The position numbers and the translations under genes are program-made. From Pigmentiphaga aceris (GTDB lineage: Bacteria; Pseudomonadota; Gammaproteobacteria; Burkholderiales; Burkholderiaceae_B), in contig NZ_CP043046.1 of NCBI RefSeq assembly GCF_008119665.1, forward strand, positions 3,162,001 to 3,226,000: a DNA stretch of 64,000 nt. The letters are read 5' to 3'. The notes under the pieces were generated by a model. That model saw only the letters and a list, made by a program, of their open reading frames with translations, had not been told where the DNA came from and made no database searches. Shown piece by piece: positions 1 to 64,000 of this stretch (positions within the stretch are counted from its first letter, which is position 1; each line of letters begins with the position of its first letter).

Positions 1-2
1 CG

Positions 3-1451
3 ACGGTGGCGTGCATCGTTCTGGGCTTTGTGGGCGTGCCGCTGTTTGCGCACGCAGAGCGCAGCAACGGCTTCGGCTGGCGCTGGAATTACGCCGCCCT
101 GTTCCAAAGCGCGTGGCGCAACGCCATGATGTTGATGGTGGCGTTCCTGCTGACCGGCATCATGTGGGGCGTACTGTTAGCCGGCAGCGCACTGATGAGC
201 AGCATTGGCATCAACATCGTGCGCGATCTGTTGATGCGGCCCTGGTTCTGGATACCCGTCTGCACCACGACCTTTGCCTGCGCAATGGCGCTGACCTTGG
301 CGCGTGCCGACACCATGATCGCGCTGCGACGCTTCTGGTTGTCGATGAACCAGGCGTTCCTGGTTCTGATGCTGCTGTTCTCGACCATGTGGGCGGTCGC
401 ACTGGTGTTCACCGGGATCGACCCGCTGCTGAAGACCCGCGTGGCAGGCTTTGCGCTGCTGTGGTTCGCCGCGCTGTCGGTGAAATTTGTCAACGCTGCG
501 TATCAAGATGGCACCCACGCACCGTTCAGCCCTTGGCTAAGACGCCCGCTCAGCCTCGCCTGGCTGACCATCCCGGTGGTCACCACGGTGGCCGGCGTCG
601 CCATTTATCAACGCATTGCGCAATACGGCTGGACAGGCGAACGTGTGTGGAGCGTGTTCATCCTGATCATGGCCACGGGTTATGCGTTGGGCTACTCGCT
701 GAGCGCCTTCGCCCCCAAGCGCGGCTGGATGTGGAGCATCGGGCAGACCAATGTGGTGATGGCGCTGGTACTTTGCGCGGGCCTGATCGCCTTGTCGTCG
801 CCGATTGCCGATGCACGCCGTGTGTCAGTAGACAGCCAGGTTGGCCGACTGCTGGCCGGCAAGACGCCGGTAGACAAATTCGACTTCCGTTATCTGGACG
901 AGAAAAGCGGCATCTATGGCCGAAAAGCCTTTGCCGAGTTGAAAGCAGGCGTGCCAGGGCATCCGCAGGCGGCGGCGTTTACCAAGGCGGCAGAAGAATA
1001 CGAGCGCAAGAAAAATCTGTGGCGCACCGATAGCAAAGCGCCGCCGACCGACGACGAGCTTCGCGCCAACTGGACACTGTTGCCCGAGGGTACGCAGCCC
1101 CAGCCCGCATTGGTGGATACCTTGCTTGCCCAACTGCGTGACCAGAAACTGAAGAACAATAAGGCCAGCGCCTGCCTGGAGGCGCGCAACCTCTGCACCT
1201 TGTGGCTGGGTGATCTGGACGGCGACAAAACGCCGGAACTGATGGTGGTAATCGACCAGACGTGGCGACAAACTGCCGTCATCTACCGTTGGCAGGCAGA
1301 AGGCGCGCAACTTGCGCGTGTGGCCACCATCGAGGAATTGACCGAAGAATGGGTGAAAGCTCTGCGCCGAGGCGAAAGCAAGCTCGTGCCCAATCCGTGG
1401 CTGGATATTGAAGCAGGCGGTCAACGCGTGCAGATCAAACCGGAGAACTGA
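3..1451 (+). CDS. DUF4153-type integral membrane protein, 5' end cut by window edge
   Basis: A polytopic membrane protein with about eight hydrophobic segments in its first 270 visible residues. A soluble C-terminal part of ~210 residues follows. The frame is open to the window edge. Its paralogue just downstream has ~170 extra N-terminal residues, so this copy is 5'-truncated by the window rather than broken. The paralogues share blocks such as W..NLFQ/WRN, YQDG, GYALGY/GYLAGY and KRGWMWS, typical of DUF4153 proteins. The C-terminal part holds a D-x-D-G-D-x-x-x-E loop (GDLDGDKTPEL), which resembles a calcium-binding or VCBS-like loop. The function of the family is not established. Confidence 0.75.
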   Translation, partial: TVACIVLGFVGVPLFAHAERSNGFGWRWNYAALFQSAWRNAMMLMVAFLLTGIMWGVLLAGSALMSSIGINIVRDLLMRPWFWIPVCTTTFACAMALTLARADTMIALRRFWLSMNQAFLVLMLLFSTMWAVALVFTGIDPLLKTRVAGFALLWFAALSVKFVNAAYQDGTHAPFSPWLRRPLSLAWLTIPVVTTVAGVAIYQRIAQYGWTGERVWSVFILIMATGYALGYSLSAFAPKRGWMWSIGQTNVVMALVLCAGLIALSSPIADARRVSVDSQVGRLLAGKTPVDKFDFRYLDEKSGIYGRKAFAELKAGVPGHPQAAAFTKAAEEYERKKNLWRTDSKAPPTDDELRANWTLLPEGTQPQPALVDTLLAQLRDQKLKNNKASACLEARNLCTLWLGDLDGDKTPELMVVIDQTWRQTAVIYRWQAEGAQLARVATIEELTEEWVKALRRGESKLVPNPWLDIEAGGQRVQIKPEN

Positions 1452-1464
1452 ATCCAAGGGAGTA

Positions 1465-2952
1465 ATGGAAACTGAACCCGAGGGTTCAGCACGGTATGCC
1501 GAAGCACGCCCGCCTGCTACTGTTAAAGCGGGTTTGCTTCGGAGCGCATCCATGCAAGACGTTCACGCCGCGCAGAACGCGCCAGGCAGGTCACGCAGGA
1601 CATCGGTCATTGGCATGACCGCATTGGGTGCACTGCAAGGCGTCTGCTGCTACGCGCTGCTGTCGCCAGCGCTGGCAGGCACCTTGCGCGGTTTCGAGGC
1701 GGTCATGTGGATGATGTCGCTGATGCTCGTCATGACCGTGCCGCTGCTGTGGTACTTCACAGAAAACCTGCTGGGCCTGTCGACACTGCGCCGCGTGGCG
1801 ATCGTGGCGGTGCTGGGCTTGATCATCCCCATTATGTTGACCACCGAATACACGGTGATGCAGCAACGTGAATTCCCACAGACCAGTTCCGCGCCCCTGA
1901 TCGCATCGGCAGTGCTGGCGTTCATCTGCTTGCCGCTGCTGGCGCACCTGCGACATGGACAGCAGCCGGGGCGTGGTTTGCAGCGAACCGTATCGGGTTG
2001 GCATTGGTCGTATCCCGACCTGTTCCAAACGACATGGCGCAATGTCATCGCGTTTTCCACGGCATTGCTCTTGGCGCTCATTGGCGTGCTGTTGCTGGCA
2101 GCGATGGCGGCCGGGCTACGACTGGTGGGCATCGGGCTGATCGGGCAGATACTGTTTCAGCCAGCCACCCTGTTTGCGGCCTATGCCACACTGTTCGGAG
2201 CTGCCATTGGCTTGCTGCTGGCGAAAGGCACCTGGCTGATCGCCGCGCGACGCTTTCTGTTGGCGCGGAAGTATTTGCTGCCGCTGGCGGTTGGTACCTT
2301 CGTAATCTGGACACTGGTAAAGCTGCAAACCCAGCAGCCGCCCCCACAAGATCAGGGGATCTCGGCATTGCTGGCCGGACTGCTGACCTTGCTGCTGGTA
2401 GCGGTCAACACGCGTTATCAGGACGGACTGGAGCTTGCAAAGCCATCGCGATTCGCCCGAATACGGATGATCTGCGTCTGTCTGCTGGCGATTGCCGCCC
2501 TGGGGTTCATCGCCTTGACCTTGATTCGGCGCGTCAATGAACACGGCTGGAGCGCCAACTTGGTATGGGCAGTGTTCATCTGGGTGCTGGCAGCCGGTTA
2601 TTTGGCGGGGTATGCGGCGGGCATGATCGCCACCAAGCGCGGCTGGATGTGGAGCCTTGCGCCCACCAACATCGCGATGGGCGCGGTTTTGTGCGTTGGC
2701 GTATTGCTGCTTGCCACCCCACTGGCCGACGCGCGCAGCCTTGCCGCACAAGACCAGATTCAGCGCCTGCTGAACGGCGACACCCCCGCAGCCAGCTTCA
2801 ACTACGAAGCCCTGGCCCGCAACAACGATCGCTACGGGCGCGATGCGCTGAAGTATCTCAGTCAACTGGATCCGAAGGTCCCGAACGGCACCGCTATCAT
2901 TGCCGGTGCAAGACTGGCCTTGGACATCACGACGACCAAATCAGACAAGTAG
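1465..2952 (+). CDS. DUF4153-type integral membrane protein (tandem paralogue)
   Basis: A 495-residue polytopic membrane protein with about eleven hydrophobic segments, paralogous to the gene ending 13 bp upstream. I chose the ATG at 1465 because AAGGGAG lies just before it. An in-frame TTG at 1408 would overlap the upstream gene. Compared with its neighbour it stops ~150 residues earlier, right after the RYGRDALKYL segment, and so lacks the soluble C-terminal domain with the acidic loop. The two genes probably form one transcript. Duplication followed by domain loss, or gain in the other copy, is the simplest reading. Confidence 0.75.
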   Translation: METEPEGSARYAEARPPATVKAGLLRSASMQDVHAAQNAPGRSRRTSVIGMTALGALQGVCCYALLSPALAGTLRGFEAVMWMMSLMLVMTVPLLWYFTENLLGLSTLRRVAIVAVLGLIIPIMLTTEYTVMQQREFPQTSSAPLIASAVLAFICLPLLAHLRHGQQPGRGLQRTVSGWHWSYPDLFQTTWRNVIAFSTALLLALIGVLLLAAMAAGLRLVGIGLIGQILFQPATLFAAYATLFGAAIGLLLAKGTWLIAARRFLLARKYLLPLAVGTFVIWTLVKLQTQQPPPQDQGISALLAGLLTLLLVAVNTRYQDGLELAKPSRFARIRMICVCLLAIAALGFIALTLIRRVNEHGWSANLVWAVFIWVLAAGYLAGYAAGMIATKRGWMWSLAPTNIAMGAVLCVGVLLLATPLADARSLAAQDQIQRLLNGDTPAASFNYEALARNNDRYGRDALKYLSQLDPKVPNGTAIIAGARLALDITTTKSDK

Positions 2953-2956
2953 CGTC

Positions 2957-3298
2957 TTAGTCTGCCAGCCAGACATCCTCATAACCTGCCCGATCGATGA
3001 TGAACTTCGCCCCGGCAGGCAGACACAGATAGTTCACCACCTGCGGCAACAGCTCATGCAAATGGGTGGCGTGCAGCGCCTGATAAAAGTCAGGTGACGG
3101 CGAATGCTCGCCGGCATGGATGAACCAGCTGATCGTCCCGTTCTCCGGCAACACGATCCGCGTGCCATAGATCGGGGACTGATCCAGCGACGCCAGGGCA
3201 ATGGCCACCATGTCATCGGGTAGCTGCACGGGTAACCCGTACTTTTCGCAGATGGTTTTCTGCGCGTCCGTTGGGGCAGATGATCCGGGTGCTTGCAT
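2957..3298 (-). CDS. small Imm33-like protein
   Basis: A 113-residue soluble protein that converges on the DUF4153 pair, with stops 4 bp apart. The C-terminal half (HLHELLPQVVNYLCLPAG, then a YEDVW motif near the end) and the central WF.HAGE segment recall the Imm33/DUF2185 group of immunity-like proteins. I assign this from memory of the motif pattern, not from a search. No polymorphic toxin lies next to it, so a toxin-immunity role is not supported by context. The start is the ATG at 3298. Confidence 0.5.
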   Translation of the reverse strand: MQAPGSSAPTDAQKTICEKYGLPVQLPDDMVAIALASLDQSPIYGTRIVLPENGTISWFIHAGEHSPSPDFYQALHATHLHELLPQVVNYLCLPAGAKFIIDRAGYEDVWLAD

Positions 3299-3408
3299 TG
3301 CGTGGTCTCGGGTTTCTTGGCTTGGGTGGAAGATGCGCGCTGGAACGTGACTGTCGTCGCGCTGTTGATTTGGATGCTTGATTAACTTTTGGCTGCTTAT
3401 TGAACTGC

Positions 3409-4572
3409 TTATTTAGCGGGTTGTTTTCTGGCCTCGGTCTGTTTGCCCTGCGCCCTGCCCTGCTCGACAAGGCTTGCAAGTTCTTTACGCAGGTTCAGAA
3501 CCTCTTGCTCGGAAGCACGCTGACTATCGACGGCCGCTTGAATCGCAGCCTGTGCATCCGCTTTTTCTTGCGCCCGTTGCTCGTCAGCGCGGACACGTTC
3601 TTCGCTGATCGCCGCAAGCCGGCCTTCCAAGGCACCAAGCTTGCCCTGCCACTGTGCCGACTGATCGTGCCATTTTGCCGCCTCGGCTGCGGCGGCCTCG
3701 GTCTTGGCGCCTAGTTGCGTTTGAGCCTGCATCAACGCCTTGTCCAACTGCGCCGCCCGCATGCGCTCGCGGTCCAGTTCCAGCAAATTGTGCTTGTGCT
3801 GCGCATCGAAGCGCGCCTGAATGCCCGACAGCGCATCCCGCGATTCAGCGTGGGCAGCGCTCAGCGCACGGCGGTGATCTTCATGCGCCGCCGCCAAACC
3901 AGCCTGAACCTCGGCCAGAGCCTCGCGCAGCGTCGATTCCCGCGCCGCAAATGCCTCACGCAGATCGGCTTCCCGCAGGCTGGCCGCCTGCTGCTGCGCC
4001 TTCGCGTACGCGTCCCGGACATTGATCGACTCGCGATGTGCAGCGGTCTCGGCTGACAAGCGCTCACGCAGCTCGTCGGCTTCCTTGACCGCATCCAGAT
4101 GCTGCGCGCGCGCCTGCTGCAAGGCGTCTTGCTGTTCGGCATGCAGCTTCTGCAAGTCTTCAAGTTCAGCCTGCACCGAACCAAGCCTGGTCAGCGTCTG
4201 CGCCAAGGCGTCAGCCGCCTCGCTGCGCTGCGCATCAAACGTCTGCTCGGCATGTTGCTTGGCTTCACGCCACAGACTCATCGTCAGTTCTGCAGCGGCA
4301 TTTTTCAGGCCATCGGGCATATCCGCATGATCGATTTTCACGCGCGACTGTTCTCGCAAGCTGTTCCAGAACGCCCCAAGCGCCGCCGCCGGCGCAGACA
4401 TGCTGCCCTTGCGCACTAGCTGATACAGCCGATTTGCCGTCGGCGTCTGCCCGTACCGGAAGAACATCAACGCACAGGTCTCGCGATACAGCTCGGCCGT
4501 GTTCGAAAACTGCGCGCGCAGCGCGTCAACGTCGTTTTGCAGCTGCTGATCGGGCGTTGGCGCGGTTTGCAT
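3409..4572 (-). CDS. KfrA-family coiled-coil DNA-binding protein
   Basis: A 387-residue protein. Residues ~10-110 form a compact helical domain (VDALRAQF, RYGQTPTANRLYQLV) matching the N-terminal domain of plasmid KfrA proteins. Residues ~115-370 are an almost unbroken alanine-, glutamate- and glutamine-rich coiled coil. KfrA proteins bind their own promoter and form filaments or dimers through the coil, and they help stable inheritance of some plasmids. Chromosomal homologues occur next to integrases. GGAG stands 6 nt before the ATG. The AT-rich upstream sequence carries palindromes that could be its operator. I infer autorepression; it is not shown. Confidence 0.75.
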   Translation of the reverse strand: MQTAPTPDQQLQNDVDALRAQFSNTAELYRETCALMFFRYGQTPTANRLYQLVRKGSMSAPAAALGAFWNSLREQSRVKIDHADMPDGLKNAAAELTMSLWREAKQHAEQTFDAQRSEAADALAQTLTRLGSVQAELEDLQKLHAEQQDALQQARAQHLDAVKEADELRERLSAETAAHRESINVRDAYAKAQQQAASLREADLREAFAARESTLREALAEVQAGLAAAHEDHRRALSAAHAESRDALSGIQARFDAQHKHNLLELDRERMRAAQLDKALMQAQTQLGAKTEAAAAEAAKWHDQSAQWQGKLGALEGRLAAISEERVRADEQRAQEKADAQAAIQAAVDSQRASEQEVLNLRKELASLVEQGRAQGKQTEARKQPAK

Positions 4573-4597
4573 AGATGGCTCCGGTGTCGGTAATTAA

Positions 4598-4612
4598 TAA
4601 TACAACGTATTA
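4598..4612. promoter_or_regulatory. candidate KfrA operator palindrome
   Basis: TAATAC-AAC-GTATTA is a perfect 6-bp inverted repeat with a 3-bp centre, 26 bp upstream of the kfrA-like start codon. It sits in the 5' leader or core promoter. KfrA proteins autoregulate through inverted repeats at this position, so it is a reasonable operator guess. Confidence 0.4.
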
Positions 4613-4642
4613 TGTATTTTTAAATGATACGAGAGCTAGATT

Positions 4643-4672
4643 TTTGACATTATTACTCTACTGTCAAATAAT
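4643..4672 (+). promoter_or_regulatory. promoter-like sequence within a 7-bp inverted repeat
   Basis: TTTGACA and TGTCAAA are perfect inverted repeats separated by 12 bp (4643-4649 and 4662-4668). Each arm contains a consensus -35 hexamer, one for each strand. On the plus strand TTGACA (4644-4649), a 17-bp spacer and AATAAT (4667-4672) make a near-consensus sigma-70 promoter. It points away from kfrA toward a gene-free stretch. On the minus strand the matching -35 could serve kfrA, but its -10 is weak. Confidence 0.4.
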
Positions 4673-4780
4673 CACGTTCTGCTTGTCCCGTTGTTGACGA
4701 AGTCTCGTGTCGTGCTTGGGGAACGCCGCCAGCTAGCACCCAAGGTCGTAAAACGCGGTGAAAAGCTGGCTTGCGGCATG

Positions 4781-4814
4781 AAAAAGAGCCTGTGGCAACA
4801 TGCCCACAGGCTCT
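4781..4814 (-). terminator. rho-independent terminator
   Basis: AGAGCCTGTG (4785-4794) and CACAGGCTCT (4805-4814) form a perfect 10-bp stem. Read on the minus strand it is followed by a short T run. It would end transcription from the isochorismatase-family gene, whose stop lies ~180 bp upstream on that strand. Confidence 0.7.
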
Positions 4815-4822
4815 CGAAATCT

Positions 4823-4866
4823 CTGATTTAGCAAATTTTTGGCGCTAAATGTTGGCGCTAAATCAG
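4823..4866. repeat. inverted repeat containing a direct repeat
   Basis: CTGATTTAGC (4823-4832) and GCTAAATCAG (4857-4866) are perfect 10-bp inverted repeats. The loop also contains GGCGCTAAAT (4841-4850), and the same ten bases are repeated at 4855-4864, overlapping the right arm. There is no T run, so it is not an obvious terminator. Together with the flanking hairpin and promoter-like site, this gene-free stretch (4573-4994) is structured but holds no credible ORF. Confidence 0.5.
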
Positions 4867-4994
4867 GCAGCATCGTCGCCACTACACCGCTGGGGAGTGC
4901 GGCAAATCAGGTCTGTTTGCAACACTGCTGACCCAAGCGCGTCAAGCGTCATAGGCAGGCATTGAACGCACCCACACGCGCGCAGATGACCGCA

Positions 4995-5543
4995 TCACCC
5001 GCTTTTGATCAGTTCAAGCACCTCTCGAAACCCCGGGTGTTCGCAGCTGCCCAGCCACTCAAACGCCACCATCTCGTGGGTCACGATGATCGCCCCCGCA
5101 TGGCTCAGGCGATGCATTGCCGCGTCGTGATCTTGCGGCTTTCGGGACCCGCAGGCATTGGCCACCACCCAAACCTGCTTGCCCGCACGCAGCAGTCCAA
5201 GCGCCGTTTGAAGCAGGCACACATGCGCCTCACAACCCGCCACCACAATCTGCCTGGCCCCATTTGCCGAGGTTTGAATGGCGTCCAGCAAGCCATCGGC
5301 GCACGCGTCAAAATGCATTTTTTCCACGATCTCGTCGCAAAGCACACGCAAGGCCTCGACGTTTGGCCCGAGTTTCGTTGGGTTCTGTTCGGTTCCCAAC
5401 ACGGGAATGCCCAGGATCTTCGCAGCCTGCGCCAGCAATACGGCATTCGCGGACGCACGCGCCGCATCATGAATGGCAGGCATCAGGCGCGCCTGGTAGT
5501 CAACCAGCACCAAGAGAGATGACTTTGCGCGGATGGTGTCCAT
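4995..5543 (-). CDS. isochorismatase-family cysteine hydrolase
   Basis: A 182-residue cytosolic hydrolase of the isochorismatase/nicotinamidase superfamily. The catalytic triad is visible: Asp15 in LVLVDYQ, Lys75 in VEKMHFD, and Cys109 in EAHVCLLQT, with the usual cis-peptide region just before it (VVAGCEAH). Length is normal for YcaC-like or small isochorismatase hydrolases. The substrate cannot be told from sequence: amides, nicotinamide-like compounds and isochorismate are all possible. No siderophore or phenazine genes lie nearby. It is monocistronic, with a minus-strand terminator downstream. Confidence 0.85.
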   Translation of the reverse strand: MDTIRAKSSLLVLVDYQARLMPAIHDAARASANAVLLAQAAKILGIPVLGTEQNPTKLGPNVEALRVLCDEIVEKMHFDACADGLLDAIQTSANGARQIVVAGCEAHVCLLQTALGLLRAGKQVWVVANACGSRKPQDHDAAMHRLSHAGAIIVTHEMVAFEWLGSCEHPGFREVLELIKSG

Positions 5544-5874
5544 GTCGACCCCCTCAATAGTTCACGTGGACGGATGACTCAAGTCGCAACGGTAAAAGTG
5601 CTCGCGACAATCTGGGGACACCTAATCTTCGATCACCAACCACTGAAGGTTGCCTGAGACCTGATTTGGAACCGCACATGATCGCACTGGGAGTACATAT
5701 CCGAGCTCGCCGGCCGCCATTTTTACTCAAAATTTGGTTGGACACCCTGATCGAGACAATGTGGGCATCTACCTTGAATGCACGCCTCCCAAACGAGGCA
5801 AGCTAGCACAGCGCCTCTTCGGCACTATTTAATGCTCTGGCCTGCGATGGCTTAGCACTTAATGATTGAGCAGG
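5544..5874. other. gene-free junction stretch left of the low-GC operon
   Basis: About 330 bp without a credible reading frame. Composition falls through this stretch from the GC-rich flank to the lower-GC operon that follows. No tRNA, clear attachment site or complete insertion-sequence end could be recognised. It is the likely left junction of the accessory region. Confidence 0.4.
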
Positions 5875-7797
5875 CTAGTGAGTGAAAGCGTCGAGAGCAG
5901 CATCAGCACGCGCACAGTGCTTAGCAAGCATAGGTTCGATTTTCACCAAACGACGGAGCTTAGGCAGGAAAGCCTTGGCGGCGTTTTTATCGCTAGTTTC
6001 GAAAACGATTTCGGTGATCCATTCACCTGAGAATCGCGCCCATTCCTCAGGATCCTTAAAAGAGGCCGCTGTAGTCAGAACAATCCTCAGTTCTTCGTTT
6101 AAGTCTCCAGCAAGACGCTTCCTACGACGCATTACTCTCGTAAATACACGGAGGGCGTCTGCAAGATTTCTACTACGAGTGACCGCAGCAAGAGTTGCTA
6201 GGCCGACCACAAGATCGAAATTCTTGTCTTTGTCTTCCGTGCTCTCGAGAGAAAACCTGACACGTCGCAAAGCGTCCGCTGCCATGCTTGCCATAGCTTC
6301 CTCCATGTCAAATAACAACGCACAGTTCACAAGCCCTGCAAATGCTTTTGCCTCAAGACGATCGGCTGCAAGCGCTGCCTTTACCTCAACCAGCCACTCG
6401 TCAGGGTAGGGCCGCTTGGCTGCGATAGCCCCTTCCATCGGACCAGGAAGAAGAGGGAAAGGCCACTGAGTAGCTTGCATAAGCTTTGAGTTTGGACCGA
6501 GGAGGAGTTTGCTTAAAGAATCGACTTTGATCTTATCTTCATTCAAATGCACTGCATTCGTGATGCGACCTATAAATTCAAAGCGAAGTTGTTCGGCACT
6601 CACGTAGTCTGGTAACCACCGTGGCTCACGACGGAGATCTACCAAGCCTTGTAAAAAATAAATCAGACCAAAACCTGTAGTACGAGCCCACTGTGTAACG
6701 CTCGCCACATCAATTCCCGCCTCGCTAATAGCGCGAATCATAAGCGAGGCGTGTGCGATTGCAGCTTGCCTGAAATAGAAAGGCGGGACGTCACCAAGAA
6801 TGCGCTTCCTTGCGAGCTCAGAAGCTGTCATGACAACCATAGAACTCAAGATAGCAAAACCACCGCCGTCATCTTCGGGATCATCCGACAATAGTGCTTC
6901 GACTATTAGCTCAATAAACGGAGCAAGCACCGGAACGACATCCAAATGAGCAAGGGCTACCTCCACCGCCCCGATTCGCGAGATCGGATCACCATGCTTG
7001 GCAATCCACTCATAAGCCTGGACAAGTTCACTATGATTAAGCCTATCGATTTTTATGCAGCCTGCAATCGACCCTGCCGAGCACATCAACAAAGAGAAAA
7101 CAAAACTCTGCCAGCCCTTATAAAATTGAAGACTTTCGACACAAACTTTTGCTCCAGTCTCAATATAGTCGGCAAAAGTGGTGCTTTGCTCAAGCTTTCC
7201 AACAAGACGCTCATAGTAACGAAAATCATGCGGCACCAATCTTGCCGGCTCCATCCTCATCGTCCCCATATCATTCTGAAGAGTAAGAATAAAACTTCTT
7301 GGTGACAGCCTAATATCCACCATCAACTCTGAAAAATCGTTATCACTAAGTGCTGATTGCTGCATACGGGTTAGCCAACCACGGCTATTTTCACGATCTA
7401 GAAAAACCTCCGAAGCCGCTTTCTCCAACCAGCCAACTCGAACTGCCACATCATCTGCAAGTGCGGAGTGGTCTCTCAAATAATAGTGCTTTTCCCCGCC
7501 ACTCAATAAGAATTCAATGCCGTCACCCTGAGGCCGAGTAAGCAACTGCCAAACCAAGCCATCACTATCTTCAATTTCAATAGCAGAACCCACGTCTCGG
7601 ATGGCACCCCGAATACCTTGATATAGCTGACTACGATCAAAAGATGGTCCATCTGGCCCTATCGTGAGGATGCCGATCGTATCGATACCCCATCTTTGAG
7701 TAAATGCACCATCATCAAGCAGAGCGCTCTGAACATCGAAAGGGAAAAGATTAAAAGCCGCTTGAATAAGCCTTTCCTTGAGGACACTATGATCCAT
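5875..7797 (-). CDS. uncharacterised ~640-aa helical protein, second gene of the lipase/PIN operon
   Basis: I do not recognise this family. The first ~150 residues look mixed alpha/beta (GIDTIGILTIGPDGPSFD, VWQLLTRPQG). From ~200 on the protein is mostly helical and leucine/alanine-rich, resembling ARM/HEAT-type repeats. There is no signal peptide, clear membrane segment, P-loop or nuclease motif. I chose the ATG at 7797. It overlaps the end of the upstream gene by 11 bp, which implies translational coupling; longer in-frame starts would lie deep in that gene. GC content and codon use are lower than in the flanks, as in its partner. It probably acts with the upstream lipase-repeat-PIN protein, as a subunit or sensor. 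Confidence 0.7.
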   Translation of the reverse strand: MDHSVLKERLIQAAFNLFPFDVQSALLDDGAFTQRWGIDTIGILTIGPDGPSFDRSQLYQGIRGAIRDVGSAIEIEDSDGLVWQLLTRPQGDGIEFLLSGGEKHYYLRDHSALADDVAVRVGWLEKAASEVFLDRENSRGWLTRMQQSALSDNDFSELMVDIRLSPRSFILTLQNDMGTMRMEPARLVPHDFRYYERLVGKLEQSTTFADYIETGAKVCVESLQFYKGWQSFVFSLLMCSAGSIAGCIKIDRLNHSELVQAYEWIAKHGDPISRIGAVEVALAHLDVVPVLAPFIELIVEALLSDDPEDDGGGFAILSSMVVMTASELARKRILGDVPPFYFRQAAIAHASLMIRAISEAGIDVASVTQWARTTGFGLIYFLQGLVDLRREPRWLPDYVSAEQLRFEFIGRITNAVHLNEDKIKVDSLSKLLLGPNSKLMQATQWPFPLLPGPMEGAIAAKRPYPDEWLVEVKAALAADRLEAKAFAGLVNCALLFDMEEAMASMAADALRRVRFSLESTEDKDKNFDLVVGLATLAAVTRSRNLADALRVFTRVMRRRKRLAGDLNEELRIVLTTAASFKDPEEWARFSGEWITEIVFETSDKNAAKAFLPKLRRLVKIEPMLAKHCARADAALDAFTH

Positions 7798-10700
7798 TTC
7801 TCGCCCCCAACCTCTCCACTGACAATTCAACATATTGGGCAACGACCTCCTTGGCTCGTTCGAGCAAAAGCGCATACATCTCTTGGTCTTCATCAGCAAT
7901 TTTATTTAGAATACGAGACACAAACCAGCGCCAATAGGCCTCTTTAACCGATTGAGTCTGATCCACAACCAGCATCATCAGAAGAGCTACCCAATCAAGA
8001 TATCGATCTTTCAAACGCTGCGCTTCCTCGTTCAGACGATGCGTCCAACCTCGGGCATCACACAGTATCAAAATCCAGTCTGATCGCGCACATGCTGCCA
8101 CCTCGTTCAGATCATCAACCCATTGCTCCTTCAGCACAAGAACTGAAACACTGAGCAAGTCGTTTAACCAGGTAGCCTCCTTTGGTAACTGAAGAAGGTC
8201 ACACATGCGGATCCGTTGGACACTTTCCCGAATGAGTCGCAGCTCTGCAGTTTCAACAAGATCTCCATCAACAATCGGTGCACTAGAAACAAATTCTGAT
8301 AGCTCTCTATGGCTGATCGGCAGAATCGCATAGTTCGCGCGACGCAACGCCGTCTTAGCCTCCAAAATTCTTGCTGAAGACAGGACACCACGACGCTCTA
8401 GAGAATCCAGCAAATCCAAAGTCGTCAGCAACGGCTTAGTAGACACGCCTGAAGATATGAAAAGATGTTGATTAATGAATCTGTCATCACTAACACCTGC
8501 TTCTGCACTATCGATCAGCTTTAGCATAGCAGTGGACGGGTGCACCAAGGCTCCACTAGCATCATCGTCATCATCAACACGAATCGCCTTCCCCAAACCT
8601 ACCCTCCCACTTTCAAGTGCATTTTTTAATTTAATCCGCAGCCCGTCTACAATATTAACAACCGCGGCACTGCTCGCATCATGGCTAATGAGTGCATCCG
8701 CCTCATCTATTTCGCTTTGAGGGATTACCACCGTAATGTCGGCACGATGCAGCTTCTGTAGCAGCCCGAGAAATTCGAGATGAGAGATAGTGATATCATC
8801 TAAATATAAAATAGCTCCATCCGCTATAAACTTAGGCGGCCAAGGTGTTTCCCGCAGTTTGAGCGATTCGCGAGCGTCGTGGGCCTCGCTCACGGTTAGA
8901 ACAGCTTTTTGCGCAAGTTTCTCAACCAGGTCCACAGCGCTACAGAGGTACGGCATATAATCAGTGAGATCAGCCTCTTCTTTCATGAAAGTACTGACCC
9001 TATGGATAGGCCCACCCCTCACAACCAGTCGCTGCCTTTGGTCTGAATGATTAGGGTCTGAAGCTTCCGCAAGCAGCAATGCCAGCGAATCGCCAACCTC
9101 GCTGATTAGATTGTCAGGTGCATATGAATCTCCATCAAAAGCCAGCAGATGCTGGTCAGAGATCATTCGCCGAAGCGCTCGAGCAGCAGCAACCCGACTG
9201 GGTTGGTGAAATAAAATCTGAGCCTTTTCGTTCAACAACCAGCCAAGTGTGTTGTGGGGAATGAGAATCTTATCGAATGTTGAGACGTATATGTCAAAAA
9301 CTCCCAGCAATTCAGCTGTCATCAAAGACGTTGGATCTATGGCAATCGTCTGAGGATCGACCACGGATGATTTACGCGCACCGCTAAATGCATGAACAAT
9401 TGATCGCTGGCGAACGTCCTGCTCGTCGACATTAACCAGTGCTGACCAAAGAAAAACATTAAGAAGCGAACGGTTTAAAATTTTACCGAAAGTGAATTGA
9501 GGAATCTCCCCTCGGGTGAGTAAATTCCTAGCATTCGTCTCGCGCTCATCCCACGCAGGCTTTCGCTCGACAATGTCCTCGATTGATAACCTTTGGATGA
9601 GGCCATCACCCGCCTGCTCCGACAGCACAGCACTCTGCTCGAACCATTGAAACACTTCGCGACTTTCTTCCCAACCCGCCGAAACAGCTGCGTGATAACA
9701 ACCAATAAGGGTTTTTGCATCTCCGTCTGCTCTCGCCGCAGCATCACAAACAAGATCCTTTCCTCGCACAGCTCCAATAAGCTGCGCAATCTGTCCCGCG
9801 CTGAGCAACTCCTCCGGCGTTCTCTCTAACCGATTGCTCCACTCGCCTTCTACAAACCCTTGCAATGAGTCCCAGTCGCCAGAAGCGATCGTCAAGCTGA
9901 CCTGCAATTGGCGCGCACCAGTTGAATCGGAATTTTTCCGCAGAGTATTTAAAACCAACTGCGCTTTTTTGATATTACCTTGCTCAAAAAGAGTACGAGC
10001 GTAGAGCAGACGCGCGTTGTCATACTGAGCGTCTAGGTTTTCGTATTCAGAGAATACTGTCAGCACCTCTTCCAAATGCTCTTGGTTGTATAACGCGACC
10101 ACATACCGGTGTGCGTCTGAAATATCACCAGTTTTTGCTAACAAATGCTTACCGTATTCGACAACCTTTTCCCAATTCCCCGCATTTTCATAGGCATCGA
10201 CGAGAAGCCGTAGGTCAACGACAGATCTGCTGTTTTCGTAGGCTGCAAGTCGACCAACGATAGGATCATTGCCAGCAATTTCTCTAAGTAGAAGACTTAG
10301 CCTATTTTCCTCATTTGGCGCAAGCCCCTTTTCTACAGCCTCTCGCAGAAGAATTTCTGCTTGCGCGAATTGCCCTGATCTAGCGAGCGCCTCAATCTCA
10401 AGCAAATAAACCCCTTTCCACTCAATATGGTCCAGAAGTTGGGCACGATGTTTGTTTAAATATGAGGCTGTAGAAGCGTAACCTCCCTGAACAAGGGCTA
10501 GCGAGAAGCGGGCGACTGCTGCATCGGGCGAGGCACCGCCGCTTAGCACGGTCTGACGATCGACTTCCTTTTCAACTTGCGATAGATCAATCTCGATACC
10601 GAACTGCACGGCTAAATTCAGGCGTCGAAGAAGTACCGCCGGATCCCTTAGGCTCGTTTCCAACTCCCTTCGGGCGGCCGCTGCATATTCTGGATCCCTC

Positions 10701-12424
10701 AGTCTAAGCCAAAGCGCTCGATCACTTGAATCGCCCGCATGTAAGGGCAAACCAAGCGCAGTTGCGACCACTGTCAACTGATCATAGAGTTCGATAGCTT
10801 TTCTTCTGTCGCGGAGACGATCAGGCTCACTTCGCAGCGGAAAGCTCGCTGCATTGCTGGGTAGATACTGACGCGGCAGCAGTCGCAGTTCATCTGGTAC
10901 AGCTTGAGAAAGATGAGCATCTGCGGCGAGCCTTAGAATCGCAGGTGTTCGATCGAAATCGACATTACTCAGTGCAGTTGCAGCTTCACATGCAATATCC
11001 CACGCCCCTGCCTCCAGCGCAGCCCCGATATGGAAGAACTTTGCATCGCTATCAAGATCACTCTTAGTTAAGCCAGCTTGACAAAGCCAAATTTCAGCCT
11101 CTTCAAAGCCTTTATCCTTTTGAACGCAAATGTAAGCAGCCCCACGCGCTATTGGCGTATCGATAGCCGCTAGTTCCCCTAAGCCTTCTGCAAGGCTGCC
11201 GCCACCCTGTTTCAAAAAACTGCGAACAACTGCAATAAGTTCCCGGTTTGGAGTGGTGATTTGGTTTAACGCAAACTGGGCTTCGTCGGGCGCAGCGGTC
11301 GCTAGAAATCTCGCACACCACGCAAGAGCATCACTTTTAGAGCTGCTACTAGCCGCAGCAAGGGCACCGCTAGTTAGACTTATAACGAGCCGCCGCGCCT
11401 CGTCTACCGTATCGACGCTGCCAAAAAAACGACATTTTCGCAGGCGTTCCGTTTGATGAATAACCTCAGCATCGATAATTGCCGTATCCATCGCCAGTAC
11501 AAGCGGCCTTTTTTCCAATGTGCGCTCGAAGGCTTCAAGAGCCAGAGTTTGCTCTTGACTCTGTATGATAAGTTGCTTCAGTTGACTAGTGTTATTTTCG
11601 ACAGCCTCGACGATCGGAGCTTTAGATGGCCAGATAAAAGAGCGAGCTATAAAATCTTTTACATGAATGTATACGTCCGCTTCCCGACTTGCTGGTTTGC
11701 AAATAGTTGTATGACTTTCATCTACAGTAATAGAGAGCTCAGGTAATCCTGGATCAGCACTATCCGACCAGACTACTCTTCCTAGTGTTTCTGGAAGATT
11801 AATTCCGAAGACGCGTTCTGGACGCCCCTCGGCCAAGACAAGATGTTCTATGCCATTGGCCTGACTCTTTTTTCGGTACCAGCGATTGAGATCTTTCAGC
11901 TGTGGACTGCCAAGAAGAAGATCTCGAGTTGCAGCCGAAGGCCGCAGGAAGAACACCCTCAGCGTCATAGCAATATTGGCAAGAATCGCCCCCCGGTGTG
12001 GTGTGCCTAAAAAGGCAATGCGCCTAACGCGTGACAAAAAGTGCTCCGCCTTTCTATTGCTAGCAGCATCCCGTTCGGCACCCCTAAGCAGTTGCTCAAC
12101 TATGAGACCGCCGAGACTATGAACGACGAAGATAACATTCCCCTTTGCTAAAAGAGGTTCTGAAAGTAGCCTCGCAAGAATGTTGTCCGCCCGATCAGCT
12201 AACGTCAGTGCGATGCCACCCCAATTAGTTTTTGGAGCAGGATAGCCAACAAGCCATATGCCTAACCCAGCAATATCCTCTGACAGCCAGCTTGGCCATA
12301 GCACCGGTGGAGTTGACGCCATAGAGGTCCAAGTCTTACTTATGTCGCCAGATAGTCCATGTACAAAAATGACATGAGTATCGGCATTTGAATGGTTGCC
12401 TGCGATAGCACGGAGCTCAGTCAG
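7787..12424 (-). CDS. lipase-like hydrolase / helical repeat / PIN-like fusion protein, ~1545 aa
   Basis: Domains are given in numbering from a CTG start at 12424. Residues ~15-270 are a DUF676/SERAC1-like alpha/beta hydrolase with VIFVHGLSG (oxyanion region), nucleophile Ser103 in VVHSLGG, LGTPHRG and a likely catalytic His238 in ESHTTICKP. Residues ~300-950 are helical repeats of TPR type. Residues ~1021-1140 and ~1199-1330 look like PIN-type segments: IAIDPTSLMTAELLG, then LYLDDITISHLEFLG, an acidic SEIDEADAL and a DDRFIN motif. No NTPase P-loop is present. The start needs care. The first ATG (12322) would remove the conserved VIFVHGLSG strand, whereas GAGGAG lies 6 nt before the CTG (3 nt before an ATT). 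It probably forms an operon with the gene it overlaps. I infer an effector plus sensor protein of a defence-type system; this is not demonstrated. Confidence 0.75.
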   Translation of the reverse strand: MTELRAIAGNHSNADTHVIFVHGLSGDISKTWTSMASTPPVLWPSWLSEDIAGLGIWLVGYPAPKTNWGGIALTLADRADNILARLLSEPLLAKGNVIFVVHSLGGLIVEQLLRGAERDAASNRKAEHFLSRVRRIAFLGTPHRGAILANIAMTLRVFFLRPSAATRDLLLGSPQLKDLNRWYRKKSQANGIEHLVLAEGRPERVFGINLPETLGRVVWSDSADPGLPELSITVDESHTTICKPASREADVYIHVKDFIARSFIWPSKAPIVEAVENNTSQLKQLIIQSQEQTLALEAFERTLEKRPLVLAMDTAIIDAEVIHQTERLRKCRFFGSVDTVDEARRLVISLTSGALAAASSSSKSDALAWCARFLATAAPDEAQFALNQITTPNRELIAVVRSFLKQGGGSLAEGLGELAAIDTPIARGAAYICVQKDKGFEEAEIWLCQAGLTKSDLDSDAKFFHIGAALEAGAWDIACEAATALSNVDFDRTPAILRLAADAHLSQAVPDELRLLPRQYLPSNAASFPLRSEPDRLRDRRKAIELYDQLTVVATALGLPLHAGDSSDRALWLRLRDPEYAAAARRELETSLRDPAVLLRRLNLAVQFGIEIDLSQVEKEVDRQTVLSGGASPDAAVARFSLALVQGGYASTASYLNKHRAQLLDHIEWKGVYLLEIEALARSGQFAQAEILLREAVEKGLAPNEENRLSLLLREIAGNDPIVGRLAAYENSRSVVDLRLLVDAYENAGNWEKVVEYGKHLLAKTGDISDAHRYVVALYNQEHLEEVLTVFSEYENLDAQYDNARLLYARTLFEQGNIKKAQLVLNTLRKNSDSTGARQLQVSLTIASGDWDSLQGFVEGEWSNRLERTPEELLSAGQIAQLIGAVRGKDLVCDAAARADGDAKTLIGCYHAAVSAGWEESREVFQWFEQSAVLSEQAGDGLIQRLSIEDIVERKPAWDERETNARNLLTRGEIPQFTFGKILNRSLLNVFLWSALVNVDEQDVRQRSIVHAFSGARKSSVVDPQTIAIDPTSLMTAELLGVFDIYVSTFDKILIPHNTLGWLLNEKAQILFHQPSRVAAARALRRMISDQHLLAFDGDSYAPDNLISEVGDSLALLLAEASDPNHSDQRQRLVVRGGPIHRVSTFMKEEADLTDYMPYLCSAVDLVEKLAQKAVLTVSEAHDARESLKLRETPWPPKFIADGAILYLDDITISHLEFLGLLQKLHRADITVVIPQSEIDEADALISHDASSAAVVNIVDGLRIKLKNALESGRVGLGKAIRVDDDDDASGALVHPSTAMLKLIDSAEAGVSDDRFINQHLFISSGVSTKPLLTTLDLLDSLERRGVLSSARILEAKTALRRANYAILPISHRELSEFVSSAPIVDGDLVETAELRLIRESVQRIRMCDLLQLPKEATWLNDLLSVSVLVLKEQWVDDLNEVAACARSDWILILCDARGWTHRLNEEAQRLKDRYLDWVALLMMLVVDQTQSVKEAYWRWFVSRILNKIADEDQEMYALLLERAKEVVAQYVELSVERLGARNGS

Positions 12425-12436
12425 AATATACTCCTC
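12422..12436 (-). promoter_or_regulatory. strong ribosome binding site before a non-ATG start
   Basis: On the minus strand GAGGAG (12436-12431) is followed by TAT, ATT and CTG. ATT (12427) and CTG (12424) are the only start-like codons between the upstream in-frame TAA and the conserved VIFVHG strand. A five-codon ATG frame (12438) reads through this site and stops in TGA overlapping the CTG. That could be a leader peptide or chance. Confidence 0.5.
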
Positions 12437-13014
12437 ATTTTAATTAAAGTGATGCTGAGCGATTCACGCGTGCCTACATCTCAGCAATCCACTCTTACAC
12501 TGGGTCGAAGACAAATCTGCGAACAGTGCGGACATTTTTTACGTTGCATCGCTCATAGCGCTAGCAAGGCTAGGCAACATTCTGCAAGCGCTTCCCTTGA
12601 TAGTTGTCTTAGCTGAACAATCTCACGCTTGTATATTGCCCAAATTCTACGGCCTCAGCTCGCGGTGTAGTGATGGAATAAATATAAGCTATCGCGGAGT
12701 ATCCTCAGCCGACGTCGGCACCCTAGAAGCACCGACAACTACCACGGGCCTTGCTCAGACAGCCACCTCGCGCAACTTGAGCGCTTTTCTATTGCTGATC
12801 GGATTCCTACTGATGCTTGCCGCACGCTTGCGTCGCCGCACTGTCCACCCTGAATCCGCGTAGACGATCATGCACAGTCTTGGTTCTACCATGGCGGGTG
12901 CAGGTCATTCACGCATTGAATTGAGGGTAACCAAGCGGTTCTAACTGCCTACAGCCGGAACCGGCATCACCGTCAAGGGCCATAATCGCGGGAACGACAT
13001 CCCGAACATGATCC
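12437..13014. other. gene-poor stretch between the low-GC operon and the integrase
   Basis: About 580 bp with only one weak reading frame (12597-12863). It must hold the promoter of the minus-strand operon; TTTAATTAAA, a perfect palindrome, lies at 12439-12448. Just before the integrase are GCCGG-AA-CCGGC (12954-12965) and CGGGA-N6-TCCCG (12989-13004), either of which could be an operator or part of an attachment region. No tRNA is present. Confidence 0.4.
12597..12863 (+). pseudogene. possible remnant ORF with a C-terminal membrane anchor
   Basis: An 88-residue frame of doubtful reality. Its end is a single hydrophobic helix followed by arginines (AFLLLIGFLLMLAARLRRR). That resembles the end of a surface-anchored or tail-anchored protein, while the first half is not protein-like. 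No good ribosome binding site is seen. It could be the 3' remnant of a gene destroyed when the region was rearranged, or chance. Confidence 0.2.
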
Positions 13015-14229
13015 ATGACCCTGGTAATTGCCGACGCCACTCCCCATCTTGCGCCTATCGAGACGACAGTGCTGCCGCGCGCGCTCGACGGCAGTCAGGG
13101 CGCAAACCGGGCAGTCGGCACGCGCGCCCAGATATCCGCCACCAATGACCCGGATGCGATCAAGGCGTGGCTGGCGCGCTTTGTGGACTCACCGACTACC
13201 TTTTCCAGCTATCGGAAAGAAGCGGAACGGCTGCTGTGGTGGTCGGTGCTGGAATGCGGCAAGCCCTTGTCGGGCCTGAACCATGAAGACCTGCTGGCCT
13301 ACCAGAATTTTCTGCGTGACCCGCAGCCCGCCGCGCGCTGGTGCATGCCGAACGGCCGCAAGTTCGGTCGGCTGGATGCGGGTTGGCGGCCGTTTTCAGG
13401 GCCGCTGTCGGCAAGCAGTCAGCGGCAGGCCATCGTGATCCTGAACACGCTGTTTTCCTGGCTGGTGAATGCGGGTTATCTGGCTGGCAACCCGCTGTCT
13501 TTGTCGCGCCAGCGACGCAGGCGTGCCGAGCCGCGCATCGTGCGGTATCTGGACGATGCTTCCTGGCAGGTGGTCAAGGACAGCATCGCCAGCGCGCCGC
13601 CTGACGACTTGCGTGCGGTGCGGGTGCGCTGGTTGTTCTCACTGCTATATATATGCGGCCTGCGTGTCTCGGAAGTGGCGGCCAATGACATGGGCGGCTT
13701 TTTCAGCCGGGTCGATCGCACCGGCGAAACGCGGTGGTGGCTGGAGATTCTTGGCAAGGGCGACAAGTTGCGCCTGGTGCCGGCCACCAGTGAATTGATG
13801 CAGGAACTGGCCCGCTATCGCCGGCAGCTGGGCCTGTCTGCGCTGCCGCAGCTCGGCGAAACCTTGCCGTTGCTGCTGCCCCTGGGCGGTGAGCCACGGC
13901 AAATGACGCGCGCGGCGCTTCACGCTGTCATCAAGCAGGTCTTCGCAGATGCCGCAGACAGTCTGCTGGCCCGCAATCCGGCTGCGGTTGTCCAGGCCGG
14001 GCGCATTCGTGCCGCATCGGCGCACTGGCTGCGGCACACGGCAGGCTCGGCGATGGCAAGTGGTGACATGGATTTGCGGCATGTACGCGACAACCTGGGG
14101 CACGAGTCGATTGCGACCACCAGTCGTTATCTGCACGCCGAAGATGACCACCGTCATGCCGAAACCGAGCGGGGACACCGGCTTTCCTGGCCGGACACGT
14201 CTGCCGGGCCAGTTTCGACAGATGCGTAA
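13015..14229 (+). CDS. tyrosine recombinase / integrase
   Basis: A 404-residue site-specific recombinase of the phage-integrase family. Residues ~45-160 form a SAM-like core-binding domain. The catalytic domain (~175-385) has a full active set: Arg217 in CGLRVSE, Lys248 in the GKGDK turn, His337 and Arg340 in HWLRH, His363 in LGHESI, and the nucleophile Tyr372 in SRYLHA. It therefore looks functional. GC content is like the core genome, unlike the low-GC operon to its left. It could mobilise that region, though no attachment sites were identified. No excisionase is seen nearby. Confidence 0.9.
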   Translation: MTLVIADATPHLAPIETTVLPRALDGSQGANRAVGTRAQISATNDPDAIKAWLARFVDSPTTFSSYRKEAERLLWWSVLECGKPLSGLNHEDLLAYQNFLRDPQPAARWCMPNGRKFGRLDAGWRPFSGPLSASSQRQAIVILNTLFSWLVNAGYLAGNPLSLSRQRRRRAEPRIVRYLDDASWQVVKDSIASAPPDDLRAVRVRWLFSLLYICGLRVSEVAANDMGGFFSRVDRTGETRWWLEILGKGDKLRLVPATSELMQELARYRRQLGLSALPQLGETLPLLLPLGGEPRQMTRAALHAVIKQVFADAADSLLARNPAAVVQAGRIRAASAHWLRHTAGSAMASGDMDLRHVRDNLGHESIATTSRYLHAEDDHRHAETERGHRLSWPDTSAGPVSTDA

Positions 14230-14406
14230 ATCTTCGCCTGCCTTGACCTGACACTACGTATCCCTGTGGCAAGCATGGAATAATCGCGCTAAGCGCGTGC
14301 TGCAACATCCTGCAACGAAGCTCGGTTCATCAGCAACATCGACTGCAACTGCCGTCGCAAACTCCCAGCACCGCCCGCCCTTCCACCTGCCGCCCCCGGG
14401 ATAAGA
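14230..14406. promoter_or_regulatory. probable promoter region of the wsp operon
   Basis: The 177 bp between the integrase stop and wspA carries no ORF. It must hold the operon promoter unless wspA is read through from the integrase. CGCG-CTAAG-CGCG makes a short hairpin. I could not identify a convincing -35/-10 pair. Confidence 0.35.
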
Positions 14407-16017
14407 ATGAAAGATTGGACGCTGCGCCAGCGCATCAAGGCGAGTTTCATCGCCGTTCTCGCCATCATGCTGGCCATGGCAATCTCCGACTTCTACCGCT
14501 TGATGCGGGTCGAGATCGAGGCCGAGGCCATCACCGGCAACGTCGTGCCCAGCCTGTATCTGAGTTCGTCCATACGCGGCGGCTGGAATGAAGGTTATCT
14601 GCTGACCGAAGAGTTTCTTGATCTGCCCGCGACAGGCCGGATTGCCCAGCTTGAAGCCATTCGCGCCATCGATCGCAACGTGGACGAGTTGATCAAGAAT
14701 TTCGACCGTGTGATTACCGGTAGCGACCAGCGCGTGGCCTTCGATGTCTTCCGCAAGGATCGTCTGTCTTATATCGCGCTGCGCGATCAGGTATTGCAGG
14801 CGAACATGAATCAGGAAGGCGATCAGGTGTCGATGCGACAGCAGATTCGTCCTACGTTCCTGGCAGTTCGAACGCAGATGGAAGGCTTGATCGCTGCCAA
14901 TCGGAAGGAAAATGATGCGGCGCTTGAACGCATCATCGAGGTCGTAACCGGGGCGAAATACGCCATCCTGATCGCTATCGTGCTGGCCATTCTGGCCGCC
15001 GCCACCTGCGGCATGCTGTTGATGCGCGCCCTGCTGCAACCGATGCGCAGCATTGTCGACACCATCGGTGCGATTGGCGGCGGCGACCTGACCGAGCGCA
15101 TGCGCCTGGCCCGCCGCGATGAATTCAACGTGGTTGAAACCGGCTTCAATTCGATGGCGGAATCGCTGACTGGCCTGGTTGGCCAGGCCCAGCGTTCTGC
15201 AATCCAGGTTGCTACCTCGGTGACCGAGATTGCAGCCACGTCCCGCCAGCAGCAGGCCACGGCTTCAGAAATCGCCGCGACCACCACCGAGATCGGTGCC
15301 ACCTCGCGTGAAATTTCGGCCACCTCGCGTGACCTGGTTCGCACCATGAGCGAAGTGTCGAACGCCGCCGAACAGACGGCCACGCTTGCCGGCGGCGGGC
15401 AGATCGGCCTGTCGCGCATGGAAGACACCATGCGCAATGTGGTGGATGCGGCTGGCTCGGTCAACGGCAAGCTGGCGGTGCTGAACGAAAAAGCCGGCCA
15501 CATCACCCATGTCGTCACCACCATCAACAAGGTTGCGGACCAGACCAACCTGCTGTCGCTGAATGCTGCCATCGAAGCCGAAAAAGCCGGCGAATATGGG
15601 CGCGGCTTTGTGGTGGTGGCCAGCGAGATTCGTCGCCTGGCCGATCAGACCGCGATTGCCACCTACGACATCGAGCAGATCGTGCGCGAGATTCAGTCTT
15701 CTGTGTCGGCCGGCGTGATGGGCATGGACAAGTTCTCGGAAGAAGTCCGCCGTGGCATGAACGAAATGCAGGCTGTGGGCGAACAGCTGTCGCAGATCAT
15801 TCAGCACGTACAAACCTTGGCACCGCGCGTGGCCATGGTCAACGAAGGCATGCACGCCCAGGCCACGGGCGCCGATCAGATCACCCAGGCGCTGACTCAG
15901 CTGAGCGATGCAACCCAGCAGACGGTGGAATCGCTGCGCCAGTCCAGTCTGGCTATTGAAGGCCTGAGCACGGTCGCCGCCGACCTGCGCCAGGGCGTGT
16001 CTCGCTTCAAGGTCTGA
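14407..16017 (+). CDS. wspA: WspA-type methyl-accepting chemotaxis receptor
   Basis: A 536-residue transducer. An N-terminal membrane helix (~12-30) is followed by a periplasmic four-helix bundle (~35-180), a second membrane helix (~183-205), a HAMP domain, and a long cytoplasmic signalling coil. The tip contains the conserved hairpin NLLSLNAAIEAEKAGEYGRGF. In Pseudomonas, WspA clusters laterally in the membrane and responds to surface contact, driving the Wsp kinase. It is the first gene of a seven-gene operon in the canonical order. The start is an ATG after GGGATAAGA. Confidence 0.93.
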   Translation: MKDWTLRQRIKASFIAVLAIMLAMAISDFYRLMRVEIEAEAITGNVVPSLYLSSSIRGGWNEGYLLTEEFLDLPATGRIAQLEAIRAIDRNVDELIKNFDRVITGSDQRVAFDVFRKDRLSYIALRDQVLQANMNQEGDQVSMRQQIRPTFLAVRTQMEGLIAANRKENDAALERIIEVVTGAKYAILIAIVLAILAAATCGMLLMRALLQPMRSIVDTIGAIGGGDLTERMRLARRDEFNVVETGFNSMAESLTGLVGQAQRSAIQVATSVTEIAATSRQQQATASEIAATTTEIGATSREISATSRDLVRTMSEVSNAAEQTATLAGGGQIGLSRMEDTMRNVVDAAGSVNGKLAVLNEKAGHITHVVTTINKVADQTNLLSLNAAIEAEKAGEYGRGFVVVASEIRRLADQTAIATYDIEQIVREIQSSVSAGVMGMDKFSEEVRRGMNEMQAVGEQLSQIIQHVQTLAPRVAMVNEGMHAQATGADQITQALTQLSDATQQTVESLRQSSLAIEGLSTVAADLRQGVSRFKV

Positions 16018-16018
16018 C

Positions 16019-16513
16019 GTGGACGCGAAACTGCGCGGACGCCGCCTGTTCCTGCTGTTCTGGCTGGGCACGGAGCGTTACGCGCTGGAAGCCCACGACA
16101 TTGCGGAAATTCTGCCGCTGCGCCCGATGAAGCAAGTACCGGCAACCCCAGATTGGGTGGCTGGTGTGTTCTCGCATCGGGGCACGGCGGTGCCGGTGAT
16201 CGACCTGTCGCGGCTGGCGACTGGCGTAGCCAGCGCATCGCGCGCCACGACTCGACTGGTCGTCGTGCACTATCGTCATCGGCAACGAAACACCGCACAT
16301 TTGCTTGGTTTGCTGTTGGAACGCGTGGTGGAAACACAGTATTTCGCTGCCGAATCTTTCACGTCCGATGGGCTGGACCACGTCGATGCGCGTTATCTTG
16401 GCCCCGTTGCGCGCACGCCCGAGGGCATGTTGCAGTGGATACGCGTCACCGACCTGCTGCCCGATGCGGTTCACCAACGCTTGTTCCCTGACGAGATGGA
16501 GCCGCAAGCGTGA
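16019..16513 (+). CDS. wspB: WspB, CheW-like coupling protein
   Basis: A 164-residue CheW-domain scaffold that links the receptor array to the CheA-type kinase. Typical CheW features are seen: FWLGTERYALEAHDIAEILP at the start and GVFSHRGTAVPVIDLSRL in the middle. The GTG start lies 1 bp after the wspA stop. The stop overlaps the GTG of wspC (GTGA), so translation is coupled. One of two CheW paralogues in the operon, with wspD. Confidence 0.88.
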   Translation: MDAKLRGRRLFLLFWLGTERYALEAHDIAEILPLRPMKQVPATPDWVAGVFSHRGTAVPVIDLSRLATGVASASRATTRLVVVHYRHRQRNTAHLLGLLLERVVETQYFAAESFTSDGLDHVDARYLGPVARTPEGMLQWIRVTDLLPDAVHQRLFPDEMEPQA

Positions 16514-18024
16514 GTTTGCCCAGCTCCGTCATCACCATGCTGCAACAGCGCATCGGGCTGGACCCGGCATCGATCGGGCCGGCCATGATCGAGCGCGCGG
16601 TGCGTAGTCGCGCCACGCTGCGCACGCGTGGCAACCTGGAAGACTATCTGCGTGAACTCGATGGCAACGCCACCGAGTTCCAGGCGCTGGTCGATGCGGT
16701 CGTAGTCCCGGAGACCTGGTTTTTCCGTTACCCGGAATCGCTGACTGCGATGACCAACGTTGCCTTGCGGCGCTTGGCCGAGCAGCCCGCTGCACCGCTG
16801 CGGATATTGAGCCTGCCCTGTTCCACAGGCGAGGAACCCTATTCCATCGCCATGGCCTTGCTGAGCGCCGGTGTTGCACCCGCGCGCTTTGTGATCGACG
16901 CCGTTGATATCAGCGAAAGCAATATCGACGCGGCACGGCAAGCCACCTACGGCAAGAACTCGTTTCGCGGTGGTGACCTGAGCTTTCGGGATCGCTATTT
17001 TTCGTTGGAAGAACACGGCTACGTGCTGTCGCCGGCCGTATGCGCGCAGGTGCGCCTGCACCTGGGCAACTTGCTGAGCCCCCTGCTGCCGTTCCCGAAG
17101 TCGACCTACGACCTGGTGTTCTGCCGCAATCTGCTGATTTATTTCGACGTTGCCACGCAGACGCGAAGCATTCACATTCTGACCGGCCTGGCCCGTTCAG
17201 ACGGGCTGCTGTTTGTCGGTCCGGCTGAAGCCAGTGTGCTGACGCGGATGCAGCATCGGTCGATTGGTGTGCCGATGGCGTTTGCGTTTCATGCAACGCC
17301 AAATACGGCGTCGAACTTGGCATCTCATTCGGCATCCAGTTCGGCTTCAAACACCGCTTTGAACCGGGCCTCGAACACGGCAACGAACACCTTCCCGCAT
17401 CTTCGTCCGAATGCAAATACGGGGCTGACGAGTTCTGGTCTTACAAGCACGGGTTTTACAAACGCTGCCAGCACCAATCCCCGACCGCTGTCGGCATGGC
17501 AACCCGATGCCACAAGACCTGCATCGCTCGCCGGATCGCGCAGTCTGCCCCCCTTGCCTGCGGCCGTCTCGCATGCACGAACGCCAGCAGCCAGTGCCGT
17601 ACAGTCCGCCATTGCGCCGCTTCGCGCGGAAGCGCCTTCACTGGCACCGGGGCCGATGACGGCTGCCATCACCGCGCCAGTTACAGCTCCCATCACCGAG
17701 CAGTCAGACAGCGCCGCCGAAGCCCTGTCGTTCGCCGACATGAACGCGCTGGCCGACAAGGGCCGTTTTGAAGACGCCCTGACCGCCTGCAACGCGCACC
17801 TTCAGCGCTTCGGCCCCTCGGCGACCGTCTTTTATCGCCAGGGGCTGTTTCACGACGCCGCGCGTCGCCCTGAAGCCGCGCAAGAGGCTTACCGCAAGAC
17901 GCTTTACCTTGAACCCCATCATCCGCAGGCGCTGCTGCAACTTGCAGCCTTGCTTGAAGCCGCTGGCGATGCCGAAGGTGCAGCACGCCTGCGCCGTCGC
18001 ATGAGCCGTCGCGAGGCGACCTAA
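16510..18024 (+). CDS. wspC: WspC, CheR-type receptor methyltransferase with TPR tail
   Basis: A 504-residue protein. Residues ~1-258 are the CheR methyltransferase (VVPETWFFRYPE, SAM motif LSLPCSTGEEPYSIAM, DLVFCRNLLIYFD). It methylates glutamates of WspA and so raises kinase output. Residues ~400-500 are TPR-like helices, as in other WspC proteins. Between them lies an unusually long low-complexity linker (~262-390) rich in Ala, Ser, Thr, Asn and Pro, with degenerate ASNxA units. GTG start, overlapping the wspB stop by 4 bp. Confidence 0.92.
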   Translation: MSLPSSVITMLQQRIGLDPASIGPAMIERAVRSRATLRTRGNLEDYLRELDGNATEFQALVDAVVVPETWFFRYPESLTAMTNVALRRLAEQPAAPLRILSLPCSTGEEPYSIAMALLSAGVAPARFVIDAVDISESNIDAARQATYGKNSFRGGDLSFRDRYFSLEEHGYVLSPAVCAQVRLHLGNLLSPLLPFPKSTYDLVFCRNLLIYFDVATQTRSIHILTGLARSDGLLFVGPAEASVLTRMQHRSIGVPMAFAFHATPNTASNLASHSASSSASNTALNRASNTATNTFPHLRPNANTGLTSSGLTSTGFTNAASTNPRPLSAWQPDATRPASLAGSRSLPPLPAAVSHARTPAASAVQSAIAPLRAEAPSLAPGPMTAAITAPVTAPITEQSDSAAEALSFADMNALADKGRFEDALTACNAHLQRFGPSATVFYRQGLFHDAARRPEAAQEAYRKTLYLEPHHPQALLQLAALLEAAGDAEGAARLRRRMSRREAT

Positions 18025-18707
18025 TGAGCGATACCTTGATCCAGGCCCTTGCGCCCTTGCACGATGACATCGACCCATGCTGGCGAACCATCGGCACGCG
18101 TGGCGACCAAAGCTGCCCCAAGCTTCAGGAATACTTGCGGTGTGTAAATTGCTCGGTCTATCACGACAAGGCTCAGGCACTGCTGGAACGCCTGCCCGCA
18201 CGTGTAGACGACGAGGCGGATGAGGTCGAATTCGGCCAGGAATCCTCCAGCGAACGCTTCAACGTACTGGTCTTCCGGCTGGAAGGCGAATGGCTGGCCG
18301 TGCCCACCCGCATGCTGGATGAAGTCAGCGAACCGCGTGGCGTCCACCCTGTGCCCCATCGTCGCCGGGGGGCCTTGCTGGGTTTGGTCAATGTGCGAGG
18401 CGCACTGACGCCTTGCATATCCCTTGCCCGCCTGCTGTCTTTGCCAGCAGACACCAGTGACCGCAGCGGACTGGAAAACCGCGGACGCATGCTGATCGTG
18501 AAAGACGGGGCACGTCAGATCGCCATTCCCGTCGATGCCGTCGAGGGCATTCACGCGATTCGCCGACAAGCCGTCACCGCCGCACCCGCCACCCTGTCGG
18601 CTGGCACGCAGTCGGTTGCCACCGGCGTGGTCGATTGCGGCAAACATCGCGCGGGCCTGATCGACCCGACACGGCTGCAACAGGCGCTGGCGGGAGTACT
18701 CGCATGA
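18024..18707 (+). CDS. wspD: WspD, CheW-like coupling protein
   Basis: A 227-residue protein. A CheW domain (~75-215; FRLEGEWLAVPTRMLDEV, GLVNVRGALTPCISLARLL) follows an N-terminal extension. The extension has a cysteine cluster (SCPKLQEYLRCVNCSVY) characteristic of WspD. It is the second coupling protein of the array. Its ATG overlaps the wspC stop by 1 bp (TAATG), and its stop overlaps the wspE ATG. Confidence 0.88.
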   Translation: MSDTLIQALAPLHDDIDPCWRTIGTRGDQSCPKLQEYLRCVNCSVYHDKAQALLERLPARVDDEADEVEFGQESSSERFNVLVFRLEGEWLAVPTRMLDEVSEPRGVHPVPHRRRGALLGLVNVRGALTPCISLARLLSLPADTSDRSGLENRGRMLIVKDGARQIAIPVDAVEGIHAIRRQAVTAAPATLSAGTQSVATGVVDCGKHRAGLIDPTRLQQALAGVLA

Positions 18708-21154
18708 ATTCGGATCAATTGCGCGACGCCTCGCTGCTGGAACTCTTCCAGATGGAAGCCGTGGCCCAGGCTGAAGTCCTCAACGGCGGTTTGCTGGCAC
18801 TGGAACGCGACCCGACATCTGCTGTGCATCTGGAAGCCTGCATGCGCGCCGCCCACTCGCTCAAGGGTGCGGCGCGCATTGTCGACCTCGACCCGGGTGT
18901 ACGCATTGCCCACGTGATGGAAGACGTGCTGGTCGATGCGCAGGCCGGCCGGCTGCTGCTGGAATCGCGGCATATCGATGTGCTGCTGCAAGGTGTCGAC
19001 CTGCTGCTGCAGGTAGGCGACCCAGTGCGCCACATGACGATCAGCATCGAGCAAGTGGACGCCTATGTGGTGGCCTTGGGCGCGGTGGTGGCAACGCCGT
19101 CGGCAGACACGTTTGCGCTGCCGGCAGTCGATACCAGCATGTCTTTCCTGGGCGATCTGCCTGCGATCGATACGGTGACGCCGTTTACCGATTTGAGCAC
19201 GCCGCTGGTGCCGTTGTTGCCCGTGATTCCGAACGCGCTGGCATCGGACGGTTATGGCATTCCGGCGATACCCGCCACCCCAGCGATTCCAGTGATTCCA
19301 GCAACGCCACTGGCACCGCCGCCCCCGCCGGTCGTCGAAGAAGCCCCCGAACCCGTGCTGAAGCTCCCCGCACGCCCTGGACTGGAAGACACCGACGACG
19401 ATCAGGACCGCGCGCTGCGCGTCAACGCCCGCACGCTGAATCGCTTGGTTGGCTTCGCAGGCGAAACGCTGGTGGAAGCGCACTGGCTCAAGCCTTTCAA
19501 CGCCTCGGTGCTGCGTCTGCGCCGCAACCAGCAAGGCGCCACGCGAGCCGTCGCCCGTGTGCAGGACCTGCTGGCCGAACGCGGCCTGGATGATCCTCGC
19601 CTGGACGCCGCATTGGAAGAAGCCCGACGCCTGCTGGAAAGCTGCCAGCAAGGGCTGGGCGAGCGCATGGGTGAACTCGATCGCTTCGGCAGCCGCGTCG
19701 AACATCTGTCCCAGCGACTTTACGACACCGCGCTGGCTTGCCGCATGCGGCCGTTTGCCGACGCCTTGCCCGGTGGTACTCGCATGGTGCGCGACTTGGC
19801 CCGCACCTTGGGCAAGCAGGCTCGCCTGGAAATTTCCGGCGAGACCACCCAGGTTGATCGCGACATTCTGGAAGCACTGGACGCGCCGCTTACGCATCTG
19901 CTGCGCAATGCGCTGGATCACGGCGTTGAAACCCCTGCCGAGCGACTCGCCATGGGCAAGTCGGCCGAAGGCGTGCTGCGCCTGCATGCCATGCATCGCG
20001 CCGGCAAACTGCTGATCGAGGTCAGCGACGACGGCGAAGGTATCGATCTGGCGCGACTCAGGTCCCGCATTCAGCAACGGGGTTATGCCAATGCCGAAAC
20101 GGCCGAACGGCTGAGCGAAGCCGAACTGCTTGCCTTCCTGTTCCTGCCTGGTTTCAGCACCCGCAACGCCGTCACCGAATTCTCGGGGCGCGGCGTGGGG
20201 CTGGACGTGGTGCAGACCTTGATGCGTCAATTGCGTGGCACGGCACGCATCGAACAGCAGCAAGGGCGCGGCACGCGCGTGGTCATGGAGTTGCCGCTGT
20301 CCCTGTCGGTGGTGCGCAGCCTGCTGGTCGATGTGGGCGGCGAAATCTACGCCTTCCCGCTGGCCCTGGTGGACTGCACGGTTCGTGTGCCGGCGGAAGA
20401 CATCGTCTCGCTGGAAGGCCATCAGCACTTTGCGATGGGCAACCGGCAGATCGGTCTGGTGTCGGCGCGCCAAGTGCTTCAGGAAGGCAATGCCGATGGC
20501 CACCCTGGCGATGTGCCGGTGGTGGTGATCGGTGTGGACGACACCGCATTCGGTGTCACCGTGGACAAGCTGCTGGGCGAACGCACGATTGCGATTCAGC
20601 CGCTGGACCCGCGCCTGGGCAAAGTCCAGGACATCATGGCCGGCGCGGTGCTGGACGACGGCACGCCCGTGCTGGTACTGGACGTGGAAGACTTGCTGCG
20701 GTCCATCGACAAACTGGTCAGCGGCGGCCGCCTGGCCCGGGTCGATGCGCGCCAGGTTGCACCCGTTGCGCATGCGCGCAAGCACGTACTGGTAGTCGAT
20801 GATTCGCTGACGGTGCGTGAACTTGAACGCAAACTGCTGCATAACCGTGGTTATGAAGTCAGCGTGGCGGTCGATGGCATGGAAGGCTGGAACATGCTGC
20901 ACGCGGGCCGCTTCGATCTGGTGGTGACCGACGTCGACATGCCACGCATGGACGGCATCGAACTCGTGTCGCGCATACGGGCTGAACCCCGCTTGCGCGC
21001 CATGCCGGTAATGGTAGTCTCCTACAAAGATCGCGAGGAAGACCGACGTCGCGGCCTGGATGCCGGTGCCGACTACTACCTGGCAAAGGGAAGTTTCCAC
21101 GACGATGCCCTGCTCGACGCGGTGGCTGACCTGATCGGAGAGGCAAGATCGTGA
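18704..21154 (+). CDS. wspE: WspE, hybrid CheA-type histidine kinase with receiver
   Basis: An 816-residue hybrid kinase. An N-terminal Hpt domain carries His51 in AAHSLKGAARI. A Pro/Ala-rich linker follows (~185-235), then the dimerisation segment and the ATPase with N box LLRNALDHGVE and G boxes SDDGEGIDL and GRGVGLDV. A CheW-like regulatory domain and a C-terminal receiver (LVVDDSLTVRE, TDVDMPRMDG) complete it. WspE phosphorylates both WspR (output) and WspF (adaptation). I chose the ATG at 18704 because it overlaps the wspD stop; an earlier in-frame start would lie inside wspD. Confidence 0.93.
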   Translation: MNSDQLRDASLLELFQMEAVAQAEVLNGGLLALERDPTSAVHLEACMRAAHSLKGAARIVDLDPGVRIAHVMEDVLVDAQAGRLLLESRHIDVLLQGVDLLLQVGDPVRHMTISIEQVDAYVVALGAVVATPSADTFALPAVDTSMSFLGDLPAIDTVTPFTDLSTPLVPLLPVIPNALASDGYGIPAIPATPAIPVIPATPLAPPPPPVVEEAPEPVLKLPARPGLEDTDDDQDRALRVNARTLNRLVGFAGETLVEAHWLKPFNASVLRLRRNQQGATRAVARVQDLLAERGLDDPRLDAALEEARRLLESCQQGLGERMGELDRFGSRVEHLSQRLYDTALACRMRPFADALPGGTRMVRDLARTLGKQARLEISGETTQVDRDILEALDAPLTHLLRNALDHGVETPAERLAMGKSAEGVLRLHAMHRAGKLLIEVSDDGEGIDLARLRSRIQQRGYANAETAERLSEAELLAFLFLPGFSTRNAVTEFSGRGVGLDVVQTLMRQLRGTARIEQQQGRGTRVVMELPLSLSVVRSLLVDVGGEIYAFPLALVDCTVRVPAEDIVSLEGHQHFAMGNRQIGLVSARQVLQEGNADGHPGDVPVVVIGVDDTAFGVTVDKLLGERTIAIQPLDPRLGKVQDIMAGAVLDDGTPVLVLDVEDLLRSIDKLVSGGRLARVDARQVAPVAHARKHVLVVDDSLTVRELERKLLHNRGYEVSVAVDGMEGWNMLHAGRFDLVVTDVDMPRMDGIELVSRIRAEPRLRAMPVMVVSYKDREEDRRRGLDAGADYYLAKGSFHDDALLDAVADLIGEARS

Positions 21155-22209
21155 AAGTTGCCATCGTCAACGATATGCCCCTGGCGATCGAAGCGTTGCA
21201 GCGTGCCTTGGCGCATGATCCAAGCCTGCAGGTCTGCTGGGTTGCCCGATCAGGCGAAGAAGCAATCACACGCTGCGCCACCGACCGCCCGGACGTCATG
21301 CTGATGGACCTCATCATGCCCGGCATCGATGGCGTCGAGACCACCAAGCGCATCATGGCCAGCTCGCCATGCGCCATCGTGATCGTCACTGGCGACATAC
21401 AGCGCCAGACCAATCGAATTTTTGAAGCCATGGGCCACGGCGCGCTCGATGTCACCGGCACGCCGGTGCTGGGCGGCAAAGACCCCGCAGGCGAAGCCCA
21501 AGCCCTGCTGCGCAAGATCCGCAACGTCGGCTGGTTGATCGGCCGCGCTGCCATCACCCGCAAACCGGCCGCTGCAGCCCCCGCTACCCGAGGCCTGCCC
21601 GGTCAGCTTCTGGCAATCGGTGCATCGGCCGGTGGCCCGGCAGCCTTGGCGCAATTGCTGGCCCGCTTGCCTGTCGATTTTCCCGCTGCAATCGTGCTGG
21701 TGCAGCACGTCGATGCCGCGTTTGCTGCAGGAATGGCCGAGTGGCTGGCGACACAGATCAGTTTGCCGGTTAGACTTGCGCGCGTTGGCGAACAACCCCT
21801 TCCGGGTACAGTGCTACTGGCCGGTACCGCCGACCACTTGCGGCTGCTGGAAGACCAGACACTGGACTATTGCGCCGAACCGCGTGCCGCGCTGTATCGC
21901 CCGTCGATCGATGTGTTTTTCGACAGCGTATCGCGGCATTGGCGCGGACCAGCTGTAGGCGTATTGCTGACAGGCATGGGTCGTGACGGCGCGGAAGGCC
22001 TGAAGTCCATGCGTCAGCACGGTTTTTTGACGATTGCACAAGACCAGGCCACCAGTGCCGTCTATGGCATGCCAAAGGCCGCCGCTGCCATCGACGCAGC
22101 CGACCGAATCATGCCGCTGGGGTTGATCGCCCCGCTTCTGATAACTCATTTTGCCCCCGATGCCTCACGACAAGCCCAAGGAAGTGGACATGAACGCGGT
22201 GCCCGATGA
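21151..22209 (+). CDS. wspF: WspF, CheB-type receptor methylesterase
   Basis: A 352-residue protein. It has an N-terminal receiver with phospho-acceptor Asp53 ([10 protein letters not shown]) and a C-terminal CheB methylesterase. The catalytic Ser lies in [12 protein letters not shown], His in LVQHVD and Asp in GMGRDGAEG. It demethylates WspA; loss of WspF in Pseudomonas locks the system on and gives wrinkly colonies. GTG start overlapping the wspE stop by 4 bp. Its last 20 bp overlap wspR. Confidence 0.92.
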
Positions 22210-23206
22210 CACAACGGCCACGCCGCCAGACAGTTTTCCGGCGATGGTCTTGTTGGTTGACGATCAAGTCATGGTTGGCGAAGCGATCCGTCGCGCGCTG
22301 GCCAACGAACCCGGCATCGACTTCCATTACTGCCCAGATCCCCAGCGTGCGCTGGCCGAAGCGATCCAGACGCGCCCGACCGTCATTTTGCAAGACCTGG
22401 TGTTGCCCGGTGTCGATGGCCTGAGCCTGGTGCGGGCCTACCGTGCCCACCCGGCCGTCAAAGACGTGCCCATCATCGTGTTGTCTACCAAGGAAGAAGC
22501 CTCGGTCAAGGGCGCAGCATTTACGGCAGGTGCCAATGACTACCTGGTGAAGCTACCTGACACCATCGAACTGGTGGCCCGCATTCGCTATCACTCGCGT
22601 TCGTATCTGACGCTGCAACAGCGCGACGAGGCCTACCAGGCGCTGCGCAAAAGCCAGCAGAAGCTGCTTGAAACGAACATGGAATTGCGCCGGCTGACCA
22701 ACCTGGACGGCTTGACCGGGCTGGCCAATCGCCGTTACTTCGATGAGTACCTGGACGCAGAGTGGAAGCGCTCGTTGCGCGAGCGGCGCGAGATCAGCGT
22801 GCTGATGCTGGATGTCGACCACTTCAAGCCTTTCAACGACACCTACGGCCACGTTGCCGGAGACGAAGCGCTGAAGCGGGTTGCCGCCACCATTCTTGCC
22901 AGCTGCGACCGATCTACCGACTTGGGTGCCCGATACGGTGGCGAAGAATTTTCACTGGTATTGCCAGGCATGCCGGCGGGCGGCGCGCGTCTGATCGCAG
23001 AAAAGCTGCGTCGTGCCATTGAAGGCCTGAAAATTCCGCATGCAAGTTCGCCCACTGCTCCGCACCTGACGGCAAGCATCGGCATTGCGTCGGTCATGCC
23101 CGACCAGGCAGACGGCGTGATATCGCTGGTGCATTCAGCCGATCGCGGTCTGTACGAGGCGAAGCGCCTGGGCCGCAATCGCGCGGTGCCGGCGTCTATG
23201 GTCTGA
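22190..23206 (+). CDS. wspR: WspR, response-regulator diguanylate cyclase
   Basis: A 338-residue output protein that makes c-di-GMP. The receiver has phospho-acceptor Asp69 in [10 protein letters not shown] helical stalk (~140-170) joins it to a GGDEF domain with active-site GGEEF at 250-254. An RxxD inhibitory site lies five residues before it (RSTD, 241-244), so it is catalytically competent and product-inhibited. The ATG at 22190 follows AAGGAAG and lies inside the wspF end. The operon ends at the terminator 30 bp downstream. Confidence 0.93.
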
Positions 23207-23236
23207 TCGAGCAAGCTGATCAGGCGCGGCTGACGC

Positions 23237-23266
23237 AAAAAGACCCAGGCATTGCCTGGGTCTTTT
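23237..23266 (+). terminator. rho-independent terminator after wspR
   Basis: AAAAGACCCAGGC-ATT-GCCTGGGTCTTTT is a perfect hairpin ending in a T run. Its flanking A run makes it usable from both sides, so it can separate the wsp operon from the convergent fur gene. Confidence 0.9.
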
Positions 23267-23339
23267 GCATTGAGCGCCTGACGGTCTTGCCTGGCGCTGT
23301 CTGACTAATGCTGTGCTACGCCGTCTTGCTTGCGCAGTA

Positions 23340-23777
23340 TTACTTGGCGTTGCCTTTCTTGGTCTCAACGACACCGGGGCCCGTGCCGTACAAGGTGATC
23401 GAAAACTCGGCCAGGTTGAAACCCAGCTCTGCCGCGATCTCGTGCAGACGTTCCTCGATCTTCGGATCGTGGAATTCCGTAACCTTGCCGGACTGCGTGC
23501 ACACCATGTGACCGTGATGGCGCTCGTTATCGGTCAGTTCGAACACGGCCTTGCCGCCCACAAACTGGCTGCGCTTGAGCAGGCCAGCCTGTTCGAACTG
23601 GGTCAACACGCGGTAAACGGTGGCCAGCCCGATGTCGACATTGTCGGCAACCAACAGGCGATAGACGTCGTCGGCGCTCAGGTGGCGGGTATCCCCTTTG
23701 CGGAATACGTCGAGCACCTTCATGCGGGGGAACGTCACCTTCAACCCCATGTTCTTCAGTTCGTCCAAATCGCTCAT
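23340..23777 (-). CDS. fur: Fur-family metal-responsive repressor
   Basis: A 145-residue winged-helix repressor that with Fe(II) represses iron-uptake genes. DNA-recognition helix region [16 protein letters not shown] and metal ligands His32, Glu80 and the HHGH cluster (87-90) are present. The usual Cys-x-x-Cys is reduced to C93-T-Q-S96, and no C-terminal cysteine pair exists, so the structural zinc site is missing. AAGGAG lies 5 nt before the ATG. The start is only 17 bp after the DUF1513 gene stop, so fur is probably the last gene of the iron operon upstream. It may be a secondary Fur copy, since omlA/smpA, the usual neighbour in this group, is absent. Confidence 0.88.
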
Positions 23778-23794
23778 AAAAACTCCTTGCTGCG

Positions 23795-24973
23795 TCATCC
23801 AGCAATATATGCTTTTTTCGAATCGACGCGGCGAAAGTGATTGTCCCAAGCTGTACTTGGGTCGCGGTCGAATTCGGTGGTAGGAAGATTCGGGCCGCTT
23901 TGCTGCAACACGCCCTCCCCGCTGCTTAGTACAAAACGCCCTTCGCCGGCTGCTGCCACGCCGCAGCCATCTGCAATATCGGTACTGCCCAGGCATGCAC
24001 CGCTGTCTGCATCCCAGTAGACCACCAGGCCGCCCACCGGGCTGGATGTTGCGACAATCTTGCCCGCCATGTCCACGCTGACCGACCCGACATAGTTGCG
24101 CAGCCGGCGCAGCAAGTCTGGCGGGCCCGCGAACAGCTCCGCCGCTGATTGACCCCGACGATGGCGGCCCACCAACGGCGGCTGGTCCTGTGCCGGCCCG
24201 GAATATTGCATGCCGAACCATACTGCGCCATCGGCGGCGATTGCCAGATGGCGGATCGACAACCGATGCTGAGTGGCCGGCAGCGCGACTCGGTCGACTA
24301 CCTTGCCGCTTGCCAAGTCAAGATAGACCAGCGAAGGCGACATGGTGTCCAGGTTCAGTTCAAGCTTGCCGTAGTCTGGGTGGGTAAGGATGCCACCGTT
24401 GGCCACGCACAGCGTGCGTCCATCAGGCATCAGCAACACTTCGTGCGGGCCGACGCCGGCAGTGTCGAATTCTCCGACTCGGCGGTAGGCACCGCCTGGG
24501 CTGGCGTCATATACCCCAAGCACGCCACGCCCGGCCTCGAAGTCATTTTCAGTCGCAAACAGCAGGTGGCCGTCGTTGCGGTATACCCCGTGACCGAAAT
24601 AATGCCGGTCTGCGGGCAAAGGTAGTTCGGTCGCGGGCTGACGTCCTTGTAGATCAAACGCAGTCGCGAAGAATCCTGCCTGTCTGCCGAATACCACCGC
24701 CCGTTGGCGGGGGGCGTCGATGGCAAAGCTGTGACCGCGTGCTTCCAGGTCGATTGTGCGTGCAACATGACCACGGGCATCAAGCACGACTGCTTGAAAG
24801 CTGTCGCCGTGCTTGCGTGCGGCCAGGTACGTGGGGCTGGTATCAGCGATGGCACCAGACGCGAACGCCGCCTCGCCCGTTTGCAGCTTCGATGCAGCAT
24901 GCACCGCAGGCACCGCAGGCACCGCCAACAACGCAGCACCTGCCGCCAAAAACCTTCTGCGATCAATCGCCAT
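23795..24973 (-). CDS. Tat-exported DUF1513 protein
   Basis: A 392-residue periplasmic protein with a twin-arginine signal ([14 protein letters not shown], then a hydrophobic stretch to the AVHA-A cleavage site). The rest looks like a beta-propeller: [40 protein letters not shown] and similar blades. DUF1513 proteins are found with imelysins and a di-haem oxidoreductase in conserved iron-regulated clusters, as here. The exact biochemical role is unknown. It lies 63 bp after the imelysin gene and 17 bp before fur on the same strand. Confidence 0.88.
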
Positions 24974-25036
24974 CAGGCAGTCGCCAGCATGGCGGTTGAC
25001 ATCAAGACCGTTGCAAACGAGTCAACCATATCTGAA

Positions 25037-26242
25037 TCAATCACCATCAAGCGCATTGAACCCAAGCGTGACACCAAAAGCGGGAGCGATAACGCCGCCG
25101 ACCATGCTGCCCAGGTTGTCAGCAATCAGTTTCGCCAAGGTGAGATGGCGGCGATTCGGCTCTGCCAGCGCAGTGTCGAGCGGCATGTCGGCGATAGCCT
25201 GCAAACTGCTTTGCGCGCTGGCGATCTCCGTCAGGAAACCGGAATCAGCAGATCGCTCTTCCGAGCTGTAGCTGTCAGCCAGTTGCGCTGCGGCGTAGAA
25301 ATCACCCATGCCACGCACGTTCGCCGCCAGATAACGAGCGGTCGAGCCACTGCGCCAGAAGGTGCCGCGCTGCGCGCGCGCCTCGGAGGCGGTGGCACCC
25401 ATCATCGGCGCAAGCTTCGCTTCGCGCAGGAACTTGATGCCGGTAGCCAAGGCTTTGAAGGCTTCGGCGGCAACCTCCTGCGTATTGCGGTAGATGGAAT
25501 TCTCGGCCTTCGGCTCGGTAAATGCGCGCCCGGTGTCGCCCGTGGCCGACCAGGCATCGACCAATTCAGCACTGATGTCACGCACATTGGCAGTCGTGGC
25601 GGCTGCCAGCAGACAGCGGTAGCGCGATGCAGGACTGCCATCGGACAAGGTGTCTGCGCCATCACCGAACAACAGGAATTCGACTGCGGGCAAGCCCTGC
25701 ACTGCCACGCTGCGAGCGCGCAACGCGCCCGGAGCCAAGGCCGCAGGATCGGCAGCTTTCAAGGCCAGGCCCAGTTGCCTGGGGACCGCGCCGCGTGCGT
25801 CGGGCCAGAAGAAGATGCGTTCGAAACGGTTGTCGCCAATCATCGGTCCGAAGCGCAACAGTTCCACGCGTGCCCAGGCGTCCAGTAGCAGCCGGAAGTT
25901 TTCATCGATCTTTGCCCGACCCGCAGCTGGTGCACCCGCCTCGCACCAGGGCACCAGACTCGTCTGCAAGCTGTTGCTGCGTTCAAGCAGCTGGGCGGTT
26001 GCCGGCCGTATATAGCCGTCCGCCAGGCGCTGCCCCAGATCGGCGGGCAAGGTGCCGGCTGTGGCGTTTGCCGATATGCCGAATGCGGCGGCAGTCAGCA
26101 CAAGCGTGGTGACCAGGCGGCGCAGATACGTTTCCGAGCTTGTCTTCCGACGCGCCAAAGCAACCACAGCAGGTGTCGCAGGACCGCCCGCCAAGGGCAT
26201 CTTTTTCAGCCAGCTTTCACGAAAACCGCGCAGCGCATGCAT
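25037..26242 (-). CDS. imelysin-family periplasmic protein (variant motif)
   Basis: A 401-residue exported protein of the imelysin/EfeO-like fold; the hydrophobic signal is at ~44-62 (LVTTLVLTAAAFGISANATA). The family GxHxxE motif is here GLPAVE in VQGLPAVEFLLFGDG: Glu is kept but His is replaced by Pro. That variant is what I expect for the partner imelysin of these clusters, and it suggests a different metal site from the other imelysin of the operon. The ATG overlaps the stop of the di-haem gene (TAATG), so translation is coupled. Confidence 0.85.
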   Translation of the reverse strand: MHALRGFRESWLKKMPLAGGPATPAVVALARRKTSSETYLRRLVTTLVLTAAAFGISANATAGTLPADLGQRLADGYIRPATAQLLERSNSLQTSLVPWCEAGAPAAGRAKIDENFRLLLDAWARVELLRFGPMIGDNRFERIFFWPDARGAVPRQLGLALKAADPAALAPGALRARSVAVQGLPAVEFLLFGDGADTLSDGSPASRYRCLLAAATTANVRDISAELVDAWSATGDTGRAFTEPKAENSIYRNTQEVAAEAFKALATGIKFLREAKLAPMMGATASEARAQRGTFWRSGSTARYLAANVRGMGDFYAAAQLADSYSSEERSADSGFLTEIASAQSSLQAIADMPLDTALAEPNRRHLTLAKLIADNLGSMVGGVIAPAFGVTLGFNALDGD

Positions 26243-27750
26243 TACAGGGACTCCAGGAATCTGATCAGGTCGGCACGTTCTTGCGCGGTCATCTTGACCA
26301 CCCGGTCACGGGCCGGCTGCGCTTCGCCACCATGCCACAACACGGCTTCAAGCAGCGTGCGCGCCCGACCATCATGCAGCCAGGTAGCTTGCGGATTGAC
26401 GGTCTTGGTCAAACCAATGCCCCATAGCGGTGGCGTACGCCACTCGCTGCCGCTTGCGTCGCCTTCCGGACGGCCGTCGGCCAGGCCTTCGCCCATGTCG
26501 TGCAGCAGCATGTCGGTATACGGCCAGATCAGCTGGAAGCGATGCTCCAGCCGGGCGGCGTCGCGTCGCGTTACGTACTTGGGCGTGTGGCAAGCCACAC
26601 AGTTGCTGGCGTAAAACAGTTGCTTGCCCGCCAACACTCGTTCGTTATCGACCTCGCGACGCTGGGGTACGCCCAGGTTCTGCGCGTAGACATTCACAAG
26701 TTCGGCAAATTTCGCGGGCACTTCTTCCTTGCCCAAGCGCGCCTGCGCGCCGTGGGGCATGGCCAGACAGGCTTTCTGCGCTTCGGTGCAGTCACCGTAA
26801 TGCGTGGGCAGCATGGGCGTGGACAAGCCCATGTCCTCGAAGAACGCCATTGAATTCTGCTGATTCACCGAGGGCTGGCCAGCTTTCCAACCAAAGCGAC
26901 CCAGGACCACTTTGTTGGTCACCAGATCACGCGCCCGGTTCGGACGCCCACTTATGCCGTCGCCATAGTCACTGCGAGCATTAGCATAGATGTCGTCTTC
27001 ATGAATCGCTTCCAGCAGGCCCAGGCCGATCACAGGCGGTGCCAGTCGCGGCGACATCATTACCTGCGGGTGCATGGGGCCGTAGCCCAGATCACGGATC
27101 TGGTAAGTGGGCTTCATCAAGGTGACCGTCTCGCCACCATTGAGCACAACCGGGACTTCGTCGTAGCGGATGTCGATACGACCTTCGCCTGGGACACCCG
27201 TGGCCGCAAAAGGCTGCAACTGAAGACCGTAGGTTGGTTCGGCGAAGGTGAACAGTTCCGGCACGTCAATCTTGGGGCCGCCCGCAGCAGGCGTTGGCTG
27301 CGGGATCGACAGACGCATCAACAAAGCCATGTTCTCAGACCGCTCCGGCCCTTCGAATGCCGGAATTGTGCCGCGACCGTCCTTCACATGGCAGCCCTGA
27401 CAGGACCGCGCGTTATACAGCGGCCCAAGCCCGTCAGACGCATGTGTGGATGCAGGCGACGCCACCCAATCCTTGCGGAACAGACCGTTGCCCACCAAAA
27501 AATCCTGCCGGGCCTGCATGCTCAGATTGGCAGCGGGCTGGGAAAAGATATCGGCGTTGATCAGTTTGTCGATCGTGCCCGCTCCGCCCTGCATCAGCTC
27601 GAACCGTTCGGGCAGCGAAAAGTCGCGCGTGGGCGCGGTGATGGCACGAACCCGTTCCAGGTCTGCCGGGCTGAGATCACGGCGTGGACCGTCGCCAGCG
27701 GCCACTGCCGGCAAGGCAAGCGCCGCCAGCAGGAAGAAATAACTACGCAT
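26242..27750 (-). CDS. di-haem (CxxCH) oxidoreductase, exported
   Basis: A ~502-residue periplasmic c-type cytochrome of the di-haem oxidoreductase (thiol oxidoreductase-like) family. It has a signal peptide (MRSYFFLLAALALPAVAA), CQGCH at ~117-121 and CVACH at ~384-388. The family accompanies imelysins in iron-responsive clusters such as P. aeruginosa PA4370-PA4373, and a role in iron redox during uptake is plausible. The start could be the ATG at 27750 or a GTG at 27765; neither has a clear ribosome binding site. Confidence 0.88.
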   Translation of the reverse strand: MRSYFFLLAALALPAVAAGDGPRRDLSPADLERVRAITAPTRDFSLPERFELMQGGAGTIDKLINADIFSQPAANLSMQARQDFLVGNGLFRKDWVASPASTHASDGLGPLYNARSCQGCHVKDGRGTIPAFEGPERSENMALLMRLSIPQPTPAAGGPKIDVPELFTFAEPTYGLQLQPFAATGVPGEGRIDIRYDEVPVVLNGGETVTLMKPTYQIRDLGYGPMHPQVMMSPRLAPPVIGLGLLEAIHEDDIYANARSDYGDGISGRPNRARDLVTNKVVLGRFGWKAGQPSVNQQNSMAFFEDMGLSTPMLPTHYGDCTEAQKACLAMPHGAQARLGKEEVPAKFAELVNVYAQNLGVPQRREVDNERVLAGKQLFYASNCVACHTPKYVTRRDAARLEHRFQLIWPYTDMLLHDMGEGLADGRPEGDASGSEWRTPPLWGIGLTKTVNPQATWLHDGRARTLLEAVLWHGGEAQPARDRVVKMTAQERADLIRFLESL

Positions 27751-27852
27751 GCGAATTGGACTCACCAGGGGCTAGGCAGCACGCTTGAAATGAATGCCAC
27801 ACGCAGGCAGCACTGGACAGTGCTTGCCTGTGTGTGGATCGACAACCAGGGC

Positions 27853-29178
27853 TTATTTGAAGATTTCGCCCGGCTTGTCCAGGCTGTCCGAGCCCTCGAC
27901 CTTCACACCACCCAGCTTCAGCGCCACCACGACACGCTCGAAGCTGCGCGTCTGATCGACCAGGCGGTCGATCGCTGCCTGCACCACGGCGTTGCCTTCC
28001 TTGTTGCCCTCGGCAATCATCTGGTCATAGGTTTCAACGGTTTCCGCGCGCTTTTTCAGCGCAGCCATGGCGGCCGTCGTGGCATCGAGCTTGGCGCGCA
28101 CTTCTGCATCCAGGGCAGCGTCGCTGGCTTTCACCAGGTCTGACACGCTGGCCCCCTTGACCACTACGCCGTCGCTGCGCTTGTACGAACCCAGGTAGAC
28201 ATTTTGAATGCCAATCTGGTCGTAGTAATGCGAGTTGTGCGTATTGTCGGAGAAGCAGTCATGCTCTTCCTCGGGGTCATGCAGGATCAGGCCAAGCTTC
28301 ATGCGCTCGCCGGCCAATTCGCCGTAGGACAGGCTGCCCAAACCGGTCATCAACGCAGACAGCCCTGCTGCGGGATCACTTACCACTGCCTTGCGGGCTG
28401 CGCCATTGACCTTCCAGTTGCTGACCATTTCTTCCAGGTCGGAAACCAGCAGATCGGCTGCGGCTTTCAGATACTGCACCCGGCGATCGCAATTGCCGTT
28501 GGTGCACTGCTTGGTATCGAAATCGGTAAACGGACGATTGCCTGCATGGCGTTCCTGCGGCGTGCCCTTGCGGTCGGCCGGTGCGGGACCGGTGCCGTTC
28601 AAATCCTGGCCCCACAGCAAGAATTCAATCGCGTGATAGCCCGTTGCCACGTTGGCTTCGTTGCCGCCCGCTTCCTGCAGTTGTTCAGACAACAGCGCCG
28701 GGTTGATCTTGCTGGCGTCGATCTGCTTGCCGGCAACCGTGAGCTTGGGATTGGCGATCACGTTCAAGGCGTAGAACGCATTTTCGTCCGAGCTGGTGCC
28801 GTAGCTGGCATCGACATAATCGATCAGGCCTTCATCCAGCGGCCAGGCGTTTACGCGCCCTTCCCAGTCATCGACGATGGCGTTGCCGAAGCGGAAGGCT
28901 TCGGTTTGCTGATAAGGCACGCGGGCGGCAAGCCATGCCGTGCGCGCCGCTTTCAAGGAAGCTTCGCTGGGCTTGGAGGCCAGTGCGTTGATGGCTGTGC
29001 GCAGCTTGCGTGCACCGGACAGGGAGTCCTGATACCCGGCAAGCGCCAGGTCTGCATACAGGGCGACGACCTGCTTGGGCTGGACAGCGGCCACAGCGCT
29101 TTGCGCGCTCAACAAACCGGTGCCGAGGAAGGCCGCGCTCAACAAGATCGCGCCCAAGCGTTTTTTATACGTCGTCAT
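27853..29178 (-). CDS. imelysin-family iron-uptake protein (IrpA-like)
   Basis: A 441-residue exported protein, signal peptide ~1-31 (ILLSAAFLGTGLLSAQSAVA). It contains the intact GxHxxE motif, G180-Y-H182-A-I-E185, in TGYHAIEFLLWGQDLNG. Imelysin/IrpA proteins are periplasmic or surface proteins induced by iron limitation. This is the first gene of a five-gene minus-strand operon ending in fur. I chose the ATG at 29178 (AGGGA upstream). A Fur-box-like site sits ~110 bp upstream. Confidence 0.88.
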   Translation of the reverse strand: MTTYKKRLGAILLSAAFLGTGLLSAQSAVAAVQPKQVVALYADLALAGYQDSLSGARKLRTAINALASKPSEASLKAARTAWLAARVPYQQTEAFRFGNAIVDDWEGRVNAWPLDEGLIDYVDASYGTSSDENAFYALNVIANPKLTVAGKQIDASKINPALLSEQLQEAGGNEANVATGYHAIEFLLWGQDLNGTGPAPADRKGTPQERHAGNRPFTDFDTKQCTNGNCDRRVQYLKAAADLLVSDLEEMVSNWKVNGAARKAVVSDPAAGLSALMTGLGSLSYGELAGERMKLGLILHDPEEEHDCFSDNTHNSHYYDQIGIQNVYLGSYKRSDGVVVKGASVSDLVKASDAALDAEVRAKLDATTAAMAALKKRAETVETYDQMIAEGNKEGNAVVQAAIDRLVDQTRSFERVVVALKLGGVKVEGSDSLDKPGEIFK

Positions 29179-29287
29179 CGAATTTTTCCCTGAAGTTTCC
29201 GGATCCCCATCGGGCAAGTCCCGACAGCTTCCGAATCAATTCCGGGCCGCTTTACCAAGCCGGCCTCCTCCCACGAAGCCGTTGATT

Positions 29288-29306
29288 GTAAACGATTTTC
29301 ATTTAA
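29288..29306 (-). promoter_or_regulatory. Fur-box-like operator upstream of the iron operon
   Basis: On the minus strand TTAAATGAAAATCGTTTAC matches the 19-bp Fur consensus at 12 positions by my alignment. Its core is a near-perfect palindrome (TAAATGA-AAA-TCGTTTA, one mismatch). It lies ~110 bp before the imelysin start, the expected place for Fur repression of the operon that also encodes Fur. Confidence 0.6.
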
Positions 29307-29318
29307 TAACTGACGGCG

Positions 29319-29355
29319 AACTTACTGCCTGAACGTTCTATCCAGGCAGTAAGTT
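29319..29355. terminator. perfect 13-bp inverted repeat after the antiporter operon
   Basis: AACTTACTGCCTG (29319-29331) and CAGGCAGTAAGTT (29343-29355) form a perfect stem with an 11-nt loop. It lies 37 bp after the end of the antiporter operon. No T run follows on either strand, so it may be a weak or Rho-assisted terminator, or a processing or regulatory hairpin next to the Fur site. Confidence 0.55.
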
Positions 29356-29391
29356 GTGCCGCGATCTGAAACGCTTCGGATTTTTTCCGGC

Positions 29392-29778
29392 TTATTTACG
29401 CAGCACGGCGTCTTCCGGACCGGGCTGCGGCATTTCCACATTGTCTTCGGCGTCTTCTTCCGCTGGACGCTCGCGCTTGCGATACAACGCCGCGCGAACC
29501 AGCAGCATTGCCGTCACCGGTGCCGTCATGGTCAAGAAAATGTAGATCAATACCTCGTGCACCACGGGCCGGCCACCCACAGCCGAAAACACCAGGATAG
29601 ACGCAGCCAGAATGCACAAGGTGCCCAAGGTGGTGCCCAAAGCCGGTGCATGGAAGCGGGTCAGGAATTCACGCAGGCGCAGCAGGCCCACAGCGCCGAC
29701 CAAGGCGATCAGGCTGCCCAGCACCAGCAGCAGCGAAGCGGGTAAAGCAGCCCAGAGCGGAACGTCTTCGAGATTCAT
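29392..29778 (-). CDS. phaG: Mrp/Pha cation/H+ antiporter subunit G
   Basis: A 128-residue membrane protein with three hydrophobic segments. It has the MnhG signature (GLLRLREFLTRFHAPALGTTLG) and a charged C-terminal tail. It is a small subunit of the hetero-oligomeric antiporter that exports Na+ or K+ in exchange for protons. The ATG at 29778 overlaps the subunit F stop (ATGA). Last gene of the operon. Confidence 0.93.
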   Translation of the reverse strand: MNLEDVPLWAALPASLLLVLGSLIALVGAVGLLRLREFLTRFHAPALGTTLGTLCILAASILVFSAVGGRPVVHEVLIYIFLTMTAPVTAMLLVRAALYRKRERPAEEDAEDNVEMPQPGPEDAVLRK

Positions 29779-30056
29779 GGTTCGATCACCTCCCCGCGCA
29801 ACAGGAACTTGGCAAACGCCGTCGAGCCGACGAAGCCGAACAGTGCAATCAGCAGCGCCACATCGAAGTACAGCGTGGTGCCGTAACGAATGCCCACGGT
29901 CAGCACCAGCAACATGGCGTTGATATACAAGGCATCGAGTGCCAACACACGGTCTTGCGCACTTGGCCCGATCAGCAGGCGTCCAAGCGAGCACAGCATG
30001 GCGGCGCACAGCGCCAGCAACGCAAACGTCAGTGCATACCCAAGAATCTGATTCAT
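29775..30056 (-). CDS. phaF: Mrp/Pha cation/H+ antiporter subunit F
   Basis: A 93-residue membrane protein with three helices and the MnhF motif (GPSAQDRVLALDALYINAM). I set the start at the ATG at 30056, which overlaps the subunit E stop by 4 bp. Longer in-frame starts would lie inside that gene. Part of the membrane antiporter complex. Confidence 0.93.
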   Translation of the reverse strand: MNQILGYALTFALLALCAAMLCSLGRLLIGPSAQDRVLALDALYINAMLLVLTVGIRYGTTLYFDVALLIALFGFVGSTAFAKFLLRGEVIEP

Positions 30057-30535
30057 TCGAAAATCTCCATCAGCGGTCGCTCGTAGCGATCCTTGATGAG
30101 CCGCGTCCACGTCTCCTCGTCTTGCACGTCAAGCACGTGGATGGTCAGGATGTTGTCTGCGTTCAGGTCGGTCCAGACGCTGCCCGGCGTGGCCGTCAAC
30201 ACACATGACAACACGGCCAGGCCGTGCGGATCGCGCATGTCGAGCTGAATGCGGATGAAACCCGACACGACCTCGTGCCCTGCCATGCCCAGCACGATGC
30301 GGCCCACCGCAATATTCGAGCGGACCACGTCGACGGCCACTCGCGCCATCAGGCTGAAGACGGTGAGAACGCGACGCGGCTGTGAACGCAACGGACGCAT
30401 TGCGCCGGTGGCGGCCGGAATCGCAAACGCCAGCAGGCCGCCCACGATCAATTGCCCTGCTGAGGCGGAATTGTTCAGCAGCAGCCACAACACCCACAGG
30501 AACAGGGGCAGCCAGGGAAGTTGACGGCGGTTCAT
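30053..30535 (-). CDS. phaE: Mrp/Pha cation/H+ antiporter subunit E
   Basis: A 160-residue membrane protein. The N-terminal hydrophobic hairpin (PLFLWVLWLLLNNSASAGQL) and the C-terminal TATPGSVWTDL...LTIHVLDV region are typical of MnhE. The ATG overlaps the subunit D stop (ATGA), and its own stop overlaps subunit F. Expected to be cotranslated. Confidence 0.93.
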   Translation of the reverse strand: MNRRQLPWLPLFLWVLWLLLNNSASAGQLIVGGLLAFAIPAATGAMRPLRSQPRRVLTVFSLMARVAVDVVRSNIAVGRIVLGMAGHEVVSGFIRIQLDMRDPHGLAVLSCVLTATPGSVWTDLNADNILTIHVLDVQDEETWTRLIKDRYERPLMEIFE

Positions 30536-32166
30536 TGTGTGGCTCCCGGAAGACCGGCCCGGTCGGGCCGTGCAGCCATCACTGCGTCGATATAACCCTG
30601 CGGATTGGCCAGGCTGGCGGCTGCGCCATCCAGATAGGTCAGCACCGGGCCGGCTGCAGCAGACATCAGCACGCAGCTCATCACCAGCAAGGCCACCGGT
30701 CCGGCTTCGATGACTCGCAGGCGCGGTGTGGTGCGCTTTTCCGCACCCCAGAACGAACGCATGCCGATCCGGCACAGCGTAATCACGCCAGCCAAGCCGG
30801 ACAACAGCAGCATCGCGACAAACGCCCATACCGCCAGCGAATCCACCGCTGTCGGTGCCGATGCAATGGCCGCCGACAACATGGCGAACTTGCCGATGAA
30901 GCCAGACAAGGGCGGCATGCCGGTCACGAGCAAGGCGCAACTGACAAAGGCCAGGCCCAGGAACGCCATTGCCGCCGGAATTGCCACGCCGACCACGTCG
31001 TCGCTGCGCATGGCGTCGGCCGGGTCTTCCATGCCGAAGGCTTCGAACGACACCGCCAGCAGATCCGCCCCGAACACGCGGCTGCGCGCCACCATTTCCA
31101 CCAGCAGGAAGAATGCACCCGTGGCCGTTACCGAACTGACCATGTAGAACAGTGCCGGCGCATTCAGGCGCGCATCGTTCAGCCCGAAGGCGGTCAGGAC
31201 AATACCGGACGACATCAACACGCAGTACGCCACGACGCGATCAAGTTGCTGAGACGCCAACAGCCCAAGCGTTGCGAACCCAAGCGTCGCCAGGCCGCCC
31301 GCCACCATCCATTCGCCACCCAGGGGGGCAAAGACGCCAGCCGGCGCCAGCAAGGTGTCAAGCCGCACCAAGGCATACACACCCACCTTGGTCATGATGG
31401 CAAACATGGCAGCCACCGGCGCAGCAGCCGCCGTATAGGCGCTGGGCAACCAGAAGTTGAAGGGCCAGACGCCTGCTTTGACCAGGAAGGCACTGGCCAG
31501 CAACGCAATCCCCACTGAGAACTGGGTGCGCTGCGCCTCGGACAGTGCCTGCACGCGGTCGACCATATCGGCCATGTTCAGCGTACCGGTCATGGCATAG
31601 ATCAGCGCCACACCCAGCAGGAACAGGAAGGACGCGGCCAGGTTGATGGCGATGTAATGCAGGCCGGCGCGTACCCGTGCCACGCCCGAGCCATGCAGCA
31701 GCAAACCGTAGGATGCCGCCAGCAAGACCTCGAAGAACACGAACAGATTGAACAAGTCGCCCGTCATGAAGGCACCGCTCAAGCCCATCAACAGGAACTG
31801 GAACAGGCTGTGGAAGTGCACTCCGACGCGGTCCCAATGGGCCAGGGAGTAGATCAGCGTGGCAAAACCCAGCAACGAAGTCAGGCCAACCATGACGGCA
31901 GCCAACTGATCGACAACCAGCACGATGCCGAACGGGGCAGGCCAGCCACCGGGCAGATAAACGACGATCCCCGAAGGCCAGATTTCCGGCCATGCGCCAC
32001 CGGCTGCGCGCAGCAACATTACTGCGCAGAACCCATGGATCAGCATGGAAACCAGGGCCAGGGCTTCACGCACACCACGCTGCGACTCGCGCAGCAACAA
32101 CATCAGCGCCCCCGTGAACAAGGGGACGACGACAACCAGAATGGGCAGATGGGTCATCCAGCTCAA
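30532..32166 (-). CDS. phaD: Mrp/Pha cation/H+ antiporter subunit D
   Basis: A ~544-residue, ~14-helix membrane protein homologous to the proton-pumping NuoL/M/N subunits of complex I. Conserved residues include a helix-5 Glu (FFEVLLAASYG) and a Lys in helix 7 (AFLVKAGVWPFNFWLPSAY). The TTG at 32166 overlaps the subunit C stop, matching the overlap style of the operon; an ATG at 32157 is the alternative. Confidence 0.92.
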   Translation of the reverse strand: MSWMTHLPILVVVVPLFTGALMLLLRESQRGVREALALVSMLIHGFCAVMLLRAAGGAWPEIWPSGIVVYLPGGWPAPFGIVLVVDQLAAVMVGLTSLLGFATLIYSLAHWDRVGVHFHSLFQFLLMGLSGAFMTGDLFNLFVFFEVLLAASYGLLLHGSGVARVRAGLHYIAINLAASFLFLLGVALIYAMTGTLNMADMVDRVQALSEAQRTQFSVGIALLASAFLVKAGVWPFNFWLPSAYTAAAAPVAAMFAIMTKVGVYALVRLDTLLAPAGVFAPLGGEWMVAGGLATLGFATLGLLASQQLDRVVAYCVLMSSGIVLTAFGLNDARLNAPALFYMVSSVTATGAFFLLVEMVARSRVFGADLLAVSFEAFGMEDPADAMRSDDVVGVAIPAAMAFLGLAFVSCALLVTGMPPLSGFIGKFAMLSAAIASAPTAVDSLAVWAFVAMLLLSGLAGVITLCRIGMRSFWGAEKRTTPRLRVIEAGPVALLVMSCVLMSAAAGPVLTYLDGAAASLANPQGYIDAVMAARPDRAGLPGATQ

Positions 32167-32528
32167 GACTCGGACTCCCTGCCGTCAACGTGGTCGGTGC
32201 CGGTAAAGCCGCGAGCGGCCAGCAGCACCACCAGGAACAATGCCGTGGTGGCAAAACCGATCACGATGGCCGTCAGCACCAGCGACTGCGGTAGCGGATC
32301 GTCATACAAGGTCGGGTCCAGGCCGCGCACCGCGTCGATCACCGGGGCGCGCCCGGTGGTCAGGCGGCCGGCGCTGAAGATGAACAGGTTCACCGCATAG
32401 GACAGCAAGGTCAGTCCCATGATGACCTGGAAAGTACGCGGGCGCAGGACCAGCCAGATGCCCGAGCCGGCTACCACGCCCACCGCGACGGCGTAGACCA
32501 GCTCCATTGAAATCGTGAATTCCATCAT
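32163..32528 (-). CDS. phaC: Mrp/Pha cation/H+ antiporter subunit C
   Basis: A 121-residue NuoK-like membrane protein with three helices. It has the MnhC signature VIMGLTLLSYAVNLFIFSAG and DPLPQSLVLTAIVIGFA. The start ATG overlaps the subunit A stop (ATGA). The gene name follows Pha nomenclature and is unrelated to PHA synthase. Confidence 0.92.
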   Translation of the reverse strand: MMEFTISMELVYAVAVGVVAGSGIWLVLRPRTFQVIMGLTLLSYAVNLFIFSAGRLTTGRAPVIDAVRGLDPTLYDDPLPQSLVLTAIVIGFATTALFLVVLLAARGFTGTDHVDGRESES

Positions 32529-35443
32529 GTTTCTCCGTCGGTGAGCTGGTTCGCCGCACCCGCGCGTCCGGCCGAGGGCCGACGCTGGCTACGCAAGGAC
32601 TGGTGAGCCAAGGCCACCAGGATCAGCACCGTGGCACCGATCACAAGCATGTACACGCCGATGTCGAATATCAGCACGCTGGACAAATGCACTTCGCCCA
32701 CCAGCGGCAGCACCGGGTGCCAGGCAATTGCAGACATGAAGGGCATGCCGGCAAACCAGCCCATTACCCCTGCAGCCGCCGCACACAGCAGACCGAAGGC
32801 GATCCAGTACTGCGGATGAATGCGCGTGCGCGACTCGACCCACACGGTGCCACCCACCATGTATTGCAGGATGGCAGCGGTTGCCATCACCAGGCCGCCG
32901 ACAAATCCACCGCCCGGCTCGTTGTGGCCACGCAGCAGGAAGAACAGCGACACCATCGCAGCAATCGGCAGCAACAGCCGGACATTGACGGCAGGAATGC
33001 GCATGGCATTGCCAGGCAGCAGCGCCGTTACGTCCGGGGCCGGGTGATCGTCGGCTTCGTCTTGATCCAGCTGCTGATGCGGCCGGTCGATACTTTCTGG
33101 TGGCGGACGGAAGCGACGCAGCAAGGCGTAGACGGTGAGCGCCACGATGCCCAGCACCGTGATTTCGCCAAAGGTGTCAAAACCGCGGAAGTCGACCAGG
33201 ATCACGTTCACCACGTTGGTGCCACCGCCCAGCGGCAGCGCATTTTCCACGAAGAACGGACCAATGCCAGGCACCATCGGGCTGGTCAGCATCACGTAGG
33301 TCACGGTCGCCAAGCCCAGGCCCACCGCGCAGGCAATCACCAAGTCACGCAGGCGGCGCAGCTTGGCGCGCGCTGGTTCGTTCTCGTCGTCGCGGGCAAT
33401 CCGGCGGGGCAGCCAGCGCAGACCCAGCAGGATCAGTACCACAGTCACGACCTCAACAGTCAACTGAGTCAGTGCCAGGTCGGGTGCAGACAACCAGACG
33501 AAGGTCATGCATGTCACCAGCCCTGCTCCACCCGACAGCATCAACGCCGCCAATCGGTGGTACTTGGCCTGCGTTGCCGCTGCCACGGCGCTGACGCCGC
33601 CAATCACCCACATCAGCAGGAAGACCGGATCGAGCTCAGTGACCTCGCGGCGCGGCCCGGTGGTATCACCCGTCCACCACAAGGCGGTCCCGATGATCAG
33701 GCAGCCCAGCACCAGCAACAGCAGTTGCACCTGCAGACGACCCGAAGACAACAGCCGCAGCGCGTAATTGGCAGCCCCCGTGACAAACGCCATCACGATG
33801 TCGAAGCTGCGCTTGCCGTCGAAGCGGTAGATCACCGGCGCCTTGCCCGGATGTTCACGCTGGTGACGACGCAGCGCCAAGTACAGGCCAATACCGCCCA
33901 GCAAGGCCAGCAAGCTCATGACCAGCGGGGTATTCCAGCCATGCCACAAGGCCAGGCTATACGTCGGCATCGTGTCGCCCAGAATGGAACGGGCAGCGGT
34001 ATCGAGCAAGGGACCAACCGTCAGGGCAGGCAGCACACCCACGACCAGGCAGGTAATCACCAGCAAGGTGCTGGGCAACAGCATCCAGCGCGGCGGCTCA
34101 TGCGGCGGGCGCGGCAGATCGTCCGACGGAGCCGGACCAAAGAACACCTGCAAGATGAAACGCAGCGAGTAAGCCACGCTGAACGTACTGGCAACCACCG
34201 CCGCCAGCGGCAGCAGCACACGAACGCTCAGGTTGCCGGCCACGTAGACGGTTTCGGTGAAGAACATCTCTTTCGAGATGAAGCCGTTCAGCAAGGGCAC
34301 GCCCGCCATCGAAGCCGCCGCCACCATGGCCAGCGTGGCGGTAATCGGCATGGCTCGTCGCAGCCCACTCAAGCGTCCAAGATCGCGCGTACCGGTTTCG
34401 TGGTCGACGATACCCGCCGCCATGAAGAGCGATGCCTTGAAGGTTGCGTGATTGACGATGTGGAACAGCGCGGCCACCAGGCCGATGGTGCTGTTCATGC
34501 CCAATAGCAGCGTGATCAGCCCAAGATGGCTGATGGTCGAGTAGGCAAGCACCCCTTTCATGTCTTGCTGGAAGATCGCCGCGTACGCGCCGATGACCAA
34601 GGACAGCAAGCCCGCGCCGCCCACGATATAGAACCAGGCATCAGTGCCCGACAGCACCGGCCAGAACCGGGCCAGCAGGAACACGCCCAGCTTCACCATC
34701 GTGGCCGAGTGCAGATAGGCAGACACCGGCGTCGGTGCCGCCATGGCGTTCGGCAGCCAGAAATGGAAGGGGAACTGCGCGCTCTTGGTCAGTGCGCCCA
34801 GCGCGATCAGCACCAGCGTGGTCACGTACCAGGGGTGAGCGCGAACCACTTCGCCTGCCTGAAGCACCACGTCCAGCTCGTAGCTGCCGACGATATGGCC
34901 AAGCATCAACATGCCGGCCAGCAAGCAAAGACCGCCGGCCCCAGTGACCGTAAGCGCCATGCGCGCACCGCGACGCGCATCCGCACGATGATGCCAGTAG
35001 GCAATCAGCATGAAGGACGCGAAGCTGGTGACTTCCCAGAACACGGCCAGTTGGATCAGATTGCCCGACAGCAACACGCCCAGCATGGCACCCATGAAGG
35101 CCAGGAAGAACGCGAAGAAGCGCGGCACCGGGTCGGCGGGCGACATGTAATAACGCGCGTACAGCACCACCAGCGCGCCCATGCAGGTAACCAGCATGGC
35201 AAACAGCCATGCATAACCGTCCATGCGCAAACTGAAGTTCAAGCCCAGCGTGGGTGCCCAGGGCAACACCATGCGTACAGGTTCACCGCTTTGAATGGCG
35301 GGATACAGAGAGGCGGTCAGACAGACGCAGGCGACTGCAACCAGACCCGCCAGCCAAGCCTCGGCATTACGCGCATTGGCGGGTAATACCGCCGCGCACA
35401 GGCTGCCCAGGAACGGCAGCATGACTATCAAGAGTAGTGTCAT
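32525..35443 (-). CDS. phaAB: Mrp/Pha cation/H+ antiporter fused subunits A and B
   Basis: A 972-residue membrane protein, the largest subunit. Residues ~1-760 are MrpA: a NuoL-like core (SFASFMLIAYWHHR, KSAQFPFHFWLPNAM) plus the C-terminal MrpA extension. Residues ~815-950 match MrpB (NVRLLLPIAAMVSLFFLLRG, NEPGGGFVGGLVMA). The AB fusion marks a Pha/Sha-type (group 2) six-gene operon. A strong AGGAGGGG ribosome binding site precedes the ATG. The complex confers alkali and salt tolerance in characterised bacteria. Confidence 0.93.
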   Translation of the reverse strand: MTLLLIVMLPFLGSLCAAVLPANARNAEAWLAGLVAVACVCLTASLYPAIQSGEPVRMVLPWAPTLGLNFSLRMDGYAWLFAMLVTCMGALVVLYARYYMSPADPVPRFFAFFLAFMGAMLGVLLSGNLIQLAVFWEVTSFASFMLIAYWHHRADARRGARMALTVTGAGGLCLLAGMLMLGHIVGSYELDVVLQAGEVVRAHPWYVTTLVLIALGALTKSAQFPFHFWLPNAMAAPTPVSAYLHSATMVKLGVFLLARFWPVLSGTDAWFYIVGGAGLLSLVIGAYAAIFQQDMKGVLAYSTISHLGLITLLLGMNSTIGLVAALFHIVNHATFKASLFMAAGIVDHETGTRDLGRLSGLRRAMPITATLAMVAAASMAGVPLLNGFISKEMFFTETVYVAGNLSVRVLLPLAAVVASTFSVAYSLRFILQVFFGPAPSDDLPRPPHEPPRWMLLPSTLLVITCLVVGVLPALTVGPLLDTAARSILGDTMPTYSLALWHGWNTPLVMSLLALLGGIGLYLALRRHQREHPGKAPVIYRFDGKRSFDIVMAFVTGAANYALRLLSSGRLQVQLLLLVLGCLIIGTALWWTGDTTGPRREVTELDPVFLLMWVIGGVSAVAAATQAKYHRLAALMLSGGAGLVTCMTFVWLSAPDLALTQLTVEVVTVVLILLGLRWLPRRIARDDENEPARAKLRRLRDLVIACAVGLGLATVTYVMLTSPMVPGIGPFFVENALPLGGGTNVVNVILVDFRGFDTFGEITVLGIVALTVYALLRRFRPPPESIDRPHQQLDQDEADDHPAPDVTALLPGNAMRIPAVNVRLLLPIAAMVSLFFLLRGHNEPGGGFVGGLVMATAAILQYMVGGTVWVESRTRIHPQYWIAFGLLCAAAAGVMGWFAGMPFMSAIAWHPVLPLVGEVHLSSVLIFDIGVYMLVIGATVLILVALAHQSLRSQRRPSAGRAGAANQLTDGET

Positions 35444-35707
35444 GCATCCCCTCCTGTCAGCATGGCCCCTATGGCCGAGACAAAGGCTATATAAACAGCC
35501 GGATAGGTGGCTAGGCGAGCGGCCACCTGAGCGCCGCTCATCGACCTCGAGCGTTGAACTTCATCGATCATCAGACCCCGCAAAGCAGTTCGGCTGTGCC
35601 GAGATTGGATTTTTATTTTAATTTTATAGGGTCAACGCGCCTGATCGACGCAGATTGCAGATTTTTTTGCACAAATCGCGCCAATTACGCGGCGATTCGT
35701 GCTTTTT
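35444..35707. promoter_or_regulatory. antiporter operon promoter region and hairpin
   Basis: A 264-bp gene-free stretch. An A/T-rich block at 35609-35628, next to TTGACC on the minus strand (35635-35630), could be the promoter of the antiporter operon. GCACAAATCGC (35669-35679) and GCGATTCGTGC (35692-35702) form a stem with one wobble pair. Six T follow on the plus strand (35703-35708), abutting the deformylase stop. The hairpin therefore points as a terminator on the plus strand, where I see no gene. Confidence 0.45.
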
Positions 35708-36229
35708 TCAGGCCTCAGTCGCAGGAAACAGTACGTCGGTGAACCCAAAACGGCTGAAATCGGTGATACGCATTGTGTACAGCGTGCCAACCAAGTGGTC
35801 GTATTCGTGCTGCACAACGCGGGCATGGAAGCCGGTTGCTTCACGATCGATGATGTTGCCGTCGGCATCCAGGCCCTGATAACGGATGTGCCGATAACGG
35901 GGCACCACCCCACGCAGACCTGGAATCGACAGGCAGCCTTCCCAACCGTCTTCGATCTCGTCCGACAAGGGAGTGATCACGGGGTTGATCAGCACCGTCC
36001 GCGGAACCGGCGCGGCATCTGGGTTGCGTTCGCTTTGCTCGAAACCGAACACCACCAATTGAAGATCCACGCCAATCTGCGGAGCCGCCAGCCCTACCCC
36101 GCCTTCGGCGTGCATGGTATCGAACATGTCTTCAACCAGTTGCGCCAATTCAGGCGTGCCGGTTTGCTGCACCGGCTGTGCAATGCGCAGCAGCCGCGAG
36201 TCACCCATACGTACGATTTCACGGATCAT
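35708..36229 (-). CDS. def: peptide deformylase
   Basis: A 173-residue cytosolic metallohydrolase that removes the N-formyl group from nascent proteins. All three motifs are present: [18 protein letters not shown] (metal-binding Cys) and HEYDH (metal-binding His pair and catalytic Glu). The usual fmt partner is not adjacent, so this may be a second deformylase copy. Its ATG overlaps the stop of the ankyrin gene (ATGA), an unusual operon partner. Confidence 0.93.
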
Positions 36230-36933
36230 GGCTTTGCTCCGCGGCGCTTCACGTCGCGGTCAATGCGTTCACGCAGCGCATTGGCCAAGGTGGTGTGGCC
36301 CATCGATTTGGCAAAATCGGCGGCGTCCATGCCCAACTGATTCTTCAGCGTGGCATCGGCACCTTCGTCCAGCAACAGCTTCACGGCGTCAAAGTGGTCG
36401 TGTCGCGCGGCCATCATCAGCGGCGTGGTCTGGTTCGGTGCAGCGGCGTCGATATAGGCGTAATTGGCGATGAAGAGCTTGATCAGCTCGACATTGCCAA
36501 TGGTTGCGGCGTAGTGCAGCGGCGTCCAGCCTGCCTGATTGACCTCGGCACCACGCGCAACCAAGGCAGTTGCGCGCGGCACGTCACCCTTGATCGCCAA
36601 GTACATCAGCGGGGTTTCCTTGGCCGGGTTCTGGATGTTCAGGTCGATGTCCTTGGCAGCCAGCAGTACATCGTAGACCCCCCAGGCATCTTCCTTGATG
36701 GCTTCCATGATGGCGGGGCTGCCGTCTTCGGCACGGGTGTTGGGCGACAGGCCGCGAGACAGTGCCGACTTTACTTTCGGTGCGCGATCGTTACGAACGT
36801 CGATAAAGAAGTCGTCGAACTGGCCCGCCGCGCTGGCGTTGCTTGCGCAGCCAGTCACGAACAGCATCGTGGCCATGACAAGCGCGCCAAGGGTGATGCG
36901 CCGCGCTGAGGAAACACTTGATATAAATGACAT
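36226..36933 (-). CDS. ankyrin-repeat lipoprotein
   Basis: A 235-residue protein with a lipoprotein signal ending in FVTGC-AS. Four to five ankyrin repeats follow from ~45 to 225 ([48 protein letters not shown]). It probably sits in the periplasm as a protein-binding scaffold; its partner is unknown. Ankyrin lipoproteins next to catalases or peroxidases are common, but here it is coupled to peptide deformylase. Confidence 0.85.
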
Positions 36934-37059
36934 TCGCTTAATCTCTCAAGTCATTGTTTTTATTGGATAACAGCCTCTTCATAGATCACCAAACTTAAAG
37001 TGATTTATGAAGTTCTATACAGGATCTCATCATCATGACGACTGCCATAAAAGTTCAAG

Positions 37060-37842
37060 TCAAACGTGATGAGTACGATCTATCCCGTTGAACAACCGGA
37101 AGAAGTTGTCAGACGATATCCGGGCCACGTCCGCAACCGTCATGCCACGCAGTTCGGCGATTTTTTCGGCAACATGAATGACTTTGGATGGGTCGTTTTG
37201 CTTGCCACGGAACGGCACCGGTGCCAGATACGGCGAGTCGGTTTCGATCAGCAGCCGGTCAAGCGGCACGGTTCTGGCCACTTCCTGCAAGTCTCGGGCG
37301 CTTTTGAAGGTCACGATGCCCGAGAACGAAATATAGAAGTTCATGGCCAGCGCGGCATCGGCAACGGCCTGCGATTCGGTAAAACAGTGCATCACGCCAC
37401 CGGCTTCCGACGCGCCCTCTTCCTGCATGAGTCGCAAGGTGTCGTCGGCGGCTGCGCGGGTGTGAATGATCAGGGGCTTTCGAGTTTGGCGGGCGGCTTG
37501 GATGTGTCGGCGGAAGCGCGCACGCTGCCATTCCAGGTCGCCGGTCAGGCGGAAGTAGTCCAGTCCGGTTTCACCAATGGCAACGACTTTGGGTGCGGCG
37601 GCCAGTGCGACGAGTTCGTCGACTGATGGTTCGGGTGTGTCTTCGTAGTCTGGGTGTACGCCTACGGACGCCCACAGGCCGGGCTGGCTGTCGACCATTT
37701 GCATGAGGCCGGGCCAGTCTGTCAGGTTGACGCTGACGCACAGGGCTTGGCTGACGCGGTTGACGCGCATGCGGGCCAGGATCTCGGGCAGTTGGGCGGC
37801 GAGGTCGGGAAAGTTCAGATGGCAGTGGGAGTCGGCAAACAT
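37060..37842 (-). CDS. tatD: TatD-family metal-dependent hydrolase
   Basis: A 260-residue TIM-barrel DNase/hydrolase. Metal-site motifs are seen in order: DSHCHL, GETGLDYF, PLIIHTR, MHCFTES and ETDSPYLAP. I chose the ATG at 37842 because the protein begins with the conserved MFADSHCH. The frame stays open upstream through the 18-bp tandem repeat, which would add a meaningless GPRTTT-repeat extension. No clear ribosome binding site. In related genomes tatD follows holB, but here 1.4 kb of repeats separates them. Confidence 0.92.
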   Translation of the reverse strand: MFADSHCHLNFPDLAAQLPEILARMRVNRVSQALCVSVNLTDWPGLMQMVDSQPGLWASVGVHPDYEDTPEPSVDELVALAAAPKVVAIGETGLDYFRLTGDLEWQRARFRRHIQAARQTRKPLIIHTRAAADDTLRLMQEEGASEAGGVMHCFTESQAVADAALAMNFYISFSGIVTFKSARDLQEVARTVPLDRLLIETDSPYLAPVPFRGKQNDPSKVIHVAEKIAELRGMTVADVARISSDNFFRLFNGIDRTHHV

Positions 37843-38020
37843 AAGGGGGAAACGGGGACCAAGCTGGATAGTCAGCAAGCTTAACCCGTTCGGGTCTTGA
37901 ACCTGGGCTTTACCCCTACGGTGGATTGGGCTCAACTTCTGACGTCTGGTGCGGCTTTCAGGTGCTGCGATGGCTTTGGCTATTTGCCGGGTGCCATTCG
38001 TTGTTGCTCGTTTTGTATAT

Positions 38021-38192
38021 GGGTCAGTCGTTGTACGTGGGCCAGTCGTTGTACGTGGGCCAGTCGTTGTACGTGGGCCAGTCGTTGTACGTGGGCCAGT
38101 CGTTGTACGTGGGCCAGTCGTTGTACGTGGGCCAGTCGTTGTACGTGGGCCAGTCGTTGTACGTGGGCCAGTCGTTGTACGTGGGCCAGTCG
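38021..38192. repeat. 18-bp tandem repeat, about 9.5 copies
   Basis: The unit gggccagtcgttgtacgt is repeated nine full times plus a partial tenth. The copies are essentially identical except for one base in the first (gggtcagtc). With a unit divisible by three and no stop codon, all plus frames stay open (GQSLYV, VRGPVV, CTWASR), as does one minus frame (GPRTTT). Near-identity implies recent slippage or unequal exchange. It lies ~180 bp upstream of tatD and directly beside the left inverted repeat. Confidence 0.95.
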
Positions 38193-38204
38193 CGGGCATC
38201 GGGG

Positions 38205-38566
38205 GCGCGTCGTCTGCCCCGCTGGACCTACGCGTCGGGTCTCCCGCCCTCCACGTCGTCCAGAAGGGCAGCCGCCACGCCCCCGACACCCGCGCCTTCA
38301 GAACTGTTCAGGTTAAAAACCAATCCCGCCTTTGGGCGTTTGCCGTTTTGCTGGCTGCTTGGTGCTGGATGCGGTTCTCGGCATTCGGTGGTCACCGTCC
38401 TTGATCGCCACGCGGCTGGCCCTGGGGACTGGCTGCCCAGGTCGCCACGAAGCGGTTTCTCCGGCTTTCGATTCGGTAGGTTCTTCAGCTGCCTTTTACG
38501 GCAGCGCCACGCAAGAAAATTTGCGCATCTGCTTGGTGGTGGGGTGACTTGGAAGCGGGTGGCCGC
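38205..38566 (+). repeat. left arm of long inverted repeat
   Basis: Clearly homologous to the reverse complement of 38851-39213, roughly three quarters identical by eye. The inner ~60 bp is nearly identical; for example cttttacggcagcgccacgc followed by aagaaaatttgcgc is shared. One frame in each arm gives LLRQRHARKFA-LLGGGVT-KRVAA, which may be a decayed coding piece or coincidental. Confidence 0.9.
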
Positions 38567-38850
38567 GCACCAGGTAATGCGACGAAAAAGCGAGGCGCTG
38601 AAGGTTGGCGCTTTGAAGGCTGTGCACTAAACGTTCGGACTGATGATCGACGTTCGGGCTGGCGATGAACGTTCGAAGCGATGACGTGCGTTCGAAGCGG
38701 TAAAGAACGTTCAAGACGGCGCTGAACGGTAGTGAGCAGTGCTGAGCGCCGATGATGCTAAGCGCCTCGACCAACACAGCACAGCTGTTTTACGCAAATC
38801 AGCCGCCAGCGCCACGATCATCGCGGCCACTCTCCGCATGCCGGGATGCG
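38567..38850. repeat. spacer of the inverted repeat with short degenerate repeats
   Basis: The 284-bp loop contains a run of related units built on aacgttcg/gcgttcgaagcg (38631-38730), each ~20 bp and imperfect. No ORF is credible. Confidence 0.6.
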
Positions 38851-39213
38851 GCGGCCACCCGCTTCGGTGTCACCCCACCACCAAGCAGACGCGCAAATTT
38901 TCTTGCGTGGCGCTGCCGTAAAAGGCTGCTGAAGGACGGTCCGAAACGTGAGCCGTTGACTCGCTTCGTGGCGACCTGGCCAGCCAAGTCCCCGGCTCCA
39001 GCCGGGCGGTGCTCAAGGATTGAATACGTCAGTACGGGGGAGCCGCGTCCAGCACCAATCAGCCAGAAAAACGAAAACCGCCCAAAGGCGGCATGCGCTT
39101 TTAACCAAACCGCTTTGAAGGCGCGGGTGGTGGGGCCGGATTGGCTGCCCTTCTGGACGAGGTGGAGGGCGGGAGTCCCGACGCCTAGGTCCAGCGGGGC
39201 AGACGAGCCGGCC
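38851..39213 (-). repeat. right arm of long inverted repeat
   Basis: Reverse-complement copy of the left arm, of the same length. Divergence is spread along the arm with small indels, so the two copies are old or came from different dispersed copies. Its outer end lies 88 bp from the holB stop. Confidence 0.9.
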
Positions 39214-39301
39214 CCACCACCCACGACTGGCAAAAGAACGCTACACCGTAACCAACGTACCCAGCGCTACACCCTGGCAACGGCATAAAAAACCCAAGCA
39301 G

Positions 39302-40369
39302 TCACCTCCCCCGTACAGCCTCAACCACGCGCAGCAGCGTTTCGTGGGCGAACAAGCGACCATTCAAAGGATGACCAGAAATACCCTGCTGCCGTTGCAA
39401 CCAACGACCAAGCTCAGCAATCGACACCCGGCCAGCACTGGTACCGATACGCTCCAACGCACCCGATGCACTCGGGTAATACCGTGCACCCGCACCCGCC
39501 TGGATCAAGGCGATATCCACCGTCATGCGCTGCAAGGCGTCTAACCAGTGCGCGGGCGGCTGCTTTTCCAGCAGTTCGACCATTGCTCCGACATCCGGGC
39601 TGCGGCCGGCAGCCAGGGTATCGATCAGATCGCCAAGCCACACCGGGCGCGCCGGGATTTCAGCCTGGAAGCTGCGCCACGCACCCATTGGAGCACCACC
39701 GTTGGCGGCCAGCCGGCCGGCCGCATCGTCGGCACCTTGCGCAGTCAGCCATGCCAGCGCCACATCCGGCGCAGGCACCGGCAAAGGCAACCTACGGCAA
39801 CGCGAAATCAAAGTCGGCAACAGTCGATCAGGCGCATTGCTGACCAACAAAAATACCGTAGCTGGTGGCGGTTCTTCCAGAATCTTCAGCAAGGCATTCG
39901 CCGACACCACATTCAGGCTGTCGGCCGGATACAGCACCACAACCCGCAAACCACCCCGGTGCGTACCGGTAGTAGCCCAGGCCTCCATCGCCCGGATCTG
40001 CTCAACCCGGATTTCCTTGGACGGGGCCTTCTTGGATGCACGCGCCACCACATCCACTGCGGGTGCCTCGCCATCCTCGTTCTCACCGGCTTCTTCGTCG
40101 CCCTCTTCCTGCGCCACTGCGTCTGGCCGGATACGTCGAAAGTCGGGATGGTTGCCGCTGGACATCCACACACAGGCCGGACACACGCCACACGCCAAGT
40201 GGCCGCGCGGCGATTCGCACAGCAATGCCGCTGCTGCCGCCCGGGCAAAATCGACTTTGCCCGTGCCAGCCAAGCCATGAATCAGCCACGCATGGGCAAA
40301 CCGTTCACGCTGCGACAGCCATTGCTGCGCTGTCTGCGCATACCAAGGGGGAACCACCGCCAAGCTCAT
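39302..40369 (-). CDS. holB: DNA polymerase III delta' subunit
   Basis: A 355-residue clamp-loader subunit. It has an AAA+ P-loop variant ([11 protein letters not shown]), a zinc module (CGVCPACVW) and the [10 protein letters not shown] and [11 protein letters not shown] sensor segments of delta' proteins. An acidic insertion (~88-110) follows the zinc module. The ATG overlaps the tmk stop by 4 bp, the conserved tmk-holB arrangement. Confidence 0.92.
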
Positions 40370-41010
40370 GCAGCCACCCAGGTGCGCAGCTCTTGGGCCA
40401 GCAATTCGCGGATGGCATCAATGCTCTGCGTACCGTCAATCACCCGGATACGGTCGGGCGATTCCGCTACACGCGTCAGATAGGCGTTGCGCGTACGCTC
40501 GAAGAACGCGTCGCTTTCCTGCTCGAAGCGGTCTGGCACACGTGCACGGCCAAGTCGCTCGCGTGCTACTGACAGCGGTACGTCGAACAACCACGTGCGA
40601 TCAGGCTGCAAACCCGGATGCAGCCACTTTTCCAGCGCCGCCACCCGATCGCCGCCCAACTGCCGGCCACCGCCCTGATAGGCGTAGCTTGCGTCGGTGA
40701 AACGGTCGCTCAGCACCCAACGGCCTGCCGCCAGCGCAGGTTCAATAACCTGTTTGATGTGTTCGCTGCGGGCAGCAAACATCAGCAGAGTTTCGGTTTC
40801 CAGTGACATCGGCTGGTTCAAGACCATTTCGCGCAGCGTTTCCGCCAGCGGTGTGCCGCCCGGCTCACGGGTCTGCAACACATCGATGCCCAGGTCGCGC
40901 AGGGTCTGCGCAATCCAGTCTACGTGCGTGCTTTTGCCCGCACCATCCACGCCCTCAAGCGTCAGGAAGCGGCCACGCGGGCCGCCAGTTTCAGTCGACG
41001 ACAGGGTCAT
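40366..41010 (-). CDS. tmk: thymidylate kinase
   Basis: A 214-residue dTMP kinase. P-loop [17 protein letters not shown](Y/F)xxS-type motif in [15 protein letters not shown] and dTMP-binding [10 protein letters not shown] are all present. It makes dTDP for DNA synthesis. Its ATG overlaps the mltG stop (ATGA) and its stop overlaps holB, so mltG-tmk-holB are cotranslated. Confidence 0.95.
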
Positions 41011-42179
41011 GGCTTGTTGGTAGTGGGGTCAGTCTTGGGAGCTTCGGTCTTTTCAGCGTCGGCCTTGATGGCATCGCTTGCGGCAGCATCGGCAGCAGTT
41101 GGTTCACCTGCGGTTTCCACACCGGGCACCGCTTGCACCGGTGCAGATGCTGCGCGACCCGCCGCGCGCATCGCGGCGATGTAACGCGCAACCTGGCGGT
41201 TGTGCCCGGCCAAGTCTTCAGAGAAGGCGCTGGTACCGTCGCCACGCGACACGAAATAGAAGAACTTGTGCTTTTCGGGCTGAACCGCTGCCAGCAAGGC
41301 CTGGCGACCAGGCGCGGCAATAGGTGTGGGCGGCAGGCCGTTGCGCGTGTAGGTATTCCACGGCGTGTCGGTTCGCAGGTCACGCCTGCGCAAGTTGCCG
41401 TCGAAGGCGTCGCCCATGCCGTAGATCACCGTCGGGTCAGTCTGCAGCGGCATGTTGATGCGAAGGCGATTGGCAAACACGCCGGAAATCCGCTCGCGCT
41501 CGGTGTGCAGGCCGGTTTCCTTTTCCACGATGGACGCCATGATCAGCGCTTCGTAAGGCGTGCGCAGCGGCAAGTCGGCAGTACGCTTGGCCCAGATTTC
41601 AGCCAGTTCCTTCTTCTGCGCACGGTAGGCGCGACGAAGGATGTCCACGTCCTTGGCACCCCGCGCAAACAAATACGTATCCGGGAAGAACAAGCCTTCC
41701 GGATGCGTTTCTTCCGCACCAAGCTCTTTCAGTAGGCTGGCATCGTCCAAGCCGGGAAGCGTCTGCGTGATATCCGGGTGCTTGCCCAGCGCCACGCGAA
41801 TCTGCTTGAAGGTCCAGCCTTCGATGAAGGCGACTTCGCGTTGCGTCACGTCACCGCGACTCATGCGAGTCAGCAGCGTCCAAAGCGTTTCACCCCGTGA
41901 CAATTCATAGCCACCCGCCTTGACCTGCGTATCGGTCTTGGTGATCCGGGCCACCGCAATCACCACTTCGGGCGGGATGCCGACACCGGCTTCATGAACC
42001 TGGCGCGCCACGCTGCGCATGGTGCTGCCTTGGTCGATGACGAAGTCGATTTTGTCGGAAGGCAGGGGCAACGGGGCGTAGATAACGGCCAGCACGGCAC
42101 CGGCCACCGCCAGGATGCCAAGGAACAGCAGCGTGAAGAGGCCGCTGAACAGGCGGCCGGCAAACGAACGTTTGGACAA
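41007..42179 (-). CDS. mltG: MltG-type endolytic peptidoglycan transglycosylase
   Basis: A ~390-residue inner-membrane lytic transglycosylase with one N-terminal membrane helix and a periplasmic LysM-like and YceG catalytic domain. Catalytic Glu lies in [11 protein letters not shown]; other blocks are [18 protein letters not shown] and [13 protein letters not shown]. An Ala/Asp/Lys-rich tail ends the protein. The start is uncertain: I favour the TTG at 42179, just before the membrane helix. An ATG at 42299 would run across the divergent ygfZ promoter. Confidence 0.88.
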
Positions 42180-42217
42180 GACGGAAACCAGGGGAAACGA
42201 CGCATGGCCGGGCTGCC

Positions 42218-42223
42218 TATAAT
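42218..42223 (+). promoter_or_regulatory. consensus -10 hexamer upstream of ygfZ
   Basis: TATAAT on the plus strand, 139 bp before the ygfZ ATG, in the divergent mltG/ygfZ spacer. The -35 match is poor. It argues that this spacer is promoter DNA and not the N-terminal coding part of mltG. Confidence 0.35.
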
Positions 42224-42361
42224 AACGTGATCCAAGCACAAGCTTCTTCGATGCGCCGGTCAGGCGGTAATGGGTTTCGGCTTCTTCTGGGTGTTTCACT
42301 CAGGGAGTCGCGGACGTCATCCTGCCTTCGGCCAGCCCGTCCTCTTCTCCAAGGCAAGGCG

Positions 42362-43411
42362 ATGACTGAATCCGTCCTCCCCAATCCCGCAGAACATCCC
42401 GTGCCGGTCGCCGGCGTCCCGCCCATTGCCGCCATCGAGGCATGGTCCGGTCCCTCTCTGCACGTGGCCGCGCTCGACCACTTGCAGGTCTTCGACGCCA
42501 CCGGTGCCGACACCTGGACCTTCCTGCAGTCGCAACTGACGCAAGACGTGGCCAAGCTGCCGGCAGACCAGGCGCGACTGGCGGGCTATTGCACTGCCAA
42601 GGGCCGCCTGCTTGCGAGCTTCGTGGTGTGGTCCGAGCAGCCAGCGGGTGAAGCGCCTCGCGCGCTTGCCTTGGTCGACGCCAGTCTGTCAGCCGGTTTG
42701 CTCAAGCGTCTGTCCATGTTTGTGCTGCGCGCCAAGGTGAAGCTGGGCGTGACGCCGCTTGCTGCCTATGGCGTGCAAGCCCGCGTCGCGGCCGATGCTG
42801 CCGTGCTGGTCGGCATTGCCGGCGAGCTGCCCAGCAAACCCTGGGCGCGCGTGGAATTGCCCAGTGGCACCTGGATTGCCGCGCCGTCGCAGGGCGACAG
42901 CCAGCGCTGGTGGTGGATCGCCAGTGCCGAGCAGCACGCAGAATTGCTGGCCAAAGCACGTGGCGTGCTGGAACCGGGTGACGTGCAAGCCTGGCGTCGC
43001 GCAGACATCGCGGCGGGCTTGCCGTGGATCGAAGCCGCCACCCAGGACATGTTCGTGCCGCAATCGGTCAACTTGGAGTTGGTTGAAGGCGTGAGCTTCA
43101 CCAAGGGCTGCTATCCGGGCCAGGAAATCGTTGCCCGCAGTCACTATCTGGGCAAACTGAAACGCCGCATGTTCGCCGGCATTGCCCACGGCGCAATCGA
43201 CACCGCAGGTCTGGTCGGCGCGGACGTGTTTCATAGCGAGCGCGACAATGAACCCTCTGGCCGGGTGGTGAATGCAGCCCAAGCAGAAGGCGGCGTGGCG
43301 TTGCTGCTGGAAAGCACCTTGGCGAGCGCACAGTCCGGCAGTCTGTCGCTGGCCGCACCCGACGGTGCCAAGATCGAACTGCGCGCCCTGCCCTACGCCT
43401 TCCCGGGTTAA
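42362..43411 (+). CDS. ygfZ: YgfZ/GcvT-type folate-binding Fe-S maintenance protein
   Basis: A 349-residue folate-binding protein that helps repair or assemble some [4Fe-4S] enzymes. The family signature KGCYPGQEIVAR is intact, including the redox-active Cys. I chose the ATG at 42362 after AAGGCAAGG; an earlier in-frame start would extend into the promoter region. It is divergent from mltG, a common arrangement in this group. Confidence 0.92.
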   Translation: MTESVLPNPAEHPVPVAGVPPIAAIEAWSGPSLHVAALDHLQVFDATGADTWTFLQSQLTQDVAKLPADQARLAGYCTAKGRLLASFVVWSEQPAGEAPRALALVDASLSAGLLKRLSMFVLRAKVKLGVTPLAAYGVQARVAADAAVLVGIAGELPSKPWARVELPSGTWIAAPSQGDSQRWWWIASAEQHAELLAKARGVLEPGDVQAWRRADIAAGLPWIEAATQDMFVPQSVNLELVEGVSFTKGCYPGQEIVARSHYLGKLKRRMFAGIAHGAIDTAGLVGADVFHSERDNEPSGRVVNAAQAEGGVALLLESTLASAQSGSLSLAAPDGAKIELRALPYAFPG

Positions 43412-43414
43412 GCC

Positions 43415-44206
43415 ATGTGCCTGCTAGCGTTTGCGTGGGACCCCAAAGCGGCCAATCGTTTTGTGCTGGCCGCCAATCGCGACGAGTATTACGCACGTCC
43501 GTCGGTGCCGGCAGGATGGTGGGCCAGCTACCCTGACTTGTGGGGCGGTCAGGACTTGCAAGCAGGCGGCACCTGGATGGGCATCACGCGTGGCGGTCGC
43601 TTCGCGGCCATCACCAATGTGCGCGAACCACAGACCAACCGCGCAGGCATGCAGTCGCGCGGCCTGCTGGTACTGGAATTCCTGACGGGGTTGGCCTCGC
43701 CCGAGGACTATCTGGAAGCCGTCGAAGAAGGCGCAGACCAGTTTCGCGGTTTCAACCTGCTGGTTGGCGAGCTGTATGGTGCAACGCCCAGCCTTTGGTA
43801 TTACAGCAACCGGGGCGGCGAGGCACCCTGCCCGCTGTCGCCTGGGGTCTATGGTCTGTCCAATGCGTCACTGGACACACCCTGGCCCAAGGTGGTCTCG
43901 CTGACGTCAGCACTGACGCTGCTTAAAGCGGCCGACGCCCCACTGGAAGCGTACCTGCGTCCCCTGGCCGATCGGCACATTGCGCCTGACCAGGCCCTGC
44001 CCAGTACCGGCGTAACGTTGGCAATGGAGCGCATGCTGTCTGCGCCCTTCATCATCAGCCCCGACTACGGCACCCGTTCACAGACGGTGCTGATCGCCAA
44101 CGCGCAGCGCCAGGTCGATATGATGGAACGCAGTTTCGACAATGCCGATCAGGCTACGCTGCTGGCACCTGCCAGTGTGCACAGCGACCGGTTCATGATC
44201 GATTGA
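43415..44206 (+). CDS. NRDE/TANGO2-family protein
   Basis: A 263-residue cytosolic protein. It begins MCLLAFAW with the conserved Cys2 and contains the defining NRDE motif (LAANRDEYYARPS) and a GTWMGI/TNVREP region. The family includes human TANGO2, and some members have been linked to haem handling. The bacterial reaction is not settled; an Ntn-hydrolase fold is proposed from Cys2. It lies 3 bp after ygfZ, so they are cotranscribed. Confidence 0.9.
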   Translation: MCLLAFAWDPKAANRFVLAANRDEYYARPSVPAGWWASYPDLWGGQDLQAGGTWMGITRGGRFAAITNVREPQTNRAGMQSRGLLVLEFLTGLASPEDYLEAVEEGADQFRGFNLLVGELYGATPSLWYYSNRGGEAPCPLSPGVYGLSNASLDTPWPKVVSLTSALTLLKAADAPLEAYLRPLADRHIAPDQALPSTGVTLAMERMLSAPFIISPDYGTRSQTVLIANAQRQVDMMERSFDNADQATLLAPASVHSDRFMID

Positions 44207-44256
44207 AGTTCAACCGGCTGTAGTTCGAGATCGATAAAGCTCAAGACCGACAAAGT

Positions 44257-45237
44257 TCAAAACCGATTGAAACGCTCACTTAGCCAGGCCACCGTATCCC
44301 GGTGCGCCTGGCGCGATGCCGCCAGCGCACCGCCCATGTTGTAGAACGCGTGCGCCATGCCTTCGTACATGGTCATGTCCACCTGCACACCCGCCTCATC
44401 CAGCCGGTTGGCATAGGCAATGCCCTCATCCACCAGCGGATCGCATTCGGCCAATTGCAGCAGACAAGGCGGCAAGCCTGCCAGGTGCGGGGCATCCAGC
44501 ACCGCGAAACGCCAATCCTTGCGATCGGCGTCGTCACGCAGATAGTTGCCGAAGAACCATTTCACCGTCTGGGTATCCAGCAGATAACCATCGCCATATG
44601 CCGCATGCGACGGCGTGTCCTGCCATGCGCAAGTGCCCGGATAAACCAGCACATGCGCCAGCATCTGCATACCCGCGTCACGTGCGCGGATGGCCGCCTG
44701 CGCCGTCAACGTGCCACCCGCGCTGTCACCCATGCCTGCAATGCGGGTGCGGTCGATCCCCAACTGTTCGGCACGGTCCCACACCCAGCGCCAAGCATTG
44801 AACACATCGTCGGCAGCCGTCGGAAAACGATGTGTCGGTGCCAGCCGGTAGTCCAGTGACAGCACACGGGCCTGCAAGCCATTGGCCAGCATCCGGCAGA
44901 TGGAATCGAAGCTTTCCAGACCGCCGAGGGTGAATCCGCCACCGTGGCTGTAGATCAGCAATGGCGTGGGTTTGCTCACATCGGTGCCCGTCCCGGTATA
45001 CAGACGGCCGTCGATCTGCCCGCCCGCCACCGGAATCAGCACGGAGCGCACATCGGCAACCGGTGCGGGATTCAGATCCAGAATCGGGCTGGATTTCTCG
45101 TAGAAATCGCGCGCATCTTCAGGAGTGCGTTGCCAGAATGGCGCACGTCCTGCCCGGTGAATCCGGTTGATCAGGTCAGCCGCTTTGGGCGCAAGCGGGC
45201 GCGGATGCTGCAAAGAAGGAAAACGGGGTTCGCGCAT
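44257..45237 (-). CDS. alpha/beta hydrolase, hormone-sensitive-lipase family
   Basis: A 326-residue carboxylesterase. The HSL oxyanion motif YSHGGGFTLGG, nucleophile Ser in GMGDSAGGTL, acid Asp in LAECDPLVDEG and His in GMAHAFYNMGG make a full triad. No signal peptide. The substrate is unknown, likely short acyl esters. It is 51 bp after the phosphatase gene on the same strand and could share its transcript. Confidence 0.9.
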   Translation of the reverse strand: MREPRFPSLQHPRPLAPKAADLINRIHRAGRAPFWQRTPEDARDFYEKSSPILDLNPAPVADVRSVLIPVAGGQIDGRLYTGTGTDVSKPTPLLIYSHGGGFTLGGLESFDSICRMLANGLQARVLSLDYRLAPTHRFPTAADDVFNAWRWVWDRAEQLGIDRTRIAGMGDSAGGTLTAQAAIRARDAGMQMLAHVLVYPGTCAWQDTPSHAAYGDGYLLDTQTVKWFFGNYLRDDADRKDWRFAVLDAPHLAGLPPCLLQLAECDPLVDEGIAYANRLDEAGVQVDMTMYEGMAHAFYNMGGALAASRQAHRDTVAWLSERFNRF

Positions 45238-45288
45238 TGAACAAAAACAGTATGGAAGGAAATCAGAGATGAATGCCGGGCCGCTTGC

Positions 45289-45975
45289 TCAGGCGTAGCT
45301 GGACAAGGCCGGGTCGCCGCTGGCATCCAGATGCGGAATCGCATTGAAGCTCAGCAGCTGCAAGCCTTGCCGCGTGGTCTTGAAGGTGGTGATGGCCGTA
45401 TTGTGCACGTGCAGATTCAAATGCACCGCGCTGGCTGCGGGTGCCTCCAGCGCCGCACACACCGCAGCGGCCACCGGCCCGCCAGAGGTGGACACCAGCA
45501 CATTGCCGGTCGGAAAACGTTGCCGCAAGTCATGCAGCACATCCATGATCTGTTTTTGGAATACCGCAAAGGTCGGCATGCCCACTGGCTCGGTGCCACC
45601 TTCGGCCCAGGCCAGCAAGCCATCCCGCAATAGGCGGAAATACGTGCGTACCGTCTCTGGGTCGCGGTGGACGGCCTTGGGGTCGAAACTGGGCGGCTCA
45701 CCCGTGAACGCCGTCACCACCGACGTGGCGTCGTACTCATTCAGCGCTGCTATACGCTCGATTTCGTGACTGGCGCTCGCGCCGTCCAGAATCGCTTCGG
45801 CGGTCTGATGATGACGGGTCAGGGTGCCTGCCACCACTGCATCGAACTTCAGGCCCAGCGAGCCAAAATGTTGGCCCAGCAAATGGGCTTGCCGCCGGCC
45901 CAGGTTGGTCAGGCGGTCATAATCTTCGGTGCCGAACGCGGCCTGGCCGTGTCGCACCACATAAAGCGTACCCAT
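45289..45975 (-). CDS. histidine phosphatase family protein
   Basis: A 228-residue phosphoglycerate-mutase-like enzyme. The RHG motif (YVVRHGQAAFG) supplies the phospho-acceptor His, with the second-half VSTSGGPVAA replacing the usual SHG context. It has a further insertion of ~30 residues around 100. The substrate is unknown; it could be a broad phosphatase. Start ATG at 45975. Confidence 0.85.
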   Translation of the reverse strand: MGTLYVVRHGQAAFGTEDYDRLTNLGRRQAHLLGQHFGSLGLKFDAVVAGTLTRHHQTAEAILDGASASHEIERIAALNEYDATSVVTAFTGEPPSFDPKAVHRDPETVRTYFRLLRDGLLAWAEGGTEPVGMPTFAVFQKQIMDVLHDLRQRFPTGNVLVSTSGGPVAAAVCAALEAPAASAVHLNLHVHNTAITTFKTTRQGLQLLSFNAIPHLDASGDPALSSYA

Positions 45976-46098
45976 CTATACATCCCTGTTGGCGTATTGC
46001 CGTCTTTCCATTCTGCCGCGTCGCCATGACAGTGACTTAGACGCCAGCGCATCAAGCCCACAAGCGTCCGGCCTTGCTGCCTGCGACCAGCAACGCGG

Positions 46099-46992
46099 TC
46101 AGTCCGCCTCGTCCAGCAGGCTGCGCAACTGCTCGGCAAATTCCGGCCTGCCTGCGTATGGATCTGCCGGCAGACCACCCGCCACAATGGCCCCCGCGCG
46201 CGCCGCATACTGTCCCAATGCCTTGGGATGCGAATACAGATAGAAGCGACCTTCAGCCACTCCTTCGAAGGTCATCAAGGCAACGTCACGGGCGCTGATC
46301 TTACCCCCTGCCACGGCCTTGGCCGTCAACAACTGGGCCGCACGCTGTGATGCGCTCAAGCTGGGGTCTGCCGCACCTGCGATTGCCGTCGGCACAAAGA
46401 ACGGGCACAAGACCGACGCGCCAATGGGTGCCTTCACCAACGCCAGGTCGTGATAAAGCGTCTCGGTCAGCGCCACTACGGCATGTTTGGACACGTTGTA
46501 GACACCCATGTTCGGCGGTGTCACCAAGCCTGCCATCGACGCCACATTCACCACATGCCCGCGCCAGCCCACCTGTCGGCGGCCGACTTCGATCATGGCC
46601 GGAACGAACGCGCGCACCCCGGCGACCACGCCGCCCAGGTTCACGCCCATGACCCGCTTCCACTCGGTATCTGGCGTTTCCCATATCAGGCCGCCGCCGA
46701 TCACACCGGCATTATTGAAAACCAGCTGCGGCACACCGAAGCGCGCGAAAGTCTGGTCTGCCAACGCGTCCACATGGTCTGCGTGGCTGACGTCGACCAC
46801 GCAGGTATCCACTTGCACGCCGGCGTCTTTCAAGGCGCTTGCCGTCACGCGCAAGGCATCTGCATCGATATCGGCCAGCATCACCCGCATGCCCAGCTCG
46901 CCTGCCCGTTGCGCAAACGCCCGCCCCAAACCGCTGGCTGCGCCTGTGATTACCGCAGTCGATCCACGGAATACAAAACCGGAAGTCGTCAT
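46099..46992 (-). CDS. short-chain dehydrogenase/reductase
   Basis: A 297-residue NAD(P)-dependent oxidoreductase. Rossmann motif VITGAASGLGRAFA, NNAGVIGGG, VVNVASMAG and catalytic YNVSK are complete; LADIDAD after strand 2 suggests NAD preference. A C-terminal extension (~225-297) is longer than in classical SDRs. I chose the ATG at 46992; an upstream in-frame stretch lacks domain homology. It lies near the Dabb and acyl-CoA ligase genes on the same strand, suggesting lipid or ketone metabolism. Confidence 0.88.
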   Translation of the reverse strand: MTTSGFVFRGSTAVITGAASGLGRAFAQRAGELGMRVMLADIDADALRVTASALKDAGVQVDTCVVDVSHADHVDALADQTFARFGVPQLVFNNAGVIGGGLIWETPDTEWKRVMGVNLGGVVAGVRAFVPAMIEVGRRQVGWRGHVVNVASMAGLVTPPNMGVYNVSKHAVVALTETLYHDLALVKAPIGASVLCPFFVPTAIAGAADPSLSASQRAAQLLTAKAVAGGKISARDVALMTFEGVAEGRFYLYSHPKALGQYAARAGAIVAGGLPADPYAGRPEFAEQLRSLLDEAD

Positions 46993-47122
46993 GGAAGCCG
47001 CCGAAAATGGTTTGTGCGAGGCATCAGGCTCGTACAGGGCCGGTCTTACAACGGAATGCGCCCGTTTGGGCGCAGGCAGATGGAGAAAATCGGGGGCACA
47101 AACACATGCCCCCAGATAATCA

Positions 47123-47410
47123 TCAACGCGTAACGGGATAATCCAGCACGTGTCGCGTGTCACGACGCGGGCCAAAGAAGGCCTTCACGATTTCGTGCGT
47201 CGGGTGCACCTGATAACCGTCAAGCGCTGCCTGATCGGCAAACAATGCGTTCAAGGACAGCTGCGTGTTCGCTTCAAACCCGGCCTGCACCACACCCACT
47301 TCGAATTCAACGATCCCGGGCACGCAGTCGTGGCACGCGGCCAGCAACTCTGCGGCGCGCGGCACATCGGCCGCATCCTTGAACGTCCACAACACCAAAT
47401 GACGAATCAT
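47123..47410 (-). CDS. Dabb (stress-response A/B barrel) domain protein
   Basis: A 95-residue protein. Features are MIRHLVLWTFKD at the start, a central VGVVQAGFEANTQLSLNALF and HPTHEIVKAFFGPRR near the end. It folds as a dimeric ferredoxin-like barrel. Members include polyketide cyclases and plant stress proteins; the role here is unknown. I took the ATG at 47410 where the domain begins. Confidence 0.85.
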   Translation of the reverse strand: MIRHLVLWTFKDAADVPRAAELLAACHDCVPGIVEFEVGVVQAGFEANTQLSLNALFADQAALDGYQVHPTHEIVKAFFGPRRDTRHVLDYPVTR

Positions 47411-47516
47411 TCCTGCATCCTGAAAAAGCGGATCGGATGGCACGCAACAGACTTCCGATCACGCCAAAAAATTGAACCCACCAGGTGCGCCAATGCACCT
47501 GGTGAACAAAGCGACA

Positions 47517-49151
47517 TCAGGCCGGATCGACGCCCGGCAGGCGATACCCTGCAAACTGGCGTCGCAACTCGGCCTTCAACATTTTACCGGTGGCCCCCAG
47601 CGGAATCGAATCGACAAACACCACGTCATCGGGCTTCTGCCATTTGGCGATCTTGCCATCGAAGAACGCCAGCATTTCCTCGCGATCCAGCGTGCTGTCG
47701 GGCTTGCGAACGACCACCAGCAACGGGCGCTCGTCCCAGCGCGGATGCGCCACGCCAAAACACGCCGCGATCTGTACGCCGGGATGAGAAACAGCAATGT
47801 TCTCAAGCTCGATCGATGAAATCCATTCACCGCCCGACTTGATCACGTCTTTGCTGCGATCGGTGATCTGCATATAACCGTCAGGGTCGATGACCGCCAC
47901 ATCGCCAGTCTGGAACCATCCATCCTGCAAGGCGCTTTTGTCTTCGCCGTAATACTCGTTCACGATCCAGGGACCGCGTGTCATCAGGTTGCCGAAAGTC
48001 TTGCCATCCCAAGGCAACTCATTGCCCTCGTCATCGACAATCTTCAGATCGACACTTGGCAAGGCAAGACCCTGCTTGAACTTCACCGCGTAACGCGCTT
48101 CGGCAGACAACGACGAATGCTTGGATTTCAGCGCACCTGAAGTACCCAATGGACTGGTTTCGCTCATGCCCCAGGCGTGGACCACGGTCACGCGGTATTT
48201 TTCCTCGAAGGCCCGCATCATGGCCGGCGGGCAAGCCGATCCGCCGATCACCGTGCGTCGCATGGTCGAAAACGCCAGGCCATTGGCATCGACATAGGCC
48301 AGCAAGCCCTGCCATACCGTCGGCACGCCAGCCGACATCGTGACGCCTTCGGCCTCGAACAAGTCGTGCAGGCTCTTGCCGTCGAGCGCAGGGCCAGGAA
48401 ATACGATCTTGCATCCCACCAACGGTGCGGCGTACGGCAACCCCCAGGCGTTGACGTGGAACATCGGTACCACCGGCAGTATCACGTCGGTGGCCGACAA
48501 GTTCATCACATCCGGCAAGGCCGCCGCGTACGCGTGCAATACCGTGGACCGATGGCTGTACAAGACCCCCTTCGGATTCCCCGTGGTGCCCGACGTGTAG
48601 CAAAGCGAAGAAGCCGTGTTCTCGTCGAAAGACGGCCAGGTGAACTCGTCTGAGGCTGCGTCGACCAGGCTTTCGTAGGCAAGCAAAGGTGCGGCGGCAG
48701 ACTCGGCCGGCAACCTGTCTGCATCGGCCATCAGCACATAGCCTTGCAGGCCAGGCGTTTTGCCGGCGATCTGCTCCACAATCGGCTGCAGATTGGCGTC
48801 GTAGAACAGGAAACTGTCTTCGGCGTGATTGATGATCCACGCGATCTGATCCGGCAACAGGCGCGGATTGATGGTGTGCAGAATGGCACCCATGCCTGAC
48901 ACCGCGTAATACAACTCCATGTGGCGGTAGCCATTCCAGGCGAGCGTACCCACTCGATCGCCGGGTTTGACTCCCAAAGCCGTCAACGCATTTGCCAACT
49001 TGCGAATACGGGTGTGCAGGTCGCGGTAGTTCGTACGGTGAATATCGCCTTCGACTCGGCGCGACACGATCTCGGTGTCGCCGTGGAATCGCGCTGCATG
49101 CTGAATAAGGTCTGAAATCAGCAAAGGCGTTTGCATCATGAGCCCGCGCAT
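47517..49151 (-). CDS. AMP-dependent acyl-CoA ligase (fatty-acid type)
   Basis: A 544-residue ANL-superfamily enzyme that activates a fatty or aryl acid to acyl-CoA via an acyl-AMP. P-loop-like CYTSGTTGNPKGVLYSH, A5 GMSETSP, and A8/A10 segments (YMQITDRSKDVIKSGGEWIS, PLGATGKMLKAEL with the catalytic Lys) are complete. The first residues (LLISDLIQHAARFHGDTEIV) match the medium/long-chain group. I chose the ATG at 49151 because GAGGAG lies 5 nt upstream. The exact acyl substrate is unknown. Confidence 0.9.
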   Translation of the reverse strand: MRGLMMQTPLLISDLIQHAARFHGDTEIVSRRVEGDIHRTNYRDLHTRIRKLANALTALGVKPGDRVGTLAWNGYRHMELYYAVSGMGAILHTINPRLLPDQIAWIINHAEDSFLFYDANLQPIVEQIAGKTPGLQGYVLMADADRLPAESAAAPLLAYESLVDAASDEFTWPSFDENTASSLCYTSGTTGNPKGVLYSHRSTVLHAYAAALPDVMNLSATDVILPVVPMFHVNAWGLPYAAPLVGCKIVFPGPALDGKSLHDLFEAEGVTMSAGVPTVWQGLLAYVDANGLAFSTMRRTVIGGSACPPAMMRAFEEKYRVTVVHAWGMSETSPLGTSGALKSKHSSLSAEARYAVKFKQGLALPSVDLKIVDDEGNELPWDGKTFGNLMTRGPWIVNEYYGEDKSALQDGWFQTGDVAVIDPDGYMQITDRSKDVIKSGGEWISSIELENIAVSHPGVQIAACFGVAHPRWDERPLLVVVRKPDSTLDREEMLAFFDGKIAKWQKPDDVVFVDSIPLGATGKMLKAELRRQFAGYRLPGVDPA

Positions 49152-49373
49152 TCTTACTCCTCTTGGTCTCGCTGGGTGGGCCGGGAGTGGCCGGACGATT
49201 CTCTGTGCAGTATCCAGCATGGTCAACATGCGACAGACCCTAGCGCCCGTTTTAAGCCCGAATTACGGGCAAATCGCGGGCAAACCCCAGTACGTACATC
49301 GATGACCGGCCACATTGCGATACCGTCAAACGGCCCCAACTACAATGCACTGTTTATCTCGGCCGACAGATCG

Positions 49374-50984
49374 ATGGCCATGCCGGAGATTCGTGTGACA
49401 TCTGCTTTCGACCGCCCTGCTCTCGACGCTTCGCCTCTGGATTCTGCGAATTTGAACGACACCGTTTCGACCGACTTGCATCTGAACCCGCCCCTTGTGC
49501 TCAAGGTGCAGAACCGCTTTGCGGGCCTGTCTGAGGTCTTCTATTCACGTCAGCCGCCCGCGCCGCTGTCCGACCCCTGGCTGGTCCACGCAAACGAGGA
49601 CGCAGGCCGTCTGATTGGCCTGGACCGCGATGCCATGCACAGTCAGGCCTTCCTGGATGTGTTTTCCGGCCGTGCGCCATTGCCCGGTGGCGACCCGCTG
49701 GCCGCTGTCTACAGCGGGCACCAGTTCGGTGTGTGGGCGGGTCAGTTGGGCGATGGCCGGGCGCTGTTGCTGGGCGAAGCTGTCGGTCCTGAAGAGGCCT
49801 ACGAATTGCAGCTGAAAGGCTCTGGCCGCACTCCCTATTCGCGTGGCGCAGACGGCCGCGCCGTGCTGCGCTCGTCGATCCGTGAATATCTGGCCTCGGA
49901 AGCCATGCATGCGCTTGGCATTCCCACTACGCGCGCGCTGGCCATCGTGGCCTCGGACGATCGCATCCGCCGCGAAACCATGGAAACGGCTGCCATCGTC
50001 ACCCGCATGGCCCCCAGTTTTGTCCGCTTCGGTTCGTTCGAGCACTGGGCCAGCCGCAAGCAGCCGGAACGCGTGCGTGAACTGGCCGATTTTGTCATCG
50101 CCAACTACTACCCCGAATGCCTGACCCCGCCCGACGGCGAGGCCGAGGTGCCCAACGGCGTCTACCTGCGCTGGTTGGGCGCAGTCGTGCGCCGCACGGC
50201 AGAAATGGTCGCGGATTGGCAGTTGGTGGGCTTTTGCCACGGCGTGATGAACACCGACAACATGTCCATCCTGGGCTTGACCATCGACTATGGCCCGTAC
50301 GGCTTCATGGACGGCTTCAACGCCCACCACATCTGCAACCATTCCGACAGTTCGGGGCGTTACGCCTGGGATGCCCAGCCGTCAATCGCCCATTGGAACC
50401 TGTATGCGCTGGGCAGTGCGTTGATGTCCTTGCTCGACAACGAGGAAGCAGCACTGCGCAGCCAGCTGGACCAGTTCGAAGAGATTTTCCTGCGCCGCTT
50501 GTATCAGCAAGCTGCGCTGAAGCTTGGCCTGCTTGAATGGCGTGCCGAAGACTCGGCCTTGCTGAACAGCCTGTGGAGCTTGATGCACAATGCGCGTGCC
50601 GACTTCACGCAAAGCTTCCGTCGTCTGGCCAAGGTCCGAATCGACGACAATGCGGTGGACGCAGACGGTGAAACCTTCCGCGATCTGTTCATTGACCGCG
50701 ACGCAGCCGACGCCTGGCTGGAGACCTACCGTGCGCGTCTGCGCCTGGAAGCTCGTCCCGATGCCGAACGCGCTGCTGCCATGAACCGGGTCAATCCGAT
50801 CTACGTGCTGCGCAACCACCTTGCCGAATTGGCGATACGTGGCGCGCAACAACGTGACACGGGGCCTTTGGAAGCCTTGCTGAACGCGCTGCGCGACCCT
50901 TACACAGAGCGACCCGGCCTGGAACAATATGCGTCGCTGCCGCCAGACTGGGCCAGCGATATCTCTGTCAGTTGCTCGTCTTGA
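49374..50984 (+). CDS. selO: SelO-family protein AMPylase (YdiU)
   Basis: A 536-residue pseudokinase-fold enzyme that transfers AMP to Ser/Thr/Tyr of redox-related proteins. Conserved blocks are YSGHQFGVWAGQLGDGRA, LQLKGSGRTPYSR, GFCHGVMNTDNMSILGLTIDYGPYGFMD and the DISVSCSS tail, whose Cys replaces the selenocysteine of eukaryotic SelO. The start is unsettled: ATG at 49374, ATG at 49380, or GTG at 49395 with GGAG 6 nt upstream. It is followed 39 bp later by msrB, another redox gene. Confidence 0.93.
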   Translation: MAMPEIRVTSAFDRPALDASPLDSANLNDTVSTDLHLNPPLVLKVQNRFAGLSEVFYSRQPPAPLSDPWLVHANEDAGRLIGLDRDAMHSQAFLDVFSGRAPLPGGDPLAAVYSGHQFGVWAGQLGDGRALLLGEAVGPEEAYELQLKGSGRTPYSRGADGRAVLRSSIREYLASEAMHALGIPTTRALAIVASDDRIRRETMETAAIVTRMAPSFVRFGSFEHWASRKQPERVRELADFVIANYYPECLTPPDGEAEVPNGVYLRWLGAVVRRTAEMVADWQLVGFCHGVMNTDNMSILGLTIDYGPYGFMDGFNAHHICNHSDSSGRYAWDAQPSIAHWNLYALGSALMSLLDNEEAALRSQLDQFEEIFLRRLYQQAALKLGLLEWRAEDSALLNSLWSLMHNARADFTQSFRRLAKVRIDDNAVDADGETFRDLFIDRDAADAWLETYRARLRLEARPDAERAAAMNRVNPIYVLRNHLAELAIRGAQQRDTGPLEALLNALRDPYTERPGLEQYASLPPDWASDISVSCSS

Positions 50985-51023
50985 ACGACGTGGCTCGCCA
51001 CGTACTACCGTAAGGAGTCATCG

Positions 51024-51425
51024 ATGTCGGAACCCCGCAAGGTCATCAAGTCGGAAGAAGAATGGCGCGACCTGTTGTCGCCCATGCAATTTGCAGTCGC
51101 CCGCCAGAAAGGCACGGAACGCGCATTCACCGGTGAGTTCTGGAATCATCACACCCCCGGTGTCTATTACTGCGTGGCCTGCAATACCCCGCTGTTTGCA
51201 TCGGACACCAAGTTCGATTCGGGCTGCGGCTGGCCCAGCTATTTCGAGGCGCTCGACCCGAAGAATGTCCGCGAGGAAGTCGACCGCAGCCACGGCATGG
51301 TGCGCACCGAGGTGATCTGCAACGTCTGCGATGCCCACCTGGGCCATGTGTTCGAAGACGGTCCGCCCCCGACAGGCCTGCGTTATTGCATCAATTCGGT
51401 ATCGTTGCGCTTCGAGCCCAAATAG
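51024..51425 (+). CDS. msrB: peptide-methionine (R)-S-oxide reductase
   Basis: A 133-residue enzyme that repairs methionine-R-sulfoxide in proteins. Two CxxC zinc pairs (YYCVACN and VICNVCD), the GCGWPSYFE substrate loop and catalytic Cys in RYCINSVSL are present. TAAGGAG precedes the ATG by ~6 nt. It is probably transcribed with selO; a weak hairpin (CAGGCC/GGCCTG, 51458-51482) follows. Confidence 0.95.
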
Positions 51426-51552
51426 GCGTCAAGTAATCACCAGGATCGACTAACACTCAGGCCGGAACCAAGCTCGGGCCTGAAAAGTCATAGATCCCTG
51501 CCACGTTCACACACCACGTAGTCATTCCGCTCAAAATCATCCTGCTCAAGCA

Positions 51553-52137
51553 ATGAAACTTTTATTCGACCTTTTCCCGCTCGTCCTCTTTTTCATCGCC
51601 TACAAGTTTGCCGATATCTATACGGCGACTGCCGTGGCGATGGTAGCGGGAGTGCTGCAGATCGTATGGCTGTTTGTCCGCAAGAAGCCGATCGAGCCAA
51701 TGCACTGGGTCAACCTGGCCATCATCGTGGTCTTCGGTGGCGCTACCTTGTGGCTGCATGACGAAACCTTCATCAAGTGGAAGCCCACCGTGCTGTATTG
51801 GGGCTTTGCGCTGGTGTTGAGCATTGCGCAACTGGCCATGGGCAAGAATCCCATTCGCGGCATGCTGGGCAAGCAGATTCGCCTGCCCGACGCGGCATGG
51901 GGTCGCCTGAACCTGGCCTGGGCAGGGTTCTTTGCTTTCGTCGGTACGCTGAACCTGTACGTGGCCTACAACTGGCCCACGGAAACCTGGGTCACGTTCA
52001 AGGTCTTCGGCATTTTCGGCTTGCTGATCGTGTTTGTGATCGCGCAGTCGGTCTATCTGGGCCGCCACATGCAGCCTGAGGCAGCCAACGACGACGTGGC
52101 CATGCCCGGCCGCACCGATCAGGATGCGCCGCGATGA
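51553..52137 (+). CDS. yciB: YciB/IspZ septation-related inner-membrane protein
   Basis: A 194-residue protein with five or six membrane helices. It begins MKLLFDLFPLVLFFIAYKFADIY, the hallmark of the intracellular septation protein A family. Further blocks are NPIRGMLGKQIRLPD and NLYVAYNWPTETWVTFKVFG. It is implicated in cell-envelope and division integrity in Shigella and E. coli. It overlaps bolA by 4 bp (ATGA); the yciB-bolA-parvulin order is familiar from related betaproteobacteria. Confidence 0.92.
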   Translation: MKLLFDLFPLVLFFIAYKFADIYTATAVAMVAGVLQIVWLFVRKKPIEPMHWVNLAIIVVFGGATLWLHDETFIKWKPTVLYWGFALVLSIAQLAMGKNPIRGMLGKQIRLPDAAWGRLNLAWAGFFAFVGTLNLYVAYNWPTETWVTFKVFGIFGLLIVFVIAQSVYLGRHMQPEAANDDVAMPGRTDQDAPR

Positions 52138-52421
52138 GCACCAACCGAACCACGATTATCGAAGAGCGGCTTGCTGCGCTTTTACCGACCAGCCTGCGCA
52201 TCGATGACGAGTCCCACCTGCACGCCGGACACGCGGGTGCCGCGGGCGGTGCCGGACATTATCGCGTACACATCGTAGCGGCTTGTTTCAAGGGCTTGCG
52301 CCTGATTGCACGGCATCGGCTGGTGTATGATCAGGTGCAAGATTTGATGCCGCACGAGGTGCATGCGCTGTCCATCCATGCCCTGGCGCCAGACGAAGTG
52401 GCGGCGGTAACGCCAGCGTAA
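52134..52421 (+). CDS. bolA: BolA-family protein
   Basis: A 95-residue protein with the BolA fold. ESHLHAGHAG is the family's conserved H-x-H-type motif, followed by HYRVHIVAACFKGLRLIARHRLVYDQV and a HALSIHALAP end. BolA proteins work with monothiol glutaredoxins in Fe-S handling and stress morphology. Start overlaps the yciB stop. Confidence 0.92.
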   Translation: MSTNRTTIIEERLAALLPTSLRIDDESHLHAGHAGAAGGAGHYRVHIVAACFKGLRLIARHRLVYDQVQDLMPHEVHALSIHALAPDEVAAVTPA

Positions 52422-52536
52422 ACATGGTCATCGATGCGGCCTCGCGCTGGTAAGCGTTCAAACGCTTCCCGGGCATTCCCATCTCAGTTTTCCATTTAGA
52501 TTTCACCCCGATCTCTTCCGTCAAGGATTGACCCAA

Positions 52537-53304
52537 ATGAAGCGTGTTTTGATGTTGGCGGCGGCACTCGCCGTGGCCGGCCCGGTGTTCGCCCAGAATG
52601 CGGCCGTTGTAAATGGCAAGGCGATCCCGTCGACTCGCGTCGATCAATTCGTCAAGCTGCTGACCAAGCAAGGTCAACCCGACAGCCCGCAGCTGCGCGA
52701 ACAGGTTCGTGAAGAACTGATCAATCGTGAAGTGCTGATGCAAGAAGTCGAGAAGCGCGGCATTGCCAAGAAGCCCGATGTTCAGGTCGAACTCGAACTG
52801 AGCCGTCAAAGCGTGCTGATCCGCCAACTGCTGGCTGACTACGCAGAAAAGAACCCGATTTCCGACGCCGCCATCCAGGCCGAATACGACAACGCCAAGA
52901 AGGTTCAAGGCGAGAAAGAATACCGCGCTCGTCACATCCTGGTCGAAGACGAAGCCAAGGCGCGCGAAATCATTGCTCAGCTGAAGGCTGGCGGCAAGTT
53001 CGAAGAACTGGCCAAGCAATCGAAGGACACGGGTTCCGCAGCCAACGGCGGCGAACTTGACTGGGCTCCCCCCGGCACCTACGTCGGCCCCTTCGCTGAC
53101 GCGCTGGGCAAGCTGCAAAAAGGCCAACTGACCGACGCACCGGTTCAGACCCAATTCGGCTACCACGTCATCCAGCTGGAAGACGTGCGCGACGTGCAGT
53201 TCCCGCCGCTTGCCGAAGTCAAGCCGCAAGTCGAAGAATCGCTGCGCGCTGCCAAGCTCCGTTCGTTCCAACAGGAACTGCGTGAGAAGGCCAAGGTGCA
53301 GTAA
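52537..53304 (+). CDS. periplasmic parvulin-type peptidyl-prolyl isomerase
   Basis: A 255-residue PpiC/SurA-like foldase. Signal peptide ~1-20 (VLMLAAALAVAGPVFA-Q), then an N-terminal helical chaperone part. The parvulin domain (~130-225) includes YRARHILVEDEAKARE, GGELDWAPPGTYVGPFADAL and QTQFGYHVIQLEDVR. I chose the ATG at 52537, directly before the signal. AAGGATTGACCCAA precedes it. It ends at a strong terminator. Confidence 0.92.
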   Translation: MKRVLMLAAALAVAGPVFAQNAAVVNGKAIPSTRVDQFVKLLTKQGQPDSPQLREQVREELINREVLMQEVEKRGIAKKPDVQVELELSRQSVLIRQLLADYAEKNPISDAAIQAEYDNAKKVQGEKEYRARHILVEDEAKAREIIAQLKAGGKFEELAKQSKDTGSAANGGELDWAPPGTYVGPFADALGKLQKGQLTDAPVQTQFGYHVIQLEDVRDVQFPPLAEVKPQVEESLRAAKLRSFQQELREKAKVQ

Positions 53305-53353
53305 GACAATCAGGCACTGCCAAGGTAATCATGCCCCAAGCAGTCGTTTGATG

Positions 53354-53387
53354 AACAAGGCCCGCTTTCAGCGGGCTTTGTTTTTTG
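53354..53387 (+). terminator. rho-independent terminator after the parvulin gene
   Basis: AACAAGGCCCGC-TTTCA-GCGGGCTTTGTT with one wobble pair, followed by six T. It lies 50 bp after the stop. Confidence 0.9.
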
Positions 53388-53554
53388 GGCAGCGCAAACA
53401 TCAAAACCCACGCACAACGGCACATGCAGGCCTGACAAGCCCCCCTTCTCCGCTGAATCGATGATCAGGGCGTAATCGCCAGGTCACATAGCATCTCTAG
53501 CATGCGCGAGCTCTACCACGCACAGCCAGGGTTTCCCCCTGGCGGAGATAATCT

Positions 53555-55534
53555 ATGTCCCGGTCCTACATTCGCGGTGGCACGCTTGCCGTCACTTCCG
53601 TTGTCGTTGCACTGTCCCTCGCCGCTTGCGGTGGTGGAGATGACGACAGCACGCCCGTCGTCGTCACCCCCGTTGCACCGGTTCCCGCTGCGCCGGCTGC
53701 ACCCGCTGGCGTCGGCTTCGAAGATACTGCGCCCGTCGCGAACGTCACGACCGTTCCGCCCTTCGTTGACAATGTGGCCAGCAACCAGCGCGGCGACGCC
53801 CGCTTTGCCACGATGGACACCAACGCCGGCGTGCGTGTGCTGTCCAGCTTCCTGGATGTGTGGAAGCCCTCGTCGCTGATCGTGGACGCGGGCGTGACCG
53901 CCCCGGCCAACGGCAACTTCCCCGCTGTCACCCCGTCCACCTGGACCGGCATTCCCGGCGACGCCACCGACGGCACCAAACTGAATGCGACGGTGCTGGA
54001 CGCCAACATCCAGTACGTCATCAACACCACCCGCACGCGCACCCCGGAACAGGCCCTCATCGCCTACCTGGACGACCGCCGTGGCAAGGCCTATAGCGTG
54101 ACCGACGCACTGGGCCCGCTGACCAACGCCTGGCGCACTGCCGCGCAGCAAACCACCACCATCAACGACGTTCCGGCCGACGCCACCACCGTGCTGTACA
54201 ACGACGGCGGCAACAACATCGGTGTGGGCGGCACGGCCAACCCCACCTTCGGCACTGTGATCGACCTGCTGGGCACCATGGGTGCCAACGCCTCGACCGA
54301 GCCGGCCAAGCGCTTCTACAAATACGCACGCCCCTTCCGCTGGAGCACCGACGTGGTCGTGCTCCCGGCCTTGCTGCCCGCACGCAGCAGCACCCCGGCC
54401 ACCGACGGCGGCTTCCCCAGCGGTCACACCGCAGAAGCTGGCCGCAACACGCTGGGCATGGCCTACATCGTGCCGGAACGCTTCCAGGAACTGGCGCTGC
54501 GCGGTGTCGAAATGGGCCAAAGCCGCATTCTGGCCGGCATGCACTCGCCGTTTGACGTGATCGGTGGACGCATCCAGTCCATCGCCGCCGTTGCCGCCAA
54601 TCTGAACGCCGCCACCCCCGCTACCCGCAAGGCTGCCTACGACCAGGCGCACACGGTGCTGATGGCCGCGACCAACACCACCACCCTGGCTGACTTCTAC
54701 GCCGCTGCACACGCCTCGACCAGCACCACGGACCGCTTTGCGGACTACTCCGTGAACAAGGCCAACAACTTGCGCTGGATGACCTTCGGCTTCCCGCAGA
54801 TCGGTGACACCACCAAGCCGGCAGTTGTGCCCAAGGGCGCGGAAATCCTGCTGGAAACGCGTTTCCCTTACCTGGATGCCAATCAGCGCCGCATCGTGCT
54901 GAAGTCCACCGCCCTGCCCTCGGGCTATCCGGCGATGGACGACGCCGAAGGCTGGGGCCGTCTGAACATCTTTGATGCAGGCGGTTCCTACGGTGCCTTC
55001 AACGGCGACGTGAGCGTCACCATGAACGCCGCGCTGGGTGGTTTCAACGCCCGCGACAGCTGGGTCAACGACATCAAGGGCGCAGGCAAGCTGACCAAGG
55101 CCGGCACGGGCACCTTGCGCCTGACCGGTGCAAACACCTTCGCAGGCGGCACGGAAATCAAGGCAGGCACGATCGAAGCCGGTGCAAACAAGGCATTCGG
55201 TAACGGTGACGTGTACGTGGGTGGCGGCACCGTACTGGCCGATGCTCCGAGCGCAGTCACCATCGGCGGCAACTACACGCAGCTGGCAGCAGGTGCATTG
55301 CAATTGCGTCTGGCGTCGGACACCAGCAGCCGCCTGTCAATTGCCAAGACCGCCACGCTGGCAGGTACCCTGACGGTGACCTTCGCCAACAACTATCGTC
55401 CGGCCATCGGTTCGACGATCAGCCTGTTGTCGGCAAGTACGGTAAATGGCACGTTCTCGAACGTAACGGTGACTGGCTACCGCGTGACGCCGGTTTACAC
55501 CAGCACCGGCGTGCAAGTTCGCATTGATGGCTGA
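53555..55534 (+). CDS. PAP2/acid phosphatase lipoprotein with autotransporter-type repeats
   Basis: A 659-residue exported protein. A lipoprotein signal ends in SLAAC-GGG, followed by an Asp/Pro/Ala-rich linker. Residues ~240-350 hold the PAP2/haloperoxidase site: K-Y-A-R-P-F-R-W, GGFPSGHTAEA, and SRILAGMHSPFDVIGG. The C-terminal ~150 residues carry autotransporter-associated beta-strand repeats (GTGTLRLTGANTFAGGTEI, AGTIEAGANKAFG) but no beta-barrel. It probably acts as a surface or periplasmic phosphatase; a vanadium haloperoxidase role is less likely but possible. GGCGGAG lies before the ATG. Confidence 0.85.
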   Translation: MSRSYIRGGTLAVTSVVVALSLAACGGGDDDSTPVVVTPVAPVPAAPAAPAGVGFEDTAPVANVTTVPPFVDNVASNQRGDARFATMDTNAGVRVLSSFLDVWKPSSLIVDAGVTAPANGNFPAVTPSTWTGIPGDATDGTKLNATVLDANIQYVINTTRTRTPEQALIAYLDDRRGKAYSVTDALGPLTNAWRTAAQQTTTINDVPADATTVLYNDGGNNIGVGGTANPTFGTVIDLLGTMGANASTEPAKRFYKYARPFRWSTDVVVLPALLPARSSTPATDGGFPSGHTAEAGRNTLGMAYIVPERFQELALRGVEMGQSRILAGMHSPFDVIGGRIQSIAAVAANLNAATPATRKAAYDQAHTVLMAATNTTTLADFYAAAHASTSTTDRFADYSVNKANNLRWMTFGFPQIGDTTKPAVVPKGAEILLETRFPYLDANQRRIVLKSTALPSGYPAMDDAEGWGRLNIFDAGGSYGAFNGDVSVTMNAALGGFNARDSWVNDIKGAGKLTKAGTGTLRLTGANTFAGGTEIKAGTIEAGANKAFGNGDVYVGGGTVLADAPSAVTIGGNYTQLAAGALQLRLASDTSSRLSIAKTATLAGTLTVTFANNYRPAIGSTISLLSASTVNGTFSNVTVTGYRVTPVYTSTGVQVRIDG

Positions 55535-55610
55535 TGCATAAACGCGCTTAGGAAACTGGGTGCGTCGTATGATCTGCGGGCGAAAGTAGTTTCTACGCAG
55601 GCATAAGGTC

Positions 55611-56864
55611 ATGACGCATCCAGCCGATTCCGGCGCTGGTTCAGAACCTGGTTCTGAACTCAACTCAAATACCGGCCGGCTATGGCCGGTATTCCTGATT
55701 TTTCTTCGACTCGGCCTCACCAGCTTTGGGGGGCCGATCGCACATCTGGCCTACTTCCGTGATGAATTTGTCACGCGGCGTCGTTGGATCAGTGACCGCG
55801 GCTACGCCGACTTGGTTGCACTCTGCCAATTTCTGCCAGGACCGGCCAGCAGTCAGGTAGGCATGGCGCTTGGCTTGTCACGCGCAGGCTACAGCGGTGC
55901 GTTGGCTGCCTGGGCGGGCTTCACCCTGCCCTCGGCAATTGCCCTGATTATTTTTGCAGTGGGACTATCGCAAGTTGGCATTGCGCAGACCGGCATGGTT
56001 GGTGGCCCACTGCACGGCCTGAAAATCGTGGCGGTCGCCGTGGTGGCCCAAGCCATCTGGGGCATGGCGCGCAGCCTGTGCGTGGGCGCATTGCGCGCCA
56101 GCATCATGGTCATGGCTGCCTGCCTGGTGCTGTTCGTGCCCTCGGCATGGAGCCAGGTTGCCGCGATAGTCATCGCCGCCTTGGTGGGATTGCGATGGAT
56201 AGTACCGACCAAGCCTGAAGCCAGCGATGCCTTTGCCGTGCCCATCGGCCGCAAGGCCGGTGCTTGTTGGCTGGCCTTGTTTTTCGTTCTGCTGATCGGG
56301 CTTCCGGTTCTTGTCGGGCTTGCGCCCGGCAACGTGATCACACTGATCGACGCTTTTTATCGAGCAGGTGCCCTGGTATTCGGCGGCGGCCATGTCGTGC
56401 TGCCACTGCTGCAAGCGGAACTGGTGCCCACCGGGCTGGTGTCCAACGACGCCTTTCTAGCCGGTTACGGTGCCACGCAAGCGGTGCCCGGCCCGCTGTT
56501 CACCTTCGCCGCATTTTTAGGTGCGTCGCTGACATCGCAGCCCACGGGCTGGATGGGCGGTGTCATCTGCCTGCTGGCGATCTTTGCACCGGCATTCCTG
56601 TTGGTGGCTGGGGCACTGCCCTTCTGGGCGTCCCTGCGACACAAACTGCACGTACAAGCCATGTTGAGCGGCATCAATGCCGCCGTGGTGGGCCTGCTGC
56701 TGGCCGCCTGGTATGACCCGGTGTGGACCAGTGCCATCAAACAGCCCACAGACCTTGCGCTGGCCTTGGTGGCATTGCTTGCACTGATGTCGTGGAAACT
56801 AGCGCCGTGGATGGTGGTAGCGGGTAGTGCCGCCTTGGGTGGGCTGTTGGCGCTGGTGTATTGA
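55611..56864 (+). CDS. chrA: ChrA-family chromate transporter
   Basis: A 417-residue membrane protein of the CHR family with two homologous halves (~20-195 and ~215-415), i.e. the long bidomain type. FGGPIAHLAYFRDEFV, QFLPGPASSQVGMALG in the first half and FGGGHVVLPLLQ, QAVPGPLFTFAAFLG in the second are diagnostic. It is expected to export chromate; family members may also move sulfate-like anions. No chrB regulator is adjacent. Confidence 0.92.
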   Translation: MTHPADSGAGSEPGSELNSNTGRLWPVFLIFLRLGLTSFGGPIAHLAYFRDEFVTRRRWISDRGYADLVALCQFLPGPASSQVGMALGLSRAGYSGALAAWAGFTLPSAIALIIFAVGLSQVGIAQTGMVGGPLHGLKIVAVAVVAQAIWGMARSLCVGALRASIMVMAACLVLFVPSAWSQVAAIVIAALVGLRWIVPTKPEASDAFAVPIGRKAGACWLALFFVLLIGLPVLVGLAPGNVITLIDAFYRAGALVFGGGHVVLPLLQAELVPTGLVSNDAFLAGYGATQAVPGPLFTFAAFLGASLTSQPTGWMGGVICLLAIFAPAFLLVAGALPFWASLRHKLHVQAMLSGINAAVVGLLLAAWYDPVWTSAIKQPTDLALALVALLALMSWKLAPWMVVAGSAALGGLLALVY

Positions 56865-56989
56865 AGGTTGGCCAGCGCTGCCCAGCATTGCACGAAACGA
56901 AACAGTGAATTGAGCTGAGCGGTGGTTCTCGGGAAATGGTCTGGAATCTAGTATGGATACCACACCAATTCATTTCCAACACAAACCAC

Positions 56990-57871
56990 ATGACAAATCA
57001 AACCACTATTCCCGTCAGCTATCACACCCAGAAAGTCGGTAATGTCGACGTGTTCTACCGCGAGGCCGGCTCAAAAAATGCCCCAGTGTTGCTGCTATTG
57101 CATGGCTTCCCGACATCCAGCCATATGTTCCGGGATCTGATCCCGCTGCTGGCAGGCCAATATCGTGTCATCGCGCCCGACTTGCCAGGCTTCGGCAACA
57201 CCAAGGCCCCGCCACGCGGGCAGTTCGACTACACCTTTGAGAATATCTACAAGGTAATCGAAGGCTTCACCGAAGCCCTGGGCCTGGAAAAATACAGCTT
57301 GTATGTATTCGATTATGGTGCCCCGACCGGCTTTCGCCTGGCCGCAGCCAACCCTGAAAAAATCACCGCCATCATCAGCCAGAATGGCAACGCATACCTG
57401 GAAGGCTTCAGCGACGACTGGGCACCGTGGCAAGCCTATTGGCGCGAGCCGACGCAAGCCAATCGCGAAGCCTGCCGCGCATCCTTGTCGCCAGAGGCCA
57501 TCCGGGACTGGCAGTATGGCACCGGGTCAGACCTAAGCAAGCTGTCACCGGACGGCTATACGCTGGACCTTTTCTACATGGCCCGTCCGGGGGCGGAAGA
57601 CATTCAGCTGGACTTGATCTTGGATTACCGCAGCAACGTTGCAGCCTACCCGGCATTCCAGCGGTATTTCCGCGAGCACCAACCGCCACTGCTGGCAGTC
57701 TGGGGCAAGCACGACCCGGCATTTCTTCCGCCCGGTGCCGAGGCGTATCGCAAAGATATTCCCAATGCCGAAGTGCACTTGCTGGATGCCGGACATTTTG
57801 CACTGGAAACACACGCCAGCGAGGTGGCAGGTTATATCCGGGAGTTCTTGGGAAGAAAACTGAAAGACTGA
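56990..57871 (+). CDS. alpha/beta hydrolase, haloalkane-dehalogenase/epoxide-hydrolase-like
   Basis: A 293-residue alpha/beta hydrolase. LLLLHGFPTSSHMF gives the oxyanion region. The nucleophile elbow reads VFDYGAPTG, so the nucleophile is Asp as in haloalkane dehalogenases and epoxide hydrolases, though the Trp that usually follows is Tyr. Acid Asp in WGKHDPAF and His in DAGHFALETH complete the triad. Start ATG at 56990, where homology begins. The substrate is unknown. Confidence 0.88.
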   Translation: MTNQTTIPVSYHTQKVGNVDVFYREAGSKNAPVLLLLHGFPTSSHMFRDLIPLLAGQYRVIAPDLPGFGNTKAPPRGQFDYTFENIYKVIEGFTEALGLEKYSLYVFDYGAPTGFRLAAANPEKITAIISQNGNAYLEGFSDDWAPWQAYWREPTQANREACRASLSPEAIRDWQYGTGSDLSKLSPDGYTLDLFYMARPGAEDIQLDLILDYRSNVAAYPAFQRYFREHQPPLLAVWGKHDPAFLPPGAEAYRKDIPNAEVHLLDAGHFALETHASEVAGYIREFLGRKLKD

Positions 57872-57885
57872 TACCGCACGATAAG

Positions 57886-57971
57886 CAATGTTCGAAAACT
57901 AAGATTTGAACATTGAGCGTGATAATGACCGGCGAGCTACCAGAGTTGCTCATGTGGTCACTCGCCGGTCA
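57886..57971. terminator. two stacked hairpins between convergent genes
   Basis: CAATGTTC (57886-57893) pairs perfectly with GAACATTG (57908-57915). Then TGACCGGCGAG (57926-57936) pairs perfectly with CTCGCCGGTCA (57961-57971). They fill the gap between the hydrolase and the convergent ABC gene and probably serve as terminators, although T runs are short or absent. Confidence 0.5.
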
Positions 57972-58019
57972 ATCTTTGAAATCCGCATGCACCAAGGCTG
58001 TACTACCCAAGACTTTGCC

Positions 58020-58652
58020 TCAAGCAGGCTTCATATCCGCAAAGCGAATCATTTTTGCCTCAGACGCGCGTACCAGGTTCTCGTCGTAGCTGGTGAAAAA
58101 CACCAGACGGTCTTTGGCCAAGGTTTTGAACAGCTCGCTCAACACCTTGCGTGACGGGCCATCCAGCCCACTGGTTGGCTCGTCGGCAAGCACCACGCTG
58201 AATTTGCCAATCGCGGTGGCAGTGAAGAAAAACTTCTTCCGTGTCCCAAACGACATCTGCTCAAAACGCTTGTCCAGGTGCGGTGTCAAGCCGAACGCAT
58301 CGGCCAGCGCCAGCGTGTCAGCACTCAGCGAAACCCGCTGTGAGGCCGCTACCTTTTCCAGAAACGCCCGGCCAGTTTCGATCGGATATTCCGCATAGTC
58401 TTCTGGCACGTAAGCCAGCACTGCCTTGGCTTCGTCAGCGACTTGCGCCAAGGAATGCCCACCCAACCAGATTTCGCCCTCATCGGCATCCGCTTCGCCT
58501 GCCAATATGCGCAGCAACGTGGACTTACCGCTGCCGGTGTCATCTTCCAAGGCAATGCATCCTATGCCAGATTCGTAAGCCAGGCCCTGGAAGAGCACGC
58601 GGTCTTCATAACGCTTGGAAAGATTGTCAAACTTCAGCAAATGAGCATTCAT
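58020..58652 (-). CDS. orphan ABC transporter ATP-binding protein, degenerate motifs
   Basis: A 210-residue ABC ATPase. Walker A is DDTGSGKST, missing the first Gly of GxxGxGK. The signature is FEQMSFGTRKKF instead of LSGGQ. Walker B LADEPTSGLDGP is good and the switch His is replaced (FFTSYDEN). Such SFGT signatures occur in exporters of the CcmA/ABC-2 type. No permease gene is adjacent, so its partner is elsewhere or lost. Start ATG at 58652. Confidence 0.8.
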   Translation of the reverse strand: MNAHLLKFDNLSKRYEDRVLFQGLAYESGIGCIALEDDTGSGKSTLLRILAGEADADEGEIWLGGHSLAQVADEAKAVLAYVPEDYAEYPIETGRAFLEKVAASQRVSLSADTLALADAFGLTPHLDKRFEQMSFGTRKKFFFTATAIGKFSVVLADEPTSGLDGPSRKVLSELFKTLAKDRLVFFTSYDENLVRASEAKMIRFADMKPA

Positions 58653-58709
58653 CAAAGACCCTGATCCTGAAAATGGTAAATCCGTGCCCGATTGTTCAAG
58701 CAACTACCT

Positions 58710-59741
58710 TCAAGCACTGAACCGCGCTCGATAATCCTGCGGCGTAACCGCCAGCACCCGCAGAAAACTACGCCGCATGGTTTCTTCCGACCCGAAGCCA
58801 CAGCGCTGGCAGATCCGCTTCACCGGCAAGCGAGATTCGGACAGCAAGCGCCGCGCGGCTTCAACACGCAGGCGTTCGACGGCACGGCCAGGTGTCATGC
58901 CAGTCGCCTCGGCATAATGCCGACTGAAACTGCGCTCGCTCATCCCCACTTGGTCGGCCAGCAAAGGCAAGGATAAATCGTCAGCCAAATGGCTGCTGAT
59001 CCACTCGTGCAGCGGCCCGAACTTGTCTTCTGCCGTCTGCAACGACAGCGCGGCACTGAATTGTGCCTGCCCGCCGGGCCGTTTCAAAAACACGACCAAG
59101 TGTCGCGCCAAGGACAGCGCCATGCTGCGCCCCAGGTCCTCTTCCGCCAAAGCGAGTGCAAGATCGATCCCGGCCGTCACGCCCGCCGATGTCCACACAT
59201 TGCCGTCGTTCACAAAAATGGGATCTGGCTCGACACTGATGCGCGGATAGCGCTGCGCGAATTCAGCACAGTAAGACCAATGCGTCGTCGCACGACGCCC
59301 GTCCAATACGCCGGCAGCCGCGAGCAGAAACGCCCCGGTACATACCGACGCAACCCGCCTGGCGTTCCTGGCACGTACCTGCACCCAGGCGAGCAACGCG
59401 GTGTCCGCAGACGCGGCCCTGACACCCGGCCCACCTGCGACGATCAACGTATCCACGGCATCGTCCACGGCAGGCAACGCAGTCGCCGCCAAACCCAGCC
59501 CAGAGGAACTCATCACGCCTTGCCCACCCGGGGCTACGACGCGAAGCTCATAGGGCCTGGACAGGCCTTCGGCATCGGCCCGGTCGTTGGCCGAAGCAAA
59601 CACCTGCAAGGGCCCCGAGACATCGAGCAGTTGCACCGACGGATAGGCAAGCAATTCGATGACACGAACTGCGCTTGGCGGAAAACGAGGGGCTTTTGGC
59701 ATATTCGCCAAATCATGCGGGGCTAAGCTGTGTTTGTCCAT
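58710..59741 (-). CDS. GlxA-family transcriptional regulator (DJ-1/PfpI + AraC HTH)
   Basis: A 343-residue regulator. Residues ~25-195 are a DJ-1/PfpI-like domain (LLDVSGPLQVFASAND, VASVCTGAFLLAAAGVLDGRRATTHW). Residues ~235-340 are an AraC-type double helix-turn-helix (LADQVGMSERSFSRHYAEATGMTPGRAVERLRV, CGFGSEETMRRSFLRVLAVTPQDYR). It is divergent from a DJ-1/PfpI enzyme gene only 25 bp away, which it probably controls. Confidence 0.9.
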   Translation of the reverse strand: MDKHSLAPHDLANMPKAPRFPPSAVRVIELLAYPSVQLLDVSGPLQVFASANDRADAEGLSRPYELRVVAPGGQGVMSSSGLGLAATALPAVDDAVDTLIVAGGPGVRAASADTALLAWVQVRARNARRVASVCTGAFLLAAAGVLDGRRATTHWSYCAEFAQRYPRISVEPDPIFVNDGNVWTSAGVTAGIDLALALAEEDLGRSMALSLARHLVVFLKRPGGQAQFSAALSLQTAEDKFGPLHEWISSHLADDLSLPLLADQVGMSERSFSRHYAEATGMTPGRAVERLRVEAARRLLSESRLPVKRICQRCGFGSEETMRRSFLRVLAVTPQDYRARFSA

Positions 59742-59766
59742 CCCGAATCAACGCCAGGAGACGTCA

Positions 59767-60474
59767 ATGATTCCGCAAGACAAGCATCTGCAAATCGGTT
59801 CACTGCTGTTTGAAGGCATCGATCAAATCGATCTGACCGGCCCCTTTGAAGTACTGGCCCGCATCCCGAATTCCACTTACCGCCTGTACGGCCAGACAGG
59901 CGATATGGTTCGTGACCTGAAAGGCTTGCGCATCACGCCGGATGCCGCGATTGCCGACGCTCCGCAGCTGGATATTCTGCACATTCCAGGCGGACGGGGT
60001 CAGGAAGCACTGATGGAAAATGAGGAAGTGCTTGGCTGGATCAGACAGCAGGCCGCCGGTGCCCACGGTATTTTTTCCGTGTGCACAGGGGCCCTGGTGT
60101 GCGGCGCTGCGGGCCTGCTGAAGGGCCGTCGCGCGACCACGCATTGGGCATCGTTTCACCTGCTGCCGTACTTTGGTGCGATCCCGGTCAACGAGCGCGT
60201 GGTGGTCGATGGCAATTGGATATTCGCAGCGGGCGTGACTGCGGGTATTGATGGCGCGCTGCGGCTTGCTGCCGAACTACGGGGTGACGATGCGGCGAAA
60301 GCGATTCAGCTGCACATGGTGTATGCGCCGGAACCGCCGTTTGACAGCGGGACACCAGAGACGGCACCCGCCGACGTCTTAGCGCAAACCAAAGCGTCAA
60401 TCGCGGCAATTACTCTACAGCGCGAGGCTACTGCGCGCCGTATTGCGGCGAAGCTGAATATCGATATCGCTTGA
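59767..60474 (+). CDS. DJ-1/PfpI family protein, isonitrile-hydratase-like
   Basis: A 235-residue protein. Asp residues near the start (FEGIDQIDLTGPFEVLAR), the nucleophile Cys in FSVCTGALVCGAAGLLKGRRATTHW and FAAGVTAGIDGALRLAAEL match the Pseudomonas isonitrile hydratase InhA group. The ATG at 59767 follows AGGAG. Its partner regulator shares the same fold. Hydratase activity is an inference; related proteins have other or unknown roles. Confidence 0.85.
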   Translation: MIPQDKHLQIGSLLFEGIDQIDLTGPFEVLARIPNSTYRLYGQTGDMVRDLKGLRITPDAAIADAPQLDILHIPGGRGQEALMENEEVLGWIRQQAAGAHGIFSVCTGALVCGAAGLLKGRRATTHWASFHLLPYFGAIPVNERVVVDGNWIFAAGVTAGIDGALRLAAELRGDDAAKAIQLHMVYAPEPPFDSGTPETAPADVLAQTKASIAAITLQREATARRIAAKLNIDIA

Positions 60475-60601
60475 GCTTGAGGTTGGTAACCGGACGGTGC
60501 TGACCGGAAGACGCTGATCTGAAAGCGTTGGGACATGACATCAAAGCAGACGGCAGTCAGCTCACTTACCAGGCAGCACCCGGTAAGTGAGGCTCGGAAG
60601 C

Positions 60602-61591
60602 TTAATCCGCCGTGATCTGCGCCCGTGCAGCCACGGCACGCATAGCCGGGATTTCCTTCGCCAGCAAGGCATCCACTTGAGATGCAGGGCCGACAACCGC
60701 CTCTACACCTTGTTCAGCCAGGATGCGCACTACACCGGGATCAGCCATGATCACGTTAAGCGCTTTTTCCAGCTTGGCGTGAACGGGCTTCGGCAGTCCG
60801 CGCGGAGCCATGATCGATCCCCACGACTCAAGGACGACATTCGGAAAACCAGCTTCTGCAAACGTGGGTACGTTCGGCAAAATGGCCAAACGCCTAGGCG
60901 ACGCGACGGCAATCGCGCGGATTTTTCCAGAACTGATTAGTGGCCGTGCCGTGACCACGGTGTCCATCGCAAGCGGAACTTGACCGCCCATCAAGTCCAC
61001 CAGCATGGGCGAACTGCCCTTGTACGGCACGTGCAAAAGCTTGGTGTCCATTGCCAGCCAAGCCATTTCCGCGGTGAAGTGCGACGCGGTGCCAGCACCG
61101 AAAGATCCATAGGGCAATTGGCCCGAAGCTTTCTTGGCGGCAGCCTGAACATCCGCCACCGTCTTGAAAGGCGAATCGTTGCTGGCAACCAGAATCATGC
61201 CGGCACGGCTAAGCATGCCGATCTGCTCGAAGCTCTTGGTCGAATCGTAAGGCAGGTCTTTGCGCACTGCGGGGTTCAGCGTCAGCATGGAGCCAGAACC
61301 GATCAGCAAGGTGTAGCCGTCAGGGGCGGAACGGGCCACGTAGCCTGCGGCAATGGCGGTACCTGCACCCGGACGGTTTTCAATGATCACCGGCTGCCCA
61401 AGCTGTTCTGCAAGCTTAGGGGCAATGGCTCTGCCGATCACGTCACTGCTGCCCCCTGGCGGGAACGGCACGACCAAGGTAACGGGGCGTGAGGGATAGG
61501 CGGCTTGTGCGGCAACTATCGATGGGGCCATCAACGCTACGGCAATGACGGGCAAGGCTTGCAAGGTCCAGGCGCGGACAGACTTCATCAT
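60602..61591 (-). CDS. Bug-family (TctC-like) periplasmic solute-binding protein
   Basis: A 329-residue exported receptor. The signal peptide is ~1-30 (ALPVIAVALMAPSIVAAQA). Diagnostic blocks are YPSRPVTLVVPFPPGGSSDVIGR, NRPGAGTAIAAGYVARSAPDGYTLL and HVPYKGSSPMLVDLMGGQV. Bug proteins bind carboxylates or other small molecules and are hugely expanded in Bordetella-like bacteria. Most are orphans lacking the TctAB membrane part, as here. Confidence 0.93.
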   Translation of the reverse strand: MMKSVRAWTLQALPVIAVALMAPSIVAAQAAYPSRPVTLVVPFPPGGSSDVIGRAIAPKLAEQLGQPVIIENRPGAGTAIAAGYVARSAPDGYTLLIGSGSMLTLNPAVRKDLPYDSTKSFEQIGMLSRAGMILVASNDSPFKTVADVQAAAKKASGQLPYGSFGAGTASHFTAEMAWLAMDTKLLHVPYKGSSPMLVDLMGGQVPLAMDTVVTARPLISSGKIRAIAVASPRRLAILPNVPTFAEAGFPNVVLESWGSIMAPRGLPKPVHAKLEKALNVIMADPGVVRILAEQGVEAVVGPASQVDALLAKEIPAMRAVAARAQITAD

Positions 61592-61909
61592 GAGAACGCT
61601 ATTTAGAAAGATAAGTTGATTTTAAGGTAGTTTTTCTAACAAACACATATACCCAAAGATCATTAGCTTATTCAATAAAAATTAATCGAAAACCACCATA
61701 AGCCTCTTTAGAAACCGAATCATTAATTTAGCCATCGATATCAGACACACTAAAAAAACCCGTCACACCCTTCCAGTCTGGAGCACGACGCCCAATCGAC
61801 AAATAAATTTAATCATGCTTAGAAACTCGTCGCAGCATCCGGGGCTTCCTGAGCCTGGATGCCGAATAATATTCGAATAGGTGTATTTCGCTCCACAAAC
61901 AAGACCGCA
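61592..61909. other. AT-rich gene-free stretch
   Basis: 318 bp, conspicuously AT-rich at 61605-61750, between the Bug gene start and the Lrp gene end. It probably holds the Bug gene promoter. No ORF, RNA gene or long repeat was recognised. Confidence 0.45.
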
Positions 61910-62413
61910 CTACAAAGCAGGGTCTGGGCCACGCTCGACGAAAGTGGACAACACGATATAACTCCGGGTGCCGTCCACGCCCTCAATATCCTGAATCTTG
62001 CCCAGCAGCTCTTCCAGCCCTTCGGTCTCGCGCACCCGCACCTTGAGCATCACACCGCTGTCGCCGGCCACGGTGTGCATCTCTTCGATCTCAGGCAGAT
62101 TGTTCAGTGTCAGCAGCCGCTTGGTGCTGACGACATTCTTGGTGTTCACCAGCACGAAGGCCAGCAAGGTGCGACCCACCTTGCAGCCGTCAATCTTTGC
62201 CACCGTCGCCCTGATGACTCCATCGCGTTTCAGCCGCTTCACGCGATCGTGCACCGCCGGCGCAGACAGGTGCAGGCGTTCGCCCAATTCGGCATAGCTC
62301 TGTGCGCTGTCCGCCGACAACAGCCCTAATAGCTTTCGGTCGACATCGTCCAGCCTGGCGGGCTGATGACGCACCTGCTTAACCGCATTCGTTTCTTCTG
62401 TTTTGTTAGGCAT
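61910..62413 (-). CDS. Lrp/AsnC-family transcriptional regulator
   Basis: A 167-residue regulator. A helix-turn-helix (SYAELGERLHLSAPAVHDRVKRLKRDGVI) is followed by the RAM ligand domain (LLAFVLVNTKNV, EEMHTVAGDSGVMLKVRV, GTRSYIVLSTFVER). It is divergent from the MFS gene with a 71-bp spacer, so it likely regulates that exporter in response to an amino acid or similar ligand. Confidence 0.92.
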   Translation of the reverse strand: MPNKTEETNAVKQVRHQPARLDDVDRKLLGLLSADSAQSYAELGERLHLSAPAVHDRVKRLKRDGVIRATVAKIDGCKVGRTLLAFVLVNTKNVVSTKRLLTLNNLPEIEEMHTVAGDSGVMLKVRVRETEGLEELLGKIQDIEGVDGTRSYIVLSTFVERGPDPAL

Positions 62414-62484
62414 TTGGTCTTTATTCCCTAATTTCCTTCAGCCTATGATGCACGGGTCTACTGAAATTTGCCATAGGAAAGATC

Positions 62485-63672
62485 ATGCCAATCGCGTTAT
62501 GGGCCCTCGTCATCGGGGCCTTCGGAATCGGAACCACAGAATTTGTCATCGCTGGATTGCTGCCGGCCATTGCCGCCGACTTCGGCGTCTCCATCCCCGT
62601 CGCCGCCTATCTGGCCACCAGTTACGCGCTCGGGGTCTTCGTGGGCGCACCTGTGCTGATCATCCTGGGCACACGTATCTCGAAGAAAACCATGCTGGCG
62701 TTCCTCGCTTGTCTGTTTGTTGTCGGCAACCTGGTAACCGCAATGGCCCCGACATTCGAAATAGCCATTCTTGGCCGCATCATTACCTCGTTGACGCACG
62801 GTGCGTTCTTCGGCATTGGCTCGGTACTCGCGGCTGACATGGTGCCAAAGGAAAAACGCGTGAGTGCAATCGCCTTCATGTTCTCCGGGCTCACCGTTGC
62901 CAACCTGGTGGGTGTACCGGTCGGCACTTGGCTCAGCCAGCAGTTCTCCTGGCAGGTCACCTTCTATGCGATCACGGCCGTGGGCGTCGCAACCGTTGCA
63001 GGGGTAATCGTGCTGATCCCACCTACGCCCAAACCCAAGGTCCAGCGCATCGGCCATGAGTTCACCGCCTTCGGTAATGCCAAGGTACTGCTGGCGATGG
63101 GCATCACCATTCTCGGCCCGGCCGCGTTCTTTACCTCGATCACCTACATCGCCCCGATGATGCAGGAGGTAGCAGGCTTCTCGCCCGGTGCCGTGACCTG
63201 GCTCTTGATGGTGTTCGGCTTTGGGCTGTTCGTGGGCAACTGGCTGGGCGGGCGTTATGCCGACCGCGCCTTGATGCCGCTGCTGTATTTCACCTTGGCG
63301 GCTCAGGCAATCGCGCTGTTCGTCTTCCACCTGGTGGCCGGCAGCCAGACAGCATCCGTGATCTGCATCTTCCTGATGGCGGCATTTGGTTTTGCGACGG
63401 TCTCGCCGATCCAGAAGCTCGTCATGGACAAGGCAAAGGCCGCAGGTGCCCCCACCTTGGCCTCGGCGGTGAACATCGGCCTGTTCAATCTGGGCAACGC
63501 GCTGGGCGCGTGGCTGGGCGGTGTCGTCATCGCCGCAGGTTTCGGCTTCACGTCGCCGAATTGGGCAGGTGGTTTGCTGTCCGTAGGTGCCTTGGCGCTG
63601 GCGATCGCATCTGGCCTGCTGGATCGACGTGATGCAGCAAACGCCCTGCAGCACGCCGTGCCGGTGCCCTGA
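62485..63672 (+). CDS. MFS efflux transporter (DHA1, YdhP/AraJ-like)
   Basis: A 395-residue transporter with twelve membrane helices. It begins ALVIGAFGIGTTEFVIAGLLP, typical of the AraJ/YdhP drug-proton antiporter group. The loop 2-3 motif is GTRISKKTMLAF, and GLTVANLVGVPVGTWL gives the antiporter motif in helix 5. Substrate unknown; amino acid or drug export fits the divergent Lrp regulator. AGGAAAG lies before the ATG. Confidence 0.9.
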   Translation: MPIALWALVIGAFGIGTTEFVIAGLLPAIAADFGVSIPVAAYLATSYALGVFVGAPVLIILGTRISKKTMLAFLACLFVVGNLVTAMAPTFEIAILGRIITSLTHGAFFGIGSVLAADMVPKEKRVSAIAFMFSGLTVANLVGVPVGTWLSQQFSWQVTFYAITAVGVATVAGVIVLIPPTPKPKVQRIGHEFTAFGNAKVLLAMGITILGPAAFFTSITYIAPMMQEVAGFSPGAVTWLLMVFGFGLFVGNWLGGRYADRALMPLLYFTLAAQAIALFVFHLVAGSQTASVICIFLMAAFGFATVSPIQKLVMDKAKAAGAPTLASAVNIGLFNLGNALGAWLGGVVIAAGFGFTSPNWAGGLLSVGALALAIASGLLDRRDAANALQHAVPVP

Positions 63673-63726
63673 CCACGACGCTAGCTAAAAGCCCGCTCGG
63701 CAAGGCTTTCGACCGCGCCACAAAAC

Positions 63727-63761
63727 AAAAACCCGCAGCGATTTCTCGCTGCGGGTTTTTT
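63727..63761. terminator. bidirectional rho-independent terminator
   Basis: AAAAACCCGCAGCGA-TTTC-TCGCTGCGGGTTTTTT, a perfect stem with A and T runs on the two sides. It serves both the MFS gene and the convergent purL gene. Confidence 0.93.
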
Positions 63762-63778
63762 ACGTCAGTCGGTGAAGA

Positions 63779-64000
63779 TCAACCCACCCACTTCCGCGCA
63801 TTGCGGAACATGCGAATCCACGGCGAGAAATCACCGCCCGTATCCGCATTGCCCCAGCTTTCCGGTGCCCACGACATCTGCACGTTACGGAACACACGTT
63901 CCGGGTGCGGCATCAGCGCGGTGAAGCGACCATCGGCCGTCGTCACACCCGCCAAGCCACCCGGGCTGCCGTTCGGGTTGAACGGATAGGCCTCGGTAGC
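63779..64000 (-). CDS. purL: phosphoribosylformylglycinamidine synthase, C-terminal end
   Basis: The last 73 codons of purL, cut by the window edge. The reading frame gives [20 protein letters not shown], then a [10 protein letters not shown] segment and SWAPESWG, ending RKWVG. These are the end of the glutaminase domain, including the catalytic His/Glu pair in PHPE. The enzyme makes FGAM in purine synthesis. Confidence 0.95.

What the first reader, a model, noticed from the sequence alone, without database searches (positions are those of the whole stretch)
5875..12424. Two-gene lipase / helical-repeat / PIN-like module with an unrecognised partner
The sequence shows a ~1545-aa protein with a complete serine-lipase-like N-terminus (HG, HSLGG, catalytic His), a long helical middle and C-terminal PIN-like segments. 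It is translationally coupled to a ~640-aa protein of no family I recognise. Lipase or nuclease effectors fused to repeat sensors are a known layout of bacterial immune proteins, but those usually carry a NACHT or STAND ATPase between effector and sensor, which is absent here. Lower GC than the flanks and a nearby intact integrase also fit a mobile defence module. That it is a defence system is inference.
Basis: partly seen in the sequence, partly recalled or inferred. Interest (0 to 1): 0.85.

Follow-up and report, generated by a model that had tools for sequence, protein, structure and literature searches.

The report
Split, lipase-armed GreAB-C/PIN defence operon
Two neighbouring bacterial genes look like a rare, horizontally moving anti-virus system in which a large lipase-like protein works with a partner that may recognise RNA polymerase, and the large gene appears to start at an unusual, conserved CTG codon.

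Summary
A is a 1545-aa protein (12424..7787, minus strand): intact alpha/beta-hydrolase N-terminus, TPR repeats, C-terminal "HTH + double PIN" core. B is a 640-aa protein whose start overlaps A's stop by 11 nt. The partner is recognisable: Pfam finds Permuted_GreAB-C in B, HTH_upst_double_PIN and PIN-TPR-GreABC in A. The nearest described kind is the predicted TPR-GreA/B-C-PIN conflict system (Kaur 2021), there single proteins in mostly standalone genes. Here the core is split: 34 of 34 loci found carry B after A; three cyanobacterial proteins carry both halves fused. The N-terminus is swappable (hydrolase, HNH, PNP, SMEK, REase-like, membrane segment). Neighbours match many defence models (97 PADLOC families over 79 ORFs; 3 over 77 control ORFs). 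The hydrolase clade appears to start at a conserved CTG (11 of 11 readable loci; CTG is 17% at other invariant Leu columns). The adjacent integrase is probably not the vehicle: it belongs to a resident integrase-KfrA pair, contiguous in 19 of 19 relatives examined, that A/B interrupts. PIN and GreAB-C rest on Pfam alone; independent profile tests failed and structure prediction never ran. Verdict: a new variant of a predicted, untested defence kind.

The parts
7787..12424 (-). Gene A: alpha/beta-hydrolase - TPR - HTH - double PIN protein, 1545 aa from CTG
   Evidence: homologues L002, L003 and L016-L049
12422..12424 (-). Proposed CTG start codon, present in 11 of 11 hydrolase-type loci that could be read (13 scanned)
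12431..12436 (-). GAGGAG Shine-Dalgarno-like sequence, 6 nt before the CTG
   Evidence: sequence; anti-SD duplex -8.9 kcal/mol
11612..12379 (-). alpha/beta-hydrolase domain (A residues 16-271); Ser103 codon at 12116-12118; candidate His238
   Evidence: PADLOC DUF626_VIII 1.1e-28; Pfam below cut-off; motifs in 11 of 11
9908..10210 (-). TPR repeats (A residues about 739-839)
   Evidence: Pfam TPR_19 at 791-831, 26.3 bits, cut-off 25; further TPR models below cut-off
9374..9583 (-). HTH_upst_double_PIN PF24407 (A residues 948-1017)
   Evidence: 77.9 bits, E 7.5e-22
8969..9337 (-). Putative first PIN (A residues about 1030-1152); D1030 and E1066 in 32 of 32, D1152 in 30 of 32 rows
   Evidence: the fold is inferred from the naming of PF24407
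8465..8806 (-). Second PIN, PF20698 PIN-TPR-GreABC (A residues 1207-1320); acids D1209, D/E1260, D1313, D1314, and D1337 just behind it
   Evidence: 32.5 bits, cut-off 27.8
7787..7797 (-). 11-nt overlap of A stop and B start
5875..7797 (-). Gene B: 640 aa, Permuted_GreAB-C near the N-terminus, the rest without a Pfam family over cut-off
   Evidence: a homologous B follows A in 34 of 34 loci
7501..7659 (-). Permuted_GreAB-C PF24388 (B residues 47-99)
3409..4572 (-). KfrA_N gene, resident left flank of the insertion
4995..5543 (-). Isochorismatase-family gene inside the same gap; relation to A/B unknown
13015..14229 (+). Tyrosine integrase, resident right flank (neighbour of KfrA in relatives)

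Best explanation
A and B are the two halves of one anti-invader machine, a split variant of the predicted TPR-GreA/B-C-PIN conflict systems. B (a GreAB-C-like head on a long body) together with A's TPR/HTH/double-PIN core forms the constant sensing and RNA-acting part, perhaps on RNA polymerase taken over by an invader. A's N-terminus is a swappable effector, here a serine alpha/beta-hydrolase expected to attack a lipid or ester when triggered, giving abortive defence. Shown here: co-occurrence, fusion elsewhere, effector swapping, conserved hydrolase motifs, defence-rich neighbourhood, sporadic distribution across distant hosts. Inferred: physical complex, RNA polymerase contact, PIN catalysis, lipid target, and defence itself.
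For: Pfam architecture over cut-off in both proteins. B directly after A in 34 of 34 genome loci, best B match E <= 2e-31; B's start overlaps A's stop by 1-14 nt in 32 of 34, by the start I chose. Fusion: B profile against the C-termini of three cyanobacterial proteins, hhalign 91.6%, E 8.3e-7, three controls at most 0.5%. A and B distances correlate, r = 0.976 over 31 rows, shared descent included. Swappable N-termini: PNP, SMEK_N, HNH_2, near-cut-off Mrr_cat, membrane segment, hydrolase. Neighbours: 97 PADLOC families among 79 ORFs against 3 among 77 control ORFs. Hydrolase motifs invariant in 11 of 11. Prediction for the kind: PMC8195603 section 7. Precedents in print: alpha/beta-hydrolase as effector in other conflict systems (PMC7159879, passages); two systems whose PIN nuclease is needed for phage defence (PMC13092281, passages).
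Against: No experiment. hhalign of the PIN regions against 22 VapC-type PINs, and of B against 22 GreA C-terminal domains (single or doubled), found nothing. No credible PDB relative by profile for the A core, B or the hydrolase. The first acid of the second PIN is N in the three cyanobacterial rows and in L014, 4 of the 9 rows of A1, so catalysis there is doubtful. Pfam sees the permuted GreAB-C in only one of the three fused proteins, below cut-off. In PADLOC only the hydrolase part of A matches; B matches nothing. Structure prediction never ran. The PADLOC control is a single genome.
Confidence: 0.62

Rival explanations
1. Toxin-restrainer pair: A is a suicide protein and B mainly holds it inactive, releasing it on infection, without acting on RNA polymerase.
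For: Constant co-occurrence and gene overlap; A has conserved hydrolase motifs and acidic PIN-type residues.
Against: Cyanobacterial proteins keep both halves in one chain; the published family has the GreA/B-C domain inside the effector protein; B is far larger than usual antitoxins.
Confidence: 0.2
2. The PIN-like and GreAB-C-like regions are degenerate scaffolds; sensing is by TPR/HTH and other surfaces and only the N-terminal effector is catalytic. This overlaps with the main reading and is not exclusive of it.
For: No profile match to VapC PINs or GreA; first acid of the second PIN is N in 4 of 9 rows of A1.
Against: D1030, E1066, D1313 and D1314 are in 32 of 32 and D1209 and D1337 in 31 of 32 rows of A6, as expected of metal-binding catalytic acids.
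Confidence: 0.25
3. A non-defence cellular function (RNA turnover or transcription quality control) that happens to be mobile.
For: RNA-related domain names; no activity data.
Against: Sporadic: 3 of 399 genomes of the order and 5 of 268 of the family, window included; tree not following species; defence-rich neighbours; swapped N-terminal enzymes.
Confidence: 0.08

Closest known systems
TPR-GreA/B-C-PIN conflict system (Kaur 2021, PMC8195603, Fig. 2K; Pfam PF20698)
   Same: Variable N-terminal effector, TPR repeats, PIN of the PF20698 type, a GreA/B-C-type domain; scattered distribution
   Different: Described as an effector fused to a constant TPR, GreA/B-C and PIN region, mostly standalone genes; here GreAB-C is of the permuted Pfam family and on a second gene, and a double PIN lies behind an HTH (PF24407). 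The paper speaks of 13 effectors besides EAD10; those its section 7 names do not include an alpha/beta-hydrolase, and 'lipase' and 'abhydrolase' occur 0 times in its main text; the source data were not seen
Effector-STAND/NACHT immune proteins (bacterial NLRs, Avs; recalled)
   Same: Effector at the N-terminus, long repeat region behind it
   Different: No NTPase family detected in A or B
DUF676-like alpha/beta-hydrolases
   Same: FVHGLSG, HSLGG, LGTPHRG and a conserved His; PADLOC DUF626_VIII 1.1e-28
   Different: Below the Pfam cut-off in the window (17.7 against 20.3 bits; Agrobacterium 22.2); fused to the PIN core
VapBC and other PIN toxin-antitoxin systems
   Same: PIN-type nuclease named by Pfam
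   Different: No small antitoxin, very large proteins, no profile similarity to VapC-type PINs

Membership tests
TPR-GreA/B-C-PIN conflict system | Variable effector at the N-terminus of a constant core | tested here: met
   Hydrolase, PNP, SMEK_N, HNH_2, Mrr-like and membrane N-termini on a homologous core
TPR-GreA/B-C-PIN conflict system | TPR repeats | tested here: met
   TPR_19 26.3 bits, cut-off 25
TPR-GreA/B-C-PIN conflict system | PIN domain of its own type | tested here: met
   PF20698 over cut-off; independent detection against VapC-type PINs failed
TPR-GreA/B-C-PIN conflict system | GreA/B-C domain in the same polypeptide as TPR and PIN | tested here: not met
   Pfam finds only Permuted_GreAB-C, and it lies on B; B not matched to GreA profiles
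TPR-GreA/B-C-PIN conflict system | Mostly standalone gene | tested here: not met
   Two-gene arrangement in 34 of 34 loci
TPR-GreA/B-C-PIN conflict system | Acts on RNA polymerase | not testable with these tools
   Prediction of PMC8195603 only
STAND/NACHT immune proteins | STAND/NACHT NTPase | tested here: not met
   No NTPase family in A or B
alpha/beta-hydrolase (DUF676-like) | Oxyanion HG, nucleophile Ser in HSLGG, catalytic His | tested here: met
   Invariant in 11 of 11; Pfam cut-off reached in Agrobacterium, not in the window; activity not tested
alpha/beta-hydrolase (DUF676-like) | Catalytic acid | tested here: inconclusive
   Invariant D224 is a candidate; no structure
VapBC-type toxin-antitoxin | Small PIN toxin with small antitoxin | tested here: not met
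   1545 and 640 aa; no match to VapC-type PINs

The most novel reading that the evidence does not exclude
The hydrolase-armed clade has kept a CUG start codon across alpha-, beta- and gamma-proteobacteria because weak, initiation-fidelity-dependent translation is part of the mechanism: the suicide protein stays scarce until infection disturbs initiation, so the start codon itself acts as a gate on a two-gene, RNA-polymerase-watching immune machine.
Probability: 0.13. Interest if true: 0.8.

Novelty: new variant of a known kind. Interest (0 to 1): 0.58.

Why it matters
Effector proteins without a STAND ATPase need another trigger. If A/B responds to hijacked transcription, it would be an immune sensor of the invader's use of RNA polymerase. 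The split form gives two separable proteins, so the predicted and, as far as my searches show, untested GreA/B-C-PIN idea can be tested by pull-down and single-gene deletion. If CTG is the start, automatic annotation makes the protein too short: the one annotated hydrolase-type record that I opened (WP_347978740, L002) starts at a GTG 13 codons later, so clones made from annotation may lack its true beginning.

Tried and rejected
Structure prediction of B (A5) and of the A core (A6) was asked for 28 times; each answer was "machine busy", so no model and no fold search exist.

Profile comparison of the PIN regions with 22 VapC-type PINs, and of B with 22 GreA C-terminal domains, single or doubled to allow permutation, found nothing. 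The first against the second PIN gave 4.3%, E 0.0096, in matching register over 39 columns: a weak hint of duplication. PDB searches gave only weak hits: designed pentatricopeptide proteins for whole A (best E 0.021), one chain each for the A core (E 0.68) and B (E 0.042), none for the hydrolase.

The integrase as carrier was rejected: 19 of 19 relatives fetched, out of 36 non-window genomes with the integrase, have KfrA next to it. No long flanking repeat marks the insertion ends (which lists only short, imperfect pairs). Same-genus comparison by DNA of the chemotaxis flank was uninformative.

No relatives in viral contigs (66 pattern matches, none confirmed), in phage records, or in the E. 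coli collection of 5,426 genomes (DNA search with the Providencia copy only). A genome scan with B alone found nothing. Searches failed because alignment A1 was too diverse. Paper gkad879 is not held; nothing here rests on it. PMC10853773 and PMC13092281 hold the letters 'GreA' in the passages seen only in words such as 'greater'.

Full report
What is there. On the minus strand, A runs from 12424 to 7787 and B from 7797 to 5875, with an 11-nt overlap of A's stop and B's start. GC is 0.456-0.508 in the bins from 6 to 13 kb, against 0.565-0.656 in the other bins of the first 30 kb. Pfam over cut-off: in A, HTH_upst_double_PIN (residues 948-1017, 77.9 bits), PIN-TPR-GreABC (1207-1320, 32.5 bits, cut-off 27.8) and TPR_19; in B, Permuted_GreAB-C (B residues 47-99, 54.2 bits). 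The hydrolase is below cut-off in Pfam (Abhydrolase_6 20.0, DUF676 17.7 bits) but strong in PADLOC (DUF626_VIII, 1.1e-28; I do not know which system that name stands for). No NTPase family appears in either protein.

Homologues. Plasmid records gave A/B pairs in two Agrobacterium fabrum records and one Methylophaga record (one of the two Agrobacterium records and the Methylophaga record were opened), and three cyanobacterial single proteins of 2125-2130 aa. A scan of genome contigs with a four-sequence A-core alignment gave 34 loci. All 34 have a B homologue as the ORF after A (best E between 0 and 1.4e-31). By the start nearest A's stop, 32 of 34 overlap by 1-14 nt; the exceptions are L020 (+9) and frame-broken L034 (+77). 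L043, L044 and L018 lie on contigs of the same lengths as G441, G415 and G1012, so those are not extra cases. Profile comparison of B with the C-terminal part (from residue 1426) of the cyanobacterial proteins gives 91.6%, E 8.3e-7, against at most 0.5% for three controls; Pfam itself sees the permuted GreAB-C there in only one of three, below cut-off. I take A and B to be one functional unit, split here and fused in cyanobacteria. Distances of A and B correlate at 0.976 over 31 rows, part of which is shared descent.

Swappable effector. N-termini by Pfam (ten N-termini scanned): PNP_UDP_1 (L027), SMEK_N (L028), HNH_2 (L029 and L035 over cut-off, L033 below it), Mrr_cat at 20.9 bits against 21 (L030); nothing convincing for L031, L036, L043 and L014. 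L044 and L047 look HNH-like by eye and were not scanned. Ten of the eleven loci that I labelled membrane type have a hydrophobic window over 1.6; L038 is cut by its contig end. One core fragment that is not of this type (L034) also reaches 1.61. On the A-core tree (37 rows) the 12 rows labelled hydrolase form one group (100/100) and the ten membrane rows another (100/100); HNH needs three changes. The label of L019 is by core kinship, since its contig ends before the hydrolase. L025, L034 and L042 were left out of A6; L031 was also left out of A5. The B tree (33 rows) agrees in outline, but its hydrolase group has only 56% bootstrap. Members of the membrane group come from distant hosts (Klebsiella, Vibrio, Advenella, Desulfopila, a Roizmanbacteria bin), which points to horizontal transfer; a metagenome bin may be contaminated.

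Prevalence and context. Matches: A core in 3 of 399 genomes of the order; B in 5 of 268 of the family; PF24388 in 1 of 398 of the phylum; each count includes the window. For 21 of the 34 loci I took, as a rule, the two nearest ORFs of at least 150 codons on each side (79 ORFs): 97 PADLOC families matched at 1e-8 (the best-populated 25 are shown), including SduA (2.4e-233), mREase_IV, AbiEii, methylases and several PDC candidates. The control, 77 ORFs from ten stretches of the window's own genome, matched 3 families. These are families, not ORFs, and one ORF can match several, so the ratio overstates the number of defence genes. Pfam on the same 79 neighbours: 3 integrases, 2 resolvases, 2 AbiEii among the 25 families shown of 76.

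The insertion site. The flanks are KfrA_N (3409-4572) and a tyrosine integrase (13015-14229), divergently placed. The integrase has close relatives in 37 of 268 family genomes, window included. In all 19 relatives whose upstream DNA I fetched (two of the genus, 17 of the family; 36 exist), KfrA lies 140-632 bp away between match starts, in the same divergent order. In the window the gap is 8.4 kb. A/B, with an isochorismatase gene, has therefore most simply entered a resident gene pair; how it entered is not known, and the 17 other relatives were not looked at.

The start codon. Thirteen hydrolase-type loci were scanned; in 11 the region can be read (not in L019 and L025). In these 11 the conserved protein begins at an invariant CTG, always 17 codons before the hydrolase motif. 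At 18 other invariant Leu columns CTG is used in 34 of 198 cells and never in more than 5 of 11. Anti-Shine-Dalgarno pairing before the CTG averages -7.7 kcal/mol, against -2.5 inside the genes; 1 of 1380 codon columns is as strong on average, though single rows are less striking (12.5% of in-gene codons match the weakest two). In the window, L016 and L018 there is no ATG, GTG or TTG between the upstream stop and the motif; six others have a GTG 13 codons later (L002, L020-L023, L026), and L017, L021 and L024 have alternatives upstream. An ATT directly before the CTG in the window is a conceivable rare start, but L018 has none. The 11 rows are related, so this is not 11 independent events. PMC11497404 (passages) says that initiator tRNA does not start efficiently on CUG. 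That CTG is the start is well supported; that it has a regulatory purpose is speculation. The first start codons listed for the other clades are mostly ATG.

Active sites. FVHGLSG, HSLGG, LGTPHRG and H238 are invariant in 11 of 11. In the A core (32 rows) D1030, E1066, D1313 and D1314 are invariant, D1209 and D1337 are in 31, D1152 in 30; position 1260 is E or D in 31. In the wider alignment A1 the residue at 1209 is N in four of nine rows: three cyanobacterial ones and L014. These patterns fit two PIN-type sites, but no independent fold evidence was obtained.

Mechanism. PMC8195603 (section 7 read in full, other passages by search; [quoted passage not shown] I adopt this as the likeliest scheme for A/B, with B supplying the polymerase-binding head in trans. 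Co-occurrence, fusion, swappable effectors and context are shown; binding, cutting, lipid attack and protection are inferred. Precedents for the parts: alpha/beta-hydrolases among effectors of other conflict systems (PMC7159879, passages) and two defence systems that need their PIN nuclease (PMC13092281, passages).

Novelty. The searches of the held library that I made listed no paper that describes the split operon, Permuted_GreAB-C or HTH_upst_double_PIN. They are not exhaustive: cannot match the spelling with a slash, and only the first 20 of 135, 20 of 21, 10 of 19 and 10 of 36 papers were listed. The Pfam entries exist, so their authors knew the domains. The 2021 paper's source data, which may list more effectors or split forms, could not be opened. 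Two tested features of the described kind (GreA/B-C in the same protein, standalone gene) are not met, so I call A/B a new variant that probably works like it, not a plain member.

Host. Contigs G441:C13 and G415:C6 have the same lengths as the Advenella alkanexedens and Achromobacter piechaudii contigs, and both genomes are listed as the window's family. The window therefore most likely lies in an Alcaligenaceae genome; the genus was not determined.

Noticed in passing
window 12422-12424; also L002, L016-L018, L020-L024, L026: Conserved CTG start codon with a Shine-Dalgarno-like sequence in the hydrolase-type A genes; the plasmid record's gene (WP_347978740) starts at a GTG 13 codons later.
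   Followed up: yes
window 3409-4572 and 13015-14229: A divergent KfrA-integrase gene pair is contiguous in 19 of 19 relatives fetched; its function is unknown, and in the window it is opened by 8.4 kb.
   Followed up: partly
window 4995-5543: Isochorismatase-family gene inside the same gap; may be cargo or part of the inserted element.
   Followed up: no
window 2957-3298: Imm33-like domain protein (Pfam PF24719, E 3.1e-32), an immunity-type family by its name, just beyond KfrA.
   Followed up: no
L009 5598-11975, L010 5598-11975, L011 5595-11987: Cyanobacterial plasmid proteins of 2125-2130 aa with a REase-like N-terminus by eye (weak Mrr_cat in one of three), PIN core and B-like C-terminus in one chain; the first acid of the second PIN is N.
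   Followed up: partly
L015 (G486): A B-like match lying in broken pieces, with no A gene recognised beside it; perhaps a decayed copy.
   Followed up: no
L014 (G411) and L073 (G789): Very divergent A/B pairs, the first near a TniQ-like ORF by eye, suggesting a wider, older family.
   Followed up: no
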